Assembly (NCBI GenBank): GCA_015180985.1
Contig: CP054185.1
Span: forward strand, 3,161,225 to 3,225,224
From: Flammeovirgaceae bacterium
GTDB lineage: Bacteria; Bacteroidota; Bacteroidia; Cytophagales; Cyclobacteriaceae
Direction of reading: 5' to 3'
DNA length: 64,000 nt
Under the pieces are notes generated by a model. It saw nothing but the letters and a program-made list of their open reading frames with translations. It had not been told where the DNA came from and searched no databases. Both the position numbers and the translations under genes were made by a program. Below are positions 1 through 64,000 of the stretch, piece after piece; the first letter of the stretch is position 1; each line of letters starts with the position of its first letter.

Positions 1-977
1 GTTTTACGCATCTGCGATACAGGCACTTCCTCAAAACGCTCCTGCCCGACAACCGGTGGCAATGCTACCGATGCCGCAACCTTACCAGTACCTTCGGCAG
101 CCGGTTTGTAATTTTCTACATCGCGTTTGGTAATACGACCCTGGTCGCCTGAACCCGGAATTTTGCCGATATCATATCCTCTCTCTTTTGCTAGTCGCTT
201 GGCTAAGGGCGAAGCTTTTACCCTACCATTCGACTGCCCGCTTGTAACGGGCTGTGGCTGCGTGTGGCTGGACGCTGATGTAACTGTGGCCCCGGATGAA
301 ACTGCTGCAGTGGTTGGTTTTACCGGTGCACTGCCTGAACTTTTTGCCTGATGAGCTTTTAACAGCGTTTGCCAATCGGCCCCTTTTTCGCCAATGATAG
401 CCAGCACACCATTAACCGGAACGGATTTTCCGGCATCGGCACCGATGTATAATAAAATACCGGTGTTGTACGATTCATATTCCATGGTGGCCTTATCGGT
501 TTCTATTTCGGCCAGCAGCTCGCCCGATTTTACAGGGTCGCCTACTTTTTTATGCCAGGCCGCTATCACCCCCTCACTCATGGTGTCACTCATTTTAGGC
601 ATCAGCACAATCTCTGCCTTTATTGATGCCGTATCCATAGAAGGTTGAACAGCAGCCTCTGTTTTCGGAGGTTCAGGTTTACTTCCTCCGCTGTCGGCCG
701 ATTGTTTAGCACCCTCCAGCAAGGCTTTATAGTCCTCACCTTTTTTGCCGATAATGGCCAGCACATCGTTTACTTTAACAGCCTGCCCTTCGTTGGCACC
801 GATGTACAGGATAGTTCCTTCATTAAAGGACTCATAATCCATCGTGGCCTTGTCGGTTTCAATTTCAGCCATGAGTTCGCCCGACTTCACCTGGTCGCCT
901 ACTTTTTTATGCCATTTGGCGATAACCCCTTCAGTCATCGTGTCGCTCATCTTGGGCATGCGTACAATCTCCGCCAT
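1..977 (-). CDS. pdhC: Pyruvate dehydrogenase E2, dihydrolipoamide acetyltransferase (partial)
   Basis: Acetyltransferase core of the cytoplasmic pyruvate dehydrogenase complex; it moves acetyl groups from E1 to CoA on swinging lipoyl arms. The start (ATG at 977) and about 325 residues are present; the rest runs off the left edge. Two lipoyl domains are visible, each with an ETDKATM motif (lipoylated Lys43 and Lys162), joined by Pro/Ala/Ser-rich linkers. A peripheral subunit-binding domain follows at about residues 254-290 (VKASPLAKRLAKERG). The catalytic domain begins as the sequence ends. The two lipoyl domains are close copies at DNA level. The upstream gene is on the same strand, 70 bp away, but a weak terminator lies between, so co-transcription is uncertain. 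2-oxoglutarate dehydrogenase E2 normally has one lipoyl domain, so pyruvate dehydrogenase is preferred. Confidence 0.93.
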   Translation of the reverse strand, partial: MAEIVRMPKMSDTMTEGVIAKWHKKVGDQVKSGELMAEIETDKATMDYESFNEGTILYIGANEGQAVKVNDVLAIIGKKGEDYKALLEGAKQSADSGGSKPEPPKTEAAVQPSMDTASIKAEIVLMPKMSDTMSEGVIAAWHKKVGDPVKSGELLAEIETDKATMEYESYNTGILLYIGADAGKSVPVNGVLAIIGEKGADWQTLLKAHQAKSSGSAPVKPTTAAVSSGATVTSASSHTQPQPVTSGQSNGRVKASPLAKRLAKERGYDIGKIPGSGDQGRITKRDVENYKPAAEGTGKVAASVALPPVVGQERFEEVPVSQMRK

Positions 978-1003
978 CCGAATAAAATGTTTTTAACGAA
1001 GGT

Positions 1004-1029
1004 CAAAAATAGGGTTTAATACCCCTATT
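1004..1029 (-). terminator. Weak intrinsic terminator candidate
   Basis: A 7-bp stem (1008-1014 pairing with 1023-1029) with an 8-nt loop is followed, on the minus strand, by ATTTTTG. It lies 19 bases past the stop of the upstream propeller gene and before pdhC. The stem is short, so the call is tentative. Confidence 0.35.
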
Positions 1030-1047
1030 ATCAAACCGGATGAAACC

Positions 1048-4014
1048 TTAAAAGTTAATAGTGCCCAGAAGGAACTCAACGGTTGTAACCGGATTGGGAA
1101 GGATGCCCACCGAGTAACGCACACCAATATCGAACTGTGGTAAAAACCGGAGGATGTTGATATCCAGTTTTATTTCAAGTCCGGTTGAAAGGTAGGTGGT
1201 TGAGCGTGGCGGATTTTGGCCAAACTGGCTGGTGCCGAAGCCGTAATCTGCAAATCCGTTCATGCGCAGCCGCTGGATGTTGAGCAGCGGCCCGAAGGCG
1301 GCATCGGGGTACCAGACAGGCAACGTATAGTTTGCCGACATGGAATAGAATTTTTCAGCGCGAAAAACGGCTAAACCACGTGGCAACGGAATCTGATTTG
1401 GGAAGATGTATGAATTATTGTCGGCATAAGGTTGTGATGACGATGAACGGGAAAGCAACTCAAGCTTTGTTTGCTGATAGCCCCAGTAGCCCCACAGCGA
1501 ATGATGCCGGAATAAACCAGGAAAGTAAAGTACTGAGTAGAAGGAAAATTGATTGCCTGTATAATCTGAATTAAACGGTGTTCCATAACCGTGAAGTTCA
1601 ACTGCCTGGCCCCACTTGCTGTTGATATCGCGCCTGTTGCGCTTGAGCAGCCGGTAGGCCGACATGGAGAAATGATTGTACAACAACGTTCCGTTACCAG
1701 GGCTGGTGCGCAACCAATACTGCGGCAACTCCGGTGTAATCAGTCGGCCTGTACCGGTAATGGAGTTGGCGAAATCAGTTACCTGCGTATAACCTACATA
1801 ATTGCTCACTGTAAAATTTCCAAAAAAACGTGAGCTGGTGGTGATTAGCGGAATACGCAATCCGGCTTCCAGTGTTTTTTCATACCAACTATACGTAAGA
1901 TTACCGGATGTAAGAACAGTATCTGAACCGACAATATCATAATAGCTAATGGTACCTTCATTTAATTTGCGCGGCCCGAACAACACGTTGACATCAATAA
2001 TCGGAAACCAGTTTTGATAACTCAACCCAATCCGATACAAACCGGTTTGCTCCGGTACATTGAAGAGATAACCGGCTCGCCAGGATACCGTACTCAGGGC
2101 ATCCTGCGAAACAAGACCAATATCGGCCTGGGTAACGGTTGTGTTAAAGTAAGCGCCCCAGCTATAGGGGTTGAAGAGCCCGGAAATTTTCCGGTATTTT
2201 TTGGAAGGATACTTCGTTTGCGGAAGGCCGTCAAGTAAATTCGGATTTCCCTCCTGCTCAACGAGGTACTGAAAGAATGATTTGGGCTCAGGTTTGGGTT
2301 GAAAGTCCGGCCAGGCTTCAACATCAAACGGAATTTTTACCACATCAAAGCCATCGCGGGTTTGTTCGTTGTAGTAAATGGTTCTTCCATCGGTTGAAAT
2401 TACCGGGTTGTACGCGCCATACCGGCTTACCGTAACCTGCTTGCGTTTTCCGATAGTTAAATCCATAACATAAATGTTATCAACACCCGAAGCCGGTGAA
2501 TTGAAAAACAGGTAGTTTTTGTATAACACAGGATGCCCGATGTTCTCATCCGATGGCGGAATTATTTCCTTTTCGCTGCCGGTACGCACATCAAATGCAA
2601 CTACTGACCGATTATGTTGTTTTGTTTTAAGCGCCACAATTTTTGAACCATCGTCCGACCACCGTGGCATAGAGTACATGGCATCAGTAGCACTGGCCAG
2701 TTTTTTAACAATATGTCCTTCGGTATCCAGAATGAGGAGTGACACAGTATAGTCTGGTGCGGATTCGACAGTAACAATTCGGGTAGTGTCGGGCGAAATT
2801 GCCGCACCGGTATAGCGGGAATTGCGGCTCACAATTTTTAATCGCCTGGTTTCATAGTCGTACATCTTAATTAACGAATAGGTTACCCTGCGCCACCGCG
2901 GGTGAAATCCATATTCATTCCACACCACACGCGTGCCGGCTGCCGAAAGCATGCCGTTGTCATTCACAATACCCGGTATAAACACACGCTTATCTTTTTG
3001 GGTGCCGATTTTCACAAACTGCTCAATATCACCGATGCCCCGCTTCATGGCCAGCACCGATCCATCGGCCATCACCTGCGGATACTTGTAATCGGTGTAT
3101 CCTTTTCGTTCACTTGCAGGTACTTGTTCAAAACCTGAAGGATGAATATTGCTCAATGATTCCTCCCATTCCTTTTTCAGGTCCGCCACTGTGGCGCGAT
3201 ACAAATCTGTAACGTACAAGCCGGTCTCTTTATGGACCGCATTTGAAAAAGCAAACGGCCAGAATGGAAATTTCCACGCGCGCTGGGTAATCTTATCCCA
3301 AATCAGCGGGTCACCGGTGTGCTTGCGTAGGTAGCCTACCAGGTGGTACCCCAGCACATAATGATCAGGAATAGCGTGCTTATACGAACGGAGGTATTGC
3401 TTATGGTAATTAAATTCACGGCCTTCCAACAAATTGGTTTTCATCAGCAACCCGAAGTTGGGTATGCGGCCACGGCCGCTGTTGGTAAACGCAGTTTCGG
3501 TAGCAACGGCATCGCCTTCCCAGAACCACAGGGGAGCCGCCATTTGCGAAACCCCGGCAAGGGTTGCCGGGCCAAAGGCATAGTACAGCCACTTGCTTAA
3601 ACCCGTACGGGCCCTATCGAACTGCACCATGTGGCGGTATTCGTGTACAGCCAACTGGTTAAGCCAGTCGAGGGTACCGGTAAAATTGTAGTCCTGCGGG
3701 GGCATGGTAAAAAACTCCGAGCGCCTGGGCAGCAGGCTGACAAAGCCATTGGATAGGGCTGTTTGATTTTGAAGGATAACGGTAAATTTGCGTGGAGGCT
3801 TGCTGAGCGAAGCAGCCTCAGGCAGGCGGATATGCTCCAGGGTATTGGCTATGCGTTGAGCCTGCGCCTCGAAACCAGGGATGTACAACACGCGGAAATT
3901 CGGGGTTGTAATTTTATTCCATTTCAGCGAGGGAGGATTATTTTCAAGCACCTCTTGGGCAAGGCCATTCAGTGCAATTGTCAGCAATACACCCGCAAAA
4001 GCTAAAGTCTTCAT
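1048..4014 (-). CDS. Exported gluzincin-like protein with beta-propeller and C-terminal barrel
   Basis: Large envelope protein of about 988 residues. The ATG at 4014 is chosen over an upstream TTG (4056) because it opens a clean signal peptide (MKTLAFAGVLLTIALNGLAQ). The N-terminal third has a zinc-metallopeptidase signature: HEYRH (HExxH, near residue 124) followed by WFWEGDAVATE, which matches the usual WxxEGxAxxxE third-ligand helix of gluzincins. The middle has repeated PD40/TolB-like blades (about residues 320-590). The last 350 residues are amphipathic, aromatic-rich strands ending in Phe, typical of an outer-membrane barrel. In this family such proteins are often annotated TolB-like; peptidase activity and substrate are not known from sequence. 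It is divergent from the small gene at 4141. Confidence 0.8.
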   Translation of the reverse strand: MKTLAFAGVLLTIALNGLAQEVLENNPPSLKWNKITTPNFRVLYIPGFEAQAQRIANTLEHIRLPEAASLSKPPRKFTVILQNQTALSNGFVSLLPRRSEFFTMPPQDYNFTGTLDWLNQLAVHEYRHMVQFDRARTGLSKWLYYAFGPATLAGVSQMAAPLWFWEGDAVATETAFTNSGRGRIPNFGLLMKTNLLEGREFNYHKQYLRSYKHAIPDHYVLGYHLVGYLRKHTGDPLIWDKITQRAWKFPFWPFAFSNAVHKETGLYVTDLYRATVADLKKEWEESLSNIHPSGFEQVPASERKGYTDYKYPQVMADGSVLAMKRGIGDIEQFVKIGTQKDKRVFIPGIVNDNGMLSAAGTRVVWNEYGFHPRWRRVTYSLIKMYDYETRRLKIVSRNSRYTGAAISPDTTRIVTVESAPDYTVSLLILDTEGHIVKKLASATDAMYSMPRWSDDGSKIVALKTKQHNRSVVAFDVRTGSEKEIIPPSDENIGHPVLYKNYLFFNSPASGVDNIYVMDLTIGKRKQVTVSRYGAYNPVISTDGRTIYYNEQTRDGFDVVKIPFDVEAWPDFQPKPEPKSFFQYLVEQEGNPNLLDGLPQTKYPSKKYRKISGLFNPYSWGAYFNTTVTQADIGLVSQDALSTVSWRAGYLFNVPEQTGLYRIGLSYQNWFPIIDVNVLFGPRKLNEGTISYYDIVGSDTVLTSGNLTYSWYEKTLEAGLRIPLITTSSRFFGNFTVSNYVGYTQVTDFANSITGTGRLITPELPQYWLRTSPGNGTLLYNHFSMSAYRLLKRNRRDINSKWGQAVELHGYGTPFNSDYTGNQFSFYSVLYFPGLFRHHSLWGYWGYQQTKLELLSRSSSSQPYADNNSYIFPNQIPLPRGLAVFRAEKFYSMSANYTLPVWYPDAAFGPLLNIQRLRMNGFADYGFGTSQFGQNPPRSTTYLSTGLEIKLDINILRFLPQFDIGVRYSVGILPNPVTTVEFLLGTINF

Positions 4015-4140
4015 CGGCAAAAGATGAAATATTAAACTCTGCATTAACAATTGCAACTGATTGCCAACAAAAGTTGTTTATCAGGCAATGATGCAATCAT
4101 CCGGTTGAATTAACGGAGTAAAATTTAAAACTTGAGCCCC

Positions 4141-4263
4141 ATGTTCAAAAAACTTCTCGAATTATACAAAGAATACAAGCCGTACGTACGGGTGGATTTA
4201 ATTATGTATGGCGTGCTCATCCTGCTGATTATACTATACTTCATTGTAAGCAGTTTGTTTTAA
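4141..4263 (+). CDS. Small single-pass membrane protein, 40 aa
   Basis: Short ORF starting at ATG 4141 and ending in TAA. The product has a charged, amphipathic N-terminus (MFKKLLELYKEYKPYVRVDL) followed by one strong hydrophobic segment (about residues 21-39) and almost no tail. It sits alone between a divergent gene and a convergent TonB receptor. Initiation by ATG, a textbook membrane-anchor layout and a clean stop support a real gene, but no family is recognised. Other small inner-membrane proteins of this shape modulate larger partners; nothing here identifies one. Confidence 0.55.
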   Translation: MFKKLLELYKEYKPYVRVDLIMYGVLILLIILYFIVSSLF

Positions 4264-4265
4264 AG

Positions 4266-4294
4266 AAAAAGAGGCTGCCTGATCAGACAGCCTC
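4266..4294 (-). terminator. Intrinsic terminator of the TonB receptor gene
   Basis: A 24-base inverted repeat (4271-4294, GAGGCTG...CAGCCTC with one internal mismatch) is followed on the minus strand by TTTTTCTTTA. It lies just past the receptor stop codon at 4318. On the plus strand there is no T-run, so it mainly serves the minus-strand gene. Confidence 0.7.
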
Positions 4295-4317
4295 TCAGAA
4301 GTAAACAATAATGACTA

Positions 4318-6982
4318 CTAAAAACGGTAATTCAACTGGATTAAAAACATTGATCCCATCTGGCTGAACTGTGAGCCGTCATAGGTTAACACCGGGTAGC
4401 GCCCGTTAAAGGTGATGTTGTTAATCTGGTCTTTAACCTGCACCGGGTCAGCCAAAATAGATTCTCCTGCAGGATTTTCGGCCTTGAGTTTGTATTCAGG
4501 GAATACATTCAGCAGGTTCTGCAAGGTAAGGGATGCACTGAATTGTGGAGTAAAATTGTAAAGAATCCCCAGGTCAGTGACAACGTTGGGTGTAAACTCG
4601 AGGAACAGGTTTTCATCTAAATCCGCGTTATTGAACGTGGTTTTTCCAAACAAGGTATTGTTCAGGTTAAACGAAAATTTGCCTAAAGCGTAATCAATGC
4701 CAAGAATAAACTTTGTTTTGGGCCGACTCGTAGTCAGTAATGACTCCTGTGTTTGATTGTATATGTCATAACCGAAATTAGTGTTAAGCGACTGGTAGCC
4801 TCCTACTAATTCGTTCTCAATAGTATAGTTGCCCGCCAGGTTTACCGCCATGCGGCCCTGGCCTACGGGTAGGTTTCTGTAACTGGCTACAATATCAATA
4901 CCACTGGTTTGTGTTTCGGCCGCATTGATAAAGAAACTGATGTTATCGATCTGAACACCTTGTATAACATCACTTACCTCATTACTGTAAATAATCCGGT
5001 CTTTAATCCGAATCTGGTAATAGTCAACGGTTAACGACAGGTTTGAATTTGGATTAAATCCGAAGCCGAATGAAATGTTATTTGCTTTTTCTGCTTTCAA
5101 ACGGGGTACCCCCAGTAACCGGGCTTCTTTACTGAAGTTGTTGGCAAGCCCTGTGTTTACAATGTCCCCTGACACAAACGAAGCCTGTGTTAACTGCAGG
5201 TACTGCTGGTGCAGCGTTGGTGCCCTGAATCCTGTGGAAACCGAACCACGAAGCGTAAACGAATCAGCTACTTTGTAACGTGAAGTGAGCTTATATACAT
5301 TGGCAGAGCCAAAGTCGGAATAAATTTCTGATCGGAGGGTGCCACCAATTAAAAAGTTTTCCGTGATATCCCAGGTCAGATCAACATAGGCACCAAAGTT
5401 AAAGCGGTTGGCCTTAATGGCGTTGTTCTGTTGGAAGCCCGGAAAGGAGTTGGCGCCTTCACTGCTGTACGATGCAGTATCACCGGCAATAAGTTCCCAG
5501 TTCTCTGAACGGAACTCAGAGCCAATTGCAATAAAGAACTTATCGGAAATGGGTTTGGAGAAGTCAATATTTCCTACGAGGTGATTAAAGGCAAAGCCAC
5601 CGGGTTTAAACGAGGTTGGGCTGTTCTTAACCAGCGCCCGGTTTACTGTGTTATCCACAGTAAACAGCATTTTATTACCGCCCACTGTTAAACTCATGTC
5701 CTGTTTCCATCCACCCATATCGGCTGATCGGAAACCAATAGTTCCATTGTAATCGCTCAAGTCTCCGTCAAACGAAGGTTGATAGCCGATGTAACCCTCA
5801 TACAGTCCAGCGGCTTTATCAGCAGCGAAAGCTGCCTGCACCGCTGCGCCATTCGGTCCTCCGGTATAGTCATCGCCTGTATAATCCGGTGCACCGGGTA
5901 TGCGCTTGTGCAACAGACCCTGATCGATACGCCAATAGGGCTGGCGGTAGTTTGCAAAACTTTTTGTTTTACGGTAAACATAGGCCGCGTTGGCATACAC
6001 CTCGGAGTTAACCCCAACCGGTATAGCTGTATTAATTAAAAATTTTGCCGAGGTGTTATCCGGTGTACCGTTTTTATTCAATCCGTCCGGATACCGGGCC
6101 AGGAAGGCGTTAACGCCAGCCTGGGCATTGGCCGACCCATCCGTCAAATCAGTAAAATCACGTGCCGGATCAATGGGATCTTTTCGGATGGCTGCTTCTA
6201 AATGTTGAGCCGGAGTTTACTGATATCGTTGTTCCCTCATAACGGTCTTTGAGAATCACGTTCATTACACCGGCAATGGCATCTGAACCATATTGCGCAG
6301 AGGCGCCATCACGCAGAATTTCAACACGCTTGATGGCATCGGTGGGTATTGCCGATAAATCAGCACCGGTCTCCCCCCGCCCCGGAGATGTTTGCGTATA
6401 AACCAAAGCCGTAAGATTTTTCCGCTTGCCGTTAATCAGTATCAATGTACGGCTGGGTCCAAGATTCCTGATTTCGTAAGGATCGAATAATGAAGTGGCA
6501 TCGTTTACCGGTGTATTTACCGTGTTGAACGAAGGTACCCGGTATTGGAGCGCTTTATCGAAAGTAATCTGACCGGTTGTTTGCAATTCCTTTACAGCCA
6601 GGTTATCCACCGGCAACGGGGTGTCAGTAATGGTGCGCTGCGGACCGCGACTACCAACCGCAATAACAATCTCCTGCAATTCGCTGGCCGAGGGTACCAG
6701 GATTACGGAAACCACATTGGATGATGGTATTGCTACTTCCTGCGTGACATAACCCACAAAGGAAACCACCAGTGTAGATGCAGAAGATGGTACCTGTAAA
6801 CTAAAACGGCCGGTGGCATCGGTTGAGGTACCTGTAGATGTACCCTTTACCACCACATTTACGCCTGAAATCGGTGACCCGTCTGATTGATCGGTAACTG
6901 TACCGGTAACCTCGCGGGTTTGAGCCATTGCCTGCATACTAACAAACAACAGCAACATGAGTTTTGGTAATACGTGTTTCAT
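4318..6982 (-). pseudogene. SusC-type TonB-dependent receptor, frameshifted
   Basis: Outer-membrane TonB-dependent receptor split into two frames. The 5' part (6982-6170, 270 residues) has a signal peptide, a carboxypeptidase-regulatory-like domain (VTGTVTDQSDGSPISGVNV) and the plug domain (LRDGASAQYGSDAIAGVMNVIL). The 3' part (open from about 6219 to 4318) carries the barrel, including the conserved GSVSTGFRAPTLHQQY segment, and ends YRF as barrel proteins do. The frames overlap between about 6219 and 6170. The segment that usually lies between plug and first barrel strands looks short, so a small deletion may accompany the frameshift. It could be a true pseudogene, a phase-off allele or a sequencing error. 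The substrate is unknown; no SusD partner lies beside it. Confidence 0.85.
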
Positions 6983-7006
6983 AGTTGGTTTGGTTTAAGA
7001 CAATAT

Positions 7007-7036
7007 GAAAGTTAGCTATCTAACCTTAAAATCCAA
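7007..7036 (-). promoter_or_regulatory. Bacteroidota-type promoter for the TonB receptor
   Basis: On the minus strand TAACTTTC (7014-7007) matches the Bacteroidota -7 box TAnnTTTG in 7 of 8 positions and is preceded, 19 bases upstream, by GTTG (-33-like). It lies 24 bases before the receptor ATG. Confidence 0.45.
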
Positions 7037-7048
7037 CAAGGCCTTTAC

Positions 7049-7927
7049 TTAATTTAAGATCTCACGCACATGTTCCCGTATTTTACGGGCCAGTTCATCA
7101 GTGGGCAGGTCGTTCACATCGCGGCCAAAGGGATCTTCAATTTCTTCTGAAATCAGTTCAACGCTCAGCAATACAAACGCGATGAGCAATACGGCCGGAA
7201 TAGTTACATATTTAAACGTGGTAACAAAACCAAACGGAAGGGTAATGATGTACGTGAAAACAAACTTCTTTATGTACATGCTGTACGAATAGGGAATCGG
7301 TGTGTTTTTTATGCGCTCGCAGGCTCCGATAATATCGATAAAATCCTTTAGCTCTTTATCGAGGTTAAAAAACTGATCGCCCGTGAGCCTGCCGGCTTTG
7401 TAAAGTTCATTGACCCTGCTGTATAACATACCCGAAATAGCATTGGGTTTATGGTTTCGTGCTTTTATGGCTTCGAGGAAACTATCATCCGGTTCTTCCA
7501 GCTCAGTCAGCTGCACACCCTTCCGCAAATGTTCTTTGGAGGCATATACAAAGTTGGGGATCATCTTCGAAAACCAGGTGCGGTTTTCATGGTCGTTTTT
7601 ATCAAGGTAGGCGCTCAACTTTAAGGCAAAATTGCGGGTACTGTTTACCATAGCGCCCCATAACTTCCGCCCTTCCCACCACCGGTCGTAGGCGCTGTTT
7701 ATTCTAAAGACAAGAAACAAGCCAAGCACAATACCAAGGAGCGAATGCAGGGCCGTTGTACTGGTAAACTCTTCCTTGTCAGGATGGATTACCTCCAGAA
7801 TAACATAGCAGACCCCGAAGGTAAAAAAGGCCATAAAAATCAGGGCCGGCAACAGGGTTTTCATCACAAACCGGCTGTACGAATGAAATATAAGGGAGAG
7901 CCAGGCTTTGGGGTTATACTGCACCAT
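7049..7927 (-). CDS. Bestrophin-family (UPF0187/YneE) anion channel
   Basis: Inner-membrane protein of the bestrophin-like family, predicted to form pentameric anion (or, in some bacterial members, cation) channels. Diagnostic segments are the N-terminal NPKAWLSLIFHSYSRFV, the first hairpin FFTFGVCYVILEV, and RINSAYDRWWEGRKLWGAMVN, which is the family hallmark. A second pair of membrane segments lies near residues 205-260 and a Glu/Asp-rich DPFGRDVNDLP motif near the C-terminus. The ATG at 7927 is preferred to a TTG at 7948 because family members begin just before YNPK. It is transcribed in the same direction as the TonB receptor but 66 bp upstream, with a promoter between them. Confidence 0.88.
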   Translation of the reverse strand: MVQYNPKAWLSLIFHSYSRFVMKTLLPALIFMAFFTFGVCYVILEVIHPDKEEFTSTTALHSLLGIVLGLFLVFRINSAYDRWWEGRKLWGAMVNSTRNFALKLSAYLDKNDHENRTWFSKMIPNFVYASKEHLRKGVQLTELEEPDDSFLEAIKARNHKPNAISGMLYSRVNELYKAGRLTGDQFFNLDKELKDFIDIIGACERIKNTPIPYSYSMYIKKFVFTYIITLPFGFVTTFKYVTIPAVLLIAFVLLSVELISEEIEDPFGRDVNDLPTDELARKIREHVREILN

Positions 7928-7997
7928 AGGTTGGTAATTCAGGCCCAAATAAAACCCATGATTTTTTTAATTCCAATCATGAAACCATCGGGGTGGC

Positions 7998-8028
7998 CTT
8001 GCGTTATATATTCAAAATAGTATATTTG
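7998..8028 (+). promoter_or_regulatory. Bacteroidota-type promoter for the SPFH gene
   Basis: TATATTTG (8021-8028) is an exact match to the -7 consensus TAnnTTTG, with CTTG (7998-8001) 19 bases upstream as the -33 element. It lies 24 bases before the ATG at 8053. Confidence 0.6.
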
Positions 8029-8052
8029 TAATATCATTTTAATATCAAACTT

Positions 8053-8904
8053 ATGACACGCGAAAAAGACTACGCGCCTGCTTCAGGCTATGTTATGCTA
8101 ACCATTATGCTGGTGCTGCTAATCGCAGGAATCTGGGGCATTATTGCCATGCGAAATCCGGTATTTGTATGGCCCATAGCCATTGCCCTGTTGCTTATGC
8201 CGGGGTTCTTCTTTCTTAACCCAAATGCCTCAATGGTCTTGGTTCTGTTTGGCGATTACAAAGGCACCGTGAAAAAAAACGGATTCTATTGGGTTAATCC
8301 CCTGTTTAGCAAAAAATCCATTTCACTTCGGGCACGCAATTTCGACAGTGAAAAAATTAAAGTAAACGACAAAGTAGGCAACCCCATCCAGATTGGCGTA
8401 ATTCTGGTTTGGCAGGTACGCGATACATTTAAGGCTGCTTTTGAAGTGGATAATTATGAAAACTTTGTGCGTATTCAGAGCGATGCGGCTGTACGCAAGC
8501 TGGCCGGTATGTATCCGTATGATAATTTTGATGACGACTCGGAAGTTACGCTGCGCTCCGGCCATGATGAAGTGAACCACACTCTGGAAGAAAACCTCCG
8601 CAACCGGTTGGAAATAGCCGGCATCCATGTTATTGAGGCGCGCATTGGTTATTTAGCCTATGCAGCAGAAATTGCCAGCGCCATGTTGCGCAGGCAACAG
8701 GCTGCAGCGGTGGTTTCTGCCCGTTATAAAATTGTAGAAGGTGCCGTAAGCATGGTGCAGATGGCGCTTGACCACCTGTCGAAACAACAGGTTATTGAGT
8801 TGGACGAGGAACGCAAAGCCGCCATGGTTAGTAACCTGATGGTGGTGCTCTGTGCCGATAAAGATGTGAGTCCCGTTGTAAATACCGGAACATTACATAA
8901 CTGA
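8053..8904 (+). CDS. SPFH/band-7 (stomatin-like) membrane protein
   Basis: Two N-terminal hydrophobic segments (about residues 15-35 and 42-56) anchor an SPFH/band-7 domain (about 60-230: YKGTVKKNGFYWVNPLF, then GNPIQIGVILVWQVRDTFKA). A helical tail follows with alanine-rich AAEIASAMLRRQQAAAVVSA. SPFH proteins oligomerise into membrane microdomain scaffolds, often with a partner protease or regulator. A NfeD or FtsH-type partner is not next door; instead a small Arc-like protein follows 18 bp downstream, a pairing known from other genomes. Good promoter immediately upstream. Confidence 0.9.
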   Translation: MTREKDYAPASGYVMLTIMLVLLIAGIWGIIAMRNPVFVWPIAIALLLMPGFFFLNPNASMVLVLFGDYKGTVKKNGFYWVNPLFSKKSISLRARNFDSEKIKVNDKVGNPIQIGVILVWQVRDTFKAAFEVDNYENFVRIQSDAAVRKLAGMYPYDNFDDDSEVTLRSGHDEVNHTLEENLRNRLEIAGIHVIEARIGYLAYAAEIASAMLRRQQAAAVVSARYKIVEGAVSMVQMALDHLSKQQVIELDEERKAAMVSNLMVVLCADKDVSPVVNTGTLHN

Positions 8905-8922
8905 TAAACCGCCATCAACCGC

Positions 8923-9078
8923 ATGGCTCAGAAAAAACCATTTGTTCTTCGCCTTGACCCGGAATTACTTAAAGCCGTTGAGAAATGGGCTGCGGATGAA
9001 TTCCGCAGCACCAACGGGCAACTGGAATGGATAATTGCCCGCGCATTAAAAGAGGCCGGCCGATTAAAACAAAAATAG
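8923..9078 (+). CDS. Arc-family (ribbon-helix-helix-like) small protein, 51 aa
   Basis: ATG at 8923, stop TAG at 9076. The sequence KPFVLRLDPELLKAVEKWAA, then FRSTNGQLEWIIARALKEAG, matches the Arc/MetJ ribbon-helix-helix pattern: a beta strand, then helix 1, then the NGQLEWII second helix. It starts 18 bp after the SPFH gene, so the two are almost certainly co-transcribed. RHH proteins bind DNA as dimers; whether this one regulates the SPFH operon or has another job is unknown. It overlaps nothing real: the larger downstream ORF starts later, at 9147. Confidence 0.75.
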   Translation: MAQKKPFVLRLDPELLKAVEKWAADEFRSTNGQLEWIIARALKEAGRLKQK

Positions 9079-9146
9079 TACAAGCCAGGCAGGCTCGGAT
9101 TCAAAAAATAGTATCCGTTACTTTGTGTAGTATAAAGCCTGCAAAC

Positions 9147-9908
9147 ATGCACATAAGAATGATTCAAATTTTATTGCTGCTAATTTGTCTTTTTGCGTAC
9201 CGCGCATCGGCTCAACCCGACTACGTGGTAACGGTTAAAGGCGATACTGTGTACGGCAAGATTCGGTTACTAAATTACAACAACGATCAAAAAATCCAGC
9301 TGACGGACGCCTCGCGTAAGAAAACAATTTATGGAAAACTGCAGTTTAAAGTATTTACCATAGCGGGAGACCTTTACCACCCTATTCGCACGCCACAGGG
9401 CTATGTGATTATGAAGCTGCTTAAGCCGGGTTACCTGAGCCTCTATGCCTTTCAGATGGAAAATCAAATCACCTGGGACGGGCAATACCTGTATAAACGC
9501 GATGGAGCAGGCCTTGAGGTTTCCAGTTTGCTGTTTAAAAAACGACTCACAAACTTTCTTGCCGAGTGCAGCGAATTGGCAGCTAAAATCGAGAGCAAAG
9601 AATTATCGCGAAACGATTTGGAAGAAATTATCGATCAGTTTAACGAATGCATTGACCAGCGAACAAAAGAAGCTGCAACGCAATCAGCCATTGCCAGCAA
9701 ACTGGATGAGTTGGAAACGGCTGTTAAGGCACTGGAAGAATCAGAAAATAAAACAACAGCACTTGAAGTGATTACCGAATTACGATTGAAGGTGCAGCGG
9801 GGCGAAAAGGTGCCCTCGTTATTTGGCAAAACCCTGCTCGATGCCTTGACGGCTTATCCGGAGCTTACGGAACTCGCTCAGGCCGCCTTGCGCGAAGTAC
9901 AACGTTAA
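9147..9908 (+). CDS. Secreted hypothetical protein with helical C-terminal half
   Basis: The ORF is open from 9027, but that start lies inside the Arc-like gene; the ATG at 9147 (or 9159) opens a signal peptide (MIQILLLLICLFAYRASAQ). The mature part begins with a beta-rich stretch (DYVVTVKGDTVYGKIRLLNY) like that seen in many exported Bacteroidota proteins that begin with a GDT-x-x-GKI motif. The second half is charged helix (about residues 130-250) rich in Glu and Lys. No catalytic motif is visible. It overlaps the convergent DoxX gene by 4 bases. Function unknown. Confidence 0.75.
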   Translation: MHIRMIQILLLLICLFAYRASAQPDYVVTVKGDTVYGKIRLLNYNNDQKIQLTDASRKKTIYGKLQFKVFTIAGDLYHPIRTPQGYVIMKLLKPGYLSLYAFQMENQITWDGQYLYKRDGAGLEVSSLLFKKRLTNFLAECSELAAKIESKELSRNDLEEIIDQFNECIDQRTKEAATQSAIASKLDELETAVKALEESENKTTALEVITELRLKVQRGEKVPSLFGKTLLDALTAYPELTELAQAALREVQR

Positions 9909-10306
9909 GACCGACCAGTAATTCTTTTTACAAAAGCGCTGCCGGTTTGGCGGTTCATCCAAATAACAACAACTGCACAAACCGCCACCAGTACCGCATA
10001 GAAAAACAACAACCCGTCATCATCCTGCACTTCAATACCCAAAAATGCAAGATGCATACCAATGGCTCCTGCCATAAGCCCAAGAGCAAGTACGCCACCT
10101 GCCCAGGCTGTAGCATTGATTAACAGCAGTACCGAAGCACTTAATTCCAATACGCCCACCATATACCGGCCCCAGGGTTCCATGCCAACGGTTGTAAAAA
10201 TTTCTACCGATTCAGGGGCGCCTGTAAACTTGAAATACAGCGTTTGCAGCATGATGACAGCAGCTAATAAACGGGCAAGCCAGTAAATAATATTTTTTGT
10301 TTTCAT
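9905..10306 (-). CDS. DoxX-family membrane protein
   Basis: 133-residue inner-membrane protein with four predicted transmembrane helices (IIYWLARLLAAVIMLQTLYFKF, then MVGVLELSASVLLLI, AGGVLALGLMAGAIGMHLAF, LLFFYAVLVAVCAVVVIWM). The first helix with LYFKFTGAPESV and the VGVLEL motif of the second helix are typical of DoxX/DoxD-like proteins. Family members are linked to quinone or thiosulfate metabolism and to oxidative-stress membrane complexes, but a precise role cannot be assigned. Single gene, 3' overlapping the upstream convergent gene by 4 bases. Confidence 0.8.
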   Translation of the reverse strand: MKTKNIIYWLARLLAAVIMLQTLYFKFTGAPESVEIFTTVGMEPWGRYMVGVLELSASVLLLINATAWAGGVLALGLMAGAIGMHLAFLGIEVQDDDGLLFFYAVLVAVCAVVVIWMNRQTGSAFVKRITGRS

Positions 10307-10399
10307 TTTGCAATCATACGATTAGGAAACCTCCGGGGTTTGTCAAGTAAATGACATTGCTTTAGTTTAGATTATTAAAACCCTGTTATCACATAAACC

Positions 10400-10858
10400 A
10401 TGAGATCTCTCTTCCTTTTACTGATAATACTCCCGGCATGCCGGCCCGACTCGTCAACCCACAAACACACGGCTGAGGTTGCAGATAGTGCAATCAGCTT
10501 CAAGAATGAGGATCCGGAATTAAAAGTGAGTTACGAAAATCTTTACGGGCAGTATCTCCATGAAAGCAACACCCGCGGATTTACCGCCTTGTTAGAATTG
10601 TCTCCACTGGGTAATGATTTATCATTTACAGTAAGCCTGCAGCACAGCAGTTGCGAAAGCAACCTGAACGGCACCATTGGCATGGTGTATCATGGTGAGG
10701 ATGAATATGCCGGTTTTTTCGACAGCGAACCGTGCCGGCTTGCCTTTAATTTCTTTCTTGCCGAAAACAAAATCAGGATTGACGAAATCGGGATATGCCA
10801 GGCACATCCTACGGGATGCTCTTTTGGCGGCACCTATGTTAAAAGAAAAACCGATTAA
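10400..10858 (+). CDS. Predicted lipoprotein, 152 aa
   Basis: Begins MRSLFLLLIILPACRPDSS: a short signal sequence ending in a lipobox-like LPAC, so lipidation at Cys14 is likely. The mature part is a small beta-rich domain with four cysteines (SSCES, EPCRL, GICQAH, TGCSF) that could form two disulfides. No family is recognised. It ends 4 bases inside the convergent menC gene. Confidence 0.7.
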   Translation: MRSLFLLLIILPACRPDSSTHKHTAEVADSAISFKNEDPELKVSYENLYGQYLHESNTRGFTALLELSPLGNDLSFTVSLQHSSCESNLNGTIGMVYHGEDEYAGFFDSEPCRLAFNFFLAENKIRIDEIGICQAHPTGCSFGGTYVKRKTD

Positions 10859-11922
10859 TCATTCTGTTCAAGGCTGCTTAGCTCCCATTGTCCGGAAACA
10901 TCAAACTTCAACTGACCGTTACCCGCAACCAGAGGCGAAGGAAAGTTATCGTTATACAACCGGCCGGTACCCAACCCCTGGTGTAGCTGTACCGGATAGT
11001 TGGCCGTAAACTGGGCAATGGCATTTAACCCGATGTTCGATTCGAGGGCTGAAGTTATCCACCACCCGATGCCGGCCGCTTCGGCCAGGCTAATCCATTC
11101 GGCACACGACTGAAGGCCGCCATGCAGGGTTGGCTTTAGAATAATAAATTGAGGTTTTATCCTTTTCAATACTTTCTCTTTTGTCTGAGCAGCCCCAATC
11201 AATTCCTCATCCAGTGCAATGGGTATGGGCGATTTCCGGCAAAGTTCTTCTACTTCTTCAGAACCGGGTTTGATGGGCTGTTCGATGGAGTGAATGTTGA
11301 ATTTCGCCAATTCATTCAGCTTATATAAAGCCTCATCGGGTTTAAATGATCCGTTGGCATCCAGCCGAAGGAGGATATTTTCGCGGAAATACTTTTTTCG
11401 GATATAATGAAGAATATCACATTCCTTTTCAAAGTTCAGTCCGCCTACTTTAATTTTTATACACCGGTAACCTTCCGAAATTTTTATAGAGGCCTGCTGC
11501 AGCATATAGTCCAGGTCGCCCATCCATACCAACCCATTGATTGGAATGGGTACGCCCCGGATAAACGAATTATCGTAAAGCATACGCCTGCCGCCATTTT
11601 GCAAATCAAGAATGGCGCTCTCTAACGCAAACGTTACGGATGGAAAGCCTGTGGGTACCAGATGCCTCACATCGTCTAAAACAACATGGGTCCGGTTATT
11701 TATTTTTTTCCCGATTTCATCCAGCAATGCTTCCAAATCAGGTACAGCCTCCGGGCTTAGCCCTGGTAGTGGGCTGCACTCACCCAGGCCGAAAACTTGC
11801 GGGTTGCGATCATCAAAAAGTTTAATGAACCACGATGTTTTATCCTTCATCCTTCCGCGCGAGGTGCGCGCATCGAAGTTAAAGTGAAATACTTTTTTAT
11901 AAATACTTGCCTGTAATGCCAT
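10855..11922 (-). CDS. menC: o-Succinylbenzoate synthase (enolase superfamily)
   Basis: Dehydrates SHCHC to o-succinylbenzoate in menaquinone synthesis, in the cytoplasm. The enolase-superfamily active site is complete: KIKVG (Lys156/Lys158), metal ligands Asp188 (RLDANGS), Glu214 (IEQP) and Asp238 (ALDEE), and the second catalytic Lys263 (ILKPTLHGG). The SALESNIG motif near the C-terminus supports MenC over muconate or dipeptide epimerase branches. Length (355) is normal. It is divergent from queA with 50 bp between and is not next to other men genes. Menaquinone is the expected quinone for the Alternative Complex III encoded at the right end of the window. Confidence 0.9.
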   Translation of the reverse strand: MALQASIYKKVFHFNFDARTSRGRMKDKTSWFIKLFDDRNPQVFGLGECSPLPGLSPEAVPDLEALLDEIGKKINNRTHVVLDDVRHLVPTGFPSVTFALESAILDLQNGGRRMLYDNSFIRGVPIPINGLVWMGDLDYMLQQASIKISEGYRCIKIKVGGLNFEKECDILHYIRKKYFRENILLRLDANGSFKPDEALYKLNELAKFNIHSIEQPIKPGSEEVEELCRKSPIPIALDEELIGAAQTKEKVLKRIKPQFIILKPTLHGGLQSCAEWISLAEAAGIGWWITSALESNIGLNAIAQFTANYPVQLHQGLGTGRLYNDNFPSPLVAGNGQLKFDVSGQWELSSLEQND

Positions 11923-11972
11923 GCGTACGCGAAAATAGGAAATAATTGAAAGGCTTACCTTTACGGTAATTC

Positions 11973-13157
11973 ATGCTGCGCATAACAGACTTTACTTACG
12001 ATTTACCGCAGGGGCGAATCGCCACACACCCATTACCCGAACGCGATACCTCCAAATTGCTGATTTACCGCAGCGGAATAATTGACCATGCTGCCTTTAA
12101 ATCGCTGGCGCAATACCTTCCGGCTGAGACAACACTTTATTTTAATAACACCCGGGTAATACGTGCACGGTTACTGTTTACGAAAAGCACCGGTGCGGTA
12201 ATCGAAATTTTTCTGCTCCACCCTGTCGAACCATCACCTGACCTTGCCTTGGCCATGCAAACACCGGGTACTTGCATCTGGCAATGCACCATCGGCAACC
12301 TGAAACGATGGAAGCCCGACACCGTTCTTGATGCTGTTGCCGGCAACCTGAATGTACAGGCCGAATTAATTGATCGTGAAAAGGGCCTGGTTAAATTAAG
12401 CTGGCACCCCGCAGCATATACATTTAGCGAAGTACTGGAACAGATTGGTGCCGTACCGTTACCCCCTTATATCAGGCGGGATTCCGAACCGGAAGATGCC
12501 ACCCGGTACCAAACCGTTTATTCGGTAAATGAAGGCGCAGTAGCCGCACCTACAGCCGGTTTGCATTTTACGGATGCTGTTTTTGAATCACTGAAATCAA
12601 AAGGAATACAAAGTAATTTTTTAACGCTGCATGTAAGTGCAGGAACCTTTTTGCCGGTTAAGACTGACGATGCTCTGCAGCATGAAATGCACAACGAACA
12701 AATTATTATTACTAAAGAAAATATCCTCTCCTTACTTCAACCCAACCGACTGACCGTAGCGGTTGGCACCACGGCCATGCGCACGCTGGAAAGTTTGTAC
12801 TGGTATGGCATTAAATTATTGAAGAAACCTGATTCAGAGTTTTTTATAACGCAATCCGATCCTTATCGGCAGTACAGCAATCTTCCTTCGGCTAACGAAG
12901 CCCTGCAGGCAATTGTAAACCGATTCGATAAACTTCAGACCAATACGCTTACCGGCAACACCTCCATCTACATTTACCCGGGATATACGTTTAAAATTTG
13001 CAAGGGCCTCATCACAAACTTTCATCTACCGGCTTCAACGCTCATTTTACTGGTTGCCGCCTTTGTGGGCGATGATTGGAAACGGATTTATGAGGAAGCT
13101 TTGAAAAACGATTACCGCTTCCTCAGCTATGGCGATAGTTCGTTACTAATCCCTTAA
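11973..13157 (+). CDS. queA: SAM:tRNA ribosyltransferase-isomerase (queuosine synthesis)
   Basis: QueA transfers and isomerises the ribosyl group of S-adenosylmethionine onto preQ1 in tRNA to give epoxyqueuosine. Visible signatures: N-terminal FTYDLPQGRIATHPLPERD, the FNNTRVIRARL strand, PLPPYIRR, the hallmark VAAPTAGLHFT at about residue 190, HVSAGTFLPV, and C-terminal ITNFHLPASTLILLVAAF. At 394 residues it is slightly longer than the usual 340-360. Transcribed alone, divergent from menC. Confidence 0.96.
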   Translation: MLRITDFTYDLPQGRIATHPLPERDTSKLLIYRSGIIDHAAFKSLAQYLPAETTLYFNNTRVIRARLLFTKSTGAVIEIFLLHPVEPSPDLALAMQTPGTCIWQCTIGNLKRWKPDTVLDAVAGNLNVQAELIDREKGLVKLSWHPAAYTFSEVLEQIGAVPLPPYIRRDSEPEDATRYQTVYSVNEGAVAAPTAGLHFTDAVFESLKSKGIQSNFLTLHVSAGTFLPVKTDDALQHEMHNEQIIITKENILSLLQPNRLTVAVGTTAMRTLESLYWYGIKLLKKPDSEFFITQSDPYRQYSNLPSANEALQAIVNRFDKLQTNTLTGNTSIYIYPGYTFKICKGLITNFHLPASTLILLVAAFVGDDWKRIYEEALKNDYRFLSYGDSSLLIP

Positions 13158-13196
13158 AAAATCAGTCGTCCTACGACTTCAAGTCGTAGGACGACT
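13156..13196 (-). terminator. Perfect 16-bp palindrome, intrinsic terminator
   Basis: Positions 13164-13179 and 13181-13196 are perfect inverted copies (AGTCGTCCTACGACTT) around one base. On the minus strand the hairpin is followed by GATTTTTT, so it should terminate the OmpA-family gene that stops at 13223. It also lies 6 bases after queA but has no T-run in that direction. The exactness suggests a dispersed palindromic repeat used as a terminator. Confidence 0.7.
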
Positions 13197-13222
13197 ACAC
13201 ACGCCAAGAATTAATCAAAAAT

Positions 13223-15526
13223 TTACAAGGCAGCCGTATCTACAATGCGCACCTCTACCCTTCGGCCTTCTTCCTTGCTGCTTTCGGTTTTCGTTGCGCC
13301 ATACCCCTTGGCCACAATTCTTCTGCGCACAATACCTCTGTGATTCAGGTAGTTAAGCACTTCAATAGCCCGCTTGTTCGAGAGTTCACGATTCATTTCT
13401 TCTGACCCTTCCTGTGAGGCAAACCCTGAAATTTCCACACTCAAATCCGGGTACTTATTTAATATGGCCAACACGTCATCAAGTTGCGGGTTGTATTGCG
13501 TCTTCAGGCTACTCTTACCGGCATCAAAATAGATTTTTACCTGCTTGGCAAGAACAGCTTTATCATAAACAGCTGCTTTTTTTGCCGGTTGGTTTTTCTG
13601 CTGCAACGCCTCCTTCGTTACTTCAAAAGTAGGCAACGACAGGATGGTTTTATCGCCTACATTTTTCTGTTCAAATTTACTTTCATCGCTCTCATCATAG
13701 TAATACGTACGAGTGGCTACTTCCAGTTTTTTGTTGCCGTCAGAAAAATCAACATTATCAATGGTATTGCTTAAGCGGATAAGTTCCAGCACATAATCCA
13801 CACCCTCGTCATCACCGGCAGCAATCAGGTCAAACATCAAATCGTACACATCCACCTTGCCGGTTTGTGCCAGCTTCACTTCATGTGATTTCCGCAAGTC
13901 GGCCTTCACATCCTGGTTGGCATCATAAAACGCATTTTTCACTTCCACTTCCTGGCCCACCACCACATCAAACTGCCGGATGGCCTTCAGGTTTATCTGC
14001 TGATACAATTCGTAGAAATAATCCTGGTTAGGCACGTTAACATTTACGGTGTAAGGCAGAAAATCTTCCGACTCAATTACGATATCATAATTTTTTGCCG
14101 GAGGCAAGATGATCAGATAACTGCCGGTTTCCGGATCGGGATCGTACACAAAGTCGAGGCGCTTGTTTGTTTCATTATCAATCACATAAATTTTAGTAGG
14201 CATTGGTTTACCCGTTTCGCCATTTAATATTTTTCCCTTGATCATGGTTAACGGAATGTTCGATGAGTGGGGAGGCATATCCAGGTAGTAAATATCCTGC
14301 GCGCCAAATCCGCCTTTCCGGTCGGATGAAAAATACCCACGCGTTCCGTTGGCAATGAGTGTAAAATAATTGTCGTTGGCTGTGGTGTTTACCGGGTACC
14401 CCATGTTTTCGGGCTTGGTCCATTTGCCGTTAACCAGTTTAGTTGTAAAAATATCGCGGCCGCCCATGGTGTTATGCCCATTGGAAGTAAAGAACAACGT
14501 TTTCTGATCGGGATGAATAAACGGAGCATCCTCATCGTCTTTGGTATTGATGGGTTCGCCCAGGTTAACCGGAGCACCCCATGTACCATTAGGCAGTAAC
14601 TCGGTTTTATAGATATCAAGGCCACCCTTTCCACCTAACCTGTCGCTGGCGAAATAAATCGTTTTCCCATCCGGTGTAATGCTGGCGGTGGTTTCGAGGT
14701 ACTTGCTGTTAATGGCTGGAGCAAGTACGGTTGGCTTTGACCAGGTTTCACCGGAGCGGTTTATCATAAAAATATTACCGGGGTCATCCACACCCCCCAT
14801 AAAGATCATCATCTTCTGGCCATCGGCCGAGATACCGGCAGTACCCACGTTCTTTTCAGACGAAACCGGAATAGGAACAGGCTCCGACCAGTTACCCGAG
14901 TTGTTATAGGCAATGTAAATTTCTTCAATAAACTTATCACCCGAACGGGTTTTGCCCGTATTGGGGCGCAAAGCCGTAAACGCCATGGTGCTCTCGTCAG
15001 CCGAAACCACCGGGTTGTATTCGGTATAGGTTGTGTTGACCACCGAACTGAAGTTGTGCACAGTAACCGAACGCGGTACCGACATCAAGGCGATGGCGTT
15101 GTGGCAAATTTCAATGGCGCGATCGGCTCTGGCAACGGCAGCCTTATCGGCTTTAACCAGTGCTTTGTACTGGTTAAATGATTCAATGGCGCGCTGAAGA
15201 TCTTCGCTGCGCAGGTATAGTTCACCTAAATCGTAATAGGCCACAGGAGGAACCGGGGCTTTGTTCTTAAGCGCAAAAACATAGTAGCCAATAGCCTTGG
15301 ATTGATCCTGGATAGTGCTTGATTTCTGGTAACACACCCCGGTTTTATAGTGTACCATCGGGTCCTTCTCACCCGACTGGATGGCTTCCAGAAACAACGG
15401 CAGTGCCTGTTCATAATTTTTAATACTGAAATACCGTTCGGCTTCGGCCAATGCTTTGCCGGATTGCGCAACGGCCGGTATTGCCAGCGGCATGCTAACA
15501 ACAAGAAACAAAAGGAGTCTTTTCAT
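13223..15526 (-). CDS. TPR / PD40 propeller / OmpA-domain protein, PorE-like
   Basis: 767 residues from ATG 15526 (an ATG two codons earlier, at 15532, is equally possible), with signal peptide MKRLLLFLVVSMPLAIPAVAQ. Order of domains: TPR repeats (about 20-130), a PD40/WD40-like propeller (about 165-440, blades such as TPDGKTIYFASDRLGGKGGLDIY), a carboxypeptidase-regulatory-like fold (about 455-530), and a C-terminal OmpA domain (about 640-760, SGFASQEGS, LSNKRA). This is the architecture of PorE, the periplasmic T9SS component that ties the machine to peptidoglycan. A T9SS substrate occurs in this window, but several paralogues usually exist, so the PorE assignment is an inference. The canonical OmpA peptidoglycan-binding Asp is replaced in GFASQEG, while the Arg of LSxxRA is kept. 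Confidence 0.85.
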   Translation of the reverse strand: MKRLLLFLVVSMPLAIPAVAQSGKALAEAERYFSIKNYEQALPLFLEAIQSGEKDPMVHYKTGVCYQKSSTIQDQSKAIGYYVFALKNKAPVPPVAYYDLGELYLRSEDLQRAIESFNQYKALVKADKAAVARADRAIEICHNAIALMSVPRSVTVHNFSSVVNTTYTEYNPVVSADESTMAFTALRPNTGKTRSGDKFIEEIYIAYNNSGNWSEPVPIPVSSEKNVGTAGISADGQKMMIFMGGVDDPGNIFMINRSGETWSKPTVLAPAINSKYLETTASITPDGKTIYFASDRLGGKGGLDIYKTELLPNGTWGAPVNLGEPINTKDDEDAPFIHPDQKTLFFTSNGHNTMGGRDIFTTKLVNGKWTKPENMGYPVNTTANDNYFTLIANGTRGYFSSDRKGGFGAQDIYYLDMPPHSSNIPLTMIKGKILNGETGKPMPTKIYVIDNETNKRLDFVYDPDPETGSYLIILPPAKNYDIVIESEDFLPYTVNVNVPNQDYFYELYQQINLKAIRQFDVVVGQEVEVKNAFYDANQDVKADLRKSHEVKLAQTGKVDVYDLMFDLIAAGDDEGVDYVLELIRLSNTIDNVDFSDGNKKLEVATRTYYYDESDESKFEQKNVGDKTILSLPTFEVTKEALQQKNQPAKKAAVYDKAVLAKQVKIYFDAGKSSLKTQYNPQLDDVLAILNKYPDLSVEISGFASQEGSEEMNRELSNKRAIEVLNYLNHRGIVRRRIVAKGYGATKTESSKEEGRRVEVRIVDTAAL

Positions 15527-15756
15527 AACCATAGATTATTTGGCTGCAATGTTAAACACATTGTTTAGGGAAAAACCTCCGTTTTTAGAAGCAATCTTAC
15601 AGGGATGTAAAAAACAGGCTGATTAAGTCATTATTAATTGATAGTTAAAGTATTTCTTAAACAGAATCAGGCATAAGTAACTGGAATCGAAAAAATTGGG
15701 CTATTGTAGGAATTGATTTGAAGAATATCGAATTTTAGGTTGCTTAGCCGAGTTTC

Positions 15757-18700
15757 ATGAAGAAAAGTCTGCTCACCCGCCTGTTTGATCTGGAGGAAGG
15801 GGAAGAGGGTCGCGTAGTCCTTCTTCTTATTATGAGTTTTTTTATGGGGGCCTTTCTGGCCACCTTCTCCGTTGCCGCCCAAACCCTCTTCCTGAACAAC
15901 CATAATGCAAAAACCGACCTGCCACCCGCCTTTGCCATTGCCGGCCTGTTTGGTATGGCCGCTACGATTACCTACAATTTTCTCCAGCGAAGGATTCCCT
16001 TTCAGTTGCTGGGTATACTCAGCCTTATAACCATAACCATTATTACAGCCACAATCGAATTTGCCGATCATTTTATTAATGACAAGGAAAGCATTTATTA
16101 TTTCGGTTTTACACAACTGGCACCCTTTACCCTTATCGTATTGCTTGTTTTCTGGGGGGCATTTAACCGCATGTTTAATGTGCGGCAAACCAAGCGCCTC
16201 TTTGGTAATGTTGACCAGGGAGCCCTGATTGCTTCACTGATTTCATTCTTTGCCATTCCGGTAGTACTGCCCTTGCTGCCCGATATTGATTCGCTGTACA
16301 CCATTAGCCTGGTGAGTATTGCCATTTTCACCATTCTGTTCTTCATCCTTTCTTCAAAATATGGTGGCGAAAACTGGTCGTTAAAAAAAGAGCAACAGGC
16401 CAATCAGAAGATAAGCATCATTGGCTTTTTCAAAAACAAGTACCTGGTATTCCTCTCGGTATTTATCGTGATTGGAATGGTAACCTTAAAATTTATCGAT
16501 TACCTGTTTCTGAACGTATCAACACAACAATTCAAACCGGAAGAGCTTGCCAACTTCCTTTCCTTGTTTGAGGCCACAGTGGTTATCTTCAGCTTCCTTT
16601 TCCAGACGTTTGCAGCCGATCGGGTGATTGCCGATTACGGCCTCCGGGTCGCTATATTGGTTAACCCTATCCTCATCGCCATTTTTACTGTGGCTGCCCT
16701 GGTCATCGGTATCATTTTCGGGTATACACTGGAAAGCCCCTCCTTCACGATCTTTTTCGTGATGATTGCCATGAGCCAGTTGTTTATTCTTTCCGTAAAA
16801 GAATCGCTGGACGAACCCGCACTTAAACTCTACCAACTGCCCTTCGAAACCAATATTAAAATCGATATTCAAACCAAACTGGAAGGCACCGTGGCCGCTT
16901 TTGCCATGGTTATTGCCGGGGGCCTGATTGCCTTAATAAACCGGGTTGAGCTTTTCGATATTTTCTACATCACCCTGTTTACCCTGCCCGTAATCGGCAT
17001 CTGGTATTTTGTAGGCAGCCGCATATACAACAGTTACAGGCAAACGCTTCAAACAACCCTCGTTAAAAATAAGACCAAGGTTGTTGGCCATGTTGAAAGG
17101 GAATACACCGTTGACAAAGTGCTGGAAAAAGAAGTAAATGGCACGGCCGAGGACAAAGTGATTTATGGCCTCCGGCTGATGGAGAAACTGGAACCTGCGT
17201 TGTTTGAAAATGCCATTATCCGGATGACGGGCAGCACCAATCCGCCTATTAAAGCATTTGCTGTTGAACGTGTTAAAGCACTGGGCATTGAAAAAGACCT
17301 GGAGAAAAATCCGGAGTTGCACGATCTGGCTCAAACCGCAAAGGGCTCTGCCGAAGACAGCGATGTGCTTTCCATTGCGCCCGACCGGCTGATGAAACTG
17401 AGCAAATCGGTAAAACCGGCCGACCGCATACTGGCCGTCAAACTATTGCGAAAACTTATCAGTCAACGCACCATTTTTGTCTTACTGGAATTATTGCGCG
17501 ATGTTGATTACAATGTGCGCAACGAAGCCATCGTAACTGCGCGGAAGGTTAAACGGCCCGAAACATTTCCGGTACTCATTGACCTGCTTTCTTCCCCCTC
17601 CTATGGCCACCAGGCCGCATCGGCATTGATTGAAGCGGGAGAGGCAGCATTGGATTCACTGGAAACTGCTTTTCATAAATCCGGCCAGACTGACCTGGTG
17701 ATGTTACGCATTGTGCAAATTATGGGGCGCATTGGAGGCGATAAGGCGTTGCAACTACTATGGAAAAAAGCCGATTACCCGGACAAGCGTATTGTGAAGC
17801 AAATTCTTTATTCGCTGCGATACATCAACTACCGGGCTACCGGCAGGCAGGCACGCGAAGTAATGGACCTGCTGGAAACCGAAATTGGGAAAACCCTTTG
17901 GAACCTGGCTGCTTTAAGCGAACTGCCCGACCAGGAAGAGTATATGTTATTGCGCGAAGCTGTGCGCGAGGAGATTCGGCTAAACTACGATCAGATTACC
18001 ATCCTGCTCTCGATTCTGTACGACCCCGAAGCTGTACAACTGGTACGCGAAAACATCCAATCGGGCGACCCCAACGGTATTGCCTATGCCATTGAACTGA
18101 TGGATTTGTTTGTTGACCAGGACCTGAAACCCAAACTCTTTCCGCTTTTCGATGACATCGCTATCGAAAAAAAACTTGAACAACTGCAGATTTACTTTCC
18201 GCGCGAAAGCTATAACCCCATCCAGGTTATCAACTACATCCTGAATCGCGATTTCAATCAAAACAACCGCTGGACGAAAGTGTGTGCCGTTTACACCTCA
18301 GCCTTTATTAAAGACTTTCGCATCAGCCGCGGGCTCATCGCCCAGATGTTCAACAAAGACAAGTTGCTTCAGGAAACCGCTGCCTGGGTTATTTATAACA
18401 AAGACCGGGCCGCCTACACCGTTATCAGCCAGCGCCTGCCCAACCGCGACAAAAAGTTTCTGGACTCGGCAATCGAAAACAACCAGTTGCTGGACGGCTT
18501 GAATGACGGCTTCTTCCTCGGCATTGAAATGGTGCTCTTTTTAAAACAGCTACCCGAATTTAAAAACATCAGCGGGGTGTTGCTGGCCGACCTGTTCGAT
18601 AAAATTATTCCGCTTGACCTTACACCTGGCGAGAAAGTAAACTTTACCTCCGACCAGAACGCCCCTATTTTTATTGTTGCCCACGGTGCTGTAACACTCA

Positions 18701-18921
18701 AAGAAGGCGACCTGGTCCGATTGACACTGCAAACAGGCAGTGTGTATGGCGATATTTTCCGGCAGAACGGTGCCGGCATTCACCCTGATTCACTGGAAGC
18801 AACGGAACGTTCCGTGGTATTCAGAATAAACCTCGTTGACTTCTATTTTGTGATTGCCAACCACCATGAATTGGTGGAGCAACTGATTAAAAATGCAACT
18901 GAACAAAAAACTATAGCCTAA
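15757..18921 (+). CDS. NTT-like transporter fused to HEAT repeats and cNMP-binding-like domain
   Basis: 1054 residues in three parts. Residues 1-430 form about 12 transmembrane helices resembling the ATP/ADP translocase (NTT)/MFS-like family (GAFNRMFNVRQTKRLFGNVDQGALIAS is a typical NTT-like loop). Residues about 480-870 are alpha-helical HEAT-type repeats (LLRDVDYNVRNEAIVTARKV). Residues about 940-1050 have the jelly-roll spacing of a cyclic-nucleotide-binding domain (LTPGEKVNFTSDQNAPIFIV...GSVYGDIF), but the usual phosphate-binding Arg cassette is not recognisable, so ligand binding is doubtful. First gene of a six-gene co-directional block; 18 bp separate it from the TIR-like gene. Likely an inner-membrane protein with a large cytoplasmic regulatory tail. 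Transported substrate, if any, unknown. Confidence 0.82.
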   Translation: MKKSLLTRLFDLEEGEEGRVVLLLIMSFFMGAFLATFSVAAQTLFLNNHNAKTDLPPAFAIAGLFGMAATITYNFLQRRIPFQLLGILSLITITIITATIEFADHFINDKESIYYFGFTQLAPFTLIVLLVFWGAFNRMFNVRQTKRLFGNVDQGALIASLISFFAIPVVLPLLPDIDSLYTISLVSIAIFTILFFILSSKYGGENWSLKKEQQANQKISIIGFFKNKYLVFLSVFIVIGMVTLKFIDYLFLNVSTQQFKPEELANFLSLFEATVVIFSFLFQTFAADRVIADYGLRVAILVNPILIAIFTVAALVIGIIFGYTLESPSFTIFFVMIAMSQLFILSVKESLDEPALKLYQLPFETNIKIDIQTKLEGTVAAFAMVIAGGLIALINRVELFDIFYITLFTLPVIGIWYFVGSRIYNSYRQTLQTTLVKNKTKVVGHVEREYTVDKVLEKEVNGTAEDKVIYGLRLMEKLEPALFENAIIRMTGSTNPPIKAFAVERVKALGIEKDLEKNPELHDLAQTAKGSAEDSDVLSIAPDRLMKLSKSVKPADRILAVKLLRKLISQRTIFVLLELLRDVDYNVRNEAIVTARKVKRPETFPVLIDLLSSPSYGHQAASALIEAGEAALDSLETAFHKSGQTDLVMLRIVQIMGRIGGDKALQLLWKKADYPDKRIVKQILYSLRYINYRATGRQAREVMDLLETEIGKTLWNLAALSELPDQEEYMLLREAVREEIRLNYDQITILLSILYDPEAVQLVRENIQSGDPNGIAYAIELMDLFVDQDLKPKLFPLFDDIAIEKKLEQLQIYFPRESYNPIQVINYILNRDFNQNNRWTKVCAVYTSAFIKDFRISRGLIAQMFNKDKLLQETAAWVIYNKDRAAYTVISQRLPNRDKKFLDSAIENNQLLDGLNDGFFLGIEMVLFLKQLPEFKNISGVLLADLFDKIIPLDLTPGEKVNFTSDQNAPIFIVAHGAVTLKEGDLVRLTLQTGSVYGDIFRQNGAGIHPDSLEATERSVVFRINLVDFYFVIANHHELVEQLIKNATEQKTIA

Positions 18922-18939
18922 CCGATAACCTTAACCAAC

Positions 18940-20376
18940 ATGAAGTTCGATATTGATGTACTCATCATCTTTGCCGATAGGGATAACGAAAAAAACAAAG
19001 ATCAGGCCGGCTGGGTTACCCAGTTCAAAAAGTTCCTCGATCTGATGCTGTCGCAGGTGCTGGGCGAAAAACCAAACATTATGCTGAAGAGTGAGTTCGA
19101 CAGCATGACCTCGCCTAAACTGGATAACGCAGCAACCCTTGTCAGCATACTGTCGCCAGATTTTATCCGTTCCGGTCAGTGCCTGGATAATCTTGAGACG
19201 TTCTATAAAACTACCGAAGCCTCGGGCAAAAACCGCAACCGGGTCTTTAAAGTTTTTAAAACACCCCTTTCGCTGCAGGAGCAACCACCCCGCCTGCGCG
19301 AATTAATCGGATATGAGATGTACCAACTCGATAATGAAACGGGTGAAGTACGCGAATACACCGATTACTTCAGCACCGATGCGGAGCGGCAATACTGGAT
19401 GAAAATGGTTGACCTGGCCTATGACATTTACGATACCCTGGCCGAACTGAAGGGAGCCGAGAAAACCGAGGTTAAAAATATACACCGCAGAAAAACCATC
19501 TACTTAGCCGAAACCGGCCACGACTTATCGGTGCAGCGCAACATCATCAAGCGCGAACTACAGCGACACGGGTACATTGTACTTCCGAACAAAACCCTGC
19601 CCGATAACATCAATGAATTTGAGCGGATTGTACGAAGGGATGTTGACGAAGCCAGTTTATCCATACACCTCATCGGCAGTGCCTATGGTGAAATCCCGGA
19701 AGGAGCCGAACGCTCAATTATTGATTTACAAAACCGGTATGCTGCGGAGAAAAGCCATCGGGTAAGCAAAGATGAATTTACCCGACTCATCTGGATCTCA
19801 CCCAACCTCGTCAATGCCAGCGAAAGACAGAAAGCATTCATCGAAAACATTAAGCGCGACACCGAGGCACAGGAGGGTGCCGAAATCCTGCAAACCCCGC
19901 TGGAAGATTTTAAGAATATTGTTCGCGAAGAACTGATGGATTCTCCGGAAAAGCGTTCGCTGGATGAAACCGGTGGTAAATCCGTTTACCTGGTACATGA
20001 TAAAGTGGATGCAAACGAAGTAAAACCCATTATCGAAACAATCGAAAAATCAGGATATAAAGTTTTAACACCCGAGTTTAATGGTGAACTACTTGACCTG
20101 CGGCAAAAACACATTGAGAACTTACGCAACTTCGACAGCGCTATTATTTATAAAGGAAAGGTAAACGACCAGTGGGTGCGTATGAAAGTGCTGGACCTGC
20201 TGAAGGCGCCCGGCTTTGGCCGAAAGAAACCGATTAAAGGAAAGGCGGTAGTAACAACACCAGGCTCAAAACTCAATCTGGATGCATTTAAAAACCAAAA
20301 CATCCGGTTGGTTGAATCGGACCCGAGAGACACACCCCAGTCAATTAAGTCATTATTGGATGAGTTTAATGGATGA
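18940..20376 (+). CDS. Three-domain TIR-like protein
   Basis: 478 residues, no signal peptide, so cytoplasmic. Residues 1-160 look like a TIR domain of the bacterial effector/conflict type (DVLIIFADRD, GWVTQFKKFLDLMLSQVLGEKP, ATLVSILSPDFIRSGQCLDNLE, then the VFKVFKTPLS strand). In catalytic TIR NADases the region aligned to SGQCLDNLE reads SxWCxxE; here the Glu position appears to be Asn, so NADase activity is doubtful. Residues 163-330 form a DUF4062/TIR-like alpha/beta unit (KTIYLAETGHDLSVQRNIIK). Residues 345-478 form a third similar unit (KSVYLVHDKVDANEVKPIIE). It lies 18 bp after the NTT-like gene and 67 bp before the nSTAND NTPase, the kind of partner TIR domains often have. Family call is moderate. 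Confidence 0.72.
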   Translation: MKFDIDVLIIFADRDNEKNKDQAGWVTQFKKFLDLMLSQVLGEKPNIMLKSEFDSMTSPKLDNAATLVSILSPDFIRSGQCLDNLETFYKTTEASGKNRNRVFKVFKTPLSLQEQPPRLRELIGYEMYQLDNETGEVREYTDYFSTDAERQYWMKMVDLAYDIYDTLAELKGAEKTEVKNIHRRKTIYLAETGHDLSVQRNIIKRELQRHGYIVLPNKTLPDNINEFERIVRRDVDEASLSIHLIGSAYGEIPEGAERSIIDLQNRYAAEKSHRVSKDEFTRLIWISPNLVNASERQKAFIENIKRDTEAQEGAEILQTPLEDFKNIVREELMDSPEKRSLDETGGKSVYLVHDKVDANEVKPIIETIEKSGYKVLTPEFNGELLDLRQKHIENLRNFDSAIIYKGKVNDQWVRMKVLDLLKAPGFGRKKPIKGKAVVTTPGSKLNLDAFKNQNIRLVESDPRDTPQSIKSLLDEFNG

Positions 20377-20384
20377 ACCTATGT

Positions 20385-20421
20385 GTCTTATGTCTAATCA
20401 TCTCATATCTAAAATCATAAA
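20385..20421. repeat. Possible relic of the S23-associated repeat
   Basis: The 67-bp gap between the TIR-like and nSTAND genes is low complexity (TCTTATGTCT, CATCTCATATCTAAAATCATA). It shares the 10-mer ATCTAAAATC (20407-20416) with the right inverted-repeat arm of the S23 element at 36 kb (36323-36332). It may be a degenerate copy; the match is short. Confidence 0.3.
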
Positions 20422-20443
20422 TGGGTTTTAAAATCTTACAAGT

Positions 20444-23400
20444 ATGAACCCCTCCACCACACAAAAAACCGCCACCCTTAATCCCTTCCCGGGGTTGCGG
20501 CCATTCAAAATTGAAGAGAGTCATCTCTTTTTCGGCCGTGAAGGACAAAGCGATGAGGTCCTCTTGAAGTTATCGAAGAACCGCTTCGTGGGCGTTATCG
20601 GCCCTTCCGGAAGCGGTAAATCATCATTTATTTACTGCGGAGTGCTTCCCATATTATATGGTGGCTTCCTCACCGATGCCAGCCCTAATTGGGAAGTTGT
20701 GGTAACCCGTCCGGGGGCCGGGCCGATTGATAATTTGGCCGAGTCGCTGTTGAAGAATAATAAGGAGTATCTTGATGCCGATGCGGATGAGCGCAAAATC
20801 AAACGCACCATCTTCTCAACCCTGCTGCGAAGCAGTTCGCTGGGGCTGGTGGAGGCCGTGGAACAATCGCGCAGATCGGCCGATGTGAACTACCTGATTC
20901 TGGTTGACCAGTTTGAAGAATTGTTCCGCTTTAAAGACAGCACCGATCCGAATTCAGTAAATGAAACGCTGGCCTTTGTAAACCTGCTCATTGAAGCTAT
21001 TAACTATCCGGACTCCCCAATTTATGTTGCTATCACTATGCGATCGGATTTCATTGGCGACTGTGCGCAATTTCCGGAACTTACCCGCAAAATCAACGAC
21101 AGCCACTACCTGATACCCCAACTCACCCGTGAACAAAAACGCAGGGCTATTGAAGGCCCCGTTGCTGTAGGCGGTGCGCAGATAACCCCGCGACTGGTTC
21201 AGCAACTGCTTAATGATCTGGGCGATAACCCCGACCAGTTGCCCATTCTTCAGCACGCGCTGATGCGTACCTGGAGTTATTGGGCTAACTACCGCGATTA
21301 TGAAGATGAGCCCGTTGACCTGAAACATTACGAGGCAATCGGCACCATGCGCGAAGCCTTGAGCATGCACGCCAATGAAGCCTTCGATGAACTGACCGAA
21401 GACCAGCAACGCATTTGCGAAGTACTGTTTAAAGCCATTACCGAAAAACGCGGTGAAAACTTCGGCATCCGCAGACCTACCCGGCTCAACGAAATAGCAG
21501 CCATTGCCGATTGCTCGGAAGATGAAGTTATTGAAGTGATCGAGAAGTTCCGGGAACCCGGCAGGTCCTTACTCACCCCGGCACACGGCTCGCCTATTAC
21601 GTCCAAATCCATGATCGACATCTCGCACGAGAGTCTGATGCGGATTTGGGTGCGGTTGAAAAACTGGGTGGATGACGAAGCCGATGCCGTGCAGATGTAC
21701 CTGCGCCTGGCCGAAGCCGCTTCCATGTACCAGGTGGGTAAATCAGGCCTGTGGCGCCCACCCGATTTGCAACTGGCGCTGAACTGGCAGGCCAAGCACA
21801 AGCCTACGTTAATCTGGGGGCAGCGCTACCACCCGGCCTTCGAGCGTACGATGGTGTTCCTCGAATACTCCAAAAAAGAATTCGAGACCGAGCAACGTAT
21901 CCGCGAACTCGAGCAGAAACGCAAACTGCAGCGTGCCCGTATCACGGCCATCGTGTTCGGAACACTTACGGTAATCGCCTTAATGTTTCTGGTGTACGCC
22001 TTCATTCAGAAAACCGCAGCCGAGAAGAACTTCCAGGAAGCAGAAAAGCAGCGCCTCCGGGCTGAATTTCTTAAAAAGGAAGCCGAAACAGCACGTGACG
22101 ATGCACGAGAACAACGCGACCTTGCATTAGCCGCACAAAAGGCCGAAGCCGAACAACGTGCTGCCGCTGAAGAAGCAAAAAAACAAGCTGAACAAAATGC
22201 GGAAGAAGCCCGCAGGCAGGAAGCCGAAGCAAAACGCCAGGAGGAGTTAGCCAGGCAAAACCAACGCAAAGCCGAAGAAAATGAATTGAAGGCTAACCTG
22301 AATGCCGAGGCCGCGCGCAGGGCCGAAGCCGATGCCCGGAACAAACGCTACGTGGCGCAGGCCAAAGCTATGGCCCTAAAATCGCAGGAACTGAACAATG
22401 ACCTTTCCCTCGAGGCCGCACTTGCACAACAGGCCTACTATTTTAACAAGGATCATGGTGGCGAGGAGTACGACAACGATATTTACAATGGCCTGTTTTA
22501 TGCCCTTCGCAACACCAATCACCCGCTTACGGAAAGTTTGAGAGGCCACGAGTATGGCGCTGCCCGCGCGCTGGTTACCCACCGCAGTGATGCGGATATT
22601 TACTCGGGCGGCAGCGATGGCAAAATCATCCGGTGGAATAATGAAAACGGTAAATGGGTAGGCACTGAACTGGTGAAAAAGCGCAGTGACTACCAGGTGT
22701 ATGCTATGGACATTGACCCCGCTGAGACAAGGTTGGCTGCTGCCGGTTTAAACTTTGTAGATGATACCCGTAACTACATTGAATTGTACGACCTTAAGAC
22801 CATGGGCAGTCCGAAAAAAATAACCGGGTTTTACAAAGCTGTTGAAAATGTGCAGTTTACTCCCGATGGCAAAGGGCTGTACGCCCGCGACAACGGGGGC
22901 CACAGCATCAAATACTCCGACTTTTCCACTACGCGTGAAGTAATTTCCCCGCCCGAAAAAATCAACTCCATTGAACTGAGTGCTGACGGCACAAAGCTGG
23001 CCGGTGTAGGCGACAAAGGCACTTTATATATATGGGATATTGCCAATAGTTATAAAGCCACTGAAATCAAACTCGGTAATTCACCCCTTACCGCATTAAC
23101 CTGGCATCCTACCGATAACCTGCTGATTGTGGGTAATAACGCTGGCCTGTTACGCATTGTAAGGGCAGGCATTGTAGTGCGAACCCTCTCAGGGCACCGT
23201 GGTCCGATTGAACAAATCCGGTATAACCATACGGCCACATTCTTTGCTTCGGCCAGCAAAGACAAAACCGTACGCCTGTGGAATGTCAGCAAGCTTACCG
23301 TGCCACCCATTGAATTAAAAGATCACCTGGATTGGGTGTGGACGCTCACCTTCTCGCCCGATGACCAGCAGATTATGGTAGGCCTGCACAGCGCCCAGCA

Positions 23401-23593
23401 AACCATCCGGCAAGACCAGTTAAAAAACGAAGAAAGCATCCGGGCTTACCCCACTAAACTTGCTACCATGTCAAATATTTTGTGCGACTGGGCCATTAAA
23501 CAAAATATGAGTGACGATGACTGGAACACGTATGTGGGGGCTGACCTGCCCAAGGAATTAACCTGCAAAAATCTTCCACCCAATAAAAACTGA
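20444..23593 (+). CDS. nSTAND1-type NTPase with membrane segment, coiled coil and WD40 propeller
   Basis: 1049 residues. It begins LNPFPGLRPFKIEESHLFFGR, the signature opening of the nSTAND1 (novel STAND) group, followed by the P-loop GPSGSGKSS (53-61), Walker B ILVDQFEELF (near 150), and a winged-helix-like region with SMIDISHESLMRIW (near 390). A single transmembrane helix lies at about 499-524 (ITAIVFGTLTVIALMFLVYAF), then an Ala/Glu/Lys/Gln coiled coil (about 525-640), then WD40 repeats (about 690-1000, e.g. LSGHRGPIEQIRYN and KDKTVRLWN). STAND proteins are signal-triggered switches in which the C-terminal repeats sense and the NTPase oligomerises; the membrane segment between the halves suggests the propeller lies on the other side of the membrane or is membrane-tethered. 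Such proteins are sometimes mislabelled Hat/HatR. Six bases separate it from the next gene. Confidence 0.88.
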   Translation: MNPSTTQKTATLNPFPGLRPFKIEESHLFFGREGQSDEVLLKLSKNRFVGVIGPSGSGKSSFIYCGVLPILYGGFLTDASPNWEVVVTRPGAGPIDNLAESLLKNNKEYLDADADERKIKRTIFSTLLRSSSLGLVEAVEQSRRSADVNYLILVDQFEELFRFKDSTDPNSVNETLAFVNLLIEAINYPDSPIYVAITMRSDFIGDCAQFPELTRKINDSHYLIPQLTREQKRRAIEGPVAVGGAQITPRLVQQLLNDLGDNPDQLPILQHALMRTWSYWANYRDYEDEPVDLKHYEAIGTMREALSMHANEAFDELTEDQQRICEVLFKAITEKRGENFGIRRPTRLNEIAAIADCSEDEVIEVIEKFREPGRSLLTPAHGSPITSKSMIDISHESLMRIWVRLKNWVDDEADAVQMYLRLAEAASMYQVGKSGLWRPPDLQLALNWQAKHKPTLIWGQRYHPAFERTMVFLEYSKKEFETEQRIRELEQKRKLQRARITAIVFGTLTVIALMFLVYAFIQKTAAEKNFQEAEKQRLRAEFLKKEAETARDDAREQRDLALAAQKAEAEQRAAAEEAKKQAEQNAEEARRQEAEAKRQEELARQNQRKAEENELKANLNAEAARRAEADARNKRYVAQAKAMALKSQELNNDLSLEAALAQQAYYFNKDHGGEEYDNDIYNGLFYALRNTNHPLTESLRGHEYGAARALVTHRSDADIYSGGSDGKIIRWNNENGKWVGTELVKKRSDYQVYAMDIDPAETRLAAAGLNFVDDTRNYIELYDLKTMGSPKKITGFYKAVENVQFTPDGKGLYARDNGGHSIKYSDFSTTREVISPPEKINSIELSADGTKLAGVGDKGTLYIWDIANSYKATEIKLGNSPLTALTWHPTDNLLIVGNNAGLLRIVRAGIVVRTLSGHRGPIEQIRYNHTATFFASASKDKTVRLWNVSKLTVPPIELKDHLDWVWTLTFSPDDQQIMVGLHSAQQTIRQDQLKNEESIRAYPTKLATMSNILCDWAIKQNMSDDDWNTYVGADLPKELTCKNLPPNKN

Positions 23594-23599
23594 TAGTGC

Positions 23600-24673
23600 A
23601 TGAATAGACTTTACCCGGTTATAGTTTTACTAAGTGTTGCCTTTCCTGCTCTTGCACAGGATTGCGTGCAAACCCTGCGGCTGGCACGCGCTACGTACGA
23701 ACAAGGTCGCCTTCATGAAATAGAAGGACAGTTGGCTAAATGTTTAGAGCCGTCTGGTTTCGGAAAAGACCAAAAACAGGAACGTGTAGAGGCCTACAAA
23801 CTCCTTTGCCTGAGTTACATCTACCTGGAAGAACCGGATAAGGCCGATGAGGCCATGCTCAACATGAAAAAGACAGACCCCTACTACGAGCCCAACGAAG
23901 CCGTTGACCCGGCCGAGTTTGTGGCCCTGTACAACACATTCAGAAAAGAACCTGTTTACCGGATTGGCGCAGCGCTTGGCGGAAATTTTTCGCAACCCAA
24001 TATTTCAGAACTGGTTTACGTAACCGAGTTTACCGGTGACAGCAAGTATAAACGGTCGTTTGCTATTCAGTTTGGCGCAGTGGCCGATGTACCGCTTTCG
24101 CTGTTTGGCACCAAAAAGAAGTGGACACTGCACGGTGAACTCCTCTACCAGCAGCGAAAATTTCAAATCAACCAGCAGGAAAGCCGCGGTACTGAGCCGA
24201 CTACAGGCGTTGAGTTGTTTAATCAGTTACAAGGTGTGGAAACCCAAAACCTGCTGACCCTGCCGGTTATACTACAATACCGCTTTATCAACAACGACAA
24301 ATTCAACCCGTATGTCGGTCTTGGTATTTCGCCCGAACTGATGCTGAACCGGAAACTCACGGCCGAAAAACTGCGCGATGGCCAGCCCTCCGTACCTGAA
24401 AAAAGTGAAGACTTTCAATTCAACGCCATCAACCTGAATGCATTGGTCACAGCCGGGGTTAAATGGCCGTTGCGCCCCGGGGTAATTATACTGGAGTTAC
24501 GCTATGCCCACGGCCTTACCAACATTACTACTGCCGAACATGCGTATGCCAACGAAGCGCTGGTGTTGGATTACGGCTTTGCCGACTCTATCTTCAAAAT
24601 GTCATCGCTATCGCTCAGCGTGGGCTATGTGTATGAAGTGTTCATCCCTAAAAAACTGAAACATAAAAAATGA
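23600..24673 (+). CDS. PorT-like outer-membrane beta-barrel protein with helical N-terminus
   Basis: 357 residues. Signal peptide MNRLYPVIVLLSVAFPALAQ, then a cysteine-containing TPR-like helical region (about 20-115: LARATYEQGRLHEIEGQLAKCL, VEAYKLLCLSYIYLEEPDKADEAM), then an outer-membrane barrel (about 120-345) with the alternating pattern and LPVILQYRFINNDKFNPYVGLGISPEL strand typical of PorT/OMP_b-brl_2 proteins. Start is 6 bp after the nSTAND gene; it overlaps the following lipoprotein gene by 4 bases (ATGA), which strongly suggests translational coupling. Role unknown, probably an envelope partner of the other block members. Confidence 0.82.
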   Translation: MNRLYPVIVLLSVAFPALAQDCVQTLRLARATYEQGRLHEIEGQLAKCLEPSGFGKDQKQERVEAYKLLCLSYIYLEEPDKADEAMLNMKKTDPYYEPNEAVDPAEFVALYNTFRKEPVYRIGAALGGNFSQPNISELVYVTEFTGDSKYKRSFAIQFGAVADVPLSLFGTKKKWTLHGELLYQQRKFQINQQESRGTEPTTGVELFNQLQGVETQNLLTLPVILQYRFINNDKFNPYVGLGISPELMLNRKLTAEKLRDGQPSVPEKSEDFQFNAINLNALVTAGVKWPLRPGVIILELRYAHGLTNITTAEHAYANEALVLDYGFADSIFKMSSLSLSVGYVYEVFIPKKLKHKK

Positions 24674-25962
24674 GAGTTTACGCAACCCTATTTGCACTTA
24701 TTACGCTCACCACCTGCAATAACCTGGAAGACGCTGAACCTTCGGAGCGCGCAACGTTTATGAAGGTGTTCAACGGCATCCAGGGCATTGAGGCTGCGGC
24801 TGCCGAACTTACTCCGGACGGTTTTATTGTGGTAGGCAATATGACCATTGCCCGGGACTCGGTGGTTACCGTGGTGTTTAAAACCGACAAACGGGGAAAC
24901 CGCATCGGCAATATGCACTATTACCAGGGCGGGTCGGGAAACGCCATTAAAGCCTTACCGAATGGCAACGGTTACCTGGTTGTTGGCGAGAAGATTAAAA
25001 CAGACCCGAACGCCACACCAACCGACAACATTGATATCGTTTCGGCCCGCATGCTGCACATCAGTAACGATTTGGATAGCATCAAAACAATTTACCTGAA
25101 CGATGGTACTGCCAATACCGTTAAAACAGATTACCGGGCGGTATCGCTTACCGTAACTCCGGCAGGAAAGGTGGTTGTTCTGGGTACCTACCAAACCTCA
25201 ATTACGGCACCTGAACGGCCGTACCTACAACGATATAATGCCGACCTCTCAACCATAGAGTGGTACGAAGAATTTGCCTCCATCAACCGGAGTTACCGGA
25301 ACGCCAAGTCCCTACACTTTATAAACGGCAACTACATTTGGGCAAGCGCAGTAGCGCAGGAACAACAAAATTTCGATTTTTCTTATGTTAGTGTACCCTT
25401 TGTACAGGAGGGCTCAGTATTTGTTAACTACAGTTTACTCGGAGAAACAACATCTCAATCGTTAAGACCAAATGATATCCAGCCAGCAAAGTCCGTAGCC
25501 TTCGGCTATGGCATTACCGGTACCAGGGCAAGCACGAATGGCTCAGGCGCTAATGTCTTCTTTGCGCGAACCGATGCGTCAGGTAATATTATTCCGGCCA
25601 CGGTAAAGTTTTTTGACGCTATACTTTCGGAGCAAACAGGCGCCATCGGAGAAACAAATTCAGAAATACAGGATTATGGAACTGCTATTACCGGCACCAG
25701 CGATGGCACTTTTGTGATAGCCGGCCATTTTGTTACCAACCCGCAAAAAGGAAACGGTGCAAATGATTTGGTGCTGATTAAAACAGATATCAACGGCAAC
25801 ATGCGCTGGATGAAATCTCTGGGCGGCACAGGCAGCGAAACAGTAAGTACCATCTGCGAAACAGAAGACCAGGGTTTGCTGATTTGCGGAACAAACCTAG
25901 TGGGGAGCGTACCCTCCATTTTTTTGATTAAAACGGATAAAAACGGTGAACTGAAGAACTGA
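24670..25962 (+). CDS. Predicted lipoprotein with delta-60-like propeller repeats
   Basis: 430 residues. N-terminal MRVYATLFALITLTTCNNLED carries a signal sequence ending in a lipobox-like TTC (Cys16). The body has repeated units of the type LTPDGFIVVGN...VFKTDKRGN, DGTFVIAGHF...LVLIKTDINGN, EDQGLLICGTNL...IFLIKTDKNGE, a blade pattern seen in delta-60/secreted propeller proteins. Coupled on both sides: ATGA overlap with the barrel gene upstream and TGATG overlap with the giant gene downstream. Probably anchored in the outer membrane and acting with its neighbours at the cell surface. Confidence 0.8.
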   Translation: MRVYATLFALITLTTCNNLEDAEPSERATFMKVFNGIQGIEAAAAELTPDGFIVVGNMTIARDSVVTVVFKTDKRGNRIGNMHYYQGGSGNAIKALPNGNGYLVVGEKIKTDPNATPTDNIDIVSARMLHISNDLDSIKTIYLNDGTANTVKTDYRAVSLTVTPAGKVVVLGTYQTSITAPERPYLQRYNADLSTIEWYEEFASINRSYRNAKSLHFINGNYIWASAVAQEQQNFDFSYVSVPFVQEGSVFVNYSLLGETTSQSLRPNDIQPAKSVAFGYGITGTRASTNGSGANVFFARTDASGNIIPATVKFFDAILSEQTGAIGETNSEIQDYGTAITGTSDGTFVIAGHFVTNPQKGNGANDLVLIKTDINGNMRWMKSLGGTGSETVSTICETEDQGLLICGTNLVGSVPSIFLIKTDKNGELKN

Positions 25963-28900
25963 TGAATATGAATACGTACAAGTATCTTTTTCTTAAATTA
26001 TTATTTTTGTTATTAAGTATATCCTTTTCACCGGCATTCTCACAGGTTTCCGGTGGGTCATTCACAGCTACAACATGTGCCGATGGCGATGTTACGTGGA
26101 CAAATCCGGGAACAATAAACACCATTTTAATTTTTGCAAAGGCAGGTTCGGCCATTACCGTTGGCACTCCAACGAGTAATGAATCTAGTTATACAGCAAG
26201 TACAACATTCGGCAGTGGGACAGTCTATCAAAATGATCCTGAGGCATTTTGTATTTACAAATCATCAACATCAGGCACCTCTGTTTCAATAACCAATCTA
26301 ACCCCTGGAACGACCTATCATTTTCTTGCATACAATGTAAACGGTACAACATACTCTGCTCCCCATACTTTCAGCGGGGGGCCTACCTCCACTCTGGCTA
26401 ATGCCTCATCGGTACAAACAATTTCGGATAACAATCAGGTTACCTTAAACTGGACAAATCCAACCTGTTTTGATGAGGTTATGGTTATTGCAAAGCCAAC
26501 AACAACTATTGCCGGAACACCAACGGGCGATGGAAGTGCATATACTGCAGATGCTGATTTTGGGGGTAGCGGAACGAGTTTTGATGTAACCGGTAAAGTG
26601 GTGTATAAAAACAATGGAACTTCTGTTTCTGTAACTGGCCTAACCAATGGAACAACTTACTTTTTTAGAATTTTTACTCGCAAAGGAACTACATGGTCAA
26701 ATGGTGTTGAAGTCAGTGCGATTCCATTTGCACCAGCATCCGGAGGTTCATTTTCCCAAGCATGTTTAAATACCGGTACTCCAATTTGGACAAATCCAGG
26801 TACAGTCGGCACAATTGTAGTCTTTGCAAAATCTGGATCAGCAATTACCGTTGGAACTCCAACAAGTAATATCTCAACGTATACAAATAATGCTGCATTT
26901 GGTTCCGGGACGCCTTATCAACACGATGCAAATGCATATTGTATTTATAAAGGAACGGGAACTTCCATTAATATTACAGCACTTAGCCCAGGTACAACTT
27001 ATCATTTTCTGGTATTTAATGCTAACGGAACGTCCTATTCGCCAGCTCATACATTTAGTGGTAACACGCTTACAACACCCCCAAATGTTACAGGCTTGGC
27101 AGGTAGTCCATCCGCTAACTCTGTTTCATTATCATGGACTAACCCAGCATGCTTTGACGAAGTACTGATGGTTGCCAAAACTTCAACAATTTCCGGGACT
27201 CCTACCGGAGATGGCTCAGGCTATACGGCCGAATCAGATTTTAGTGGTGCCGGAACAATCTTTGATACGTCAGGAAAAGTGGTTTACAAGGGCTCTGGTA
27301 ATTCCGTAAATGTTACAGGCCTTTCAATCAGCACTACATACTTTTTTAAGGTCTTTACTCGGAAAGGAACCACTTGGTCAGCCGGGATTGAAATCAGTAC
27401 AACTACCATTTGTACGCCTACCAATGCAACAGGCTTGACCATCAGTGACACAAATACAACCGGTACTATTGGCTGGACCAACCCCGCCTGTCTTGATGAA
27501 GTAATGATAGTAGTTAAACAGGGTTCAGCTGTAACAGGTACACCCACTGGAGATGGCACAGCATATACTGCAAATTTGGACTTTACCAGTGGTTCAAGTT
27601 CTGTTTTTGACGGGGGCAAGGTGGTTTACAAAGGAAGTACAAGCACACAAACAGTAACAAACCTGACAGCAGGTAATGTATATTACTTTACGATATTTAC
27701 CCGGAAAGGAACCTTGTGGTCATCCGGTATTTCAATCAGTACAGCAACTGGTCCCCCATTGGTAACTGGATTTAATCCAGTTGATAATTCAACAGGTATT
27801 CCGACCGACCAAGTTTTCACAATTACGTTTAATGAAGATGTGTTTATTTCATCGGCTGCATTTACAGGATCAAATAACCTAATTGAATTTGATAAATCCG
27901 GATCAGGCGACCTTGTCGTTAACCGGGATGGGTCAGGTCCCGATGGCTCAATAAGTATTGTTGGCAATGTGGCTACAATAACCCTCTCCACACAACTTGA
28001 AGTAAACACAGCTTATAATATACTTATTGGAAACAGGGTTTTCAGAGACGGTTCAACAAATCATTATACCGGAACAACTGCAGGGAACTGGAATTTCACA
28101 ACAACATCCGGTGTAACAATTACAGCGCCTGTAGTAGGTACATGCCTTGGACAATTTTCAACATTAGGAGACATTGTAATTGCTGAGGTAAATAACAACA
28201 ACCTCCAGGGTACAAATAGTGGAACCTTAACATTGGTACTAGGATTCGATAAAACTGGTTACGTGTTCAATCCTAGTGTTTCCGGTGTAACTGCTACCTT
28301 TAGTCCAGGTGGTGACATCCAGGCAATAACAGTTACATCCATTACCTTTACACAGGCTACTTTTTCCATTCAATTTGATGCATCTGCCCGAAATGAAACG
28401 GATATAATAACTATTTCAGGACTAAAGGTTTCGCGTGACGGATCAATGGCTCCACCGGCCATCGTTGTTGTTAAACCAACCTCTACCCTGAGCATCCAGG
28501 GCATCTCACCGGATATAACCACGTTAGCAACAATTAATGGCGGCACTGCACCATCTGCACCAACAGTTGTTTACCCTGCCGGAGATAATTCCTATTGTGT
28601 GAACGATAATTTCTCAAGCATCTCAATATCAGCTACCGATCCAGACCCTGCCCCTGAAACGTTCAATTGGTATAATGACGCAGCACTGACTTCAGTCAAT
28701 GCTATTAACGCAAGCTCAAGAACGGTTGCGCAATTAATAGGTGCCAGTCCATCACCAGGTACCTATATACGATACGTTACCCAGGTTGATGGATGCGAAA
28801 GTGTGGCTTCTACTGTAACTATTATAATTACTTCATTGCCTGTTGCAAATGCAGGGCCTAATTTAACAGGTGTAAATGCCGTTTGCTCTGGCAGCAGTGT

Positions 28901-31900
28901 TACGTTAGGAGGTTCGCCAACGGCATCGGGAGGTTCTGGTTCCTACTCATATACTTGGACAGGTCCTGGCTCACCAGCTTCGACTGCCAACCCGGTTCAC
29001 ACCATGCCTGACCCCGGGGCAACCGATCAAACGTATAACTACCAGATTATTGTAACTGATGGCAATAATTGCTCCTCAACGCCTTCCATTAAGCAAATTA
29101 CGGTAAAGAATTTATCTCAAAATGTAACTATCGACCAACCTACCACCTACTTTTTTACCGTTAATAGTAACCCTGTTGAACTCGTTGGAAACCCGCCTGG
29201 AGGTGTTTTCTCTGGTGTGGGTGTAACACAACTTAGCGGCACCTATCAGTTCGATCCAGAACTGGCTGGTGTAAATACCTCTCCTGGCTGGCCAGTAACG
29301 TACACAGCCACCCTTTCGAACGGATGCACTAAAAGTGTGGTTCAGAATTTTGAAGTAGCCAATGCCTATGATGTTTTTCCTAACCTCGAAGTACAGTATT
29401 GTAACAATGAAGGTTCCGTGCTCCTGGAGATCTCGCCTGCCATTATCACCGAAATTCAAAATTTTATAAATACCTGGAATACAGTTTATGTACCAAATTA
29501 TGGTTACTCGCCCCTTAAGTCTACTATTTCAGGAATCATCCGTAATGAATATGCTACTTACTATGGGCAAAATAATGGCGTTCAAAAGGTGCCGGGAACC
29601 TATACTGTAGGCGGATGGACACTTGACAACTATCGATTCTATCCATCCCAGTTCCTTACCGACCAAGCCTATCCGCCTGGTGGCGGAATCTATGGAACTT
29701 GCCCTACTTGCACATACGCTTTTATTTCTGTTTTCGTTGAGTTTGCCAATCCACTGGCAACTGCACCATATAATATGCCGATTGGTTCTGATTTCGGTTG
29801 GCGATTTAATAATGGTTCTGTTGCTGCCTTTTCATTTAACGGTGAATTTGTAAATATTAATCCTGTACCAATAGTAAGTTTTGCAGGACTTAATACCAGC
29901 TACTGTAATATTAATACAAATTTTACCTTAACCGGAAATAAACCAGGCGGATCATTTGAAATCAGTAATGACCCGTATAACGAAAACCCTTCTACTTTTG
30001 GGGATGTTGTAGGTGACGGTATTAAAGATGTAACCGAAGGAATTGCTCCGGGTTTAGGTGAATTTAATCCGCAAGAAGCCTTTGAAGGAGCTGCTTCAGC
30101 AGTTACAAAATGGATACGATATTCAGTTGACCCAGGTACGGTGGGTTCGGATGGCGTAACCGGTTGTGTGGGAAGGCAAATCAGAGGAACCACCATTTAT
30201 CCATCCGATCCGGTTGTATTCCGGTCAATTGTACCACCCAACAATACCGAATTTTGTTACGAAGGAGCGAGTATTAATATTACCATGGGATTTACAGCAG
30301 GAGGTCCGGCTATTACCAGCGGAATTTCATACAGCGGTTACGGAATATCGGACAGCGGAAATGGTGTTGGGGTATTCACACCTAAAACTGCGTTCGACCA
30401 ACAAGCCCCCGGAGCAACAACGCCACAAACCATAGTTATCACCGCCAACTACACAAATGCCCAGGGTTGTGTTTACTCAATAAACCGTAGTTACATTGTA
30501 CGACCAAAGCCTGCACTTACAGTAACGGTAACTGATGTCTCAACGAACAATCCACCTCCCGACAATAATTTCTGTTATAATGACGCTGACCTGACTGTAC
30601 TTGGGAATCAGCCACCCAGCAGCACCTATAAGTATGAAATTGAATACCTGACTTTGGGTTATGTACAAACTATAAATTCACACACTTTCACATTTGATCC
30701 AAGTTTTTACTTTGACGATGCTGTAACACGAGGAGCAAGCAACACCAGTGACGCAACTTTTAGAGTTACCTACATTGTAACAGACGCAGTCATTGGGTGT
30801 ACTGCCTCTACATCATTCATTTTTGCCGTCTCTCCGTTAGCTGAGATCACAATCAGCGGAATAAATGACGGGGACATTTTCTGTTCTAATGTCCAACCTT
30901 TCCCAATTACATTTGCCCCTATAAATGGTGTACTGCGAATCAATGGTGCCCCCACTCCATTAAATCCAGTAACAAGCAGTATCAGTTCAGTTCAACTTCC
31001 TGTAAATGACAACGTAACGATAAGTTATGAATATTTCTCAGGGGTCTCCCAGTGTGTTACTACTAAAACCTATACAATCAGCCAGGTAGATGCTCCAAAG
31101 GCAACATTTTCAACTACTCCGATTTGTGATGGCGATCCTGCCACTTATACAGCCGGACCTGATCCTGATAACCATTCGTGGAAATGGGTCCTTGGTGATT
31201 CCATACGATCAGGAACAACCACTGAAACAATTAACCATGTTTTTCCAGGTCTTGCAGGAGCTACTCAAACTTCTTATCTAATACGACTCATTGTAACAAA
31301 TGGTCCCAGTGCTCTTAAAGTTTGTCGTGATAGTACTGAGGCCATTCAGGTAATTGGAGCTTATCCTCGCGTAGACTTTGACTATTCTAATGTTTGTAAA
31401 AACGATTTCACTAAATTCTCCATTAGTTCCAATATACCAATTGCGTCCGCTCAATGGAATTTTGGCGATGGTTTTACCTTACCGAACAATCCATTAAACA
31501 ACAGTATTCCCGGTGGAACACATGGTGGGCAAACTACTGCAACATACGGAGCACCTGAACATCGCTATTCTACGGCCAACAACCGTTACCTGGTAAGTTT
31601 AATCGGACGTACTGCAACAAATGTTGGTGCATGCCCCGACACTATACAACACCAAGTTGGAATTCTTGAAAAACTAAAGCCGAATATTACCTATCCCTAT
31701 AAAATGGATTCTATTCCGGGAGGTTTATGGATTGAAGAAGATCGTTCCAACACATCAACATGGTCATTCGCTGCACTAACAGGTAAAACAGTGATGACCA
31801 ATACTATAGGTAATGTCTGGATAACTAATCCTTCTGGAAATTACAGAGAGTCTGACAATTCTTATGTCAACAGCCCTTGTTTTGACCTATCGGCATTTAC

Positions 31901-33212
31901 TAAACCTGTATTTTCCATGCAATATTGGGCCAACACCGATCCGGGTAAAGACGGTGCATTACTACAATCTTCGATTGATGGAGGCGCAACCTGGCAAGTA
32001 GTTGGAACTACAACCTCAGGGATCAACTGGTATGAAAACCAAACAATCTCTTCAGCTCCTGGCGGTTTTAATCAATACGGATGGACAGGAAGAACACAAC
32101 AGGATTGGCTGACAGCAAAAAACTCTATTGATGTATTGGCCGGCAACAACAACGTACGTTTTAGAATTGCTTTTTCAAGCGATGAGCGTGATGAATTTGA
32201 TGGCTTTGCCTTCAATGATGTTATCATTGAAGAACGTAACCGGATAATGCTGGTTGAACATTTCAGCAATAGTGATGTCGACAATCCGCTTATTCCGGCA
32301 AGTAATAATAATTACAATTCTCATTTACCTCTAAATGATGCTGAGGTTGTTAAAGTTCAATACCATGCTAGCTTTCCCGATGCCGATGCTATAAATGCGG
32401 CCAACCCTTCCGATCATAATGCCCGAATAGCTTATTACGGGGTAACAAATCAAACCATTCCAATCGGTTTCATAGATGGCGCACGCGATCTTACTGCCCC
32501 ATTTGGATTTGCTTTACCTGCTAATCCTAATAATGGATGGTGGAACGATTTTAAACTAAAGCGATCACTAACTTCCTCACCTTATTCACTTTCAGTTAAA
32601 ACACTTCCACTGCTTGGATCAGATACCTTAAGAGTAAATGTTGTTTTTTCAAAAATAGGTACTGTTCTAGGGAACAAAGCCACTTTGCTCGTTGCCGTAG
32701 TTGAAAAGAATGTTTCAGGAAACCAGCATGTACTACGCAAATTTTTACCTTCACCTGCCGGTACACTGATTGACCAGATCACTTCAGACTCTCTTGTGTT
32801 TGATTGGCGACCGGTTGACATTACTAACCTAAATAATATCGCCATTGTTGCCTTTATTCAGGATATGACCACCAAAGAAGTTCATCAGGCAACAATTGAC
32901 ATTGCGCCAACCTTCATACCCAGTGGAGTGATCACCGCCATCGAAGATGCGGCCTTTGCCGAAAAAATTGAGTTGTACCCTAACCCGGCCAGCCATGAAC
33001 TGAACATTCTGCTGCCCGAACCGGCACGCTCAACTACACCGTTTGTGCTGATGGATGCCCACGGCCGCAGTCTGGTTGAACAACAGTTTTCAGCCGGCCA
33101 GCAGATGAAAACCATCAACACCAGCCAACTGGCTGCTGGCCTGTACATTCTGCAGATTAAATCGCAACAGGGCACGGCACGGAAGAAAGTGATGATTGTG
33201 CACGGCCGGTAG
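25962..33212 (+). CDS. Giant T9SS-exported surface protein, 2416 aa
   Basis: Signal peptide (MNMNTYKYLFLKLLFLLLSISFSPAFSQ) and C-terminal type A sorting domain (IELYPNPASHELNILLPE, LAAGLYILQIKS, KKVMIV), so export by the T9SS is expected. In order: five fibronectin-III-like modules of two kinds (about 30-600), a Big_5/SbsA Ig-like domain (about 605-720), beta domains, PKD-like domains (about 965-1045, 1710-1790, 1800-1910, the last with AQWNFGDGFTLP), a MAM/jelly-roll-like region (about 1930-2090), an Omp28/thioredoxin-like region (about 2095-2320: IMLVEHFSNSD, IGFIDGARDL), and the sorting domain (about 2325-2416). The start overlaps the stop of the lipoprotein gene (TGATG). The body is AT-richer than neighbours while the sorting-domain DNA returns to genome-like GC. 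Likely an adhesin or matrix protein; ligand unknown. Confidence 0.9.
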   Translation: MNMNTYKYLFLKLLFLLLSISFSPAFSQVSGGSFTATTCADGDVTWTNPGTINTILIFAKAGSAITVGTPTSNESSYTASTTFGSGTVYQNDPEAFCIYKSSTSGTSVSITNLTPGTTYHFLAYNVNGTTYSAPHTFSGGPTSTLANASSVQTISDNNQVTLNWTNPTCFDEVMVIAKPTTTIAGTPTGDGSAYTADADFGGSGTSFDVTGKVVYKNNGTSVSVTGLTNGTTYFFRIFTRKGTTWSNGVEVSAIPFAPASGGSFSQACLNTGTPIWTNPGTVGTIVVFAKSGSAITVGTPTSNISTYTNNAAFGSGTPYQHDANAYCIYKGTGTSINITALSPGTTYHFLVFNANGTSYSPAHTFSGNTLTTPPNVTGLAGSPSANSVSLSWTNPACFDEVLMVAKTSTISGTPTGDGSGYTAESDFSGAGTIFDTSGKVVYKGSGNSVNVTGLSISTTYFFKVFTRKGTTWSAGIEISTTTICTPTNATGLTISDTNTTGTIGWTNPACLDEVMIVVKQGSAVTGTPTGDGTAYTANLDFTSGSSSVFDGGKVVYKGSTSTQTVTNLTAGNVYYFTIFTRKGTLWSSGISISTATGPPLVTGFNPVDNSTGIPTDQVFTITFNEDVFISSAAFTGSNNLIEFDKSGSGDLVVNRDGSGPDGSISIVGNVATITLSTQLEVNTAYNILIGNRVFRDGSTNHYTGTTAGNWNFTTTSGVTITAPVVGTCLGQFSTLGDIVIAEVNNNNLQGTNSGTLTLVLGFDKTGYVFNPSVSGVTATFSPGGDIQAITVTSITFTQATFSIQFDASARNETDIITISGLKVSRDGSMAPPAIVVVKPTSTLSIQGISPDITTLATINGGTAPSAPTVVYPAGDNSYCVNDNFSSISISATDPDPAPETFNWYNDAALTSVNAINASSRTVAQLIGASPSPGTYIRYVTQVDGCESVASTVTIIITSLPVANAGPNLTGVNAVCSGSSVTLGGSPTASGGSGSYSYTWTGPGSPASTANPVHTMPDPGATDQTYNYQIIVTDGNNCSSTPSIKQITVKNLSQNVTIDQPTTYFFTVNSNPVELVGNPPGGVFSGVGVTQLSGTYQFDPELAGVNTSPGWPVTYTATLSNGCTKSVVQNFEVANAYDVFPNLEVQYCNNEGSVLLEISPAIITEIQNFINTWNTVYVPNYGYSPLKSTISGIIRNEYATYYGQNNGVQKVPGTYTVGGWTLDNYRFYPSQFLTDQAYPPGGGIYGTCPTCTYAFISVFVEFANPLATAPYNMPIGSDFGWRFNNGSVAAFSFNGEFVNINPVPIVSFAGLNTSYCNINTNFTLTGNKPGGSFEISNDPYNENPSTFGDVVGDGIKDVTEGIAPGLGEFNPQEAFEGAASAVTKWIRYSVDPGTVGSDGVTGCVGRQIRGTTIYPSDPVVFRSIVPPNNTEFCYEGASINITMGFTAGGPAITSGISYSGYGISDSGNGVGVFTPKTAFDQQAPGATTPQTIVITANYTNAQGCVYSINRSYIVRPKPALTVTVTDVSTNNPPPDNNFCYNDADLTVLGNQPPSSTYKYEIEYLTLGYVQTINSHTFTFDPSFYFDDAVTRGASNTSDATFRVTYIVTDAVIGCTASTSFIFAVSPLAEITISGINDGDIFCSNVQPFPITFAPINGVLRINGAPTPLNPVTSSISSVQLPVNDNVTISYEYFSGVSQCVTTKTYTISQVDAPKATFSTTPICDGDPATYTAGPDPDNHSWKWVLGDSIRSGTTTETINHVFPGLAGATQTSYLIRLIVTNGPSALKVCRDSTEAIQVIGAYPRVDFDYSNVCKNDFTKFSISSNIPIASAQWNFGDGFTLPNNPLNNSIPGGTHGGQTTATYGAPEHRYSTANNRYLVSLIGRTATNVGACPDTIQHQVGILEKLKPNITYPYKMDSIPGGLWIEEDRSNTSTWSFAALTGKTVMTNTIGNVWITNPSGNYRESDNSYVNSPCFDLSAFTKPVFSMQYWANTDPGKDGALLQSSIDGGATWQVVGTTTSGINWYENQTISSAPGGFNQYGWTGRTQQDWLTAKNSIDVLAGNNNVRFRIAFSSDERDEFDGFAFNDVIIEERNRIMLVEHFSNSDVDNPLIPASNNNYNSHLPLNDAEVVKVQYHASFPDADAINAANPSDHNARIAYYGVTNQTIPIGFIDGARDLTAPFGFALPANPNNGWWNDFKLKRSLTSSPYSLSVKTLPLLGSDTLRVNVVFSKIGTVLGNKATLLVAVVEKNVSGNQHVLRKFLPSPAGTLIDQITSDSLVFDWRPVDITNLNNIAIVAFIQDMTTKEVHQATIDIAPTFIPSGVITAIEDAAFAEKIELYPNPASHELNILLPEPARSTTPFVLMDAHGRSLVEQQFSAGQQMKTINTSQLAAGLYILQIKSQQGTARKKVMIVHGR
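26050..27760 (+). repeat. Tandem module repeats in the giant surface gene
   Basis: Five modules of about 330 bases in the order A-B-A-B-B. A modules contain AITVGTPTSN and GTTYHFL; B modules contain GTPTGDGSAYTA, GKVVYK and FTRKGT. Proteins are highly alike between copies but codons differ, so the duplications are not very recent. Confidence 0.85.
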
Positions 33213-33235
33213 TACTTACCCACTTTATCAGCATC

Positions 33236-33325
33236 CCTGAAAATCGAAAGCTTAACTTTCGATTTTCAGGTTAAATATGTAGCTTCAACCCTGAAAAACA
33301 GAAGTATAACTATCAATTTTCAGGG
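33236..33325. repeat. Nested palindromes upstream of the DUF4143 ATPase gene
   Basis: Two inverted repeats: 33236-33250 pairs perfectly with 33256-33270 (15-bp stem, loop CTTAA), and CCCTGAAAA (33289-33297) pairs with TTTTCAGGG (33317-33325). All four arms share CTGAAAA/TTTTCAG, so the octamer occurs four times in 90 bases, ending 1 base before the ATG of the ATPase. No T-run follows, so it is not an ordinary terminator; it may be an operator, a leader structure or a mobile-element end. Confidence 0.6.
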
Positions 33326-33326
33326 T

Positions 33327-34490
33327 ATGATAGCCAGAATGGCGGAAAATGAGGTTTTAGAATTGCTGAGCACTTTCCCGGTGGTAGGCCTGGTAGGCCC
33401 GCGGCAGGTAGGCAAAACCACCCTTGCACATCAGGTAACTGGCCGGATGAATCGGGAAGTGGTTTACCTCGACCTGGAGCTACCCGAAGATATTGCTAAA
33501 CTGCAACAGCCTGCCCTATACCTTAAAGAACATACCGATAAATGCGTTGTGTTGGACGAAATTCAGCGAATGCCCGAACTGTTTCCGGTATTACGCTCCC
33601 TTATTGACCAGAACCGCATCCCCGGGCGATTCATCATCCTGGGTTCCGCTACTCCCAATTTACTCATCAACAGTTCTGAATCCTTTGCCGGGAGAATTGC
33701 CTACAAAGAATTGATGCCGCTAAGCCTGTCAGAAATAAACCACACAACTACTTTGGAGAAACATTGGCTACAGGGTGGCTTTCCCGATTCGCTGTTAGCG
33801 GCCAACAGCCAGGCCAGTTTCAGGTGGCGAAGAAACTTTATCCAGACATACCTTGAAAAGGATTTACCCTTACTCGGCTTACAAACTAACCTGAACCGGC
33901 TCCGTGAGTTTGTTACCATGCTGGCCTCAGCCCAGGCACAGTTATGGAAAGCTGAAGCTTTTGCCAGAGCCCTGGGAGTAACAGCACCGGTCATTAAGCG
34001 TTACCTGCATTACCTTGAGAACGCATTTCTGGTTGAAGTACTTCAGCCTTACTATGTTAATATAAAAAAACGGTTGGTCAAATCTCCGAAAGTGTACATC
34101 CGCGATACCGGCTTACTTCATACCTTATTGCGAATTGAGACTTTCGAAGAACTCCAGAATCAGGTTGCTATTGGCCAATCCTGGGAAACCTATGTGATCA
34201 GTCAGGTAAAATGCCAACTTCCGGATAATTGGTCCATGTATTTTTACCGCACGCACGAAGGTGCCGAAGCAGATCTTGTGCTGGTAAAAGGTACCCAACC
34301 CGCAGCATGCTTGGAAATAAAGTACTCCAATGCACCCATGGTCAGCAAGGGTTTACACCATGTAATTGCTGACCTGAAAACAGATAAGAACTTCATTATT
34401 ACACCATCCTCTGAAAAATACCCGGTCGCCCAGAAAATTCAGGTCGTAAATATTCAGGATTTCCTCTCCATTCTTAACGGATGGAAATAA
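33327..34490 (+). CDS. AAA_14 ATPase with DUF4143 domain
   Basis: 387 residues. N-terminal P-loop ATPase: GLVGPRQVGKTTLA (Walker A, about residues 22-31) and CVVLDEIQRMPELF (Walker B), followed by the sensor-like FIILGSATPNLL. The C-terminal DUF4143 half includes RDTGLLHTLL and a restriction-endonuclease-like end (YFYRTHEGAEADLVL, then CLEIKYSNAP) with the E/D...ExK pattern seen in this family. These ATPases are abundant and patchily distributed in Bacteroidota, often as isolated, horizontally moving genes. Here it sits alone between the giant gene and terC, with palindromes at its 5' end. Biological role unknown. Confidence 0.88.
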   Translation: MIARMAENEVLELLSTFPVVGLVGPRQVGKTTLAHQVTGRMNREVVYLDLELPEDIAKLQQPALYLKEHTDKCVVLDEIQRMPELFPVLRSLIDQNRIPGRFIILGSATPNLLINSSESFAGRIAYKELMPLSLSEINHTTTLEKHWLQGGFPDSLLAANSQASFRWRRNFIQTYLEKDLPLLGLQTNLNRLREFVTMLASAQAQLWKAEAFARALGVTAPVIKRYLHYLENAFLVEVLQPYYVNIKKRLVKSPKVYIRDTGLLHTLLRIETFEELQNQVAIGQSWETYVISQVKCQLPDNWSMYFYRTHEGAEADLVLVKGTQPAACLEIKYSNAPMVSKGLHHVIADLKTDKNFIITPSSEKYPVAQKIQVVNIQDFLSILNGWK

Positions 34491-34595
34491 GGGTCTCTAT
34501 TGGTATTCGGTTAACAATCAGCCACTTAAAAGAACCATCAAACCGTTGCGCGATTGCCTGCCTTCGCCTATTTTTAGAGTTCAAACAACCCCTCA

Positions 34596-35411
34596 ATGGA
34601 AATCTTTCTCCATGCCGAAACCTGGCTGGCTCTGCTAACGCTTACCTTTTTTGAGGTTGTTCTCGGCATTGACAACATCATTTTTATTTCCATCATCTCC
34701 AACCGGCTGCCGGTTGAAATACGCGCCCGCACCCGCAACATGGGCCTGATGCTGGCCATGATTGTACGTATTGTGCTGCTGCTGGGCATCACCTGGGTTA
34801 TTACCTTTACCGAACCGCTCTTTACCGTAGGCGATATTATGCCGGCATTCCTGCACAAATACGTTAACATTGAACACGGGTTCAGCGGTCGCGACCTGAT
34901 ACTTGGTTTTGGCGGATTATTTCTGATAGCTAAAAGTACCCGCGAGATAAACCACGAAATGGAAGGTGAAGACGAAGTAATCAATGTAGGAAAAGCCAAA
35001 GTAAACGTTACCGGAATCATCATCCAGATAATTCTCATCGACATTATCTTTTCCTTCGATTCAATCCTCACAGCCGTTGGTTTAACCAACCAGGTGCTTA
35101 TCATGATCTTCGCTGTAATCATATCCATTGGTATTATGATGGTTTTCTCAGGCAAAATAAGCGACTTCATCAACCGCCACCCTTCCATGGAGGTGCTTGC
35201 CCTCGGCTTTTTGATTCTTATCGGCTTTATGTTATTCCTTGAAGGATTAGAGTACGAAATCCCGAAAGGGTACATCTACTTTGCCGTGGCCTTTTCACTG
35301 CTGATTGAAATGGTGAACATACGGGTACGCGGACGAAGGGATAAGAAACGCAAGAAGGAAGAAGAGGAAGAAAAAATGGCTGCTGCCGATCAGTCGGCCG
35401 TTCAGCCTTAA
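34596..35411 (+). CDS. TerC/Alx-family integral membrane protein
   Basis: 271 residues, about seven transmembrane helices. Conserved acidic intramembrane motifs of the TerC family are present: TFFEVVLGIDNIIFISII in helix 1 region and IILIDIIFSFDSILTAVGLT in the second half, with the Asp residues expected for divalent-metal (manganese) export. The C-terminus is a charged Arg/Lys/Glu tail (about 245-271). Family members export Mn(II) and are linked to tellurite resistance or metalation of exported proteins. Four bases separate its stop from the next gene, suggesting an operon. Confidence 0.9.
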   Translation: MEIFLHAETWLALLTLTFFEVVLGIDNIIFISIISNRLPVEIRARTRNMGLMLAMIVRIVLLLGITWVITFTEPLFTVGDIMPAFLHKYVNIEHGFSGRDLILGFGGLFLIAKSTREINHEMEGEDEVINVGKAKVNVTGIIIQIILIDIIFSFDSILTAVGLTNQVLIMIFAVIISIGIMMVFSGKISDFINRHPSMEVLALGFLILIGFMLFLEGLEYEIPKGYIYFAVAFSLLIEMVNIRVRGRRDKKRKKEEEEEKMAAADQSAVQP

Positions 35412-35415
35412 AAAA

Positions 35416-35943
35416 ATGCCCGCTTCATCGCACCAATACCCCATCGGAAAATTTGAACCCAGGGAAACCTATACGCCTCAGGAAATTACTGCCTTTCTGC
35501 TGAATATTAAATTATTACCTTCTAAGATTGAAGCTCTGTATCGGCAATTTAAACCCGCGCAACTTGACCTGACTTACCGTGAAGATGGATGGACAGCCCG
35601 ACAGATTATTCATCACCTGGCCGACAGCCACATGAACGCTTACATCCGTACCAAGTGGACGCTAACAGAAGACACACCCTTGATTAAAGCCTATGATGAA
35701 AAAAACTGGGCTAAAACACCGGATGTTCAAACCGACCCGGTTGTTTCCATTGAACTGCTCCATGTACTCCATAAGAAGTGGGTCAGCTTGTTGCGCACAC
35801 TCAAACCATCCGACCTCGAACGAAGTTTTATCCATCCGGAAACAAAAAAGCACATCCGACTGGATCGCCTCATAGCTTTATACGCATGGCATGGCGAACA
35901 CCATTTGGCGCATCTTGCATTGATTTTAGATCGAAGATTGTAG
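35416..35943 (+). CDS. DinB/YfiT-like putative metal-dependent hydrolase or thiol transferase
   Basis: 175 residues with the DinB four-helix fold. The three metal-binding histidines of the YfiT/BstA group are visible: HHLADSHMN (first helix pair) and AWHGEHHLAHL near the C-terminus; GWTARQIIHH is the characteristic strand-helix entry. Bacillithiol S-transferase activity is known for relatives; Bacteroidota members are usually annotated this way. It starts 4 bp after terC. Its last codons (LDRRL and stop) run into the left arm of the S23 element, so its native C-terminus may have been altered by that insertion. Confidence 0.85.
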   Translation: MPASSHQYPIGKFEPRETYTPQEITAFLLNIKLLPSKIEALYRQFKPAQLDLTYREDGWTARQIIHHLADSHMNAYIRTKWTLTEDTPLIKAYDEKNWAKTPDVQTDPVVSIELLHVLHKKWVSLLRTLKPSDLERSFIHPETKKHIRLDRLIALYAWHGEHHLAHLALILDRRL

Positions 35944-36338
35944 ATTTTAGATTTTAGATTGATGAATTCAGGGATTCTGAAACAGCGCACCAAACGTTTT
36001 GCACTTGATGTAACTGAATTTTGCATGGATTTAAAACCTACATTGTCAATTTTAGCTTATTCAAAGCAACTAATACGAAGTTCCAGTTCGGTAGGTGCCA
36101 ATTACCGGGCTGCCTGTCGTGCAAAATCACGCGCTGACTTTATTAACAAATTGAAAATTGTGGAAGAAGAGGCAGATGAATCGATCTACTTTATTGAGCT
36201 AATCATAGAACTTGAGCCGGATTCGAAAACGAAAGGTGAGATGCTACTGAAAGAAGGTAATGAATTACTTGCCATCATCGTAGCTTCAATCAACACATCA
36301 CGTAAGCAAAAGGGATAACACAATCTAAAATCTACAAT
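35937..36338 (+). mobile_element. IVS-like element: S23 gene between inverted repeats
   Basis: ATTGTAGATTTTAGATT (35937-35953) is perfectly inverted at 36322-36338, enclosing only the four-helix-bundle gene. The left arm contains an extra TAGATTTT unit. The left arm contains the stop codon of the DinB gene and the right arm touches the TTG start of the hydrolase gene, as if inserted into a tight operon junction. 23S rRNA intervening sequences are likewise stem-bounded and can encode S23 proteins. Mobility is an inference. Confidence 0.5.
35962..36318 (+). CDS. S23 / four-helix-bundle protein (23S rRNA IVS-type)
   Basis: 118 residues from ATG 35962 (a TTG one codon earlier is less likely). 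Matches the four-helix-bundle family first found in 23S rRNA intervening sequences: RTKRFALDVTEFCMDL, then the hallmark YSKQLIRSSSSVGANYRAAC and KSRADFINKLKIVEEEADESIYFIELI. The fold is shared with bAvd, an accessory protein of diversity-generating retroelements, which binds nucleic acid and reverse transcriptase, but no reverse transcriptase is seen here. Function outside rRNA is unknown. Flanked at once by inverted repeats (see the element entry). Confidence 0.9.
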   Translation: MNSGILKQRTKRFALDVTEFCMDLKPTLSILAYSKQLIRSSSSVGANYRAACRAKSRADFINKLKIVEEEADESIYFIELIIELEPDSKTKGEMLLKEGNELLAIIVASINTSRKQKG

Positions 36339-37276
36339 TGAATTACTCACCCCCCATCTTCCTCTTTAACGGTCACCTGGAAACCATCTACCCGGCCTTG
36401 CTCCGAAAAGTAACCTTGCAGCCTTACCACCGCGAACGGATTACCACACCCGACAATGACTTTCTGGATTTGGACTGGCTGAAACAGGGTTCGGAAAAGC
36501 TGGTCATTATTTCACATGGGCTGGAAGGGAATACCCACCGGGCCTACATAAAAGGAATGGCCCGCGCCCTTTTTCTCAATGGCTTTGATGTTTTAGCCTG
36601 GAACTACCGCGGCTGCAGCGAAGAAATGAACCGCCAACTTCGGTTTTACCACAGCGGGGCCACCGATGACCTGGCTGTAGTAATCAATCATGCAGTTAAA
36701 CAACAGTACAAAGCAATAAACCTGGTGGGCTTTAGTCTGGGCGGAAACCTGACCCTGAAATACCTGGGTGAACCCCGCAAGCACCCGGATGTACTCAGGA
36801 AAGCCATCGTATTCTCCGTACCGTTAGACCTGCACACCAGTTGCCTGAAGATATCGCAACCTTCCAACTGGATTTATGCCAACCGTTTCCTGGTAAGCCT
36901 GAAAGAAAAGGTACAACGCAAAGCCAGGATGATGCCGGAACTGGATAGTAAAGGATTAGGAAAAATAAAAAGCCTGATGGAATTTGATGACGTTATTACG
37001 GGGCCGCTCCATGGATTCAGCAATGCACTCGACTACTATGCGCAATGCAGTTCAATAAAATTTGTAAACGGTATCAACCACCCTGTGCTTATTATTAACG
37101 CAAAGAATGATCCCTTTTTAAGTAAGGAGTGTTATCCGGTTAATGAATTAGAGCATCATAGTAAGGTTAAATTTATCGCCCCGCAACGCGGAGGGCACGT
37201 GGGCTTCGCAGAATTTAATTCAAATGGCTTATATTGGAGCGAACGGCAAGCCATTGCCTTTTTAACACATGATTGA
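36338..37276 (+). CDS. YheT-family alpha/beta hydrolase, TTG start
   Basis: 312 residues. NGHLETIYPALLRKV at the start, GLEGNTHRAYIKGMARAL, the nucleophile elbow GFSLGGN (Ser near residue 132), the acid in INAKNDPFLS and the late His in RGGHVGF complete the YheT/ABHD-type hydrolase pattern. The substrate is unknown; relatives are esterases or lipases. No ATG is available in frame near the start: translation must begin at TTG 36338, whose first base is the last base of the right inverted repeat of the S23 element, suggesting that the original start was displaced. Overlaps the next gene by 8 bases. Confidence 0.87.
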   Translation: MNYSPPIFLFNGHLETIYPALLRKVTLQPYHRERITTPDNDFLDLDWLKQGSEKLVIISHGLEGNTHRAYIKGMARALFLNGFDVLAWNYRGCSEEMNRQLRFYHSGATDDLAVVINHAVKQQYKAINLVGFSLGGNLTLKYLGEPRKHPDVLRKAIVFSVPLDLHTSCLKISQPSNWIYANRFLVSLKEKVQRKARMMPELDSKGLGKIKSLMEFDDVITGPLHGFSNALDYYAQCSSIKFVNGINHPVLIINAKNDPFLSKECYPVNELEHHSKVKFIAPQRGGHVGFAEFNSNGLYWSERQAIAFLTHD

Positions 37277-37964
37277 ACGCTATAGCATATCCGTACAGGC
37301 AGCTGACCTCCGCCAACGATTTGCTGCCGATGTACCCGATTTTTACAAACCCCGTTACAATGCCGGCCCAACCCAGCTCTTGCCGGTAATAACAAATACT
37401 TCGCCTCAGGGACTCTCGGTGTTCTATTGGGGCCGGCCGCCCAAAGCCGCAGGCAACAAACCCCTGAGCGAACGCATCATAAATCTGAAACTCGAAAACC
37501 TGCTTGACAAACCGGTATTGCAAAAGGCTTTGTTTAAAACCCGGTGCATCATACCGGCCGATGGTTTCTATGCCTGGAGAAAAATTGGCAAGAAATCCAT
37601 TGTGCCTCACCGGTTTGTAACTGATCAACCGCTTTTCTCCATGGCCGGATTTTGGGAGGAATTTGAAGATGAAGATGGGAGCATGCTCCATACCTTTACC
37701 CTCATTACAACGGCAGCCAACAAACTGGTAGCAGCCGTTACCGACCGGATGCCGGTTATCCTTACGCCCGAAAGTGAAAAAATCTGGTTAAGCAGAGAGG
37801 CCGGTGAAATTGTTTTACTAAGCCAGCTGGCAACCTACCCGGCTGACGCCATGAATCATTATACCGTGTCACCGCGTATTCTTGACAGCCGCATTGATGC
37901 GCCCTCCTTGATTATTCCCACACCTCCGGCCGACCAGCACGGAAACTTAACTTTGTTTGATTAG
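37269..37964 (+). CDS. SRAP/HMCES-fold protein lacking the catalytic residues
   Basis: 231 residues with the whole SRAP fold (RYNAGPTQLLPVI, RCIIPADGFYAW, TFTLITTAAN, TDRMPVIL, SPRILDSRIDAPSLI). SRAP proteins cap abasic sites in single-stranded DNA through Cys2. Here the start reads MIERYS rather than MCGR, so Cys2 is Ile; the Glu of GFYEW is Ala102; the His of IHDRMP is Thr158. Only Asn72 of the known active-site set remains. No alternative start can restore MCG: an in-frame stop lies one codon upstream (37263-37265). It looks like a coherent pseudoenzyme or a new activity rather than decay, since the frame is intact. Overlaps the hydrolase gene by 8 bases. Confidence 0.88.
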   Translation: MIERYSISVQAADLRQRFAADVPDFYKPRYNAGPTQLLPVITNTSPQGLSVFYWGRPPKAAGNKPLSERIINLKLENLLDKPVLQKALFKTRCIIPADGFYAWRKIGKKSIVPHRFVTDQPLFSMAGFWEEFEDEDGSMLHTFTLITTAANKLVAAVTDRMPVILTPESEKIWLSREAGEIVLLSQLATYPADAMNHYTVSPRILDSRIDAPSLIIPTPPADQHGNLTLFD

Positions 37965-37969
37965 GCGTA

Positions 37970-38899
37970 CTAAAACCCATCGCCCTCCTCCTCTTTTTTG
38001 GCAGGAGGCTTCTGTTCAGTTTTTGCTTTAGGGGGTTTTTCTTTTTTGCTGAAGAGACCCTTCTTTTTCTTAACAGGCGCTGTGGTATTTACATCGGCTT
38101 GTTGTACACTGTCGGGTCGTGGATTATCCAAATCGGTAAAATCCAGGTTATACTGATCTTCTTCAGAAACCGCTTTGGCGGGTTGTACTTCTTCAGTAGC
38201 TGCCTTCTTTTTCTTCTTACCAAAAAGGTTCGAGAAGAATCCGGCTATGCCTTTCTTTTCTTTTGTTGTTTTTCCGGCAGCCTTTTGTGTTTCGGCCACC
38301 TGCTCCTGCGCCAGGCGTACATCAGGCAGCACCAATACTTCGCGTAAGTACCACATGTAATTATCCTGTTCGGTGTTGAAGCCGATATTTTTAATATAAT
38401 AGTTGGGTTTTTCCGGAATATACTTTCCCGCAACCGGATCATATTTCAGACTATCCGGAAAATTGTATTTCAGCACGCGTACTTCGCGATCTTTGCTGAT
38501 AACGTATACCTCGGGCTCGGCCGATACACTATCAGCCGCTTGCGTATCAACAATAAAGGTGCTGTCAATTACCGAGCGGGCCGCTTTTTCAAGATCATCC
38601 TTTGAAATTTCCGCGTCCATGGTTAGTGAATCGGGCACAACCGGCTTTACCGGTTTAGCCGGTACCGTTTTAATCTGATTCAGTTTCTTCTTGTACGATA
38701 TTGGTTCGGCTACCAGGTATTTGTTTTTACTGGCCGTTAGGATTTTAGGAGTAGAGTCTTCATTGAAGTAGCTGAACTTCTTGCGTAGTTCATTTTTGTC
38801 GTAGATGTACGCACTCTGGTAAGCAGGGCAAACCATCTTTTGGGTGCACGACCCCAAAAGCATGGATAAAGCAACTACGACAACAAAAAACCTGGCCAT
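37970..38899 (-). CDS. Predicted lipoprotein with basic C-terminal tail
   Basis: From ATG 38899 (preferred to the ORF start at 38914, since it opens MARFFVVVVALSMLLGSC). Lipobox LLGSC predicts lipidation. The rest is low complexity: Ser/Asp-rich middle, GFFSNLFGKKKKK and GLFSKKEKPPKAK blocks, and a Lys/Pro/Glu-rich end. No enzymatic motif. Several segments (EPEVYVISKDREVRVLKY, NYYIKNIGFNTEQDNYMWYL) look conserved-domain-like, but no family is recognised. Convergent with the SRAP gene, 5 bp apart. Confidence 0.72.
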   Translation of the reverse strand: MARFFVVVVALSMLLGSCTQKMVCPAYQSAYIYDKNELRKKFSYFNEDSTPKILTASKNKYLVAEPISYKKKLNQIKTVPAKPVKPVVPDSLTMDAEISKDDLEKAARSVIDSTFIVDTQAADSVSAEPEVYVISKDREVRVLKYNFPDSLKYDPVAGKYIPEKPNYYIKNIGFNTEQDNYMWYLREVLVLPDVRLAQEQVAETQKAAGKTTKEKKGIAGFFSNLFGKKKKKAATEEVQPAKAVSEEDQYNLDFTDLDNPRPDSVQQADVNTTAPVKKKKGLFSKKEKPPKAKTEQKPPAKKEEEGDGF

Positions 38900-39025
38900 G
38901 ATAGCGCTAAACAAACAAAATTAAGGAATTTAAGCAGAAGTAATCCCCGGCTGGCCTTAATTGTAACCAATTGATTATCAAATTTTTTAATGTATTAGCC
39001 TAACTTATCACTTTTATTGAATACA

Positions 39026-39262
39026 TCAGTACCCAAAGAAATAACGCTTTAAAATTACCAGCAGGCATATGAGGAACATGATTATGGCGATTTTATTAAT
39101 GGTATGCATGGCCCGGATATTGAAGCCGCCCGGCCGGGAAGGGTCTTTTTTGCGGAAGAAATAACCCAGCACCTCGCCTACCTGGAAAAACTCACGCAGG
39201 CGGCTGCGGCTGCTTTGTTCACCTGCCCTCTTCTCCTGAACATTCGGTTCTGTTTCACTCAT
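39026..39262 (-). CDS. Small membrane protein, 78 aa (DUF6728-like)
   Basis: A soluble, charged N-terminus, then FFQVGEVLGYFFRKKDPSRP, GGFNIRAMHTINKIAI and one C-terminal transmembrane helix (IIMFLICLLVILKRYFFG). The pattern YFFRKKDP...MHxINKIAIIMFL is that of a small Bacteroidota family I recall as DUF6728. Its ATG overlaps the 3' end of ispG by 8 bases, so it is translationally coupled to it. Function unknown. Confidence 0.75.
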   Translation of the reverse strand: MSETEPNVQEKRAGEQSSRSRLREFFQVGEVLGYFFRKKDPSRPGGFNIRAMHTINKIAIIMFLICLLVILKRYFFGY

Positions 39263-41252
39263 TAGTTAACTGTTCAATAGTTTCCGGATTAATCCAATTG
39301 CCGTCTTCCTTTATCAGGTTAATCAATTCATCAACAGCCTGGGCCGAAGGTACATTTCGTTTTACTACTTCCTTACCCCGATACAACGTGATACGTGCCG
39401 GTCCGGAACCAACATAACCATAGTCGGCATCGGCCATTTCACCCGGGCCATTAACGATACAACCCATTATACCGATCTTAACACCTTTCAGGTGATCGGT
39501 GCGTTTGCGGATCATAGCCGTGGTACTCTGCAGGTCGAATAACGTGCGGCCACACGATGGACAGGAAATATATTCCGTTTTCGACATACGGTTGCGCGTA
39601 GCTTGCAGAATTCCGAAAGCCGTTTTATTACATACATCGGTTTGACGTAAATACAATTCTTTATCGGATGATCCGGCAAGGGATAACATCAGTCCATCGC
39701 CAAAGCCGTCTATAAACAATCCGCCTGCATCGGTGGCGCTGTAAATACGAAATTGATCAGGCTCTATTTCAGGATATGCCCGCTGAATAATGATCGGGAT
39801 ATCAATATTCCTTTCTGCCAATTCAAAAAATATTCTCCGCAGTTCAGCCATGGCGTGATTGTTATTTGAATAAATAACGCCTACAGCCGTTTTATCTTCA
39901 CGAACCTTCTCCAAAAAGATTTCATTCAAGTCACCAATTGAAAAACAGACAAAGTTCATTCGGGCATGTTGTTCTTTTTGATTTAAATATTCCGTTACGG
40001 TTAACAACGGAAATTTGTTCTCCTTATCATCAGCGGTACGCCACACTTCATAATCGCGTATTTCCTTCAGGCCGTTAGGCAACATAAAAGAAATTGGATT
40101 TTTACCTGTGTACACATAATCAGCCCCCTGGTCGTTCATCTTCCACTTATCCGGCTCCGGCAGGTAGAAGTGGCCAATGCAACGCAAGTCTTTATAATCG
40201 GTTACCGGCAGGGCGCTGAGATCAGCCACGACCCGTGGTACATGATGAGGGCCACCCATGTTTTCAACCTCACGGGTTACCCTGCGCGAATAACTGAACG
40301 GATCAATCGGGCTATCGGCAATTTCAGGGATCAGTTGGTGATTTGTCCGGCTCACGTACCGATCCACCATTATCTTCGCTACAGGCGCTTCAAATTCCGG
40401 CTCCTCGGTTAAGGAAACGCGCACGGTATCGCCCAATCCGTCTTCAAGCAGCGTACCAATACCTACGGCCGACTTAATGCGGCCGTCTTCGCCTTCGCCT
40501 GCTTCGGTAACACCCAGGTGCAACGGGTAAGGCTTAAACCCTTCTTCATCAAGTTTATTCACCAGCAACCTATAGGCCTGCACCATTACCTGCGGGTTGC
40601 TGGCCTTCATAGACAGCACGATGTTGTAATAATTCAGGTCTTCGCAAATGCGCAGAAACTCCAGGGCCGACTCAACCATGCCCAGCGGAGTATCGCCATA
40701 GCGACTCATGATCCGGTCACTCAGCGAGCCGTGGTTGGTGCCAATGCGCATGGCGGTGCCGTATTCTTTACAGATTTTTACCAGCGGGGCAAATTTCTCG
40801 CGAATGCGATCCAATTCGGCCTGGTAGGCAGCCTCGGTATAATCAATCGTTTCGAATCGCTTTTTATCGGCATAATTACCCGGATTGATCCGTACTTTTT
40901 CTACAATGCGTGCGGCCAGTTCAGCCGCATTGGGTGTGAAATGTATATCCGCAATCAAAGGCACCTGGCAACCTCTGCGCTTTAACTCGTTTTTTATTTC
41001 CTGCAGGTTCTGGGCCTCTTTAATACTAGGTGCTGTAATGCGTACATATTCGCAACCTGCGTTAACCATGCGGATAACCTGTTCAACTGAACCTATTGTA
41101 TCCATCGTATCTACCGTAGTCATTGACTGGATGCGAATGGGATTATCCGCACCGAGCGGTACATCACCAATCTTTACCTCGATGGTCTTTCTGCGGCTAT
41201 AACGTACCAGGCTGTTGCAATACTGGCGGGTGGCGGCTACGATGGGGTTCAC
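39255..41252 (-). CDS. ispG: (E)-4-hydroxy-3-methylbut-2-enyl-diphosphate synthase, long form
   Basis: Penultimate enzyme of the MEP isoprenoid pathway (4Fe-4S, reductive ring opening of MEcPP). About 665 residues, the long form found in Bacteroidota, Chlamydiae and plants, with an extra domain inserted between the TIM barrel (IGDVPLGADNPIRIQSMTTVDT, RINPGNYADKKRF) and the cluster domain. The three cluster cysteines are visible in YISCPSCGRTLFD and GCIVNGPGE. There is no ATG before RIQSMTT: candidates are GTG (41252, used here) and TTG (41258). A TAACTTTG box (41276-41269) is so close that the TTG would have a very short leader. Isoprenoids made here feed the menaquinone and haem A side chains. 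Confidence 0.95.
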   Translation of the reverse strand: MNPIVAATRQYCNSLVRYSRRKTIEVKIGDVPLGADNPIRIQSMTTVDTMDTIGSVEQVIRMVNAGCEYVRITAPSIKEAQNLQEIKNELKRRGCQVPLIADIHFTPNAAELAARIVEKVRINPGNYADKKRFETIDYTEAAYQAELDRIREKFAPLVKICKEYGTAMRIGTNHGSLSDRIMSRYGDTPLGMVESALEFLRICEDLNYYNIVLSMKASNPQVMVQAYRLLVNKLDEEGFKPYPLHLGVTEAGEGEDGRIKSAVGIGTLLEDGLGDTVRVSLTEEPEFEAPVAKIMVDRYVSRTNHQLIPEIADSPIDPFSYSRRVTREVENMGGPHHVPRVVADLSALPVTDYKDLRCIGHFYLPEPDKWKMNDQGADYVYTGKNPISFMLPNGLKEIRDYEVWRTADDKENKFPLLTVTEYLNQKEQHARMNFVCFSIGDLNEIFLEKVREDKTAVGVIYSNNNHAMAELRRIFFELAERNIDIPIIIQRAYPEIEPDQFRIYSATDAGGLFIDGFGDGLMLSLAGSSDKELYLRQTDVCNKTAFGILQATRNRMSKTEYISCPSCGRTLFDLQSTTAMIRKRTDHLKGVKIGIMGCIVNGPGEMADADYGYVGSGPARITLYRGKEVVKRNVPSAQAVDELINLIKEDGNWINPETIEQLTNE

Positions 41253-41268
41253 AATCAAAGATTTACTG

Positions 41269-41276
41269 CAAAGTTA
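41269..41276 (-). promoter_or_regulatory. Bacteroidota -7 box upstream of ispG
   Basis: TAACTTTG on the minus strand is an exact TAnnTTTG match 16 bases before the GTG at 41252. No convincing -33 element is seen at the usual spacing, so the promoter call is partial. Confidence 0.4.
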
Positions 41277-41317
41277 ACCGTTATGAGGCTGATTTGTTTT
41301 GAACCGGGGCAACTAAA

Positions 41318-42025
41318 TCAGATATCGCCCAATTGGGGCCGGATGAGGATTTCTTCCACCACACTGCGGGTGCTCAGCGACCAGGCCGCGTAAATCATTT
41401 CAGCCACATCTTCTACTTTCATAAAGCGCTCATCAGGCAGGTTTACGCCATCCCAACTTGCGGTTTTTGTGGCGCCCGGTAGTACCGCAGTTACACGGAT
41501 GTTGTCAGCCTTCACTTCTTCGCGCAGGCATTTGGAAAAACCCAATAAGGCAAATTTGGTTATCGCATACGACCCACCATTGGCGTACGCTTTGATGCTG
41601 GCAATGGAACAGATGTTAAAAATATGACCCGCTTTATTTTTCTTCATAGCAGGCACAATACCGCGGGTTGTATGATACGCACTATAAAGGTTGGCATTTA
41701 CCATGCTTTCAAGCGTTCCTTCCGGTTCGGTAGTTATAGAACCCGGCACAAAATAGCCCGCATTGTTAACCAGTACATCTACCGGGCGGTTAAGCCCAAG
41801 GACAAAATCCGTAAAAGATTTAACCTGAGCCCTGTCCGATAAATCAGCAACGGTTGTAAACACGTGCTTGTCTTTGTGGGTACTTTCAAGTTGTTGTTTA
41901 AGGGATTCCAGTTCGCCTGGCTTTCGTGCACAGGTAGCCGCATCAAAATCATGAGCCATAAATTTCTCGATCACGGCACGCCCGATACCTTTCGTTCCCC
42001 CGGTAACCACCACTAACTTTTTCAT
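41318..42025 (-). CDS. SDR-family oxidoreductase
   Basis: Short-chain dehydrogenase/reductase, about 235 residues. The ATG at 42025 is chosen because the protein then starts MKKLVVVTGGTKGIGRA, the Rossmann TGxxxGIG cofactor motif; the longer ORF (to 42112) runs into the divergent gene. The NNAGY motif (NAG), the catalytic Ser in NICSIASI and YAITK (YxxxK) are present. A basic Arg/Lys after the second strand (CARKPGE) suggests NADP(H). Substrate unknown. Divergent from the Mla-type permease with 49 bp between. Confidence 0.9.
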   Translation of the reverse strand: MKKLVVVTGGTKGIGRAVIEKFMAHDFDAATCARKPGELESLKQQLESTHKDKHVFTTVADLSDRAQVKSFTDFVLGLNRPVDVLVNNAGYFVPGSITTEPEGTLESMVNANLYSAYHTTRGIVPAMKKNKAGHIFNICSIASIKAYANGGSYAITKFALLGFSKCLREEVKADNIRVTAVLPGATKTASWDGVNLPDERFMKVEDVAEMIYAAWSLSTRSVVEEILIRPQLGDI

Positions 42026-42039
42026 GTAAAACGGATTCG

Positions 42040-42047
42040 TATTTTTG
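42040..42047 (+). promoter_or_regulatory. -7 box upstream of the MlaE-type permease
   Basis: TATTTTTG matches TAnnTTTG exactly, 27 bases before the ATG at 42075. The -33 region (around 42017) reads CTTTTT, a weak match. Confidence 0.4.
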
Positions 42048-42074
42048 GCTATCTTTAGCAAGATAGAGAATTCA

Positions 42075-42812
42075 ATGAAAGAAGTCGGGCGGTACTTTAT
42101 TTTTTTAGGCAACCTGCTGGTAAACCGCGAATCGTTTAAAACCCATTACAAACTTGTTATTGATGAGTGTGTACTGATCGGACTGGACTCCATATTCCTT
42201 TTTGTTTTAGTATCGTCCTTCATGGGGGCGGTATCAACCGTGCAAACGGCCTTTAACCTGGTGGCTCCTTACATACCCCGATACGTAATTTCGCAGGTTG
42301 TTCGTGAAATGACTGTACTGGAACTGGCCCCTACCGTTATGGCCATTATTTATGCCGGTAAGGTCGGGTCGAGCATGGCCGGTAACCTGGGTACGATGCG
42401 GATAACCGAGCAAATTGATGCCTTGGAAGTAATGGGTATCAACTCGGTAAACTACCTGGTGTTGCCTAAAATCACGGCTTCCATCCTTATGTTCCCTATG
42501 CTGGTTATTGTTTCGGGGGTCTGCGCCTTGTTGGGTGGTTATGCAGTCGGGTTACTTACCGGAATACTTTCACCAACGGAATATATTTACGGTATACGGT
42601 ACGCGTTCAACCCTTTTACCATAACGTTTGCGTTGATAAAATCCATCGCATTCGGATTTCTGGTATCCTCCATCTCGTCATTTAAAGGCTATTATACCAC
42701 AGGCGGTGCGCTTGAAGTTGGTATTTCAAGCACCAAGGCTGTAACCACCAGTGTTATTGCCATCCTCCTCGCAGACTATTTACTGGCTCAACTCCTTCTT
42801 TCCCCGGCATGA
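42075..42812 (+). CDS. MlaE-family ABC transporter permease
   Basis: 245 residues from ATG 42075 (a TTG at 42045 gives a longer, less likely N-terminus). MlaE/DUF140 permeases move phospholipids between outer and inner membranes. Family marks: SSFMGAVSTVQTAFNL, the EMTVLELAPTVMAIIYAGKVGSSMAGNLGTMRITEQIDALEVMG segment shared by all MlaE proteins, and FGFLVSSISSFKGYYTTGGALEVG. Five to six membrane helices. It overlaps the ATPase gene by 4 bases (ATGA). No MCE (MlaD) gene follows in this window, so the substrate-binding partner must be elsewhere. Confidence 0.9.
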   Translation: MKEVGRYFIFLGNLLVNRESFKTHYKLVIDECVLIGLDSIFLFVLVSSFMGAVSTVQTAFNLVAPYIPRYVISQVVREMTVLELAPTVMAIIYAGKVGSSMAGNLGTMRITEQIDALEVMGINSVNYLVLPKITASILMFPMLVIVSGVCALLGGYAVGLLTGILSPTEYIYGIRYAFNPFTITFALIKSIAFGFLVSSISSFKGYYTTGGALEVGISSTKAVTTSVIAILLADYLLAQLLLSPA

Positions 42813-43567
42813 TAGAAATACAGAACATTACCAAAACGTTTGGCGACCGGAAAGTACTGCACGGCATCAGCGGGGTATTTGAAAAAGGTAAGCCCAATTT
42901 GATCATTGGATCCTCCGGCACCGGCAAAAGTGTGCTGTTAAAATGTATTGTTGAACTGGTAATGCCTGATGAAGGAAAGGTTTTTTTCGATAACCGTAAT
43001 TTCACCGACAGCGACCGCTCAAAGAAAATCGAAATCAGGCGCGAAATCGGCATGCTCTTTCAGGGCGGGGCATTGTTCGACTCAAAGAATGTGGAAGAAA
43101 ACGTTCGTTTCCCGCTCGATATGCTGGCCAATATGCCCCGCGATGAAAAGCAGGATCGGGTAAACCTGGTGCTGAACCGGGTGGGATTAAAAGGGGCCAA
43201 CAAAAAAATGCCTTCTGAATTGAGTGGCGGTATGCGCAAGCGCGTGGGTATTGCCCGTGCCATTGTTAACAACCCGCGTTACCTGTTCTGCGATGAACCC
43301 AATTCAGGCCTCGACCCACAGACTTCGATTCTTATAGATGAACTTATCCGCGATTTAACAGAAGACTATGACACCACCACCATTGTGGTTACACACGATA
43401 TGAACTCGGTGCTTGGTATTGGCGAAAACATCATGTTCATTTACCAGGGCCACAAATTGTGGGAAGGCAGCAAAACCGATATCACGCACAGCGGGGTTAA
43501 AGAACTCGATGACTTTGTGTTTGCCAATAAGGTGATGATTGCCCTTAAAGAATCCGGCAAAGGCTAA
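42809..43567 (+). CDS. MlaF-type ABC transporter ATPase
   Basis: 252 residues, a complete ABC ATPase: Walker A IGSSGTGKSVLL (about residues 34-45), signature ELSGGMRKRVGIARA (about 138), Walker B YLFCDEPNSGLDPQT, switch His in VVVTHDMNSV. The GGMRKR variant of the signature is typical of MlaF/Ttg2A lipid transporters. Coupled to the permease by an ATGA overlap. It ends 1 base before the convergent histidine kinase gene. Confidence 0.92.
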   Translation: MIEIQNITKTFGDRKVLHGISGVFEKGKPNLIIGSSGTGKSVLLKCIVELVMPDEGKVFFDNRNFTDSDRSKKIEIRREIGMLFQGGALFDSKNVEENVRFPLDMLANMPRDEKQDRVNLVLNRVGLKGANKKMPSELSGGMRKRVGIARAIVNNPRYLFCDEPNSGLDPQTSILIDELIRDLTEDYDTTTIVVTHDMNSVLGIGENIMFIYQGHKLWEGSKTDITHSGVKELDDFVFANKVMIALKESGKG

Positions 43568-43568
43568 G

Positions 43569-46500
43569 TCAGTTTTTCGGAAGAACGATATAAAACCGGG
43601 TTCCCCTCCCTACTTCCGACTCGAACCATATTTTACCTCCCATCTGCTCAATGCTTTGCCGCACGATGGCTAGCCCTAAGCCTGAACCGGATTGTTTGGT
43701 ACTGAAGTGAGGAAGAAAAATTTTATCGCGAATGGACACGTCAACGCCTGCTCCGTTATCCGCCACCGTTATACGATAAGAACCATTTTCTTCTTCCAGT
43801 TGAACAGTAACAGCAACTTTCTCATCAGGCCTTTCGGCCTGAAGCGCGTTTAAAATCAGGTTGGAAACAGCCCTTCCCAGCAACTGCCTGTCGGCCCGGC
43901 CAACCGCCTTCACTAAACGGGTTTCAAAATGCACAGTACCGGTTTGTTGATGTAAAGCACATGTCTCTTTCAGTAGTACAACCAAATCAACCGGTACCAA
44001 CACCGGTTCAGGCATTTTGGCGAATGTACTGAATGAGGCAGCTATGCCGTCCAGCGTATCAATCTGCGCAAGCAGTAAAGCAATGGAAGCTTTCATTCTA
44101 TCGGAAAGTTCGTTTTCACGGGTCCGCTCCAGTTGCTGCAGAGTGAGCTTCATGGGTGTAAGCGGATTTTTAATTTCGTGGGCAACCTGCTGGGCAATTT
44201 CACGCCAGGTTCGTTCGCGTTGTGTGCGCTCCAGCTGCACTTTGCTTTCACTAAGCTTAATCAACATCTGGTTGTATTCCCGCACCAGTAAACCGATTTC
44301 ATCTGTTGAAAGCCAGTTGATAGGCTGATTCGATTCCGTTAAAGATACCCGCCCGATTTGCCGGGTTATCATCCTCAAGGGCCGGGTTAGCCAGGACGAG
44401 GCCAAAAAAGATACCACCAGCAAAACAAGAAACAGCACCGTAAAGATGATGAGGATATTTGCCAAAATGGTGATCAACATGGCCTCCAGTGCATCCTGCG
44501 ACTGAAAATACGGTATTGCCACAATGCCCTGCAGTTTCCCCGTTGCCGCATTTAACATACCCGCATAAGCTACATAGTAACGTAACCGGCCGACTTGCTC
44601 CTGTAAAACAAATGCGCCTTCTCCGCTGGTAATTCGGTCGTAAGCCTGCGGAGGTATAACCGGAGCGAGCAACTGGTATTCAAAGATCAAGGGCTGCGTG
44701 GAGGCCATCAGGTAACCGGCCGGGTTATACAAATTGGCATCGAGGTTTGCCAGTTTTAGCTGCTGGATAAACCGGTTCTCCAGTTCGATAGCTTCTGAAC
44801 CGGAAGCCTGCGCGGCAAGTGCTTCAACAATGTTTCGTGATTTGGAAAGATACTCGGCATTCAGTTGTTCCTGGGCCGACCGGCTGGTGAGCCCCAGTGT
44901 AACCAGGCTTACGGTAATAAGTGGCATAAAAAATGAAAAATTAAGTATTAACTGAATCCGTTCGGTAAAGGAGAACTGCCGTCCGCGCAACAGGTTATTT
45001 AAACCGGTGCTCAGTAAAAACAACAGCAACAGGGCCAGGCCGCAAATGAGCAAAAAAGAAAAGTCAGCCAGACGATAGATTAAAGAAGGAACTTTTTTTG
45101 AAACGACAGCCACCCTGCCCTCCGAATCTTCAGCCGCAACGTGGCGAAATCCATTAAGAACTAACCCTTCATTAAATAAAGCCGGATTGCCCAAACCATC
45201 AAACCGGTTGTAATTATAGGCCCCCGAACCAAACAACACCTGCTGCTTGTGGAAGACGGCATAACTATAATCATGCACGCGGAACGAACGCTGGAAGCGG
45301 TTATCCACCAGCAATTCAGGATAAACATTCTCCGGAATGACCTTACGAAGCGACAGGCTAATCGCAACAAAGCCTACAGTGAACTCGCTCCGGCTAATAC
45401 GGATTAAAGAAATATAGCGGATACCCGTTTCGGCCTGGCCGGAGTTGATGAAGTAAATATTCGGATACTCCGTTTTCGCAGCCCCGGCATCGAACCGGCC
45501 AAGCCATGTAGAGAAATTTTCTATCATTGGCTCATCCAACGGATCGCCATTGCCGCTGAACAATTTTATATCAACAACATACTTATTGAAGTATCCGGGA
45601 AGGAATACCTGCCGGATTTTCTGCTTCACGGCTTCTTTGCTGCTGAAAGGGCCGCTTAACCGGGCCTGGATAAAAGCATCCGTTTCGATTTTTTTTGATG
45701 CTTCATCTAGAAGATACTCGCCAAAATTATCGCGCTCCAATAAAAAATCGGATGCAAACTGCAACTGGTTTCTCACCTGATCTTTAGTGCCAAACCGGGC
45801 CACCGCACTAAACGTTACCGCAGCAAAGGCAAGCACCGCGATAAGGAAATATCCGAATGTGGCATACCTTACCTGCAACAGGGAATGATCAAACCGCCAA
45901 CCGGTAACAACGGCCAGGTAAACAAGTGCCACCAGCAAAGGAGTAAGGTAATATTGCCCGCTTAACTCATTAACAAAAATAAAAACAACTATACCATTAA
46001 GCAGGTAACTGAAAAAATGCCAAAGCGGCTTTGAACCTCCAAGAAGGCGGATAAAGACATGTACAAACATGAAAGCGCTTAGCCAGGAAAGCAGCACACA
46101 TATCAACGCACTCCACCTTAACAAACCGAACGATATAGATTCAGAAACAGCCAATGTAATTGCTGAGTTGTTATAGATAGTTTGAGTGACTACAAACGGA
46201 TAAAGAAATCCAAACACGATGGCTGTTGCACTGAATGCCTTAATGAGCACACGATAGCCTGGCCTGCCTAATACGGTATGAAGTCCTTCGAACCGTGAAT
46301 AACTCAAAAACAAATAGAGGCACAGGACAAAAACACAAGCCGAATTAAACAACAGGTCACCCAGGTTTGGGTTAAACCCCGAAGACGCAAAGTATTTCGG
46401 ATCAAACAGCGGAGAAGAAACATACCGGGCAGGAAACTGTACATAGAGCATCACAAACCGGATGCATAGAAGGCCTGCCGTCAATAACAAAAAACCCTTG

Positions 46501-47183
46501 CCCGGCTTATTATTGTTGTTACCTGCAAAGCGGATGAGTACTGCACAGTATAAAACTATACCAAGCAGTAAGGCGCCTACTGCAGCCTGGTGACCTGCCC
46601 TGAAAACCTGGCCGGCTATGGCAACATTAAAAAGAGGGTATCCTTTTACCGTAACAGGCGCGCCCGTTTGCGAAGACGGATCATACAACTCAACGGTATG
46701 CCCGCTAAAAACTGCTTTGTTTTGCCATGGCACCAGGTACTCATTCTGTATCCGGTACTTTTTCTGCAACGGTATTACCGCAGCCAAAATATGGTCATCA
46801 CCAACTGCATACCGCTTGCATAAAAACTCACCTGCACCAACTTTAAAATAATGAAGTGGCAGCCCATCGGTAAGCACCCGTACGGGCGGCCAGTACAAAC
46901 TGCTCGTCCAGCGTACAATTTCATTGTCCCTGATTAAGAAAAAATCCTGGTTGGTGAGTTTAGTAGTTATCAAAGCATCCGGATTAGCATTTAATTGTGC
47001 GGCAACGGCATTAACTTCATGGTCGGTTGCAACTAAAAGCTGCTCAAGGTTGCGTTGAATGATACTGGCAATTTGTGCTGAATCAGGACCCGGTTGATTG
47101 ATTAGCACGAGGCCCAGCACAAAACTGACGGAAAGCAGAACAAGCAGTACGCGGTTTATTTTGTCCTTCAGAAATTCACGCAT
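43569..47183 (-). CDS. NtrY-like sensor histidine kinase, 1204 aa
   Basis: Membrane sensor kinase. After one N-terminal helix (VLLVLLSVSFVLGLVLI) come an extracytoplasmic segment, about eight further helices (about 195-465), a second large periplasmic region, and a helix pair ending in HAMP (LTRPLRMITRQIG, about 935-990). HisKA follows with AHEIKNPLTPMKL (phospho-His near 1003), then HATPase_c: NLILNALQA (N box), VADNGAGVD (G1), GSGLGLAIVRQS (G2). The NPLTPMKL H-box and repeated N-terminal helices match the NtrY group. No response regulator is adjacent, so it is an orphan kinase. Unusually long for the family (about 700-750), owing to the N-terminal membrane region. Confidence 0.88.
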   Translation of the reverse strand: MREFLKDKINRVLLVLLSVSFVLGLVLINQPGPDSAQIASIIQRNLEQLLVATDHEVNAVAAQLNANPDALITTKLTNQDFFLIRDNEIVRWTSSLYWPPVRVLTDGLPLHYFKVGAGEFLCKRYAVGDDHILAAVIPLQKKYRIQNEYLVPWQNKAVFSGHTVELYDPSSQTGAPVTVKGYPLFNVAIAGQVFRAGHQAAVGALLLGIVLYCAVLIRFAGNNNNKPGKGFLLLTAGLLCIRFVMLYVQFPARYVSSPLFDPKYFASSGFNPNLGDLLFNSACVFVLCLYLFLSYSRFEGLHTVLGRPGYRVLIKAFSATAIVFGFLYPFVVTQTIYNNSAITLAVSESISFGLLRWSALICVLLSWLSAFMFVHVFIRLLGGSKPLWHFFSYLLNGIVVFIFVNELSGQYYLTPLLVALVYLAVVTGWRFDHSLLQVRYATFGYFLIAVLAFAAVTFSAVARFGTKDQVRNQLQFASDFLLERDNFGEYLLDEASKKIETDAFIQARLSGPFSSKEAVKQKIRQVFLPGYFNKYVVDIKLFSGNGDPLDEPMIENFSTWLGRFDAGAAKTEYPNIYFINSGQAETGIRYISLIRISRSEFTVGFVAISLSLRKVIPENVYPELLVDNRFQRSFRVHDYSYAVFHKQQVLFGSGAYNYNRFDGLGNPALFNEGLVLNGFRHVAAEDSEGRVAVVSKKVPSLIYRLADFSFLLICGLALLLLFLLSTGLNNLLRGRQFSFTERIQLILNFSFFMPLITVSLVTLGLTSRSAQEQLNAEYLSKSRNIVEALAAQASGSEAIELENRFIQQLKLANLDANLYNPAGYLMASTQPLIFEYQLLAPVIPPQAYDRITSGEGAFVLQEQVGRLRYYVAYAGMLNAATGKLQGIVAIPYFQSQDALEAMLITILANILIIFTVLFLVLLVVSFLASSWLTRPLRMITRQIGRVSLTESNQPINWLSTDEIGLLVREYNQMLIKLSESKVQLERTQRERTWREIAQQVAHEIKNPLTPMKLTLQQLERTRENELSDRMKASIALLLAQIDTLDGIAASFSTFAKMPEPVLVPVDLVVLLKETCALHQQTGTVHFETRLVKAVGRADRQLLGRAVSNLILNALQAERPDEKVAVTVQLEEENGSYRITVADNGAGVDVSIRDKIFLPHFSTKQSGSGLGLAIVRQSIEQMGGKIWFESEVGRGTRFYIVLPKN

Positions 47184-47320
47184 CCTTAAAGTTAAGAAAT
47201 TAACTTTTGAGTAAGTGTATTGGTGTTGAGGCCCGGGCTTGTTTGCAAGAGGTCCTTCACCTCGCTAAGCGTGGCTCAGGACATCAATGTAATTTAATTG
47301 TTTGGGCAAAAGTCTCCACG

Positions 47321-47692
47321 CTATGCGCCCGGATCATACCGGATGCCGCCAAACAGGTACAAGTAAACAATACGCGAGTACCGGTAGTTAAAAGGGATTA
47401 ACAACACCATGATGGTGATCACCGTTGTGATGTACACCCAGGGCGATGGATCACCCAACACGTAAAGCAGCACACCCACAGTTACAATAGCAGCCACGGT
47501 AAACGCATAACTAACATACATCGCGCCCTGGTAAAAGCCGGGTTCTGGCTCCAGCAGTACCCCGCAATGCGGGCAGGTGTGGTTCATCACCTGAAATTTT
47601 AAGAGGTTGGAGGCCGGGTACATAAACAACTTACCCTGCCTGCAGCGGGGGCAGCGGCCGTTAAAAATAGCCATAATAAGAAGTGTACCCAT
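47321..47692 (-). CDS. DUF983-family zinc-ribbon membrane protein
   Basis: 123 residues. A zinc-ribbon-like pair, GRCPRCRQGKLF and HTCPHCGVLLEPEPGF, is followed by two transmembrane helices (AAIVTVGVLLYVLG and VITIMVLLIPFNYRY). The CPRC...CPHC spacing and EPGFYQGAMYVSYA are the DUF983 signature. Function unknown; members often lie near cytochrome oxidase genes. Either ATG (47692 or 47674) could start translation. It lies 21 bp downstream of the gene at 47714 on the same strand. Confidence 0.88.
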   Translation of the reverse strand: MGTLLIMAIFNGRCPRCRQGKLFMYPASNLLKFQVMNHTCPHCGVLLEPEPGFYQGAMYVSYAFTVAAIVTVGVLLYVLGDPSPWVYITTVITIMVLLIPFNYRYSRIVYLYLFGGIRYDPGA

Positions 47693-47713
47693 TTTGCTGA
47701 TTTAAGCCTGAAC

Positions 47714-49021
47714 TTATCGTTGAAAATACGGCTTGCTTTTTAGCAGGGCAAGTTCGCTTAATTGAACACCAACACGGATACTCCACGGACTTACAAAAAA
47801 TTGGTCAGTTGGCTCAAATAAGAAGTTATATGAGACCATTATAGTCATTTCAATCTTCGGATGAATCAGAACCTGTCGGCCTACACCCAGCAATAGGCTT
47901 TGCTCCCAATTTTTTGTACCATCCTCTCCTGAAGCTACTCGGTAAGTTGTATTTCGTGCAAATTCAGTGTAGAGGTAAAAGTTACTGAGTACGTCAAAGC
48001 TTACAAAACTTTTATACCCCCACATGTCGGCCGAAAAATCAGGGGTTAACGGATTACTAAATGTTTTCCTGTAATTCAAGCCCATTCCGGCAATCCAGCG
48101 GGTGGTAAACCGGTAGCCAATGGCCGGAGAAAAATCAATGGAAACAGGCTTGATACTCAATACCTGAAAGTTTGCCGCAATGTAAAGTCGTTCAGCAAAT
48201 GATTTACCGGTAAGGGAGGCACGTTTGCGGGCAGTACGCAGGTCGTTGCTGTTGGGCACCACCGCATACTTCTTCATCAGTACATTCAACCTTTTCTGAA
48301 CACTTTCTATAATCTCAGGATGATCAACGAGGTAATTTGTTGCCAATTCTTCGGCCATCTTCCGTGCCTGGTCTTTTATGTAGGCCGAATCGCCAACCTG
48401 TCGTGCCTTATCGGAATACCCCTTCCATGGCTTATCATTCCGGGTAAACACAGTAATTTCATCCAATGCTTTTAATTCTTTCAAGTTTAGAAAACGGCTG
48501 TGCACTTCATTGCTCAGGTTTTTCCGGGCAATGGAAATCAGAGAATCTTTTTTAAGGTACGCGCGGTAGTGTTCTCTGTAACTGGTTAGCCGTACAGCAG
48601 AAGCCTGGATGGAATCATTAACCCTGCCGCGAACATGTGCTGCTATTTCATTGTTAACCGAATCGGTAACTGCTGCCACCCGGCCGGAGTCAAGCAGCAG
48701 CTCGTACTCCGATATCAGCATATTCTGTTTTAATACACCCAACTCATCTTCATTCTCGCGCCAGGCATGCATCAGGCTGTCGGCCTGCAACTGCCATCGT
48801 CTTTCAAATGCTTTTCTGTTTTTAAGGCTGTCTTGTGCATAAAGTTTTTTATACTTCTTCAGTTTTTCCTTTGCTGATTCTGCCTTTTCAATTTTTTGAA
48901 TGTGTTTTGCAGAAAGCACCTGGCTATCCGGTACCACCTGCCCGTGAACCTTTCTATCACCGAAAATAAGAAGAGCGGTTACAGTTATTATTCTAATGCA
49001 TGCTTTATACGGCTGCAGCAT
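47714..49021 (-). CDS. Coiled-coil plus outer-membrane barrel-like hypothetical protein
   Basis: 435 residues with an N-terminal signal segment (ACIRIITVTALLIFGDRKVHGQ). Residues 40-265 are highly charged and predicted coiled coil (KIEKAESAKEKLKKYKKLYAQDS). The C-terminal 170 residues alternate as a small outer-membrane barrel (SIDFSPAIGYRFTTRWIAGMGLNY, SFVSFDVLSNFYLYTEFARN, WSIRVGVQLSEL). No known family. Its start is 3 bases after the true stop of the frameshifted barrel gene upstream, so the two form an operon. Confidence 0.75.
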   Translation of the reverse strand: MLQPYKACIRIITVTALLIFGDRKVHGQVVPDSQVLSAKHIQKIEKAESAKEKLKKYKKLYAQDSLKNRKAFERRWQLQADSLMHAWRENEDELGVLKQNMLISEYELLLDSGRVAAVTDSVNNEIAAHVRGRVNDSIQASAVRLTSYREHYRAYLKKDSLISIARKNLSNEVHSRFLNLKELKALDEITVFTRNDKPWKGYSDKARQVGDSAYIKDQARKMAEELATNYLVDHPEIIESVQKRLNVLMKKYAVVPNSNDLRTARKRASLTGKSFAERLYIAANFQVLSIKPVSIDFSPAIGYRFTTRWIAGMGLNYRKTFSNPLTPDFSADMWGYKSFVSFDVLSNFYLYTEFARNTTYRVASGEDGTKNWEQSLLLGVGRQVLIHPKIEMTIMVSYNFLFEPTDQFFVSPWSIRVGVQLSELALLKSKPYFQR

Positions 49022-49024
49022 AAC

Positions 49025-49754
49025 TTACAACTTATACGTCAGGCCAAATCCAATATCCAGGATACTTACCGCGGTTTCAATAACCGTATCGCCCTCATTG
49101 CTGGCTATGTAGCCTATCCTGCTCCACCAAACCTTCCAATGCACAGTATGTGTGGCTTTGGTGTGCATAAAAGCCCAGGTTCAAAAAAAGATCAAGGCGG
49201 CCTGAAAGGCGATACCGGGCCGATGATTTCAGAGTGTAGGTAAATTCAATAACCGGATCGGCAACATACAGCAATTCAAAAAATGAATCTCCATGATATT
49301 TATAAAACGTTCTGGGATACGACACGCTGGTTGCACCGCCAAGGACAGCTACCTGTAAGGTAATTTTATCCCTTTCCATCACATCATAAAAGGGGCCGGC
49401 CATAAAACTGTACAACTGATAGGGCACGGTGGTTGCGCTGAAACTCGGAATTAATTCCGGTGGAGCAAACAGGCTCAGGGAGTGCGCTGCTTCGCGCGGC
49501 AAGCGGCTGTATCTAAGCGCTACCATACCACCCCAGCGGGGTTTAATATAGCGCGCTGCCTCTAATATAACATGGTAACCCGTAACAGCAAGACCGTCCC
49601 AGTCTCCCCATTCAACATCCTCACCGCCAAACTTACCTACCGGAAAGGCCGGGCCGACACTTAGGGATAAGCGTGTTTTAAGCGAATCCTGAGCGAAGGC
49701 CCAATTGGTGAAGCATATGCAACCAACGACCAGTAAAAGCAATTTTAAGTTCAT
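49025..49754 (-). pseudogene. Outer-membrane barrel protein with a 3' frameshift
   Basis: A signal peptide (MNLKLLLLVVGCICFTNWAFAQ) and barrel strands are in frame from 49754 to about 49150. That frame then ends at 49095 in a non-barrel tail (EGLVEQDRLHSQQ). The +1 frame continues with IGYIASNEGDTVIETAVSIL, then DIGFGLTYKL and stop at 49025, the terminal strand a barrel needs. The corrected stop lies 3 bases before the ATG of the next gene, which supports this reading. A single-base indel near 49150-49165 explains both frames; it may be a real mutation or a sequence error. Function unknown, small outer-membrane protein. Confidence 0.7.
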
Positions 49755-49903
49755 TTTACTTCCTTTTTAGTTTCCGCAAAGCCTCTCGTATAAGGAGAGA
49801 TGCTGCGCTATGCCTCACGAAATCCAATACCCCTGCAAGGCCAATACTCCTAGCTCAAAGTTGCATCACAGGACACTCTGCGGTGAAAGAAAGAAGTATT
49901 GAA

Positions 49904-50098
49904 CTAGAACATTGAATCAATCTCTCTTCGTATCTGCTCGGCCTCTCCAGGCTTTAAATATAAATTCACGGTGTCATTCTCAAGAATAGTAATTTTACTC
50001 AAGTTATAGTAAATTTTATTACGATAAACTTTCTTAGCAAAGAGAACAGCTGCGTTCAACGAATCCGGCACAATGAATTTGTACAATCCAGACTTCAC
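49904..50098 (-). CDS. Short hypothetical ORF, possible fragment
   Basis: About 64 residues, no ATG: the earliest start is GTG 50098, and the frame is open for only 11 more codons upstream. The product (SGLYKFIVPDSLNAAVLFAKKVYRNKIYYNLSKI, in part) reads like protein sequence but has no recognised family. It lies in the AT-rich islet with a toxin-like gene and may be the end of a degraded gene. Confidence 0.35.
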   Translation of the reverse strand: MKSGLYKFIVPDSLNAAVLFAKKVYRNKIYYNLSKITILENDTVNLYLKPGEAEQIRREIDSMF

Positions 50099-50158
50099 TC
50101 TTACTCCAGAAATATGTGAATTAACCCATTACCTAAGCAAGGCCAATAAGATTTCCTG

Positions 50159-50683
50159 CTATTTTCTTCTGGAGCGTTTTTTAATAGCAGGCAAATTCCA
50201 ATTCCCTCTGAATTCCTGTGGTGTTTCCACCAAAATATCATTTCCACGAATGCACGCTTCTATTGCGATACGATACTCCACTCTTCTATAAATTCTAATA
50301 TCCGTTTTCATGCTATCGAACATACTTATAAACTCATATCCTTCAATGCAGGCTTTAATCTCTGACGCGACTGAGTCCAACGGAACACTTGTCCGATGGA
50401 TTAGATATATAAGCGATCGTATTTTAACTGGTACATATTCATATACAACACCCTTAGTGGTTGTTATCGAAACTATACCATTCTTCAAACTCCAATGGCC
50501 GCCTTGCCGGGGAGGTGACTTCCAGTTTTCGGCTATGCTCTTCAGCCACACAACCGAATCGTGATTCAGATAAAAATGATGTGACTCAAATTCTGATATC
50601 CGTTTGCTGAAGTATCGCTCTTGTAGAAGGCTGTCATTTGATAGGAGCCCAACAACCATAATTATCGCATATTGACCCAGCAT
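50159..50683 (-). CDS. Hypothetical protein, candidate immunity partner
   Basis: 174 residues. A hydrophobic start (MLGQYAIIMVVGLLSNDS) could be a weak signal or membrane segment; the rest is mixed alpha/beta with no motif recognised. It ends in a basic KKRSRRK tail. It starts 8 bp after the toxin-like gene on the same strand, the position usual for an immunity gene of a polymorphic toxin. Function is inferred from position only. Confidence 0.5.
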   Translation of the reverse strand: MLGQYAIIMVVGLLSNDSLLQERYFSKRISEFESHHFYLNHDSVVWLKSIAENWKSPPRQGGHWSLKNGIVSITTTKGVVYEYVPVKIRSLIYLIHRTSVPLDSVASEIKACIEGYEFISMFDSMKTDIRIYRRVEYRIAIEACIRGNDILVETPQEFRGNWNLPAIKKRSRRK

Positions 50684-50691
50684 CGCTGAAC

Positions 50692-51564
50692 TTATTTTAT
50701 GTTATAAGGAATCAAAACTCTCTCGAAATACCGTTCGTCATGTGCTAAAGATCTGCTATTAAAGAGGTAGTAGTCGATCCAGGAATGAGCCCTGCCAGCA
50801 ATCCTTGAGAAAATTCCATGAAGCGACTCATGAAAAAACGAAGACTCATCATCACGTTTTAACCAAGAAATAAATGAGGCCCCATTCTGATTCAAGCCAC
50901 CTTCAGCCCTGCTAATCATCCTTGATACAGTACCTGTTCTTGAAGGGTCATGAATCAGTTCTTTTGTATCTATAATGATCTTTCCTCCCCAAAAACTCTC
51001 ATCTGTTTCTATAAATCTGTGTGACAGAGTCAATCTATCAAATTCGTAATCAGCCCTGCCATAAATTACATCAATAAAGCCACGAGCATAACTGAAGAGT
51101 GTAGCAATATTGGGTGCCTGGGCTAGTATATCCCATGAAAATTTGCCGTTCCTTAAGGGAATAACCAAATCGCCAACGGCAATATCTAGTCTGGAAAAAG
51201 GCTCTTCTCCCATTATCACATTTGATAGTGTCGATTTCATAGTAGTGGCTAATGCTATATAAGTAATGTTAATAATGCCATCTGTTATTTTTAAACCTCC
51301 ATGTTTGTAAAGATAGTTGGCAAGCTCAAGTCCAATAACGCCCAAACCATAGCCAATCGCAGATTCAACAGCACCTCGTGCAGTTGCCCGAAGAAACTCA
51401 CGGGTATTCCAGTCAGCTCCGGCTCTAGCAGCATTCCAAAAGTAATTTCCTGCCCCAATAAATGCCCCGGCTGCCATGTGCCTTCCTAGTGCACCAAGTT
51501 GTTTCTGTCGACTACAATGATTACAGAAAGCATTTAGGTAAGGCATGGTATACTGTTGAAGCAC
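50692..51564 (-). CDS. Orphan polymorphic-toxin-like C-terminal protein with HExxH
   Basis: ORF of 290 residues from GTG 51564; the first ATG is at 51546. The start resembles the linker seen after Rhs-type repeat cores (HMAAGAFIGAGNYFWNAARAG, then AVESAIGYGLGVIGLELANY), but the repeat core itself is absent. The C-terminal part contains FFHESLHGIFSR: an HExxH zincin motif (coded at 50832-50818), so a metallopeptidase activity is possible. The gene begins directly beside an (AGT)14 tract and a stop codon closes the frame above it. It may be an orphan toxin cassette or a truncated Rhs gene. Assignment is by pattern only. Confidence 0.55.
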   Translation of the reverse strand: MLQQYTMPYLNAFCNHCSRQKQLGALGRHMAAGAFIGAGNYFWNAARAGADWNTREFLRATARGAVESAIGYGLGVIGLELANYLYKHGGLKITDGIINITYIALATTMKSTLSNVIMGEEPFSRLDIAVGDLVIPLRNGKFSWDILAQAPNIATLFSYARGFIDVIYGRADYEFDRLTLSHRFIETDESFWGGKIIIDTKELIHDPSRTGTVSRMISRAEGGLNQNGASFISWLKRDDESSFFHESLHGIFSRIAGRAHSWIDYYLFNSRSLAHDERYFERVLIPYNIK

Positions 51565-51607
<43 letters not shown>

Positions 51608-51732
51608 TATGAATATATTAGAAAACCCTACCGAAGAGTTTTCGGTATGTAAGGTCTTCCAAGAACTTTAAGTAATTACAATTGAATAGAAAAAGAAATA
51701 CCCGGAAACCTACTTTTAATCGCTTTAAAACT

Positions 51733-51960
51733 TCAGGCAATCCGTCTCCTGCTGTTCTTGTACCACAAATACCCCAGCACCATTACAGCCAGGTATGGCA
51801 GGCTGAGCAAATAGAGGATGCCTGTATTGATGCCGGCTGCTATGCCTACATTGCCGTTGCTGATGTTGTTCTCCAGTGTACTGCGGCACATGGCGCACTG
51901 GCTAAAGGCGTTAACGGAGTGGATAAGTCCAAAAAAAATCAACAATACCTGGCGTTTCAT
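51733..51960 (-). CDS. Small CxxC membrane protein, 75 aa
   Basis: From ATG 51960. Signal-like helix MKRQVLLIFFGLIHSVNAF, then SQCAMCRSTLENN (CxxC) and a transmembrane helix (GILYLLSLPYLAVMVLGYLWY). The ATG overlaps the stop of the DUF420 gene (ATGA), so it is the last gene of that group. The context suggests a role in oxidase assembly, perhaps copper or thiol handling, but this is inference. Confidence 0.75.
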   Translation of the reverse strand: MKRQVLLIFFGLIHSVNAFSQCAMCRSTLENNISNGNVGIAAGINTGILYLLSLPYLAVMVLGYLWYKNSRRRIA

Positions 51961-52472
51961 GGGTAATACGGACGAATCATCAAATATACAATAACACCGG
52001 TTACAGCCACATACAGCCAAACCGGAAAGGTATAGCGCGCCAGCTTTTTGTGCGCTTCAAACCGGCCGCTTATGGCCCGCACGTACGTAAAAAGCACCAG
52101 CGGAATTACCCCCACCGAAAGCAGAATGTGCGAAATCAGAATAAAAAAGTAAACATAGCGCAGCGTGCCTTCCCCTCCGTAGGGTGTGGATTCGCTGGTC
52201 ATGTGGTACAGCACGTACATTACCAGGAACGATGCCGAGAGAAGGATGTTTATTTTCATCAACCGTTCATGGGCTTTCCGGTGGCCGTTTTTTATCAGCA
52301 CCACCGCAGTAACCAGCAACACAGCCGTTATCCCGTTAATGGTGGCGTAGATGGGCGGCAGAAACGAAAAATCGTAGCCGGGAATTTTTACCCGGAACAG
52401 CAAGGCCACAGCCAATGGCACCACTATCGAAACTGCTATAATCAGCCTGTGGTAAGGTTCAGCTTTCTGCAT
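51957..52472 (-). CDS. DUF420 (CtaM-like) membrane protein
   Basis: 171 residues, five predicted helices (LIIAVSIVVPLAVALLF, INGITAVLLVTAVVLI, INILLSASFLVMYVLYHM, FFILISHILLSVGVIPLVLF, LYVAVTGVIVYLMI). Conserved histidines (AHERLMKIN, SHILLS, AHKKLARYT) match DUF420, whose CtaM member is needed for haem-copper oxidase maturation. Located in the cytochrome oxidase cluster between the SCO-like gene and the small CxxC gene; 2 bp from the former. Confidence 0.9.
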   Translation of the reverse strand: MQKAEPYHRLIIAVSIVVPLAVALLFRVKIPGYDFSFLPPIYATINGITAVLLVTAVVLIKNGHRKAHERLMKINILLSASFLVMYVLYHMTSESTPYGGEGTLRYVYFFILISHILLSVGVIPLVLFTYVRAISGRFEAHKKLARYTFPVWLYVAVTGVIVYLMIRPYYP

Positions 52473-52474
52473 GG

Positions 52475-52957
52475 TTAATACTTTTTAAGAATAATAGCCG
52501 CTTCTGTTAACAGCCGGTCAACATCTTCGCGGGTGTTGAAGTAATGTCCGCGGATACGTCTGTCCTGATCAACAAGAACCAACGGCTTTTGTTCAGCGAT
52601 AAATAAATAACATCGCGCAAGGCTGTCGCGAACAGTCATAACTTTTACCAAAGTAATTTCATTCGCAGCAAACGATTCCTTAACCCGCATTAGTTGCTGA
52701 TCCTCCCGTATGAAAGCGTAAAGAATAAGCGGGGTTGAGCCAAAGCCACCCAGGGAGTCGAGGATAGCATCCGGAACCCGGTACGGTTCCGGCCCAAAAG
52801 GTGGGCAACCTGGGGCTTGCACGGGGGGTCCATCCTGGTAAAGGGGTGCAACTTCAAACTCATTTTTTCCAAACTTTTTTAAAAAGAAAAAAACAAACCC
52901 CGGAATAACAAACGCCAGTACCAGCACAATGTATTTCAAAAATTTTCTACTCAGCAT
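52475..52957 (-). CDS. SCO-like protein without the copper-binding cysteines
   Basis: 160 residues: one N-terminal helix (YIVLVLAFVIPGFVFFFL), a linker, and a thioredoxin-like domain whose end, LVLVDQDRRIRGHYFNTREDVDRLL, resembles SCO1/SenC proteins. SCO copper chaperones need CxxxC and a distal His; here only one Cys occurs before the fold (APGCPP) and no CxxxC is present, so copper delivery by the standard mechanism is unlikely. Position in the oxidase cluster still points to an assembly role. First gene after a terminator, so probably expressed from its own promoter. Confidence 0.72.
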   Translation of the reverse strand: MLSRKFLKYIVLVLAFVIPGFVFFFLKKFGKNEFEVAPLYQDGPPVQAPGCPPFGPEPYRVPDAILDSLGGFGSTPLILYAFIREDQQLMRVKESFAANEITLVKVMTVRDSLARCYLFIAEQKPLVLVDQDRRIRGHYFNTREDVDRLLTEAAIILKKY

Positions 52958-52971
52958 TTGCCCGTTTAAAC

Positions 52972-52999
52972 AAAAGAGGCTTAAGTTTCCTTAAGCCTC
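52972..52999 (-). terminator. Intrinsic terminator after the subunit IV gene
   Basis: GAGGCTTAAG (52976-52985) pairs perfectly with CTTAAGCCTC (52990-52999), loop TTTC; on the minus strand TTTTG follows. It lies 21 bases past the subunit IV stop (53021). Confidence 0.8.
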
Positions 53000-53020
53000 A
53001 TCGAAAATATTTTCAACTAA

Positions 53021-53356
53021 TTAAGGTCTTACGTCTGAGATGGACATTCCCTCGTACACAAAGGCTACCAGCATCCACACCACAAACACCATTGGTATAA
53101 GAATAGACCAGAGCAGCACTTTTACCTCATAACGCAGGTGCATAAACTCGCCTACAATGTAGGCGGCTTTCACAATCGTCATTAAGATAAACGTCCATAC
53201 CCGCAGGTCTTTCATTTCGTGCGGTACGCCAAATGCCACACCAAATTCAAGTAGCGTAACCAGCCCGAGAATACCGGCCACCGTCCATAGTTTTTTAATC
53301 TTGGCGGTATCCGGAGGAAGAACCGTTACCTGGGGTGCATCTTCAACATGTGCCAT
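53021..53356 (-). CDS. Cytochrome c oxidase subunit IV
   Basis: 111 residues, three helices (VAGILGLVTLLEFGVAFG, VWTFILMTIVKAAYIVGEFMHL, LLWSILIPMVFVVWMLVAFVYEG). The pattern VKAAYIVGEFMHLRYE is the prokaryotic COX4 signature. Small non-catalytic subunit stabilising the oxidase. 13 bp after the second subunit III gene and followed by a strong terminator. Confidence 0.92.
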   Translation of the reverse strand: MAHVEDAPQVTVLPPDTAKIKKLWTVAGILGLVTLLEFGVAFGVPHEMKDLRVWTFILMTIVKAAYIVGEFMHLRYEVKVLLWSILIPMVFVVWMLVAFVYEGMSISDVRP

Positions 53357-53369
53357 AGGTTAAATCAGT

Positions 53370-54122
53370 TTAAACGAGATAGAAAAATGTAAATACAAAT
53401 ACCCAAACCAGGTCAACGAAGTGCCAGTACAGACCCACCTTCTCCACCATTTCATAGTGCCCACGCCTGTCGTACACCCCGGTTACTGTATTATAAAACA
53501 CGAGGAAATTCAACAGCACCCCGCTGAACACGTGAAAGCCGTGAAAACCGGTGATGAAAAAGAAGAAGGCCGCAAAATCAGGAGGGCCGTATTGATTCAT
53601 GCGCAGGTTGGCGCCAAAAAAGGTTGTTCCTTCGGCTACCGCGCTGCCTTCGTGTGTTCCGTGAATGAAGTGTGTCCACTCCCAGGCCTGGCAGCTTAAA
53701 AAGGTAAGTCCTCCGATAATGGTCCAGAGCATCCATTTTTCAACAGCTCTTCTATCCATGCGGTGTCCGGCCTCTACGGCAAGCACCATAGTAACCGAAC
53801 TCATAATGAGGATGAACGTCATCAACCCCACAAATACGAGCGGGGCATTAACGTTGTGAAAGAACGGGATAGAAGCAAAAACCTTTTCGGGTATGGGCCA
53901 GTAAGCCTGTGAGAATTTAAAGGCCTCCACAGCACCTTCGTACGCATGGTGCGATGAGCGGACAAGGCCGTAGGTAATCAGTAAAGCAGAAAACGTAAAG
54001 GCATCCGAGAGCAGGAAGAACCACATCATCAGTTTGCCGTAGCTGGCGTTCATCGGTGAAACTCCGCCATCCCATACGCTCTTTCCGGGTGCCGGTACCG
54101 TTACGGTTGAAGGATTTGCCAT
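53370..54122 (-). CDS. ctaE: Cytochrome c oxidase subunit III (copy 1, 250 aa)
   Basis: Seven-helix haem-copper oxidase subunit III. Marks: KLMMWFFLLSDAFTFSALLITYG (helix 1 start), FFFFITGFHGFHVFSGVLLNF (conserved GxHxxHV), YWHFVDLVWVFVFTFFYLV at the end. Binds next to subunit I and supports proton uptake and stability. A second, shorter subunit III gene lies 23 bp upstream; such pairs are typical of Bacteroidota aa3 clusters. Confidence 0.94.
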   Translation of the reverse strand: MANPSTVTVPAPGKSVWDGGVSPMNASYGKLMMWFFLLSDAFTFSALLITYGLVRSSHHAYEGAVEAFKFSQAYWPIPEKVFASIPFFHNVNAPLVFVGLMTFILIMSSVTMVLAVEAGHRMDRRAVEKWMLWTIIGGLTFLSCQAWEWTHFIHGTHEGSAVAEGTTFFGANLRMNQYGPPDFAAFFFFITGFHGFHVFSGVLLNFLVFYNTVTGVYDRRGHYEMVEKVGLYWHFVDLVWVFVFTFFYLV

Positions 54123-54145
54123 GAGGTAAAAGTAAGGTTTTCGGT

Positions 54146-54745
54146 TTAAGGATTAAGTTTAAGAAATACGAACAAATATAGCCAAAGAATACCCAAAAAA
54201 TGCCAGTAGGTGCTGCACATTTCCAGCCGGGTAAGATTTTTTGAGTGTACTTTAAATTTATAGGAATCAGCCAGCACTACCCCCAGAAAAACCAGTCCGC
54301 TTACCAGGTGCAGGCCATGAACGGCAGTAAGCACATAGATGAAGGAATGTGAAACATTACTGCCTGAAAAATACTGGTTGAGCTTTATCATTTCGCCATA
54401 GGCCAAAAGTTGACCGACCAGGAAGCCGATGCCCAGCAGCATGGTAAGTCCGATGCCCAGTTTAACCAGTTTCAGGTTATCGTGCCGGGCGGCCCGGGAA
54501 GCCCCTATCAATGCTATACTGCTGGCTAAAATTATGACTGTATTGATCGCCATTTGCTGCGGCATGATGATTTCGGCCCAGCCGGTATCGGCCCGTTTTA
54601 CCAGGTATGCGCTGGTCCATGCACCGAACAGCATGAGCACACTAACCATGAACAACCACAAGGCAAACTTTTTGGGGTTCATGGAAAGCGGCTGCTTCGC
54701 CTCTTCAACAATTTTCAACTCTTTAATATGCGAATCCATATCCAT
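54146..54745 (-). CDS. Cytochrome c oxidase subunit III family (copy 2, 199 aa)
   Basis: Shorter, five-helix subunit III-type protein: KFALWLFMVSVLMLFGAWTSAYLV, FIYVLTAVHGLHLVSGLVFL, TYWHFLGILWLYLFVFL. Lacks the first two helices of the long form, as in the CoxC-type second copies of ACIII clusters. 18 bp after ctaB. Confidence 0.9.
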   Translation of the reverse strand: MDMDSHIKELKIVEEAKQPLSMNPKKFALWLFMVSVLMLFGAWTSAYLVKRADTGWAEIIMPQQMAINTVIILASSIALIGASRAARHDNLKLVKLGIGLTMLLGIGFLVGQLLAYGEMIKLNQYFSGSNVSHSFIYVLTAVHGLHLVSGLVFLGVVLADSYKFKVHSKNLTRLEMCSTYWHFLGILWLYLFVFLKLNP

Positions 54746-54763
54746 ATTCCTAATTTCCCTCCA

Positions 54764-55660
54764 TTACACTTTATCCAACAAGTAGGCTACCTGAACAATA
54801 GGTAAATACAAGAACGATCCAAACATGATGCGTCTGGCGCTTTGCCTGCTTCCGTCTTTCATCAATGAAAACGTCTGTGCCAGGAACAACACTCCGCACA
54901 CCGTTGCTACTATGGCCGAATCAATGCCGGTAATTCCGAACTTGGCCGGCAACAATCCAAGTGGCAACAGAAACAGGGTGTAAATCATAATTTGTATGGC
55001 GGTATTCAAATCTTTGCTGCCGCCAAACGGAAGGAGTTTGAATCCGGCTTTTTTATAATCCTCATCGGCAAGCCAGGCAATGGCCCAGAAGTGCGGGAAC
55101 TGCCAGATGAACTGAATGCTGAAGATAATCAATGCTTCATGCGCTATATTGCCGGTAGCAGCGGTCCACCCCAACAGCGGAGGAAGCGCACCCGGAATGG
55201 CTCCTACAAAAACAGCAATTGAGCCTACCCGCTTCAGCGGAGTGTACACAAAACTATACAACACCATGGAAAGAAACGAAAGAAGTGTTGTAATAGGGTT
55301 GGTATAAACAAACAGAATTGAAATGCTAATAACAAAACAAACCAATGCAAACACAGCTGCTTCCTTCACGCTTACACGTTCCGTTGGAAGTGGCCGGTTC
55401 ATCGTGCGCATCATCAGTTTATCGTAATCACGCTCAAGAATCATGTTCACTGCGATGGATGAGCCTGAAAGTAAAAATCCACCGATGAAAACCATCAGCA
55501 GTTTAGACCAATCCACTACCGGTGAGGCAAGCATAAAACCGAATGCACATGAAAAAGCAACAAGTAATGAAAGCCTGAATTTGAGCAACTCCCAGAAGGC
55601 GTATACTTTGGCCAATATCCAGGCTAATCCTGTAAGGCTGTCAATCGATCGGGCAATCAT
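54764..55660 (-). CDS. ctaB: Protohaem IX farnesyltransferase (haem O synthase)
   Basis: 298-residue UbiA-superfamily prenyltransferase that farnesylates haem B to haem O. Conserved first motif NMILERDYDKLMMRTMNRPLP (NxxxDxxxD type), second region DEDYKKAGFKLLPF, about nine helices. Overlaps ctaA by 4 bases, giving a coupled haem A pair. Confidence 0.95.
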   Translation of the reverse strand: MIARSIDSLTGLAWILAKVYAFWELLKFRLSLLVAFSCAFGFMLASPVVDWSKLLMVFIGGFLLSGSSIAVNMILERDYDKLMMRTMNRPLPTERVSVKEAAVFALVCFVISISILFVYTNPITTLLSFLSMVLYSFVYTPLKRVGSIAVFVGAIPGALPPLLGWTAATGNIAHEALIIFSIQFIWQFPHFWAIAWLADEDYKKAGFKLLPFGGSKDLNTAIQIMIYTLFLLPLGLLPAKFGITGIDSAIVATVCGVLFLAQTFSLMKDGSRQSARRIMFGSFLYLPIVQVAYLLDKV

Positions 55661-56679
55661 ACACTATAGTTTAACATCACGCGCCTTGGTTTGTTCAGGC
55701 AGAGCAACAACTGAAATTGCACTCCAAAACTCACAGTTGCAAGCAACAGGTGAACAGGCTGAAGAAAGGCAGGCACAGAAAACCAGGCCATTCCGGCACC
55801 GCTCAAAAATGTTCCCAAAATTAGCAGGAATACCGTAGCTGTAAAACCTTTCAGCGACTCATATTTTCGAGATTTAAATACAAAAACAGCACTGACAATC
55901 AGTACAATCCATGAAAACGACCGGTGGATAATAAAGTCAAAGCCAAGTTGCGAAACCCAGAGACTGCGGTCAGCCACGGCAGTTGCTACCCGATCAAGCG
56001 CTTCCCGAACCTGGGTGCCCAAAATAATCTGCACCAGTAACAACCCCATTGCAGCGAAAAGCCAGCCGGAAAGACCGGATGGATAACCCACGGGTTTTGA
56101 ATCCTGGGTGAAAGAGCCCAGGTAAATGAGCAGGCATACAATAAGCAATGCCAGCAGCATGTGAAGCGTGATCGTCCAGGGAGTAAGGTTGGTTGAAACT
56201 ACAACAGATCCAATCCAACCCTGAAATACAACCAACACCAAGGTGATAACGGCAATGGCGGGAATAATTTTTTTTTCCTTCCTAAACTTCAGCGAAGCAA
56301 GCACAACCGCAATAATTAACAGCCCGATGGTTACACCAACCAGTCGGTTTACATATTCGATCCAGGTTTTTACCGGGTTAAAGTCGGCTTCTTCTTTTAT
56401 TGACTCATCTGCCAGAATTGCTTCAGCGGTATCAGTAAAGCCAAGCGCACTAAGGTATTTTGCAAAGCGCCTGTTTTTCTGGTCGCGGTAATCTGAATAA
56501 ATCTGCTTGTAATCCGGGGGCAACTCGCTTACCGATGCTGGCGGTACCCAGCTTCCAAAGCATTTGGGCCAGTCGGGGCAGCCCATACCCGACCCCGTAC
56601 TTCGCACAATGCCACCCACCAGAATCAAAAAATAGACAGCAACCAGTGTACTAAAAACAAGCTTTCGAAATGCGTGCAT
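55657..56679 (-). CDS. ctaA: Haem A synthase (COX15/CtaA)
   Basis: 340 residues, eight helices. Converts haem O to haem A. GGIVRSTGSGMGCPDWPKCFGSWVPP carries the conserved Cys pair and entry motif; conserved haem-ligand His residues appear in WTITLHMLLAL, FIIHRSFSWI and PVHLLLATV. The N-terminal GMGCPDWPKCFG loop is the CtaA type 1/2 motif. First gene after the ctaD terminator; start of a ctaA-ctaB-ctaE operon. Confidence 0.95.
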   Translation of the reverse strand: MHAFRKLVFSTLVAVYFLILVGGIVRSTGSGMGCPDWPKCFGSWVPPASVSELPPDYKQIYSDYRDQKNRRFAKYLSALGFTDTAEAILADESIKEEADFNPVKTWIEYVNRLVGVTIGLLIIAVVLASLKFRKEKKIIPAIAVITLVLVVFQGWIGSVVVSTNLTPWTITLHMLLALLIVCLLIYLGSFTQDSKPVGYPSGLSGWLFAAMGLLLVQIILGTQVREALDRVATAVADRSLWVSQLGFDFIIHRSFSWIVLIVSAVFVFKSRKYESLKGFTATVFLLILGTFLSGAGMAWFSVPAFLQPVHLLLATVSFGVQFQLLLCLNKPRRVMLNYSV

Positions 56680-56692
56680 GTGCTGTTAAAAA

Positions 56693-56740
56693 GATAACGG
56701 TCAATCTTCTTAAATCAATACCGACTAAGAAGATTGACCG
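56693..56740 (-). terminator. Strong intrinsic terminator after ctaD
   Basis: 56698-56712 pairs perfectly with 56726-56740 (15-bp stem, 13-nt loop); the minus strand continues ATCTTTTT. It follows the ctaD stop (56754) by 13 bases, separating the ACIII-ctaC-ctaD transcript from the ctaA group. Confidence 0.85.
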
Positions 56741-56753
56741 ACTATGAAAAATT

Positions 56754-58634
56754 TTAATGCTTTCCTTCTACCACAATAGCGCCATGGCCATTTCCTTCCA
56801 GCTTAATCAATTCATTTTCATGCGGTAGGTTCGACTCCGGAGTTTCAGAGAACGGTATGGTTTGCGGAATGAAATCTTCCTTTGAACCGGGCTTGCTGTA
56901 GTCGTACGGCCAGCGGTACACAGCCGGAATTTCACCCGGCCAGTTGCCATGCTTGGGAAAGCGCGGTGTAGTCCACTCCAGTGTAGTGGCATTCCATGGG
57001 TTAGCCGGAGCCAGGCGACCGCGGAAAATACTGTAGAAGAAGTTGAAGAGGAAAATGAATTGAGCAGCCAGCGTTAACACAGCCGCCACACTTACCAGTG
57101 TATTCAAATCCGTAAAGCCTGAAAACGTTTCGAAGTTGGTGAACGAATAATACCTGCGCGGGAACCCGGCAATACCGATGTAGTGCATGGGGAAGAACAC
57201 CAGGTAAACGCCAATAAAGGTTACCCAGAAATGGATATACCCCAGCCGGTCGTCCATCATGCGGCCAAACATTTTCGGGAACCAGTGATAGATACCCGCC
57301 AACATTCCAAAGAAAGAAGCGCTGCCCATTACCAGGTGGAAGTGCGCTACAACAAAGTACGTATCGTGTAACTGAATATCTACAGCCGAATTGCCGAGAA
57401 AAATTCCGGTGATACCACCCGTTAAAAAGAAGGAAACCAAACCAATCGAAAACAACATGGCCGGTGTAAACCGGAGGTTGCCTTTCCACAGGGTGGTAAC
57501 GTAGTTGAAAATTTTTACTGCCGAAGGCACCGCAATAATCAGCGTAAGCAACATAAAGATGGAGCCGAGGAAGGGGTTCATGCCGGTTACGAACATGTGG
57601 TGCGCCCATACAATAAACGAAAGAATGGCGATAAACAGCATCGAACCAATCATGGCTTTGTAACCGAAAATCGGTTTGCGTGAATTGGTAGCAATAATCT
57701 CCGAGGTGATACCAAGTGCAGGCAATAACACAATATACACTTCGGGGTGACCGAGGAACCAGAATAAATGCTGGAACAGAATCGGACTGCCGCCCATGTT
57801 CGGCAGGGCCTCCCCTCCGATATAGATGTCGGACAGGAAGAAACTGGTACCCAGGCTGCGATCAAAAATCAGCAGCAGGGCAGCCGCAAACAATACCGGG
57901 AAAGACAACAACCCGATGATGGCCGTAAAAAAGAAGGCCCAGATAGTAAGCGGCAACCGGGTAAACGACATACCCCGTGTACGCATGTTAATAACGGTGG
58001 TGATGTAGTTAATGCCTCCAAGCAAGGTGCTTACAATGAACAGCGCCATGGATACCAGCCAGAGTGTCATACCAAGACCTGAGCCCTGAATAGCCTGCGG
58101 GAGTGCGCTTAACGGAGGATAGATGGTCCATCCGCCACCTGCGGGACCTGTGCTGATAAACAGGGAGATGAACATGATAACGCTCGACAGGAAAAAGAAC
58201 CAGTACGAGAGCATGTTCATAAATCCGGAGGCCATGTCGCGGGCACCGATCTGTAATGGGATGAGGAAATTTGAAAACGTACCGCTCAAACCTGCAGTTA
58301 ATACAAAAAACACCATGATGGTGCCATGCATCGTTACCAGTGCCAGGTAAAATTCCGGATCCAGCTTACCTTCTGGGGTTATCCAGCCGCCCAACACGGG
58401 CTTCAGCCAATCAAGGTTCATATCCGGGAAACCGAGTTGCAGGCGGAAGATTACAGACAGCGTTCCTCCGAGCAGCGCCCAGAAAATACCGGTTATTAAA
58501 AATTGCTTGGCAATAATCTTATGATCCTGGCTGAAGATATAATTCGTCCAGAAATTGCCTTCATGATGCTCATGCTCATCGCCATGTGCATCGTGGTGAA
58601 CGTCTTGATGGGTGTGTATATGCGTTGTTGCCAT
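56754..58634 (-). CDS. ctaD: Cytochrome c oxidase subunit I
   Basis: 626 residues, 12+ helices; holds low-spin haem a, haem a3 and CuB. Visible: MHGTIMVFFVLTAGLSGTFSNFL (low-spin haem His), HLFWFLGHPEVYIVLLPALG (CuB His, cross-link Tyr), WAHHMFVTGM (two CuB His), HDTYFVVAHFHLVMGSA (haem ligands). A His/Asp-rich N-terminus (HIHTHQDVHHDAHGDEHEHH) is notable and could bind metal. 14 bp after ctaC. Confidence 0.98.
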   Translation of the reverse strand: MATTHIHTHQDVHHDAHGDEHEHHEGNFWTNYIFSQDHKIIAKQFLITGIFWALLGGTLSVIFRLQLGFPDMNLDWLKPVLGGWITPEGKLDPEFYLALVTMHGTIMVFFVLTAGLSGTFSNFLIPLQIGARDMASGFMNMLSYWFFFLSSVIMFISLFISTGPAGGGWTIYPPLSALPQAIQGSGLGMTLWLVSMALFIVSTLLGGINYITTVINMRTRGMSFTRLPLTIWAFFFTAIIGLLSFPVLFAAALLLIFDRSLGTSFFLSDIYIGGEALPNMGGSPILFQHLFWFLGHPEVYIVLLPALGITSEIIATNSRKPIFGYKAMIGSMLFIAILSFIVWAHHMFVTGMNPFLGSIFMLLTLIIAVPSAVKIFNYVTTLWKGNLRFTPAMLFSIGLVSFFLTGGITGIFLGNSAVDIQLHDTYFVVAHFHLVMGSASFFGMLAGIYHWFPKMFGRMMDDRLGYIHFWVTFIGVYLVFFPMHYIGIAGFPRRYYSFTNFETFSGFTDLNTLVSVAAVLTLAAQFIFLFNFFYSIFRGRLAPANPWNATTLEWTTPRFPKHGNWPGEIPAVYRWPYDYSKPGSKEDFIPQTIPFSETPESNLPHENELIKLEGNGHGAIVVEGKH

Positions 58635-58648
58635 GTTTAAAAAGTCAG

Positions 58649-59737
58649 TTAGTTAAAACCCCCTGCGGAAAACGCAGCTTTACTTTCCATTGATACTTTA
58701 TCGATCAGCATACCGGCCTTAATCATGGCCGATTCCCTTAGGTTTGCAGGCACTTTATCCATGTAGCCTGGGTTTTGCTTCAGCCAGGTTTCCTGCTCCT
58801 GTTTCCATTTTTCAAAATCTTCCGGAGTATCTACAACCACAGGCATGCGCATAGAGAAATGGCCTTTTCCGCAAATCTCGGTACAGGCAAGTTCATAGTT
58901 AAACTCCGGGTTGCCGGTTTCTTCACGCATTTCTTTTGTGGTTTTGGTTGCCACAAACTTAAAGTGCGTAGGCATACCGGGTACGGCATCCATTTTCACA
59001 CGGAAGTGGGGCAGAAATACGCTGTGGAGTACATCCTTCGCACGGATTTTCAGCAGCACTTCTTTGCCTTTTGGAAGGTGAAGTTCGAGCGATTTAAAGT
59101 CATCAAAACTTTTGTTATCGGTTAAATCCAAACCAAATTCGTTACCGAAATTATCAATCAACTTATAGTTAACGGTGCCTAATGTGTTGTCTTTACCCGG
59201 GTAGCGCACCGTCCAGGCAAATTGTTGGGCAACCAATTCCACTACCTCTGCTTCGGCCGAAGCTGGGCTGGTAATATCGTTCCATGCGCGCAAACCGGTA
59301 AAAATCAATACGGCCAGCACAATGGCAGGTATGATTGTCCAGGTAAGTTCCAGGTAGTGATTGTCCGGATAAAAGGTTGCTTTGCGCCCCTCTTTATATT
59401 GATAGGCATACACAAACACAATCATTACGATGAAGATAATTACAAATGCAGCCACAGAAACACCCATGGTTATCCAGAACAACGTATCGGTTACCACACC
59501 GTGTTCGGAAGCCACGGGCAGGTTGTAGGAATCAAAATGAGTGTATGAGTACCAGAAAAACGCTCCCAACCCCAACAGCATAAAAACCACAAACAAGGTG
59601 GCATGGATACCATTATTAGCACTTACCTCATCGGCCTTTTTACCTTTAGCAACTCCTACCAGGCTGCTGATGCGGAAGATGAGATACAGGATGGCCAGCG
59701 CCAGAATAACACCAACAACAATTATCAAAGACATCAT
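58649..59737 (-). CDS. ctaC: Cytochrome c oxidase subunit II
   Basis: 362 residues. Two ATGs in a row (59737, 59734). After an N-terminal helix, two further membrane helices and DNHYLELTWTIIPAIVLAVLI, a cupredoxin domain carries the CuA site: His in DVLHSVFLPHF, then ACTEICGKGHFSMRM (CxxxC...H...M). No fused cytochrome c domain, so the electron donor is external, probably ActE or a separate cytochrome. 12 bp after actF. Confidence 0.97.
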   Translation of the reverse strand: MMSLIIVVGVILALAILYLIFRISSLVGVAKGKKADEVSANNGIHATLFVVFMLLGLGAFFWYSYTHFDSYNLPVASEHGVVTDTLFWITMGVSVAAFVIIFIVMIVFVYAYQYKEGRKATFYPDNHYLELTWTIIPAIVLAVLIFTGLRAWNDITSPASAEAEVVELVAQQFAWTVRYPGKDNTLGTVNYKLIDNFGNEFGLDLTDNKSFDDFKSLELHLPKGKEVLLKIRAKDVLHSVFLPHFRVKMDAVPGMPTHFKFVATKTTKEMREETGNPEFNYELACTEICGKGHFSMRMPVVVDTPEDFEKWKQEQETWLKQNPGYMDKVPANLRESAMIKAGMLIDKVSMESKAAFSAGGFN

Positions 59738-59749
59738 ACTACGTTCATT

Positions 59750-61108
59750 TTAAATATGGTGGTGAAGACTTTCTTCCAACATCGGATGATTTTTCCCAAA
59801 CAGCGGCATTTTTGATAAACTGCTAAGAGTAATCCATAAAAAGGCGGCCAGGAAAATCAACGCCAGACCGATTTCCAGCAAACCAAGTCCGCCCTGTTCT
59901 TTCATTACACCCGGGGTAACCATGTTGTAGAAATCAAACCAGTGGCCGACAATTACAATCGGTGCAACGACTTTTAACATCGACATGTGCCGTTTGGCAT
60001 CTCTCGTCATTAACAACAAAAACGGCAACAGAAAGTTTAAAATCAGGTTTGCAAAAAATATCCAGCTATACGGGCTGGTCGTCATGCGCTCAATAAAGTA
60101 CACGGTTTCTTCGGGAATGTGTGCGTAATAGATAAGCAGGAACTGACCAAACCAGATGTACGTCCAGAAAACGGAAAATGCAAAAATAAATTTACCCAGA
60201 TCGTGCAGGTGGTTGGCATTAACAATCTTCAGGTAGCCGGCTTCTTTAAGGTAAACAACAATCAATGTAATAAGTGCCAAACCCGTTACCCACCAGCTGG
60301 CAAACACATACCAGCCAAACATGGTGCTGAACCAGTGAGTGTCAATACTCATCACCCAATCCCAGGCAGCCACCGAAGAGCTTACCGCAAAAAACACCAG
60401 GAACCAGGCCGATATGCTGCGGTTCTTTGTCCAGTAGGTTGTACCTCCGTTAATATCTTCGGCCATCATATTCTTCTTAATCATGATGAAGAACCAGTAC
60501 CACATGGCAAAAAAAATGATCATGCGGGCCAGAAAGAAGATGGGCATGCCACCCGCTTCACCGGGCCAGAAAAAGTAGGGCGCCTTGCCGGCTATAATTT
60601 CATCGAATGTAGCCGGATTGGCTTCATCATACAGATAACTGTGTGTCCAGTGGAAAATGTCGTGATGGGTAACAAACCAGAGAACAAGCGTTAACACACC
60701 GGCAATGGGCAACCAATGCCCCATGGCAAGCGGAATGCGCTTAACCCCGGCCGACCAGCCGGCTTGTGCGGCATATTGGATGCACACAAAAAACAATCCG
60801 ATGATACCCAGGCCCACAAAATAAACATTGTTCATCCATAATGAGGTGTACAGGCGTTTCAGCCAGGGCGCGGTTTCATGGTGTTCAGCCTGTCCTTCGC
60901 CCGATGCCTCAGGGTTCAGGCTTGCTACCATCTGTTCTGTTTGCACAGATGAATGCCCACCGCTGTGCTGTTCGTCATGCCCGCCCGACATGGCAGCCCA
61001 TAAGCCGATGACGAGCAGCAGCACACCTGCTGCCATTACAATAAGCAATTGCTTTTTTGCTCCGGGCTGGAAGGTATAGCGTTCTTCAGTTATTGTTGTA
61101 TGACCCAT
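59750..61108 (-). CDS. actF: Alternative Complex III subunit ActF (NrfD-like quinone subunit)
   Basis: 452 residues, about ten helices. A His-rich periplasmic or cytoplasmic N-terminal insert (GGHDEQHSGGHSSV) precedes the membrane core; LVLWFVTHHDIFHWTHSYLYDE and SWVAAWDWVMSIDTHWFSTMFGWYVF-like segments are the ActF (quinol:cytochrome c oxidoreductase) hallmark. Works with ActC in the membrane to oxidise menaquinol. Followed at once by ctaC, consistent with an ACIII-aa3 supercomplex. Confidence 0.94.
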   Translation of the reverse strand: MGHTTITEERYTFQPGAKKQLLIVMAAGVLLLVIGLWAAMSGGHDEQHSGGHSSVQTEQMVASLNPEASGEGQAEHHETAPWLKRLYTSLWMNNVYFVGLGIIGLFFVCIQYAAQAGWSAGVKRIPLAMGHWLPIAGVLTLVLWFVTHHDIFHWTHSYLYDEANPATFDEIIAGKAPYFFWPGEAGGMPIFFLARMIIFFAMWYWFFIMIKKNMMAEDINGGTTYWTKNRSISAWFLVFFAVSSSVAAWDWVMSIDTHWFSTMFGWYVFASWWVTGLALITLIVVYLKEAGYLKIVNANHLHDLGKFIFAFSVFWTYIWFGQFLLIYYAHIPEETVYFIERMTTSPYSWIFFANLILNFLLPFLLLMTRDAKRHMSMLKVVAPIVIVGHWFDFYNMVTPGVMKEQGGLGLLEIGLALIFLAAFLWITLSSLSKMPLFGKNHPMLEESLHHHI

Positions 61109-61127
61109 TTTCTACCAGTTTCAAAGT

Positions 61128-61781
61128 TTACTTCTGCAATGTTTTTACGTAACGGGCTATCTTCCACCGATCTTCAGGACTAATCTGCGAGCCGTGCGGC
61201 ATCATCAGGCCTTTGCCCATGGTAATCACATGAAAAATATGTCCTTCGGTAATGTTTTTATAGGCATCTCCTTTCAGGTTTGCCACACCGGCATAAAGGC
61301 CGCGCTCAACACCATCCACTACCGTACCGGTGGCTACTTTACCATCGGCTTCGCCTTTGGCACCGTGGCAGTGGTCGCAATAAATTTCATAGAGCACCTT
61401 GCCATCGGCCAGTATAGCTTTTTCATCACCGGTTAAGGGGCTGGGTATTTTTGCCGCCATTTCCAGGCTGTCTTTCGGGATATGATAAGGCATGTAGTTC
61501 CGGCTTACCGTATGAGGAGCCGGAAGACGCATATTCATGCGGTGCGGATTAAACTTGTTGGAATTGAAAAATTCGGCATGGCCGTCATCATACTCGATGG
61601 AGGTAAGCCAGCGACCGGCATCTTCGTCCGTAATCTGGCTGTAGGGCTCATAAGCCACCGAATGATACATATTGGGTGCATACTCCAGTCCGGGATTATC
61701 GCCCCCTGCTTTGCAACCCAACAACAGTACGGCAGTAGTTACTGCAAGTGCTGCGTGGCGTAACGTTTTCAGGATCGTCAT
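61128..61781 (-). CDS. actE: Alternative Complex III subunit ActE (monohaem cytochrome c lipoprotein)
   Basis: From ATG 61781 (the ORF start at 61790 is TTG). Signal with lipobox LLLGC (TAVLLLGCKAGG), one CxxCH haem site (YEIYCDHCHGAKGE), axial Met in the GKGLMMPHGSQ region. Membrane-anchored electron carrier of ACIII, passing electrons toward CuA. 1 base after actD. Confidence 0.95.
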   Translation of the reverse strand: MTILKTLRHAALAVTTAVLLLGCKAGGDNPGLEYAPNMYHSVAYEPYSQITDEDAGRWLTSIEYDDGHAEFFNSNKFNPHRMNMRLPAPHTVSRNYMPYHIPKDSLEMAAKIPSPLTGDEKAILADGKVLYEIYCDHCHGAKGEADGKVATGTVVDGVERGLYAGVANLKGDAYKNITEGHIFHVITMGKGLMMPHGSQISPEDRWKIARYVKTLQK

Positions 61782-61782
61782 A

Positions 61783-62313
61783 TTACTCAAAGCTCTTTTC
61801 GTTTACTTCGGATGCTCCGCTTTCTTTTAAAATACGCTTTAATTCGTCTTTACTCTTCGAGGCGTTTACCGCCAGGTCAACGGCCATCACATGCTTATCA
61901 TCTGTGCTGCGGATGTCGAACTGGCGCGGCCACTTGTACGGTTTCATGTCGCTTACAATCATAAATGTACCCACCATGCCCAGCGCAGAAAGCAACACAG
62001 TTAACTCAAAGGTAACCGGAATAAAGGGCGGCAGAGAAGCAAAGTTTTTACCCCCAATGATCATGGGCCAGTCGTAACCGAGCATCCAGATTTGCATAAC
62101 CAGCGCCAAAATGGTGCCGGTCATACCAAACAGAAAGGCCGCAATAGGCAACCGGGTACGCTTATATCCAAGGGCCTCGTCAATACCGTGTACCGGAAAA
62201 GGCGAGTATACCTCCTGGATTTTCACTCCGCTGGAACGCACTTTCCGGATGGCCTCCAGCAGCACGTCCTCGTCATCGTAAATTCCAACTACAAAATGTT
62301 TATCGGCATCCAT
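61783..62313 (-). CDS. actD: Alternative Complex III subunit ActD (DUF3341)
   Basis: 176 residues with DAVLEAIRKVR-like start (EDVLLEAIRKVRSSGV), YSPFPVHGIDEALG (the DUF3341 signature) and two helices (AFLFGMTGTILALVMQIWML, TFELTVLLSALGMVGTFMIV). Structural ACIII subunit. 2 bases after actC. Confidence 0.95.
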   Translation of the reverse strand: MDADKHFVVGIYDDEDVLLEAIRKVRSSGVKIQEVYSPFPVHGIDEALGYKRTRLPIAAFLFGMTGTILALVMQIWMLGYDWPMIIGGKNFASLPPFIPVTFELTVLLSALGMVGTFMIVSDMKPYKWPRQFDIRSTDDKHVMAVDLAVNASKSKDELKRILKESGASEVNEKSFE

Positions 62314-62315
62314 GC

Positions 62316-63686
62316 TTATTTCTTTTCAGAGGTTGATTTCAAAATACTTTTCACTTCGGCCATGTTGATAACAGGGAAGAATTTGGCAAACAAAAAGAAC
62401 GCGGTGAAGAAAATACCAAACGTAAAGATGTACTGTCCCACATCATACATGGTCGGGTAAAACATTGTCCAGCTTGACGGAATGTAGTCGCGGTGGATGG
62501 AGGTTACGATAATCACAAACCGCTCAAACCACATCCCGATGTTTACAATAATGGAAAGAACAAAAGTGGCCACAATGCTGGTGCGGATTTTCTTAATCCA
62601 GAATAACTGGGGCGAAATCACATTACAGGTCATCATCGACCAGTATGCCCAGGCGTACGGGCCCTGCACGCGGTTATAGAAGGCGTACCCTTCATACGGA
62701 ACACGCGAATACCAGGAGATGAAAAGCTCGGTGATGTACGCGATACCAACAATTGATCCGGTAATAATGATGATGATGTTCATCAACTCAATATGATACA
62801 CCGTAATATATTGTTCGAGCTTAAACACCTTACGGGTTACCAGCAGCAGGGTTAATACCATGGCAAAGCCGGAGAAGATAGCACCGGCAACGAAGTAAGG
62901 CGGAAAGATGGTGGTGTGCCACCCTGGAATAACCGAGGTTGCAAAGTCGAACGATACAATGGTGTGAACCGAAAGCACCAGCGGTGTTGAAAGGCCCGCC
63001 AGGATGAGCGCCACCGATTCGTAACGCATCCAGGTTTTGGCTCCGCCCTGCCAGCCGAAACTCAGCGCGTTATAGGCCAGCGCACGGATTTTATTGCCTT
63101 GCACAACGGCCCTATCGCGAATTACGGCAAAGTCAGGAATAAGTCCCATGTACCAAAACACGAGTGATACCGTGAAGTATGTTGAGATGGCAAACACGTC
63201 CCACAGCAGGGGCGAGTTGAAGTTTACCCACAGCGAACCAAAGGTGTTGGGCAGCGGAAGTGCCCAGTAAAAGCCCAGCCACAAACGGCCCATGTGGAAG
63301 CCGGGGAAACTGGCTGCACAAATAACCGCGAAAATAGTCATCGCCTCAGCTGCCCGGTTGATGGACATACGCCAACGCTGACGGAACAACAGCAAGATGG
63401 CCGATATCAAGGTACCTGCGTGACCAATACCGACCCACCATACGAAGTTGGTGATATCCCACGCCCAACCTACGGTTTTGTTAAGGCCCCACACCCCGAT
63501 GCCGTGCCACAGGAGCATCCAGCAGCAGTAGGCACCCCACGACAGCAAAGCCAACGAAACGCCAAAGGCCATCCACCACAGGCGGGTAGGTTTGCCTTCA
63601 ACCTGGCGGCTGATGTCGTGCGAAACGTCCTTCAGGGTTTTGGTTCCGGTAATTAAGGGTTCGCGTATTGCTGAAACTACTTGCAT
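62316..63686 (-). CDS. actC: Alternative Complex III subunit ActC (NrfD/PsrC-like)
   Basis: 456 residues, about ten helices. Quinol-oxidising NrfD-type subunit: WVGIGHAGTLISAILLLFRQ (conserved quinone-pocket His), SFPGFHMGRLWLGFYWALPLPN, AGAIFSGFAMVLTLLLV, ELFISWYSRVPYEGYAFYNR. Same operon as actB and actD. Confidence 0.97.
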   Translation of the reverse strand: MQVVSAIREPLITGTKTLKDVSHDISRQVEGKPTRLWWMAFGVSLALLSWGAYCCWMLLWHGIGVWGLNKTVGWAWDITNFVWWVGIGHAGTLISAILLLFRQRWRMSINRAAEAMTIFAVICAASFPGFHMGRLWLGFYWALPLPNTFGSLWVNFNSPLLWDVFAISTYFTVSLVFWYMGLIPDFAVIRDRAVVQGNKIRALAYNALSFGWQGGAKTWMRYESVALILAGLSTPLVLSVHTIVSFDFATSVIPGWHTTIFPPYFVAGAIFSGFAMVLTLLLVTRKVFKLEQYITVYHIELMNIIIIITGSIVGIAYITELFISWYSRVPYEGYAFYNRVQGPYAWAYWSMMTCNVISPQLFWIKKIRTSIVATFVLSIIVNIGMWFERFVIIVTSIHRDYIPSSWTMFYPTMYDVGQYIFTFGIFFTAFFLFAKFFPVINMAEVKSILKSTSEKK

Positions 63687-63713
63687 GTGTTCTTTTCCGT
63701 TACTCGTTAATGA

Positions 63714-64000
63714 TTATGCTTTTACTTCTTCTTTATTTCTCACTTTGGTCAGGTACCAGATGTTGGGTTTCACACCCACTTCTTCAAGCACCTGGTACGC
63801 TCTCGGGTTACCCGTTTTCTTATCGATACCATAAGGCCTGTTTTCATCGGCCGGGCTAATCTGCAGCAACTTGCTGATGCGGCTTTCCGGATCATTTACA
63901 TCGCCAAATACAATGGCACCGGTTGAACACGCAGCCTGGCAGGCTGTAATTATTTCTCCATCCTTAAGGGGCCGCTTTTCTTTTTTGGCCTGCAGTTTTC
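63714..64000 (-). CDS. actB: Alternative Complex III subunit ActB, C-terminal part
   Basis: The right edge cuts the gene; 95 residues to the stop at 63714 remain. ITACQAACSTGAIVFGDVND carries cysteines of a ferredoxin-like iron-sulfur motif, and the ending NPRAYQVLEEVGVKPNIWYLTKVRN is typical of ActB, a molybdopterin-oxidoreductase-like subunit with iron-sulfur domain. 27 bp upstream of actC. Confidence 0.9.
   Translation of the reverse strand, partial: KLQAKKEKRPLKDGEIITACQAACSTGAIVFGDVNDPESRISKLLQISPADENRPYGIDKKTGNPRAYQVLEEVGVKPNIWYLTKVRNKEEVKA

Follow-up and report, generated by a model that had tools for sequence, protein, structure and literature searches.

An S23 four-helix-bundle gene between inverted heptamer arrays at a Bacteroidota operon junction: probably a member of a widespread class of mobile cassettes

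An S23 four-helix-bundle gene lies inside a perfect inverted repeat, between two protein-coding genes of an operon, in the 64,000-nucleotide stretch of Flammeovirgaceae bacterium DNA analysed here (the window; contig CP054185.1, assembly GCA_015180985.1). What is such a gene, with such ends, doing outside rRNA? A reading made from the sequence alone likened the locus to the intervening sequences (IVSs) of 23S rRNA and proposed an autonomous mini-element that had landed in an operon junction and displaced the ends of the native genes. Based on comparisons with S23 loci in 17 congeneric genomes, across the phylum and on plasmids, we consider it probable (roughly 0.6) that the locus belongs to a widespread class of mobile cassettes, each consisting of a sense-oriented S23 gene between inverted heptamer arrays at an operon junction. 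Below, G000 denotes the window's genome, other G numbers the remaining genus genomes, and L numbers individual loci.

The inverted repeat proved real (17/17 nt, with 368 nt between the arms; Table 1), and the 13-mer core of its arms occurred three times in the window, always at the S23 locus, and in 0 of 100 shuffles. The S23 gene, for which the ORF listing starts at TTG 35959 and which is annotated here from the ATG, scored above the curated cut-offs of both of its profiles (PF05635, 50 bits against 33.8; TIGR02436, 75.9 bits against 24) and was the sole coding sequence between the arms, as the sequence-only reading had it. That reading also placed the arms correctly with respect to the neighbouring genes: the stop TAG (35941–35943) of the DinB-superfamily gene is part of the left arm, and the right arm ends on position 36338, where the TTG start of the hydrolase begins. 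The last codons of the DinB-superfamily gene likewise fall within the left heptamer array. Its 17-nt left arm stands as a repeat and is corrected in extent, being the visible part of a longer, degenerate 7-nt tandem array, whose reverse-complement counterpart follows the S23 gene. A separate periodicity scan delimited this left array at 35918–35972, with its best inverted partner downstream. The product of the DinB-superfamily gene reached 215.9 bits against the model for YfiT bacillithiol transferases, whose cut-off is 160, and the hydrolase matched PRK10985 at 222.7 bits, under the cut-off of 267. No Rfam family scored above its gathering score at 35300–37400. Near the other nine S23 genes of G000 (∼1.5 kb), the window's exact 10-mers recurred at L008 alone, ∼1 kb from its S23 gene.

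Table 1. Features of the S23 locus in the window and operon junctions occupied by S23 genes in the genus.
Feature	Coordinates	Strand	Basis
Upstream operon gene, DinB-superfamily, YfiT-type bacillithiol transferase	35416..35943	+	profile match
Left array, degenerate 7-nt repeats, GATTGTA/GATTTTA type, 5.7 copies	35922..35961	+	Tandem Repeats Finder
Left arm of the perfect 17-nt inverted repeat	35937..35953	+	repeat search
S23 / four-helix-bundle gene, 118 aa from ATG, computed pI 8.9	35962..36318	+	profiles
Right arm, reverse complement of the left arm	36322..36338	-	repeat search
Downstream operon gene, YheT-like alpha/beta hydrolase	36338..37276	+	profile match
S23 junctions (genus): mraY/murD, cysD/cysN, metH/metF, sufB/sufC, ftsW/murG			neighbour profiles
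S23 junctions (genus): murE/mraY, two metH parts, hisB/hisH, 3-oxoacid CoA-transferase A/B, FadB-like/thiolase			neighbour profiles
S23 junctions (genus): thiolase/acyl-CoA dehydrogenase, two ABC-3 permeases, mraZ/mraW, murD/ftsW, others			neighbour profiles

Elsewhere in the window, an AAA_14/DUF4143 ATPase gene (33327–34490) lies directly upstream of the operon, a 2416-aa ORF with repeated segments (25962–33212) looks by eye like a large surface or secreted protein, and a perfect AGT trinucleotide run of 14 copies occupies 51566–51607.

Within the genus, TIGR02436 gave 92 matches, in 17/17 genomes. These were taken as 91 loci, of which 87 were analysed after four with an unresolved frame or a contig edge (L126, L061, L057 and L022) had been dropped; start codons were chosen by script (that of L120 is probably internal), and the loci include orthologues, so that the counts are not independent. 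Inverted arms, defined by an inverted-repeat score of at least 12 within 150-nt flanks, were found at 52 of the 87 S23 loci versus 2 of 313 control ORFs, drawn from 20 stretches that each span 20 kb, and at 0 of the 103 controls of 80–200 aa. This result speaks for a mobile cassette, and the 35 genus loci that scored below 12 speak against it; in G000 itself, with a wider search, 4 of 10 S23 loci reached 12 and 6 fell below. Identity at lag 7 was 0.396 in upstream and 0.360 in downstream flanks of S23 genes, compared with 0.273 and 0.272, respectively, for controls; lag 14 gave a further peak. G exceeded C in the upstream flank and C exceeded G in the downstream flank, and the repeat unit itself varied between loci. 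Membership of the locus in a large family of S23 elements with inverted ends outside rRNA, surmised from the sequence alone, is supported.

S23 ran in sense between two co-directional genes at 80 of the 87 genus loci and opposite to both neighbours at none, whereas the same routine applied to control genes returned 132 of 262 and 31, respectively. Site groups were wholly co-directional in 26 of 31 cases; group F is a further case, with one member lacking a downstream ORF in view. The junctions listed in Table 1 carry neighbour names taken from best profile matches, a few of them below the model's own cut-off. L047 and L048 share both neighbours with site D (FadB-like/thiolase), L068 and L069 belong to murD/ftsW, and L117 to mraY/murD. 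In the division and cell-wall cluster, S23 genes stand at mraZ/mraW, murE/mraY, mraY/murD, murD/ftsW and ftsW/murG (L006, L009, L117, L068 and L065, respectively); three of these five junctions are occupied in the window's own genome.

Beyond the genus, a TIGR02436 match was present in 153 of 198 sampled phylum genomes. Among the 30 top-scoring phylum loci, 17 had inverted arms and 27 were co-directional with both neighbours; for the best 80 of 512 named loci of the window's subfamily, nearly all from Bacteroidota by record title, the numbers were 57 and 69, both sets being best-scoring rather than random samples. One S23 query matched 30 plasmid records, mostly cyanobacterial, and 13 of these loci, a non-random choice from 10 genera and all cyanobacterial, were read. 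Eleven had inverted arms, one (L359) had direct arrays and one (L360) scored 11.5; together with two further S23 genes in the plasmid control stretches (scores 34.5 and 28), inverted arms flanked 13 of 15 cyanobacterial plasmid S23 genes versus 4 of 110 control ORFs. Ten of the 13 were co-directional with their neighbours and three (L360, L361 and L365) opposite to both; these three, like the direct arrays of L359, count against the cassette as defined above. Carriage by phages was rejected, one S23 query having 0 matches in 50,697 phage records. On sequence comparison, then, both the anatomy and its association with S23 genes and Bacteroidota operon junctions recur well outside the window, and the arrangement is also carried by cyanobacterial plasmids.

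Two features of the plasmid loci are recorded here in their own right. The Pseudanabaena locus L359 has near-perfect 7-nt arrays that are direct and not inverted (lag-7 identity 0.92 and 0.90). Cyanobacterial S23 genes also stand within CRISPR operons, twice as cas6/S23/cas4 and once as cas10/S23/cmr3 (L359, L364 and L369); the association may be positional. A 2023 figure legend on CRISPR systems includes 23S rRNA IVP among its domain abbreviations (PMC10910872).

The nearest known parallel is the 23S rRNA IVS, which in Coxiella likewise holds an S23 ORF between inverted repeats, measures ∼0.4 kb and lies in a transcribed unit (PMC4990558). This shared plan is one ground for regarding the window locus as an RNA element of the same type, whose arms would pair in the polycistronic mRNA and whose S23 segment RNase III would excise. 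The sense orientation of S23 agrees with this, and the arms do pair in both the minimum-free-energy and the centroid structure of the window RNA, at a fold z of only -1.65. An RNA stem under selection, however, would show more G-U than A-C mismatches. Among 918 arm mismatches in 130 elements there were 150 G-U and 186 A-C (genus 71 vs 69, phylum 21 vs 40, named loci 58 vs 77), and this lack of a G-U excess argues against an IVS-type stem and for ends that act at the level of DNA. We therefore rejected the arms as an RNA stem, and an IVS-type element, which fares best among the alternatives, appears unlikely. Of the likeness to the IVS drawn from the sequence alone, the inverted repeats around an S23 ORF survive and the stem does not; nor is the locus in a 23S gene. 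The cassettes, unlike the IVSs, occupy junctions in protein-gene operons, here between a YfiT/DinB-like gene and a hydrolase gene. The two also differ in selection: the Coxiella ORF is called reductively evolving (PMC4990558), whereas S23 of the cassettes is under purifying selection (dN/dS 0.02–0.19 in the 20 of 22 pairs with computable dS; the pair of the window S23 and L029 is one of two pairs without).

RNA pairing alone would also not demand arms with a heptamer specific to an S23 subfamily, and arms of this kind were found. Sites were defined by shared neighbours, with 21 multi-member sites entering the tests. For different-site pairs, the similarity of left arms was 7.2–7.3 below 40% S23 identity, 10.4 at 60–75% (29 pairs) and 16.7 at 75% or above (5 pairs, each of which includes L100). 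In a comparison of pairs without a shared neighbour, arm similarity climbed with S23 identity; below 70% identity the climb was small for loci not belonging to the window's subfamily. When one locus was drawn per site, the mean r of 0.27 was reached by 0 of 200 × 50 permutations. Within sites of the genus, own arms fit better than swapped ones (sum 1013.5 vs a permuted mean of 923.2, reached in 0 of 5000); the same test on named loci was weaker (77 of 5000), with own and swapped arms fitting about equally at most named sites, which counts against a mobile cassette. The motif T[AT][AC]GA-NN-T[AT][AC]GA, composed after inspection of the same loci on which it was counted, was present in one arm or the other at 67 of the 84 loci that belong to the window's subfamily versus 13 of 109 other S23 loci, and in both arms at 31 versus 1. 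At least one member carried it in 15 of 20 neighbour clusters. The eight genus loci of the subfamily had it in the left arm in six cases and in the right arm in none, again a point against the cassette. Four of the 80 named loci (L247, L268, L275 and L278) were left out of the motif, cluster, swap and G-U tests and of the comparison of pairs without a shared neighbour. Inversion of the gene between its arms was rejected, none of the tabulated pairs with shared neighbours being flagged as flipped.

Could S23 instead be an auto-regulated host gene, flanked by operator repeats, that descends vertically and is frequently lost? Most genus copies do occupy fixed sites shared between species and are conserved, which favours such a gene; the shared fixed sites also count against a mobile cassette. 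A tree of the 87 S23 proteins, built on few columns and with long branches, groups them mostly by site. However, unrelated S23 lineages occupy the same junction: at least three separate ones at thiolase/acyl-CoA dehydrogenase (site A), and two each at FadB-like/thiolase (site D) and cysD/cysN (site I). L079, L100, L117 and L002, in turn, cluster in the tree with S23 proteins of other sites, and their heptamers resemble, by eye, those of these relatives; at cysD/cysN, L079 combines the S23 of another site's clade with, by eye, that clade's heptamers. L079, L100 and L117 do not share a site with the S23 genes closest to them but do, by eye, share heptamers with these, and L117 is alone at its junction among genomes in which both flanks were found; a non-mobile host gene is therefore quite improbable. 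S23 and arm type keep company at unrelated sites, which supports the sequence-only reading of a cassette with inverted ends of its own.

Empty sites were found for two sister copies. The flanks of L117 (mraY/murD, G012) abut without S23 in 10 of the 11 other genomes that the query covered, five congeners lying outside it; the eleventh, G006, returned one flank only. In G002 and G009, mraY and murD overlap as ATGA, and the interval between flank matches is 485 nt in G012 vs 15 nt in G002, the insert supplying a new stop codon. For L079 (cysD/cysN) the corresponding intervals are 517 nt in G012 vs 3 nt in G002; G001 and G011 have about 20 nt at the site, G005 has other DNA, and the flank query had no match in G006 and G014. 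At the same junction, G003 and G007 hold an internally deleted S23 of another type between its own arms, and in G009 a segment similar to the right arm is present, so that the L079 site may reflect either gain or loss, a point against the mobile reading. No target-site duplication was seen by eye at the two junctions. As judged from these flank alignments, L079 and L117, sister copies of the window's element type, show the polymorphic presence with empty sites that is looked for in a mobile element. Two further junctions were read: of the metH/metF junctions covered, those of G000, G003, G005, G011 and G014 were short and those of G015 and G016 had other repeats, as had most of the sufB/sufC junctions covered.

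At the window's own site, the hydrolase gene was found in G000 as well as in 15 of the 16 congeners, and dinB adjoins it in 12 of those 15, no dinB match preceding it in L018, L021 and L032. Of the 12 dinB/hydrolase junctions, L029 has a complete S23 gene, L022 one that a different insert interrupts, and L023 a fragment; by eye, heptamer-like repeats without S23 remain in L020, L024, L026, L028 and L030, a partial array or small hairpin is kept in L019, L025 and L031, and L027 is the only repeat-free junction. This distribution suggests an old insertion followed by repeated losses rather than a recent landing. The operon-junction location inferred from the sequence alone is upheld; a recent landing at this site is not. 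The displaced hydrolase start of that reading has to be given up, because the same TTG is seen in relatives without S23, e.g. L019 and L027. In L022 (G010), the insert that breaks S23, at about 1058–1501, has an inverted repeat of its own, of the GTCATTGCGAGG type.

Heptamer arrays also occur without S23. Heptamers typical of a single S23 clade turn up at other places in the congeners, and 9 of 20 such places had an inverted repeat of at least 14 around a short loop; these would be S23-less derivatives of the cassette. The S23-free heptamer hairpins (L319–L338) are scattered in congeners, some apparently beside tRNA genes, to judge from the sequence, and are MITE-like. Strong 7-nt arrays numbered 10 per 400 kb in the control stretches versus 0 in the same DNA shuffled. 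Such S23-free arrays weigh against a mobile cassette and are what would be expected if arrays grew by slippage in intergenic DNA and S23 were there by chance, a view also consistent with a paper on Beggiatoaceae heptamers whose text, in the part covered, has 0 occurrences of 'S23' or 'four helix' (PMC4679880). Slippage, on the other hand, predicts neither reverse-complement arrays on both sides of one family, which the controls of similar length lacked altogether, nor heptamers that track the S23 subfamily, and we disfavour S23 as a chance passenger as very unlikely.

Inverted DNA arms with a sequence that depends on the S23 subfamily are what one would expect if a protein recognised the ends, and we infer that S23 itself is the natural candidate for the heptamer-binding protein. 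S23 is often basic (median pI 8.9; pI above 8 in 133 of 189), and its solved sequence relatives 2rld and 2gsc were deposited with five chains each, which we take to fit a pentamer. S23 cassettes are not known to use a recombinase, nor S23 to have a catalytic function, so that the autonomy proposed from the sequence alone is conjectural. A reverse transcriptase (RVT_1, PF00078; 3/17 genus genomes, none in G000) and a Y1 transposase (PF01797; 13/17) were considered as the general mover and rejected as too rare or patchy relative to S23 (17/17). The same scarcity of RVT_1, and its absence from the window's genome, leaves hardly any room for S23 as a reverse-transcriptase accessory, despite the resemblance of PF05635 to Avd of diversity-generating retroelements (PMC10053308).

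If the locus is a mobile cassette, the heptamers would be its ends, to which the S23 protein encoded by the same cassette would bind in DNA form, and protein and ends would co-diverge because each S23 recognises its own. By borrowing the transcription of the operon to express S23, the cassette would come to lie in sense; the sense bias may reflect this need for host transcription or insertion via RNA. Internal deletion of S23 would leave heptamer hairpins behind, and the strand-transfer chemistry could be supplied by the host. A broader proposal can be put forward only tentatively, as one that could well prove wrong: that S23 proteins are sequence-specific end-binders of new, tiny mobile elements with no known transposase, each lineage co-diverging with its own heptamer; that the dispersed Bacteroidota arrays and the cyanobacterial STRR repeats are ends, deleted copies and relics of such elements; and that the 23S IVSs are a branch that landed in rRNA.

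STRR repeats were reportedly described by Mazel and colleagues, with a 7-nt unit. Like the cassette arrays they are short tandem intergenic units capable of forming hairpins, as remarked for cyanobacteria (PMC2670836). They have been known as anonymous repeats, whereas units that look like STRR (e.g. TAGGGAG and GGGAACA) here bracket S23 genes in inverted orientation, the likeness to named classes being one of appearance alone. TAACTGA heptamers are intergenic in Beggiatoaceae, cyanobacteria and Bacteroidetes, often directly before start codons, and the author considers a heptamer-binding protein as a possible mobile element (PMC4679880). In that account they are direct repeats, with one inverted set in the main genome, whereas the cassette arrays are inverted. 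The S23-less hairpins and internally deleted copies look like the non-autonomous derivatives known as MITEs (PMC10969869); unlike MITEs they have no known parent transposase, and the parent would be the S23 cassette. Compared with the 23S IVS, finally, the cassettes differ in having arms that are 7-nt arrays following the S23 subfamily and that lack the G-U signature of an RNA stem. In the open full-text literature, with most subscription-journal papers outside the scope, no title, abstract opening or passage covered links inverted heptamers to S23 genes located outside rRNA, and the parts covered of four pertinent texts (PMC10910872, PMC5088731, PMC2670836 and PMC8700078) do not link them either; an earlier description may nevertheless exist.

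These results provide a very common and anonymous Bacteroidota family, the one matched in over three-quarters of the sampled genomes, with an anatomy and with a function that can be tested. They also offer a possible origin for the heptamer repeats that Bacteroidota and cyanobacteria carry and that the literature covered, partly in excerpt, does not explain in any settled way. Lastly, an S23 gene found inside a CRISPR, cell-wall, methionine, histidine, sulfate or iron-sulfur operon may be a cassette and not a functional partner of the genes around it.
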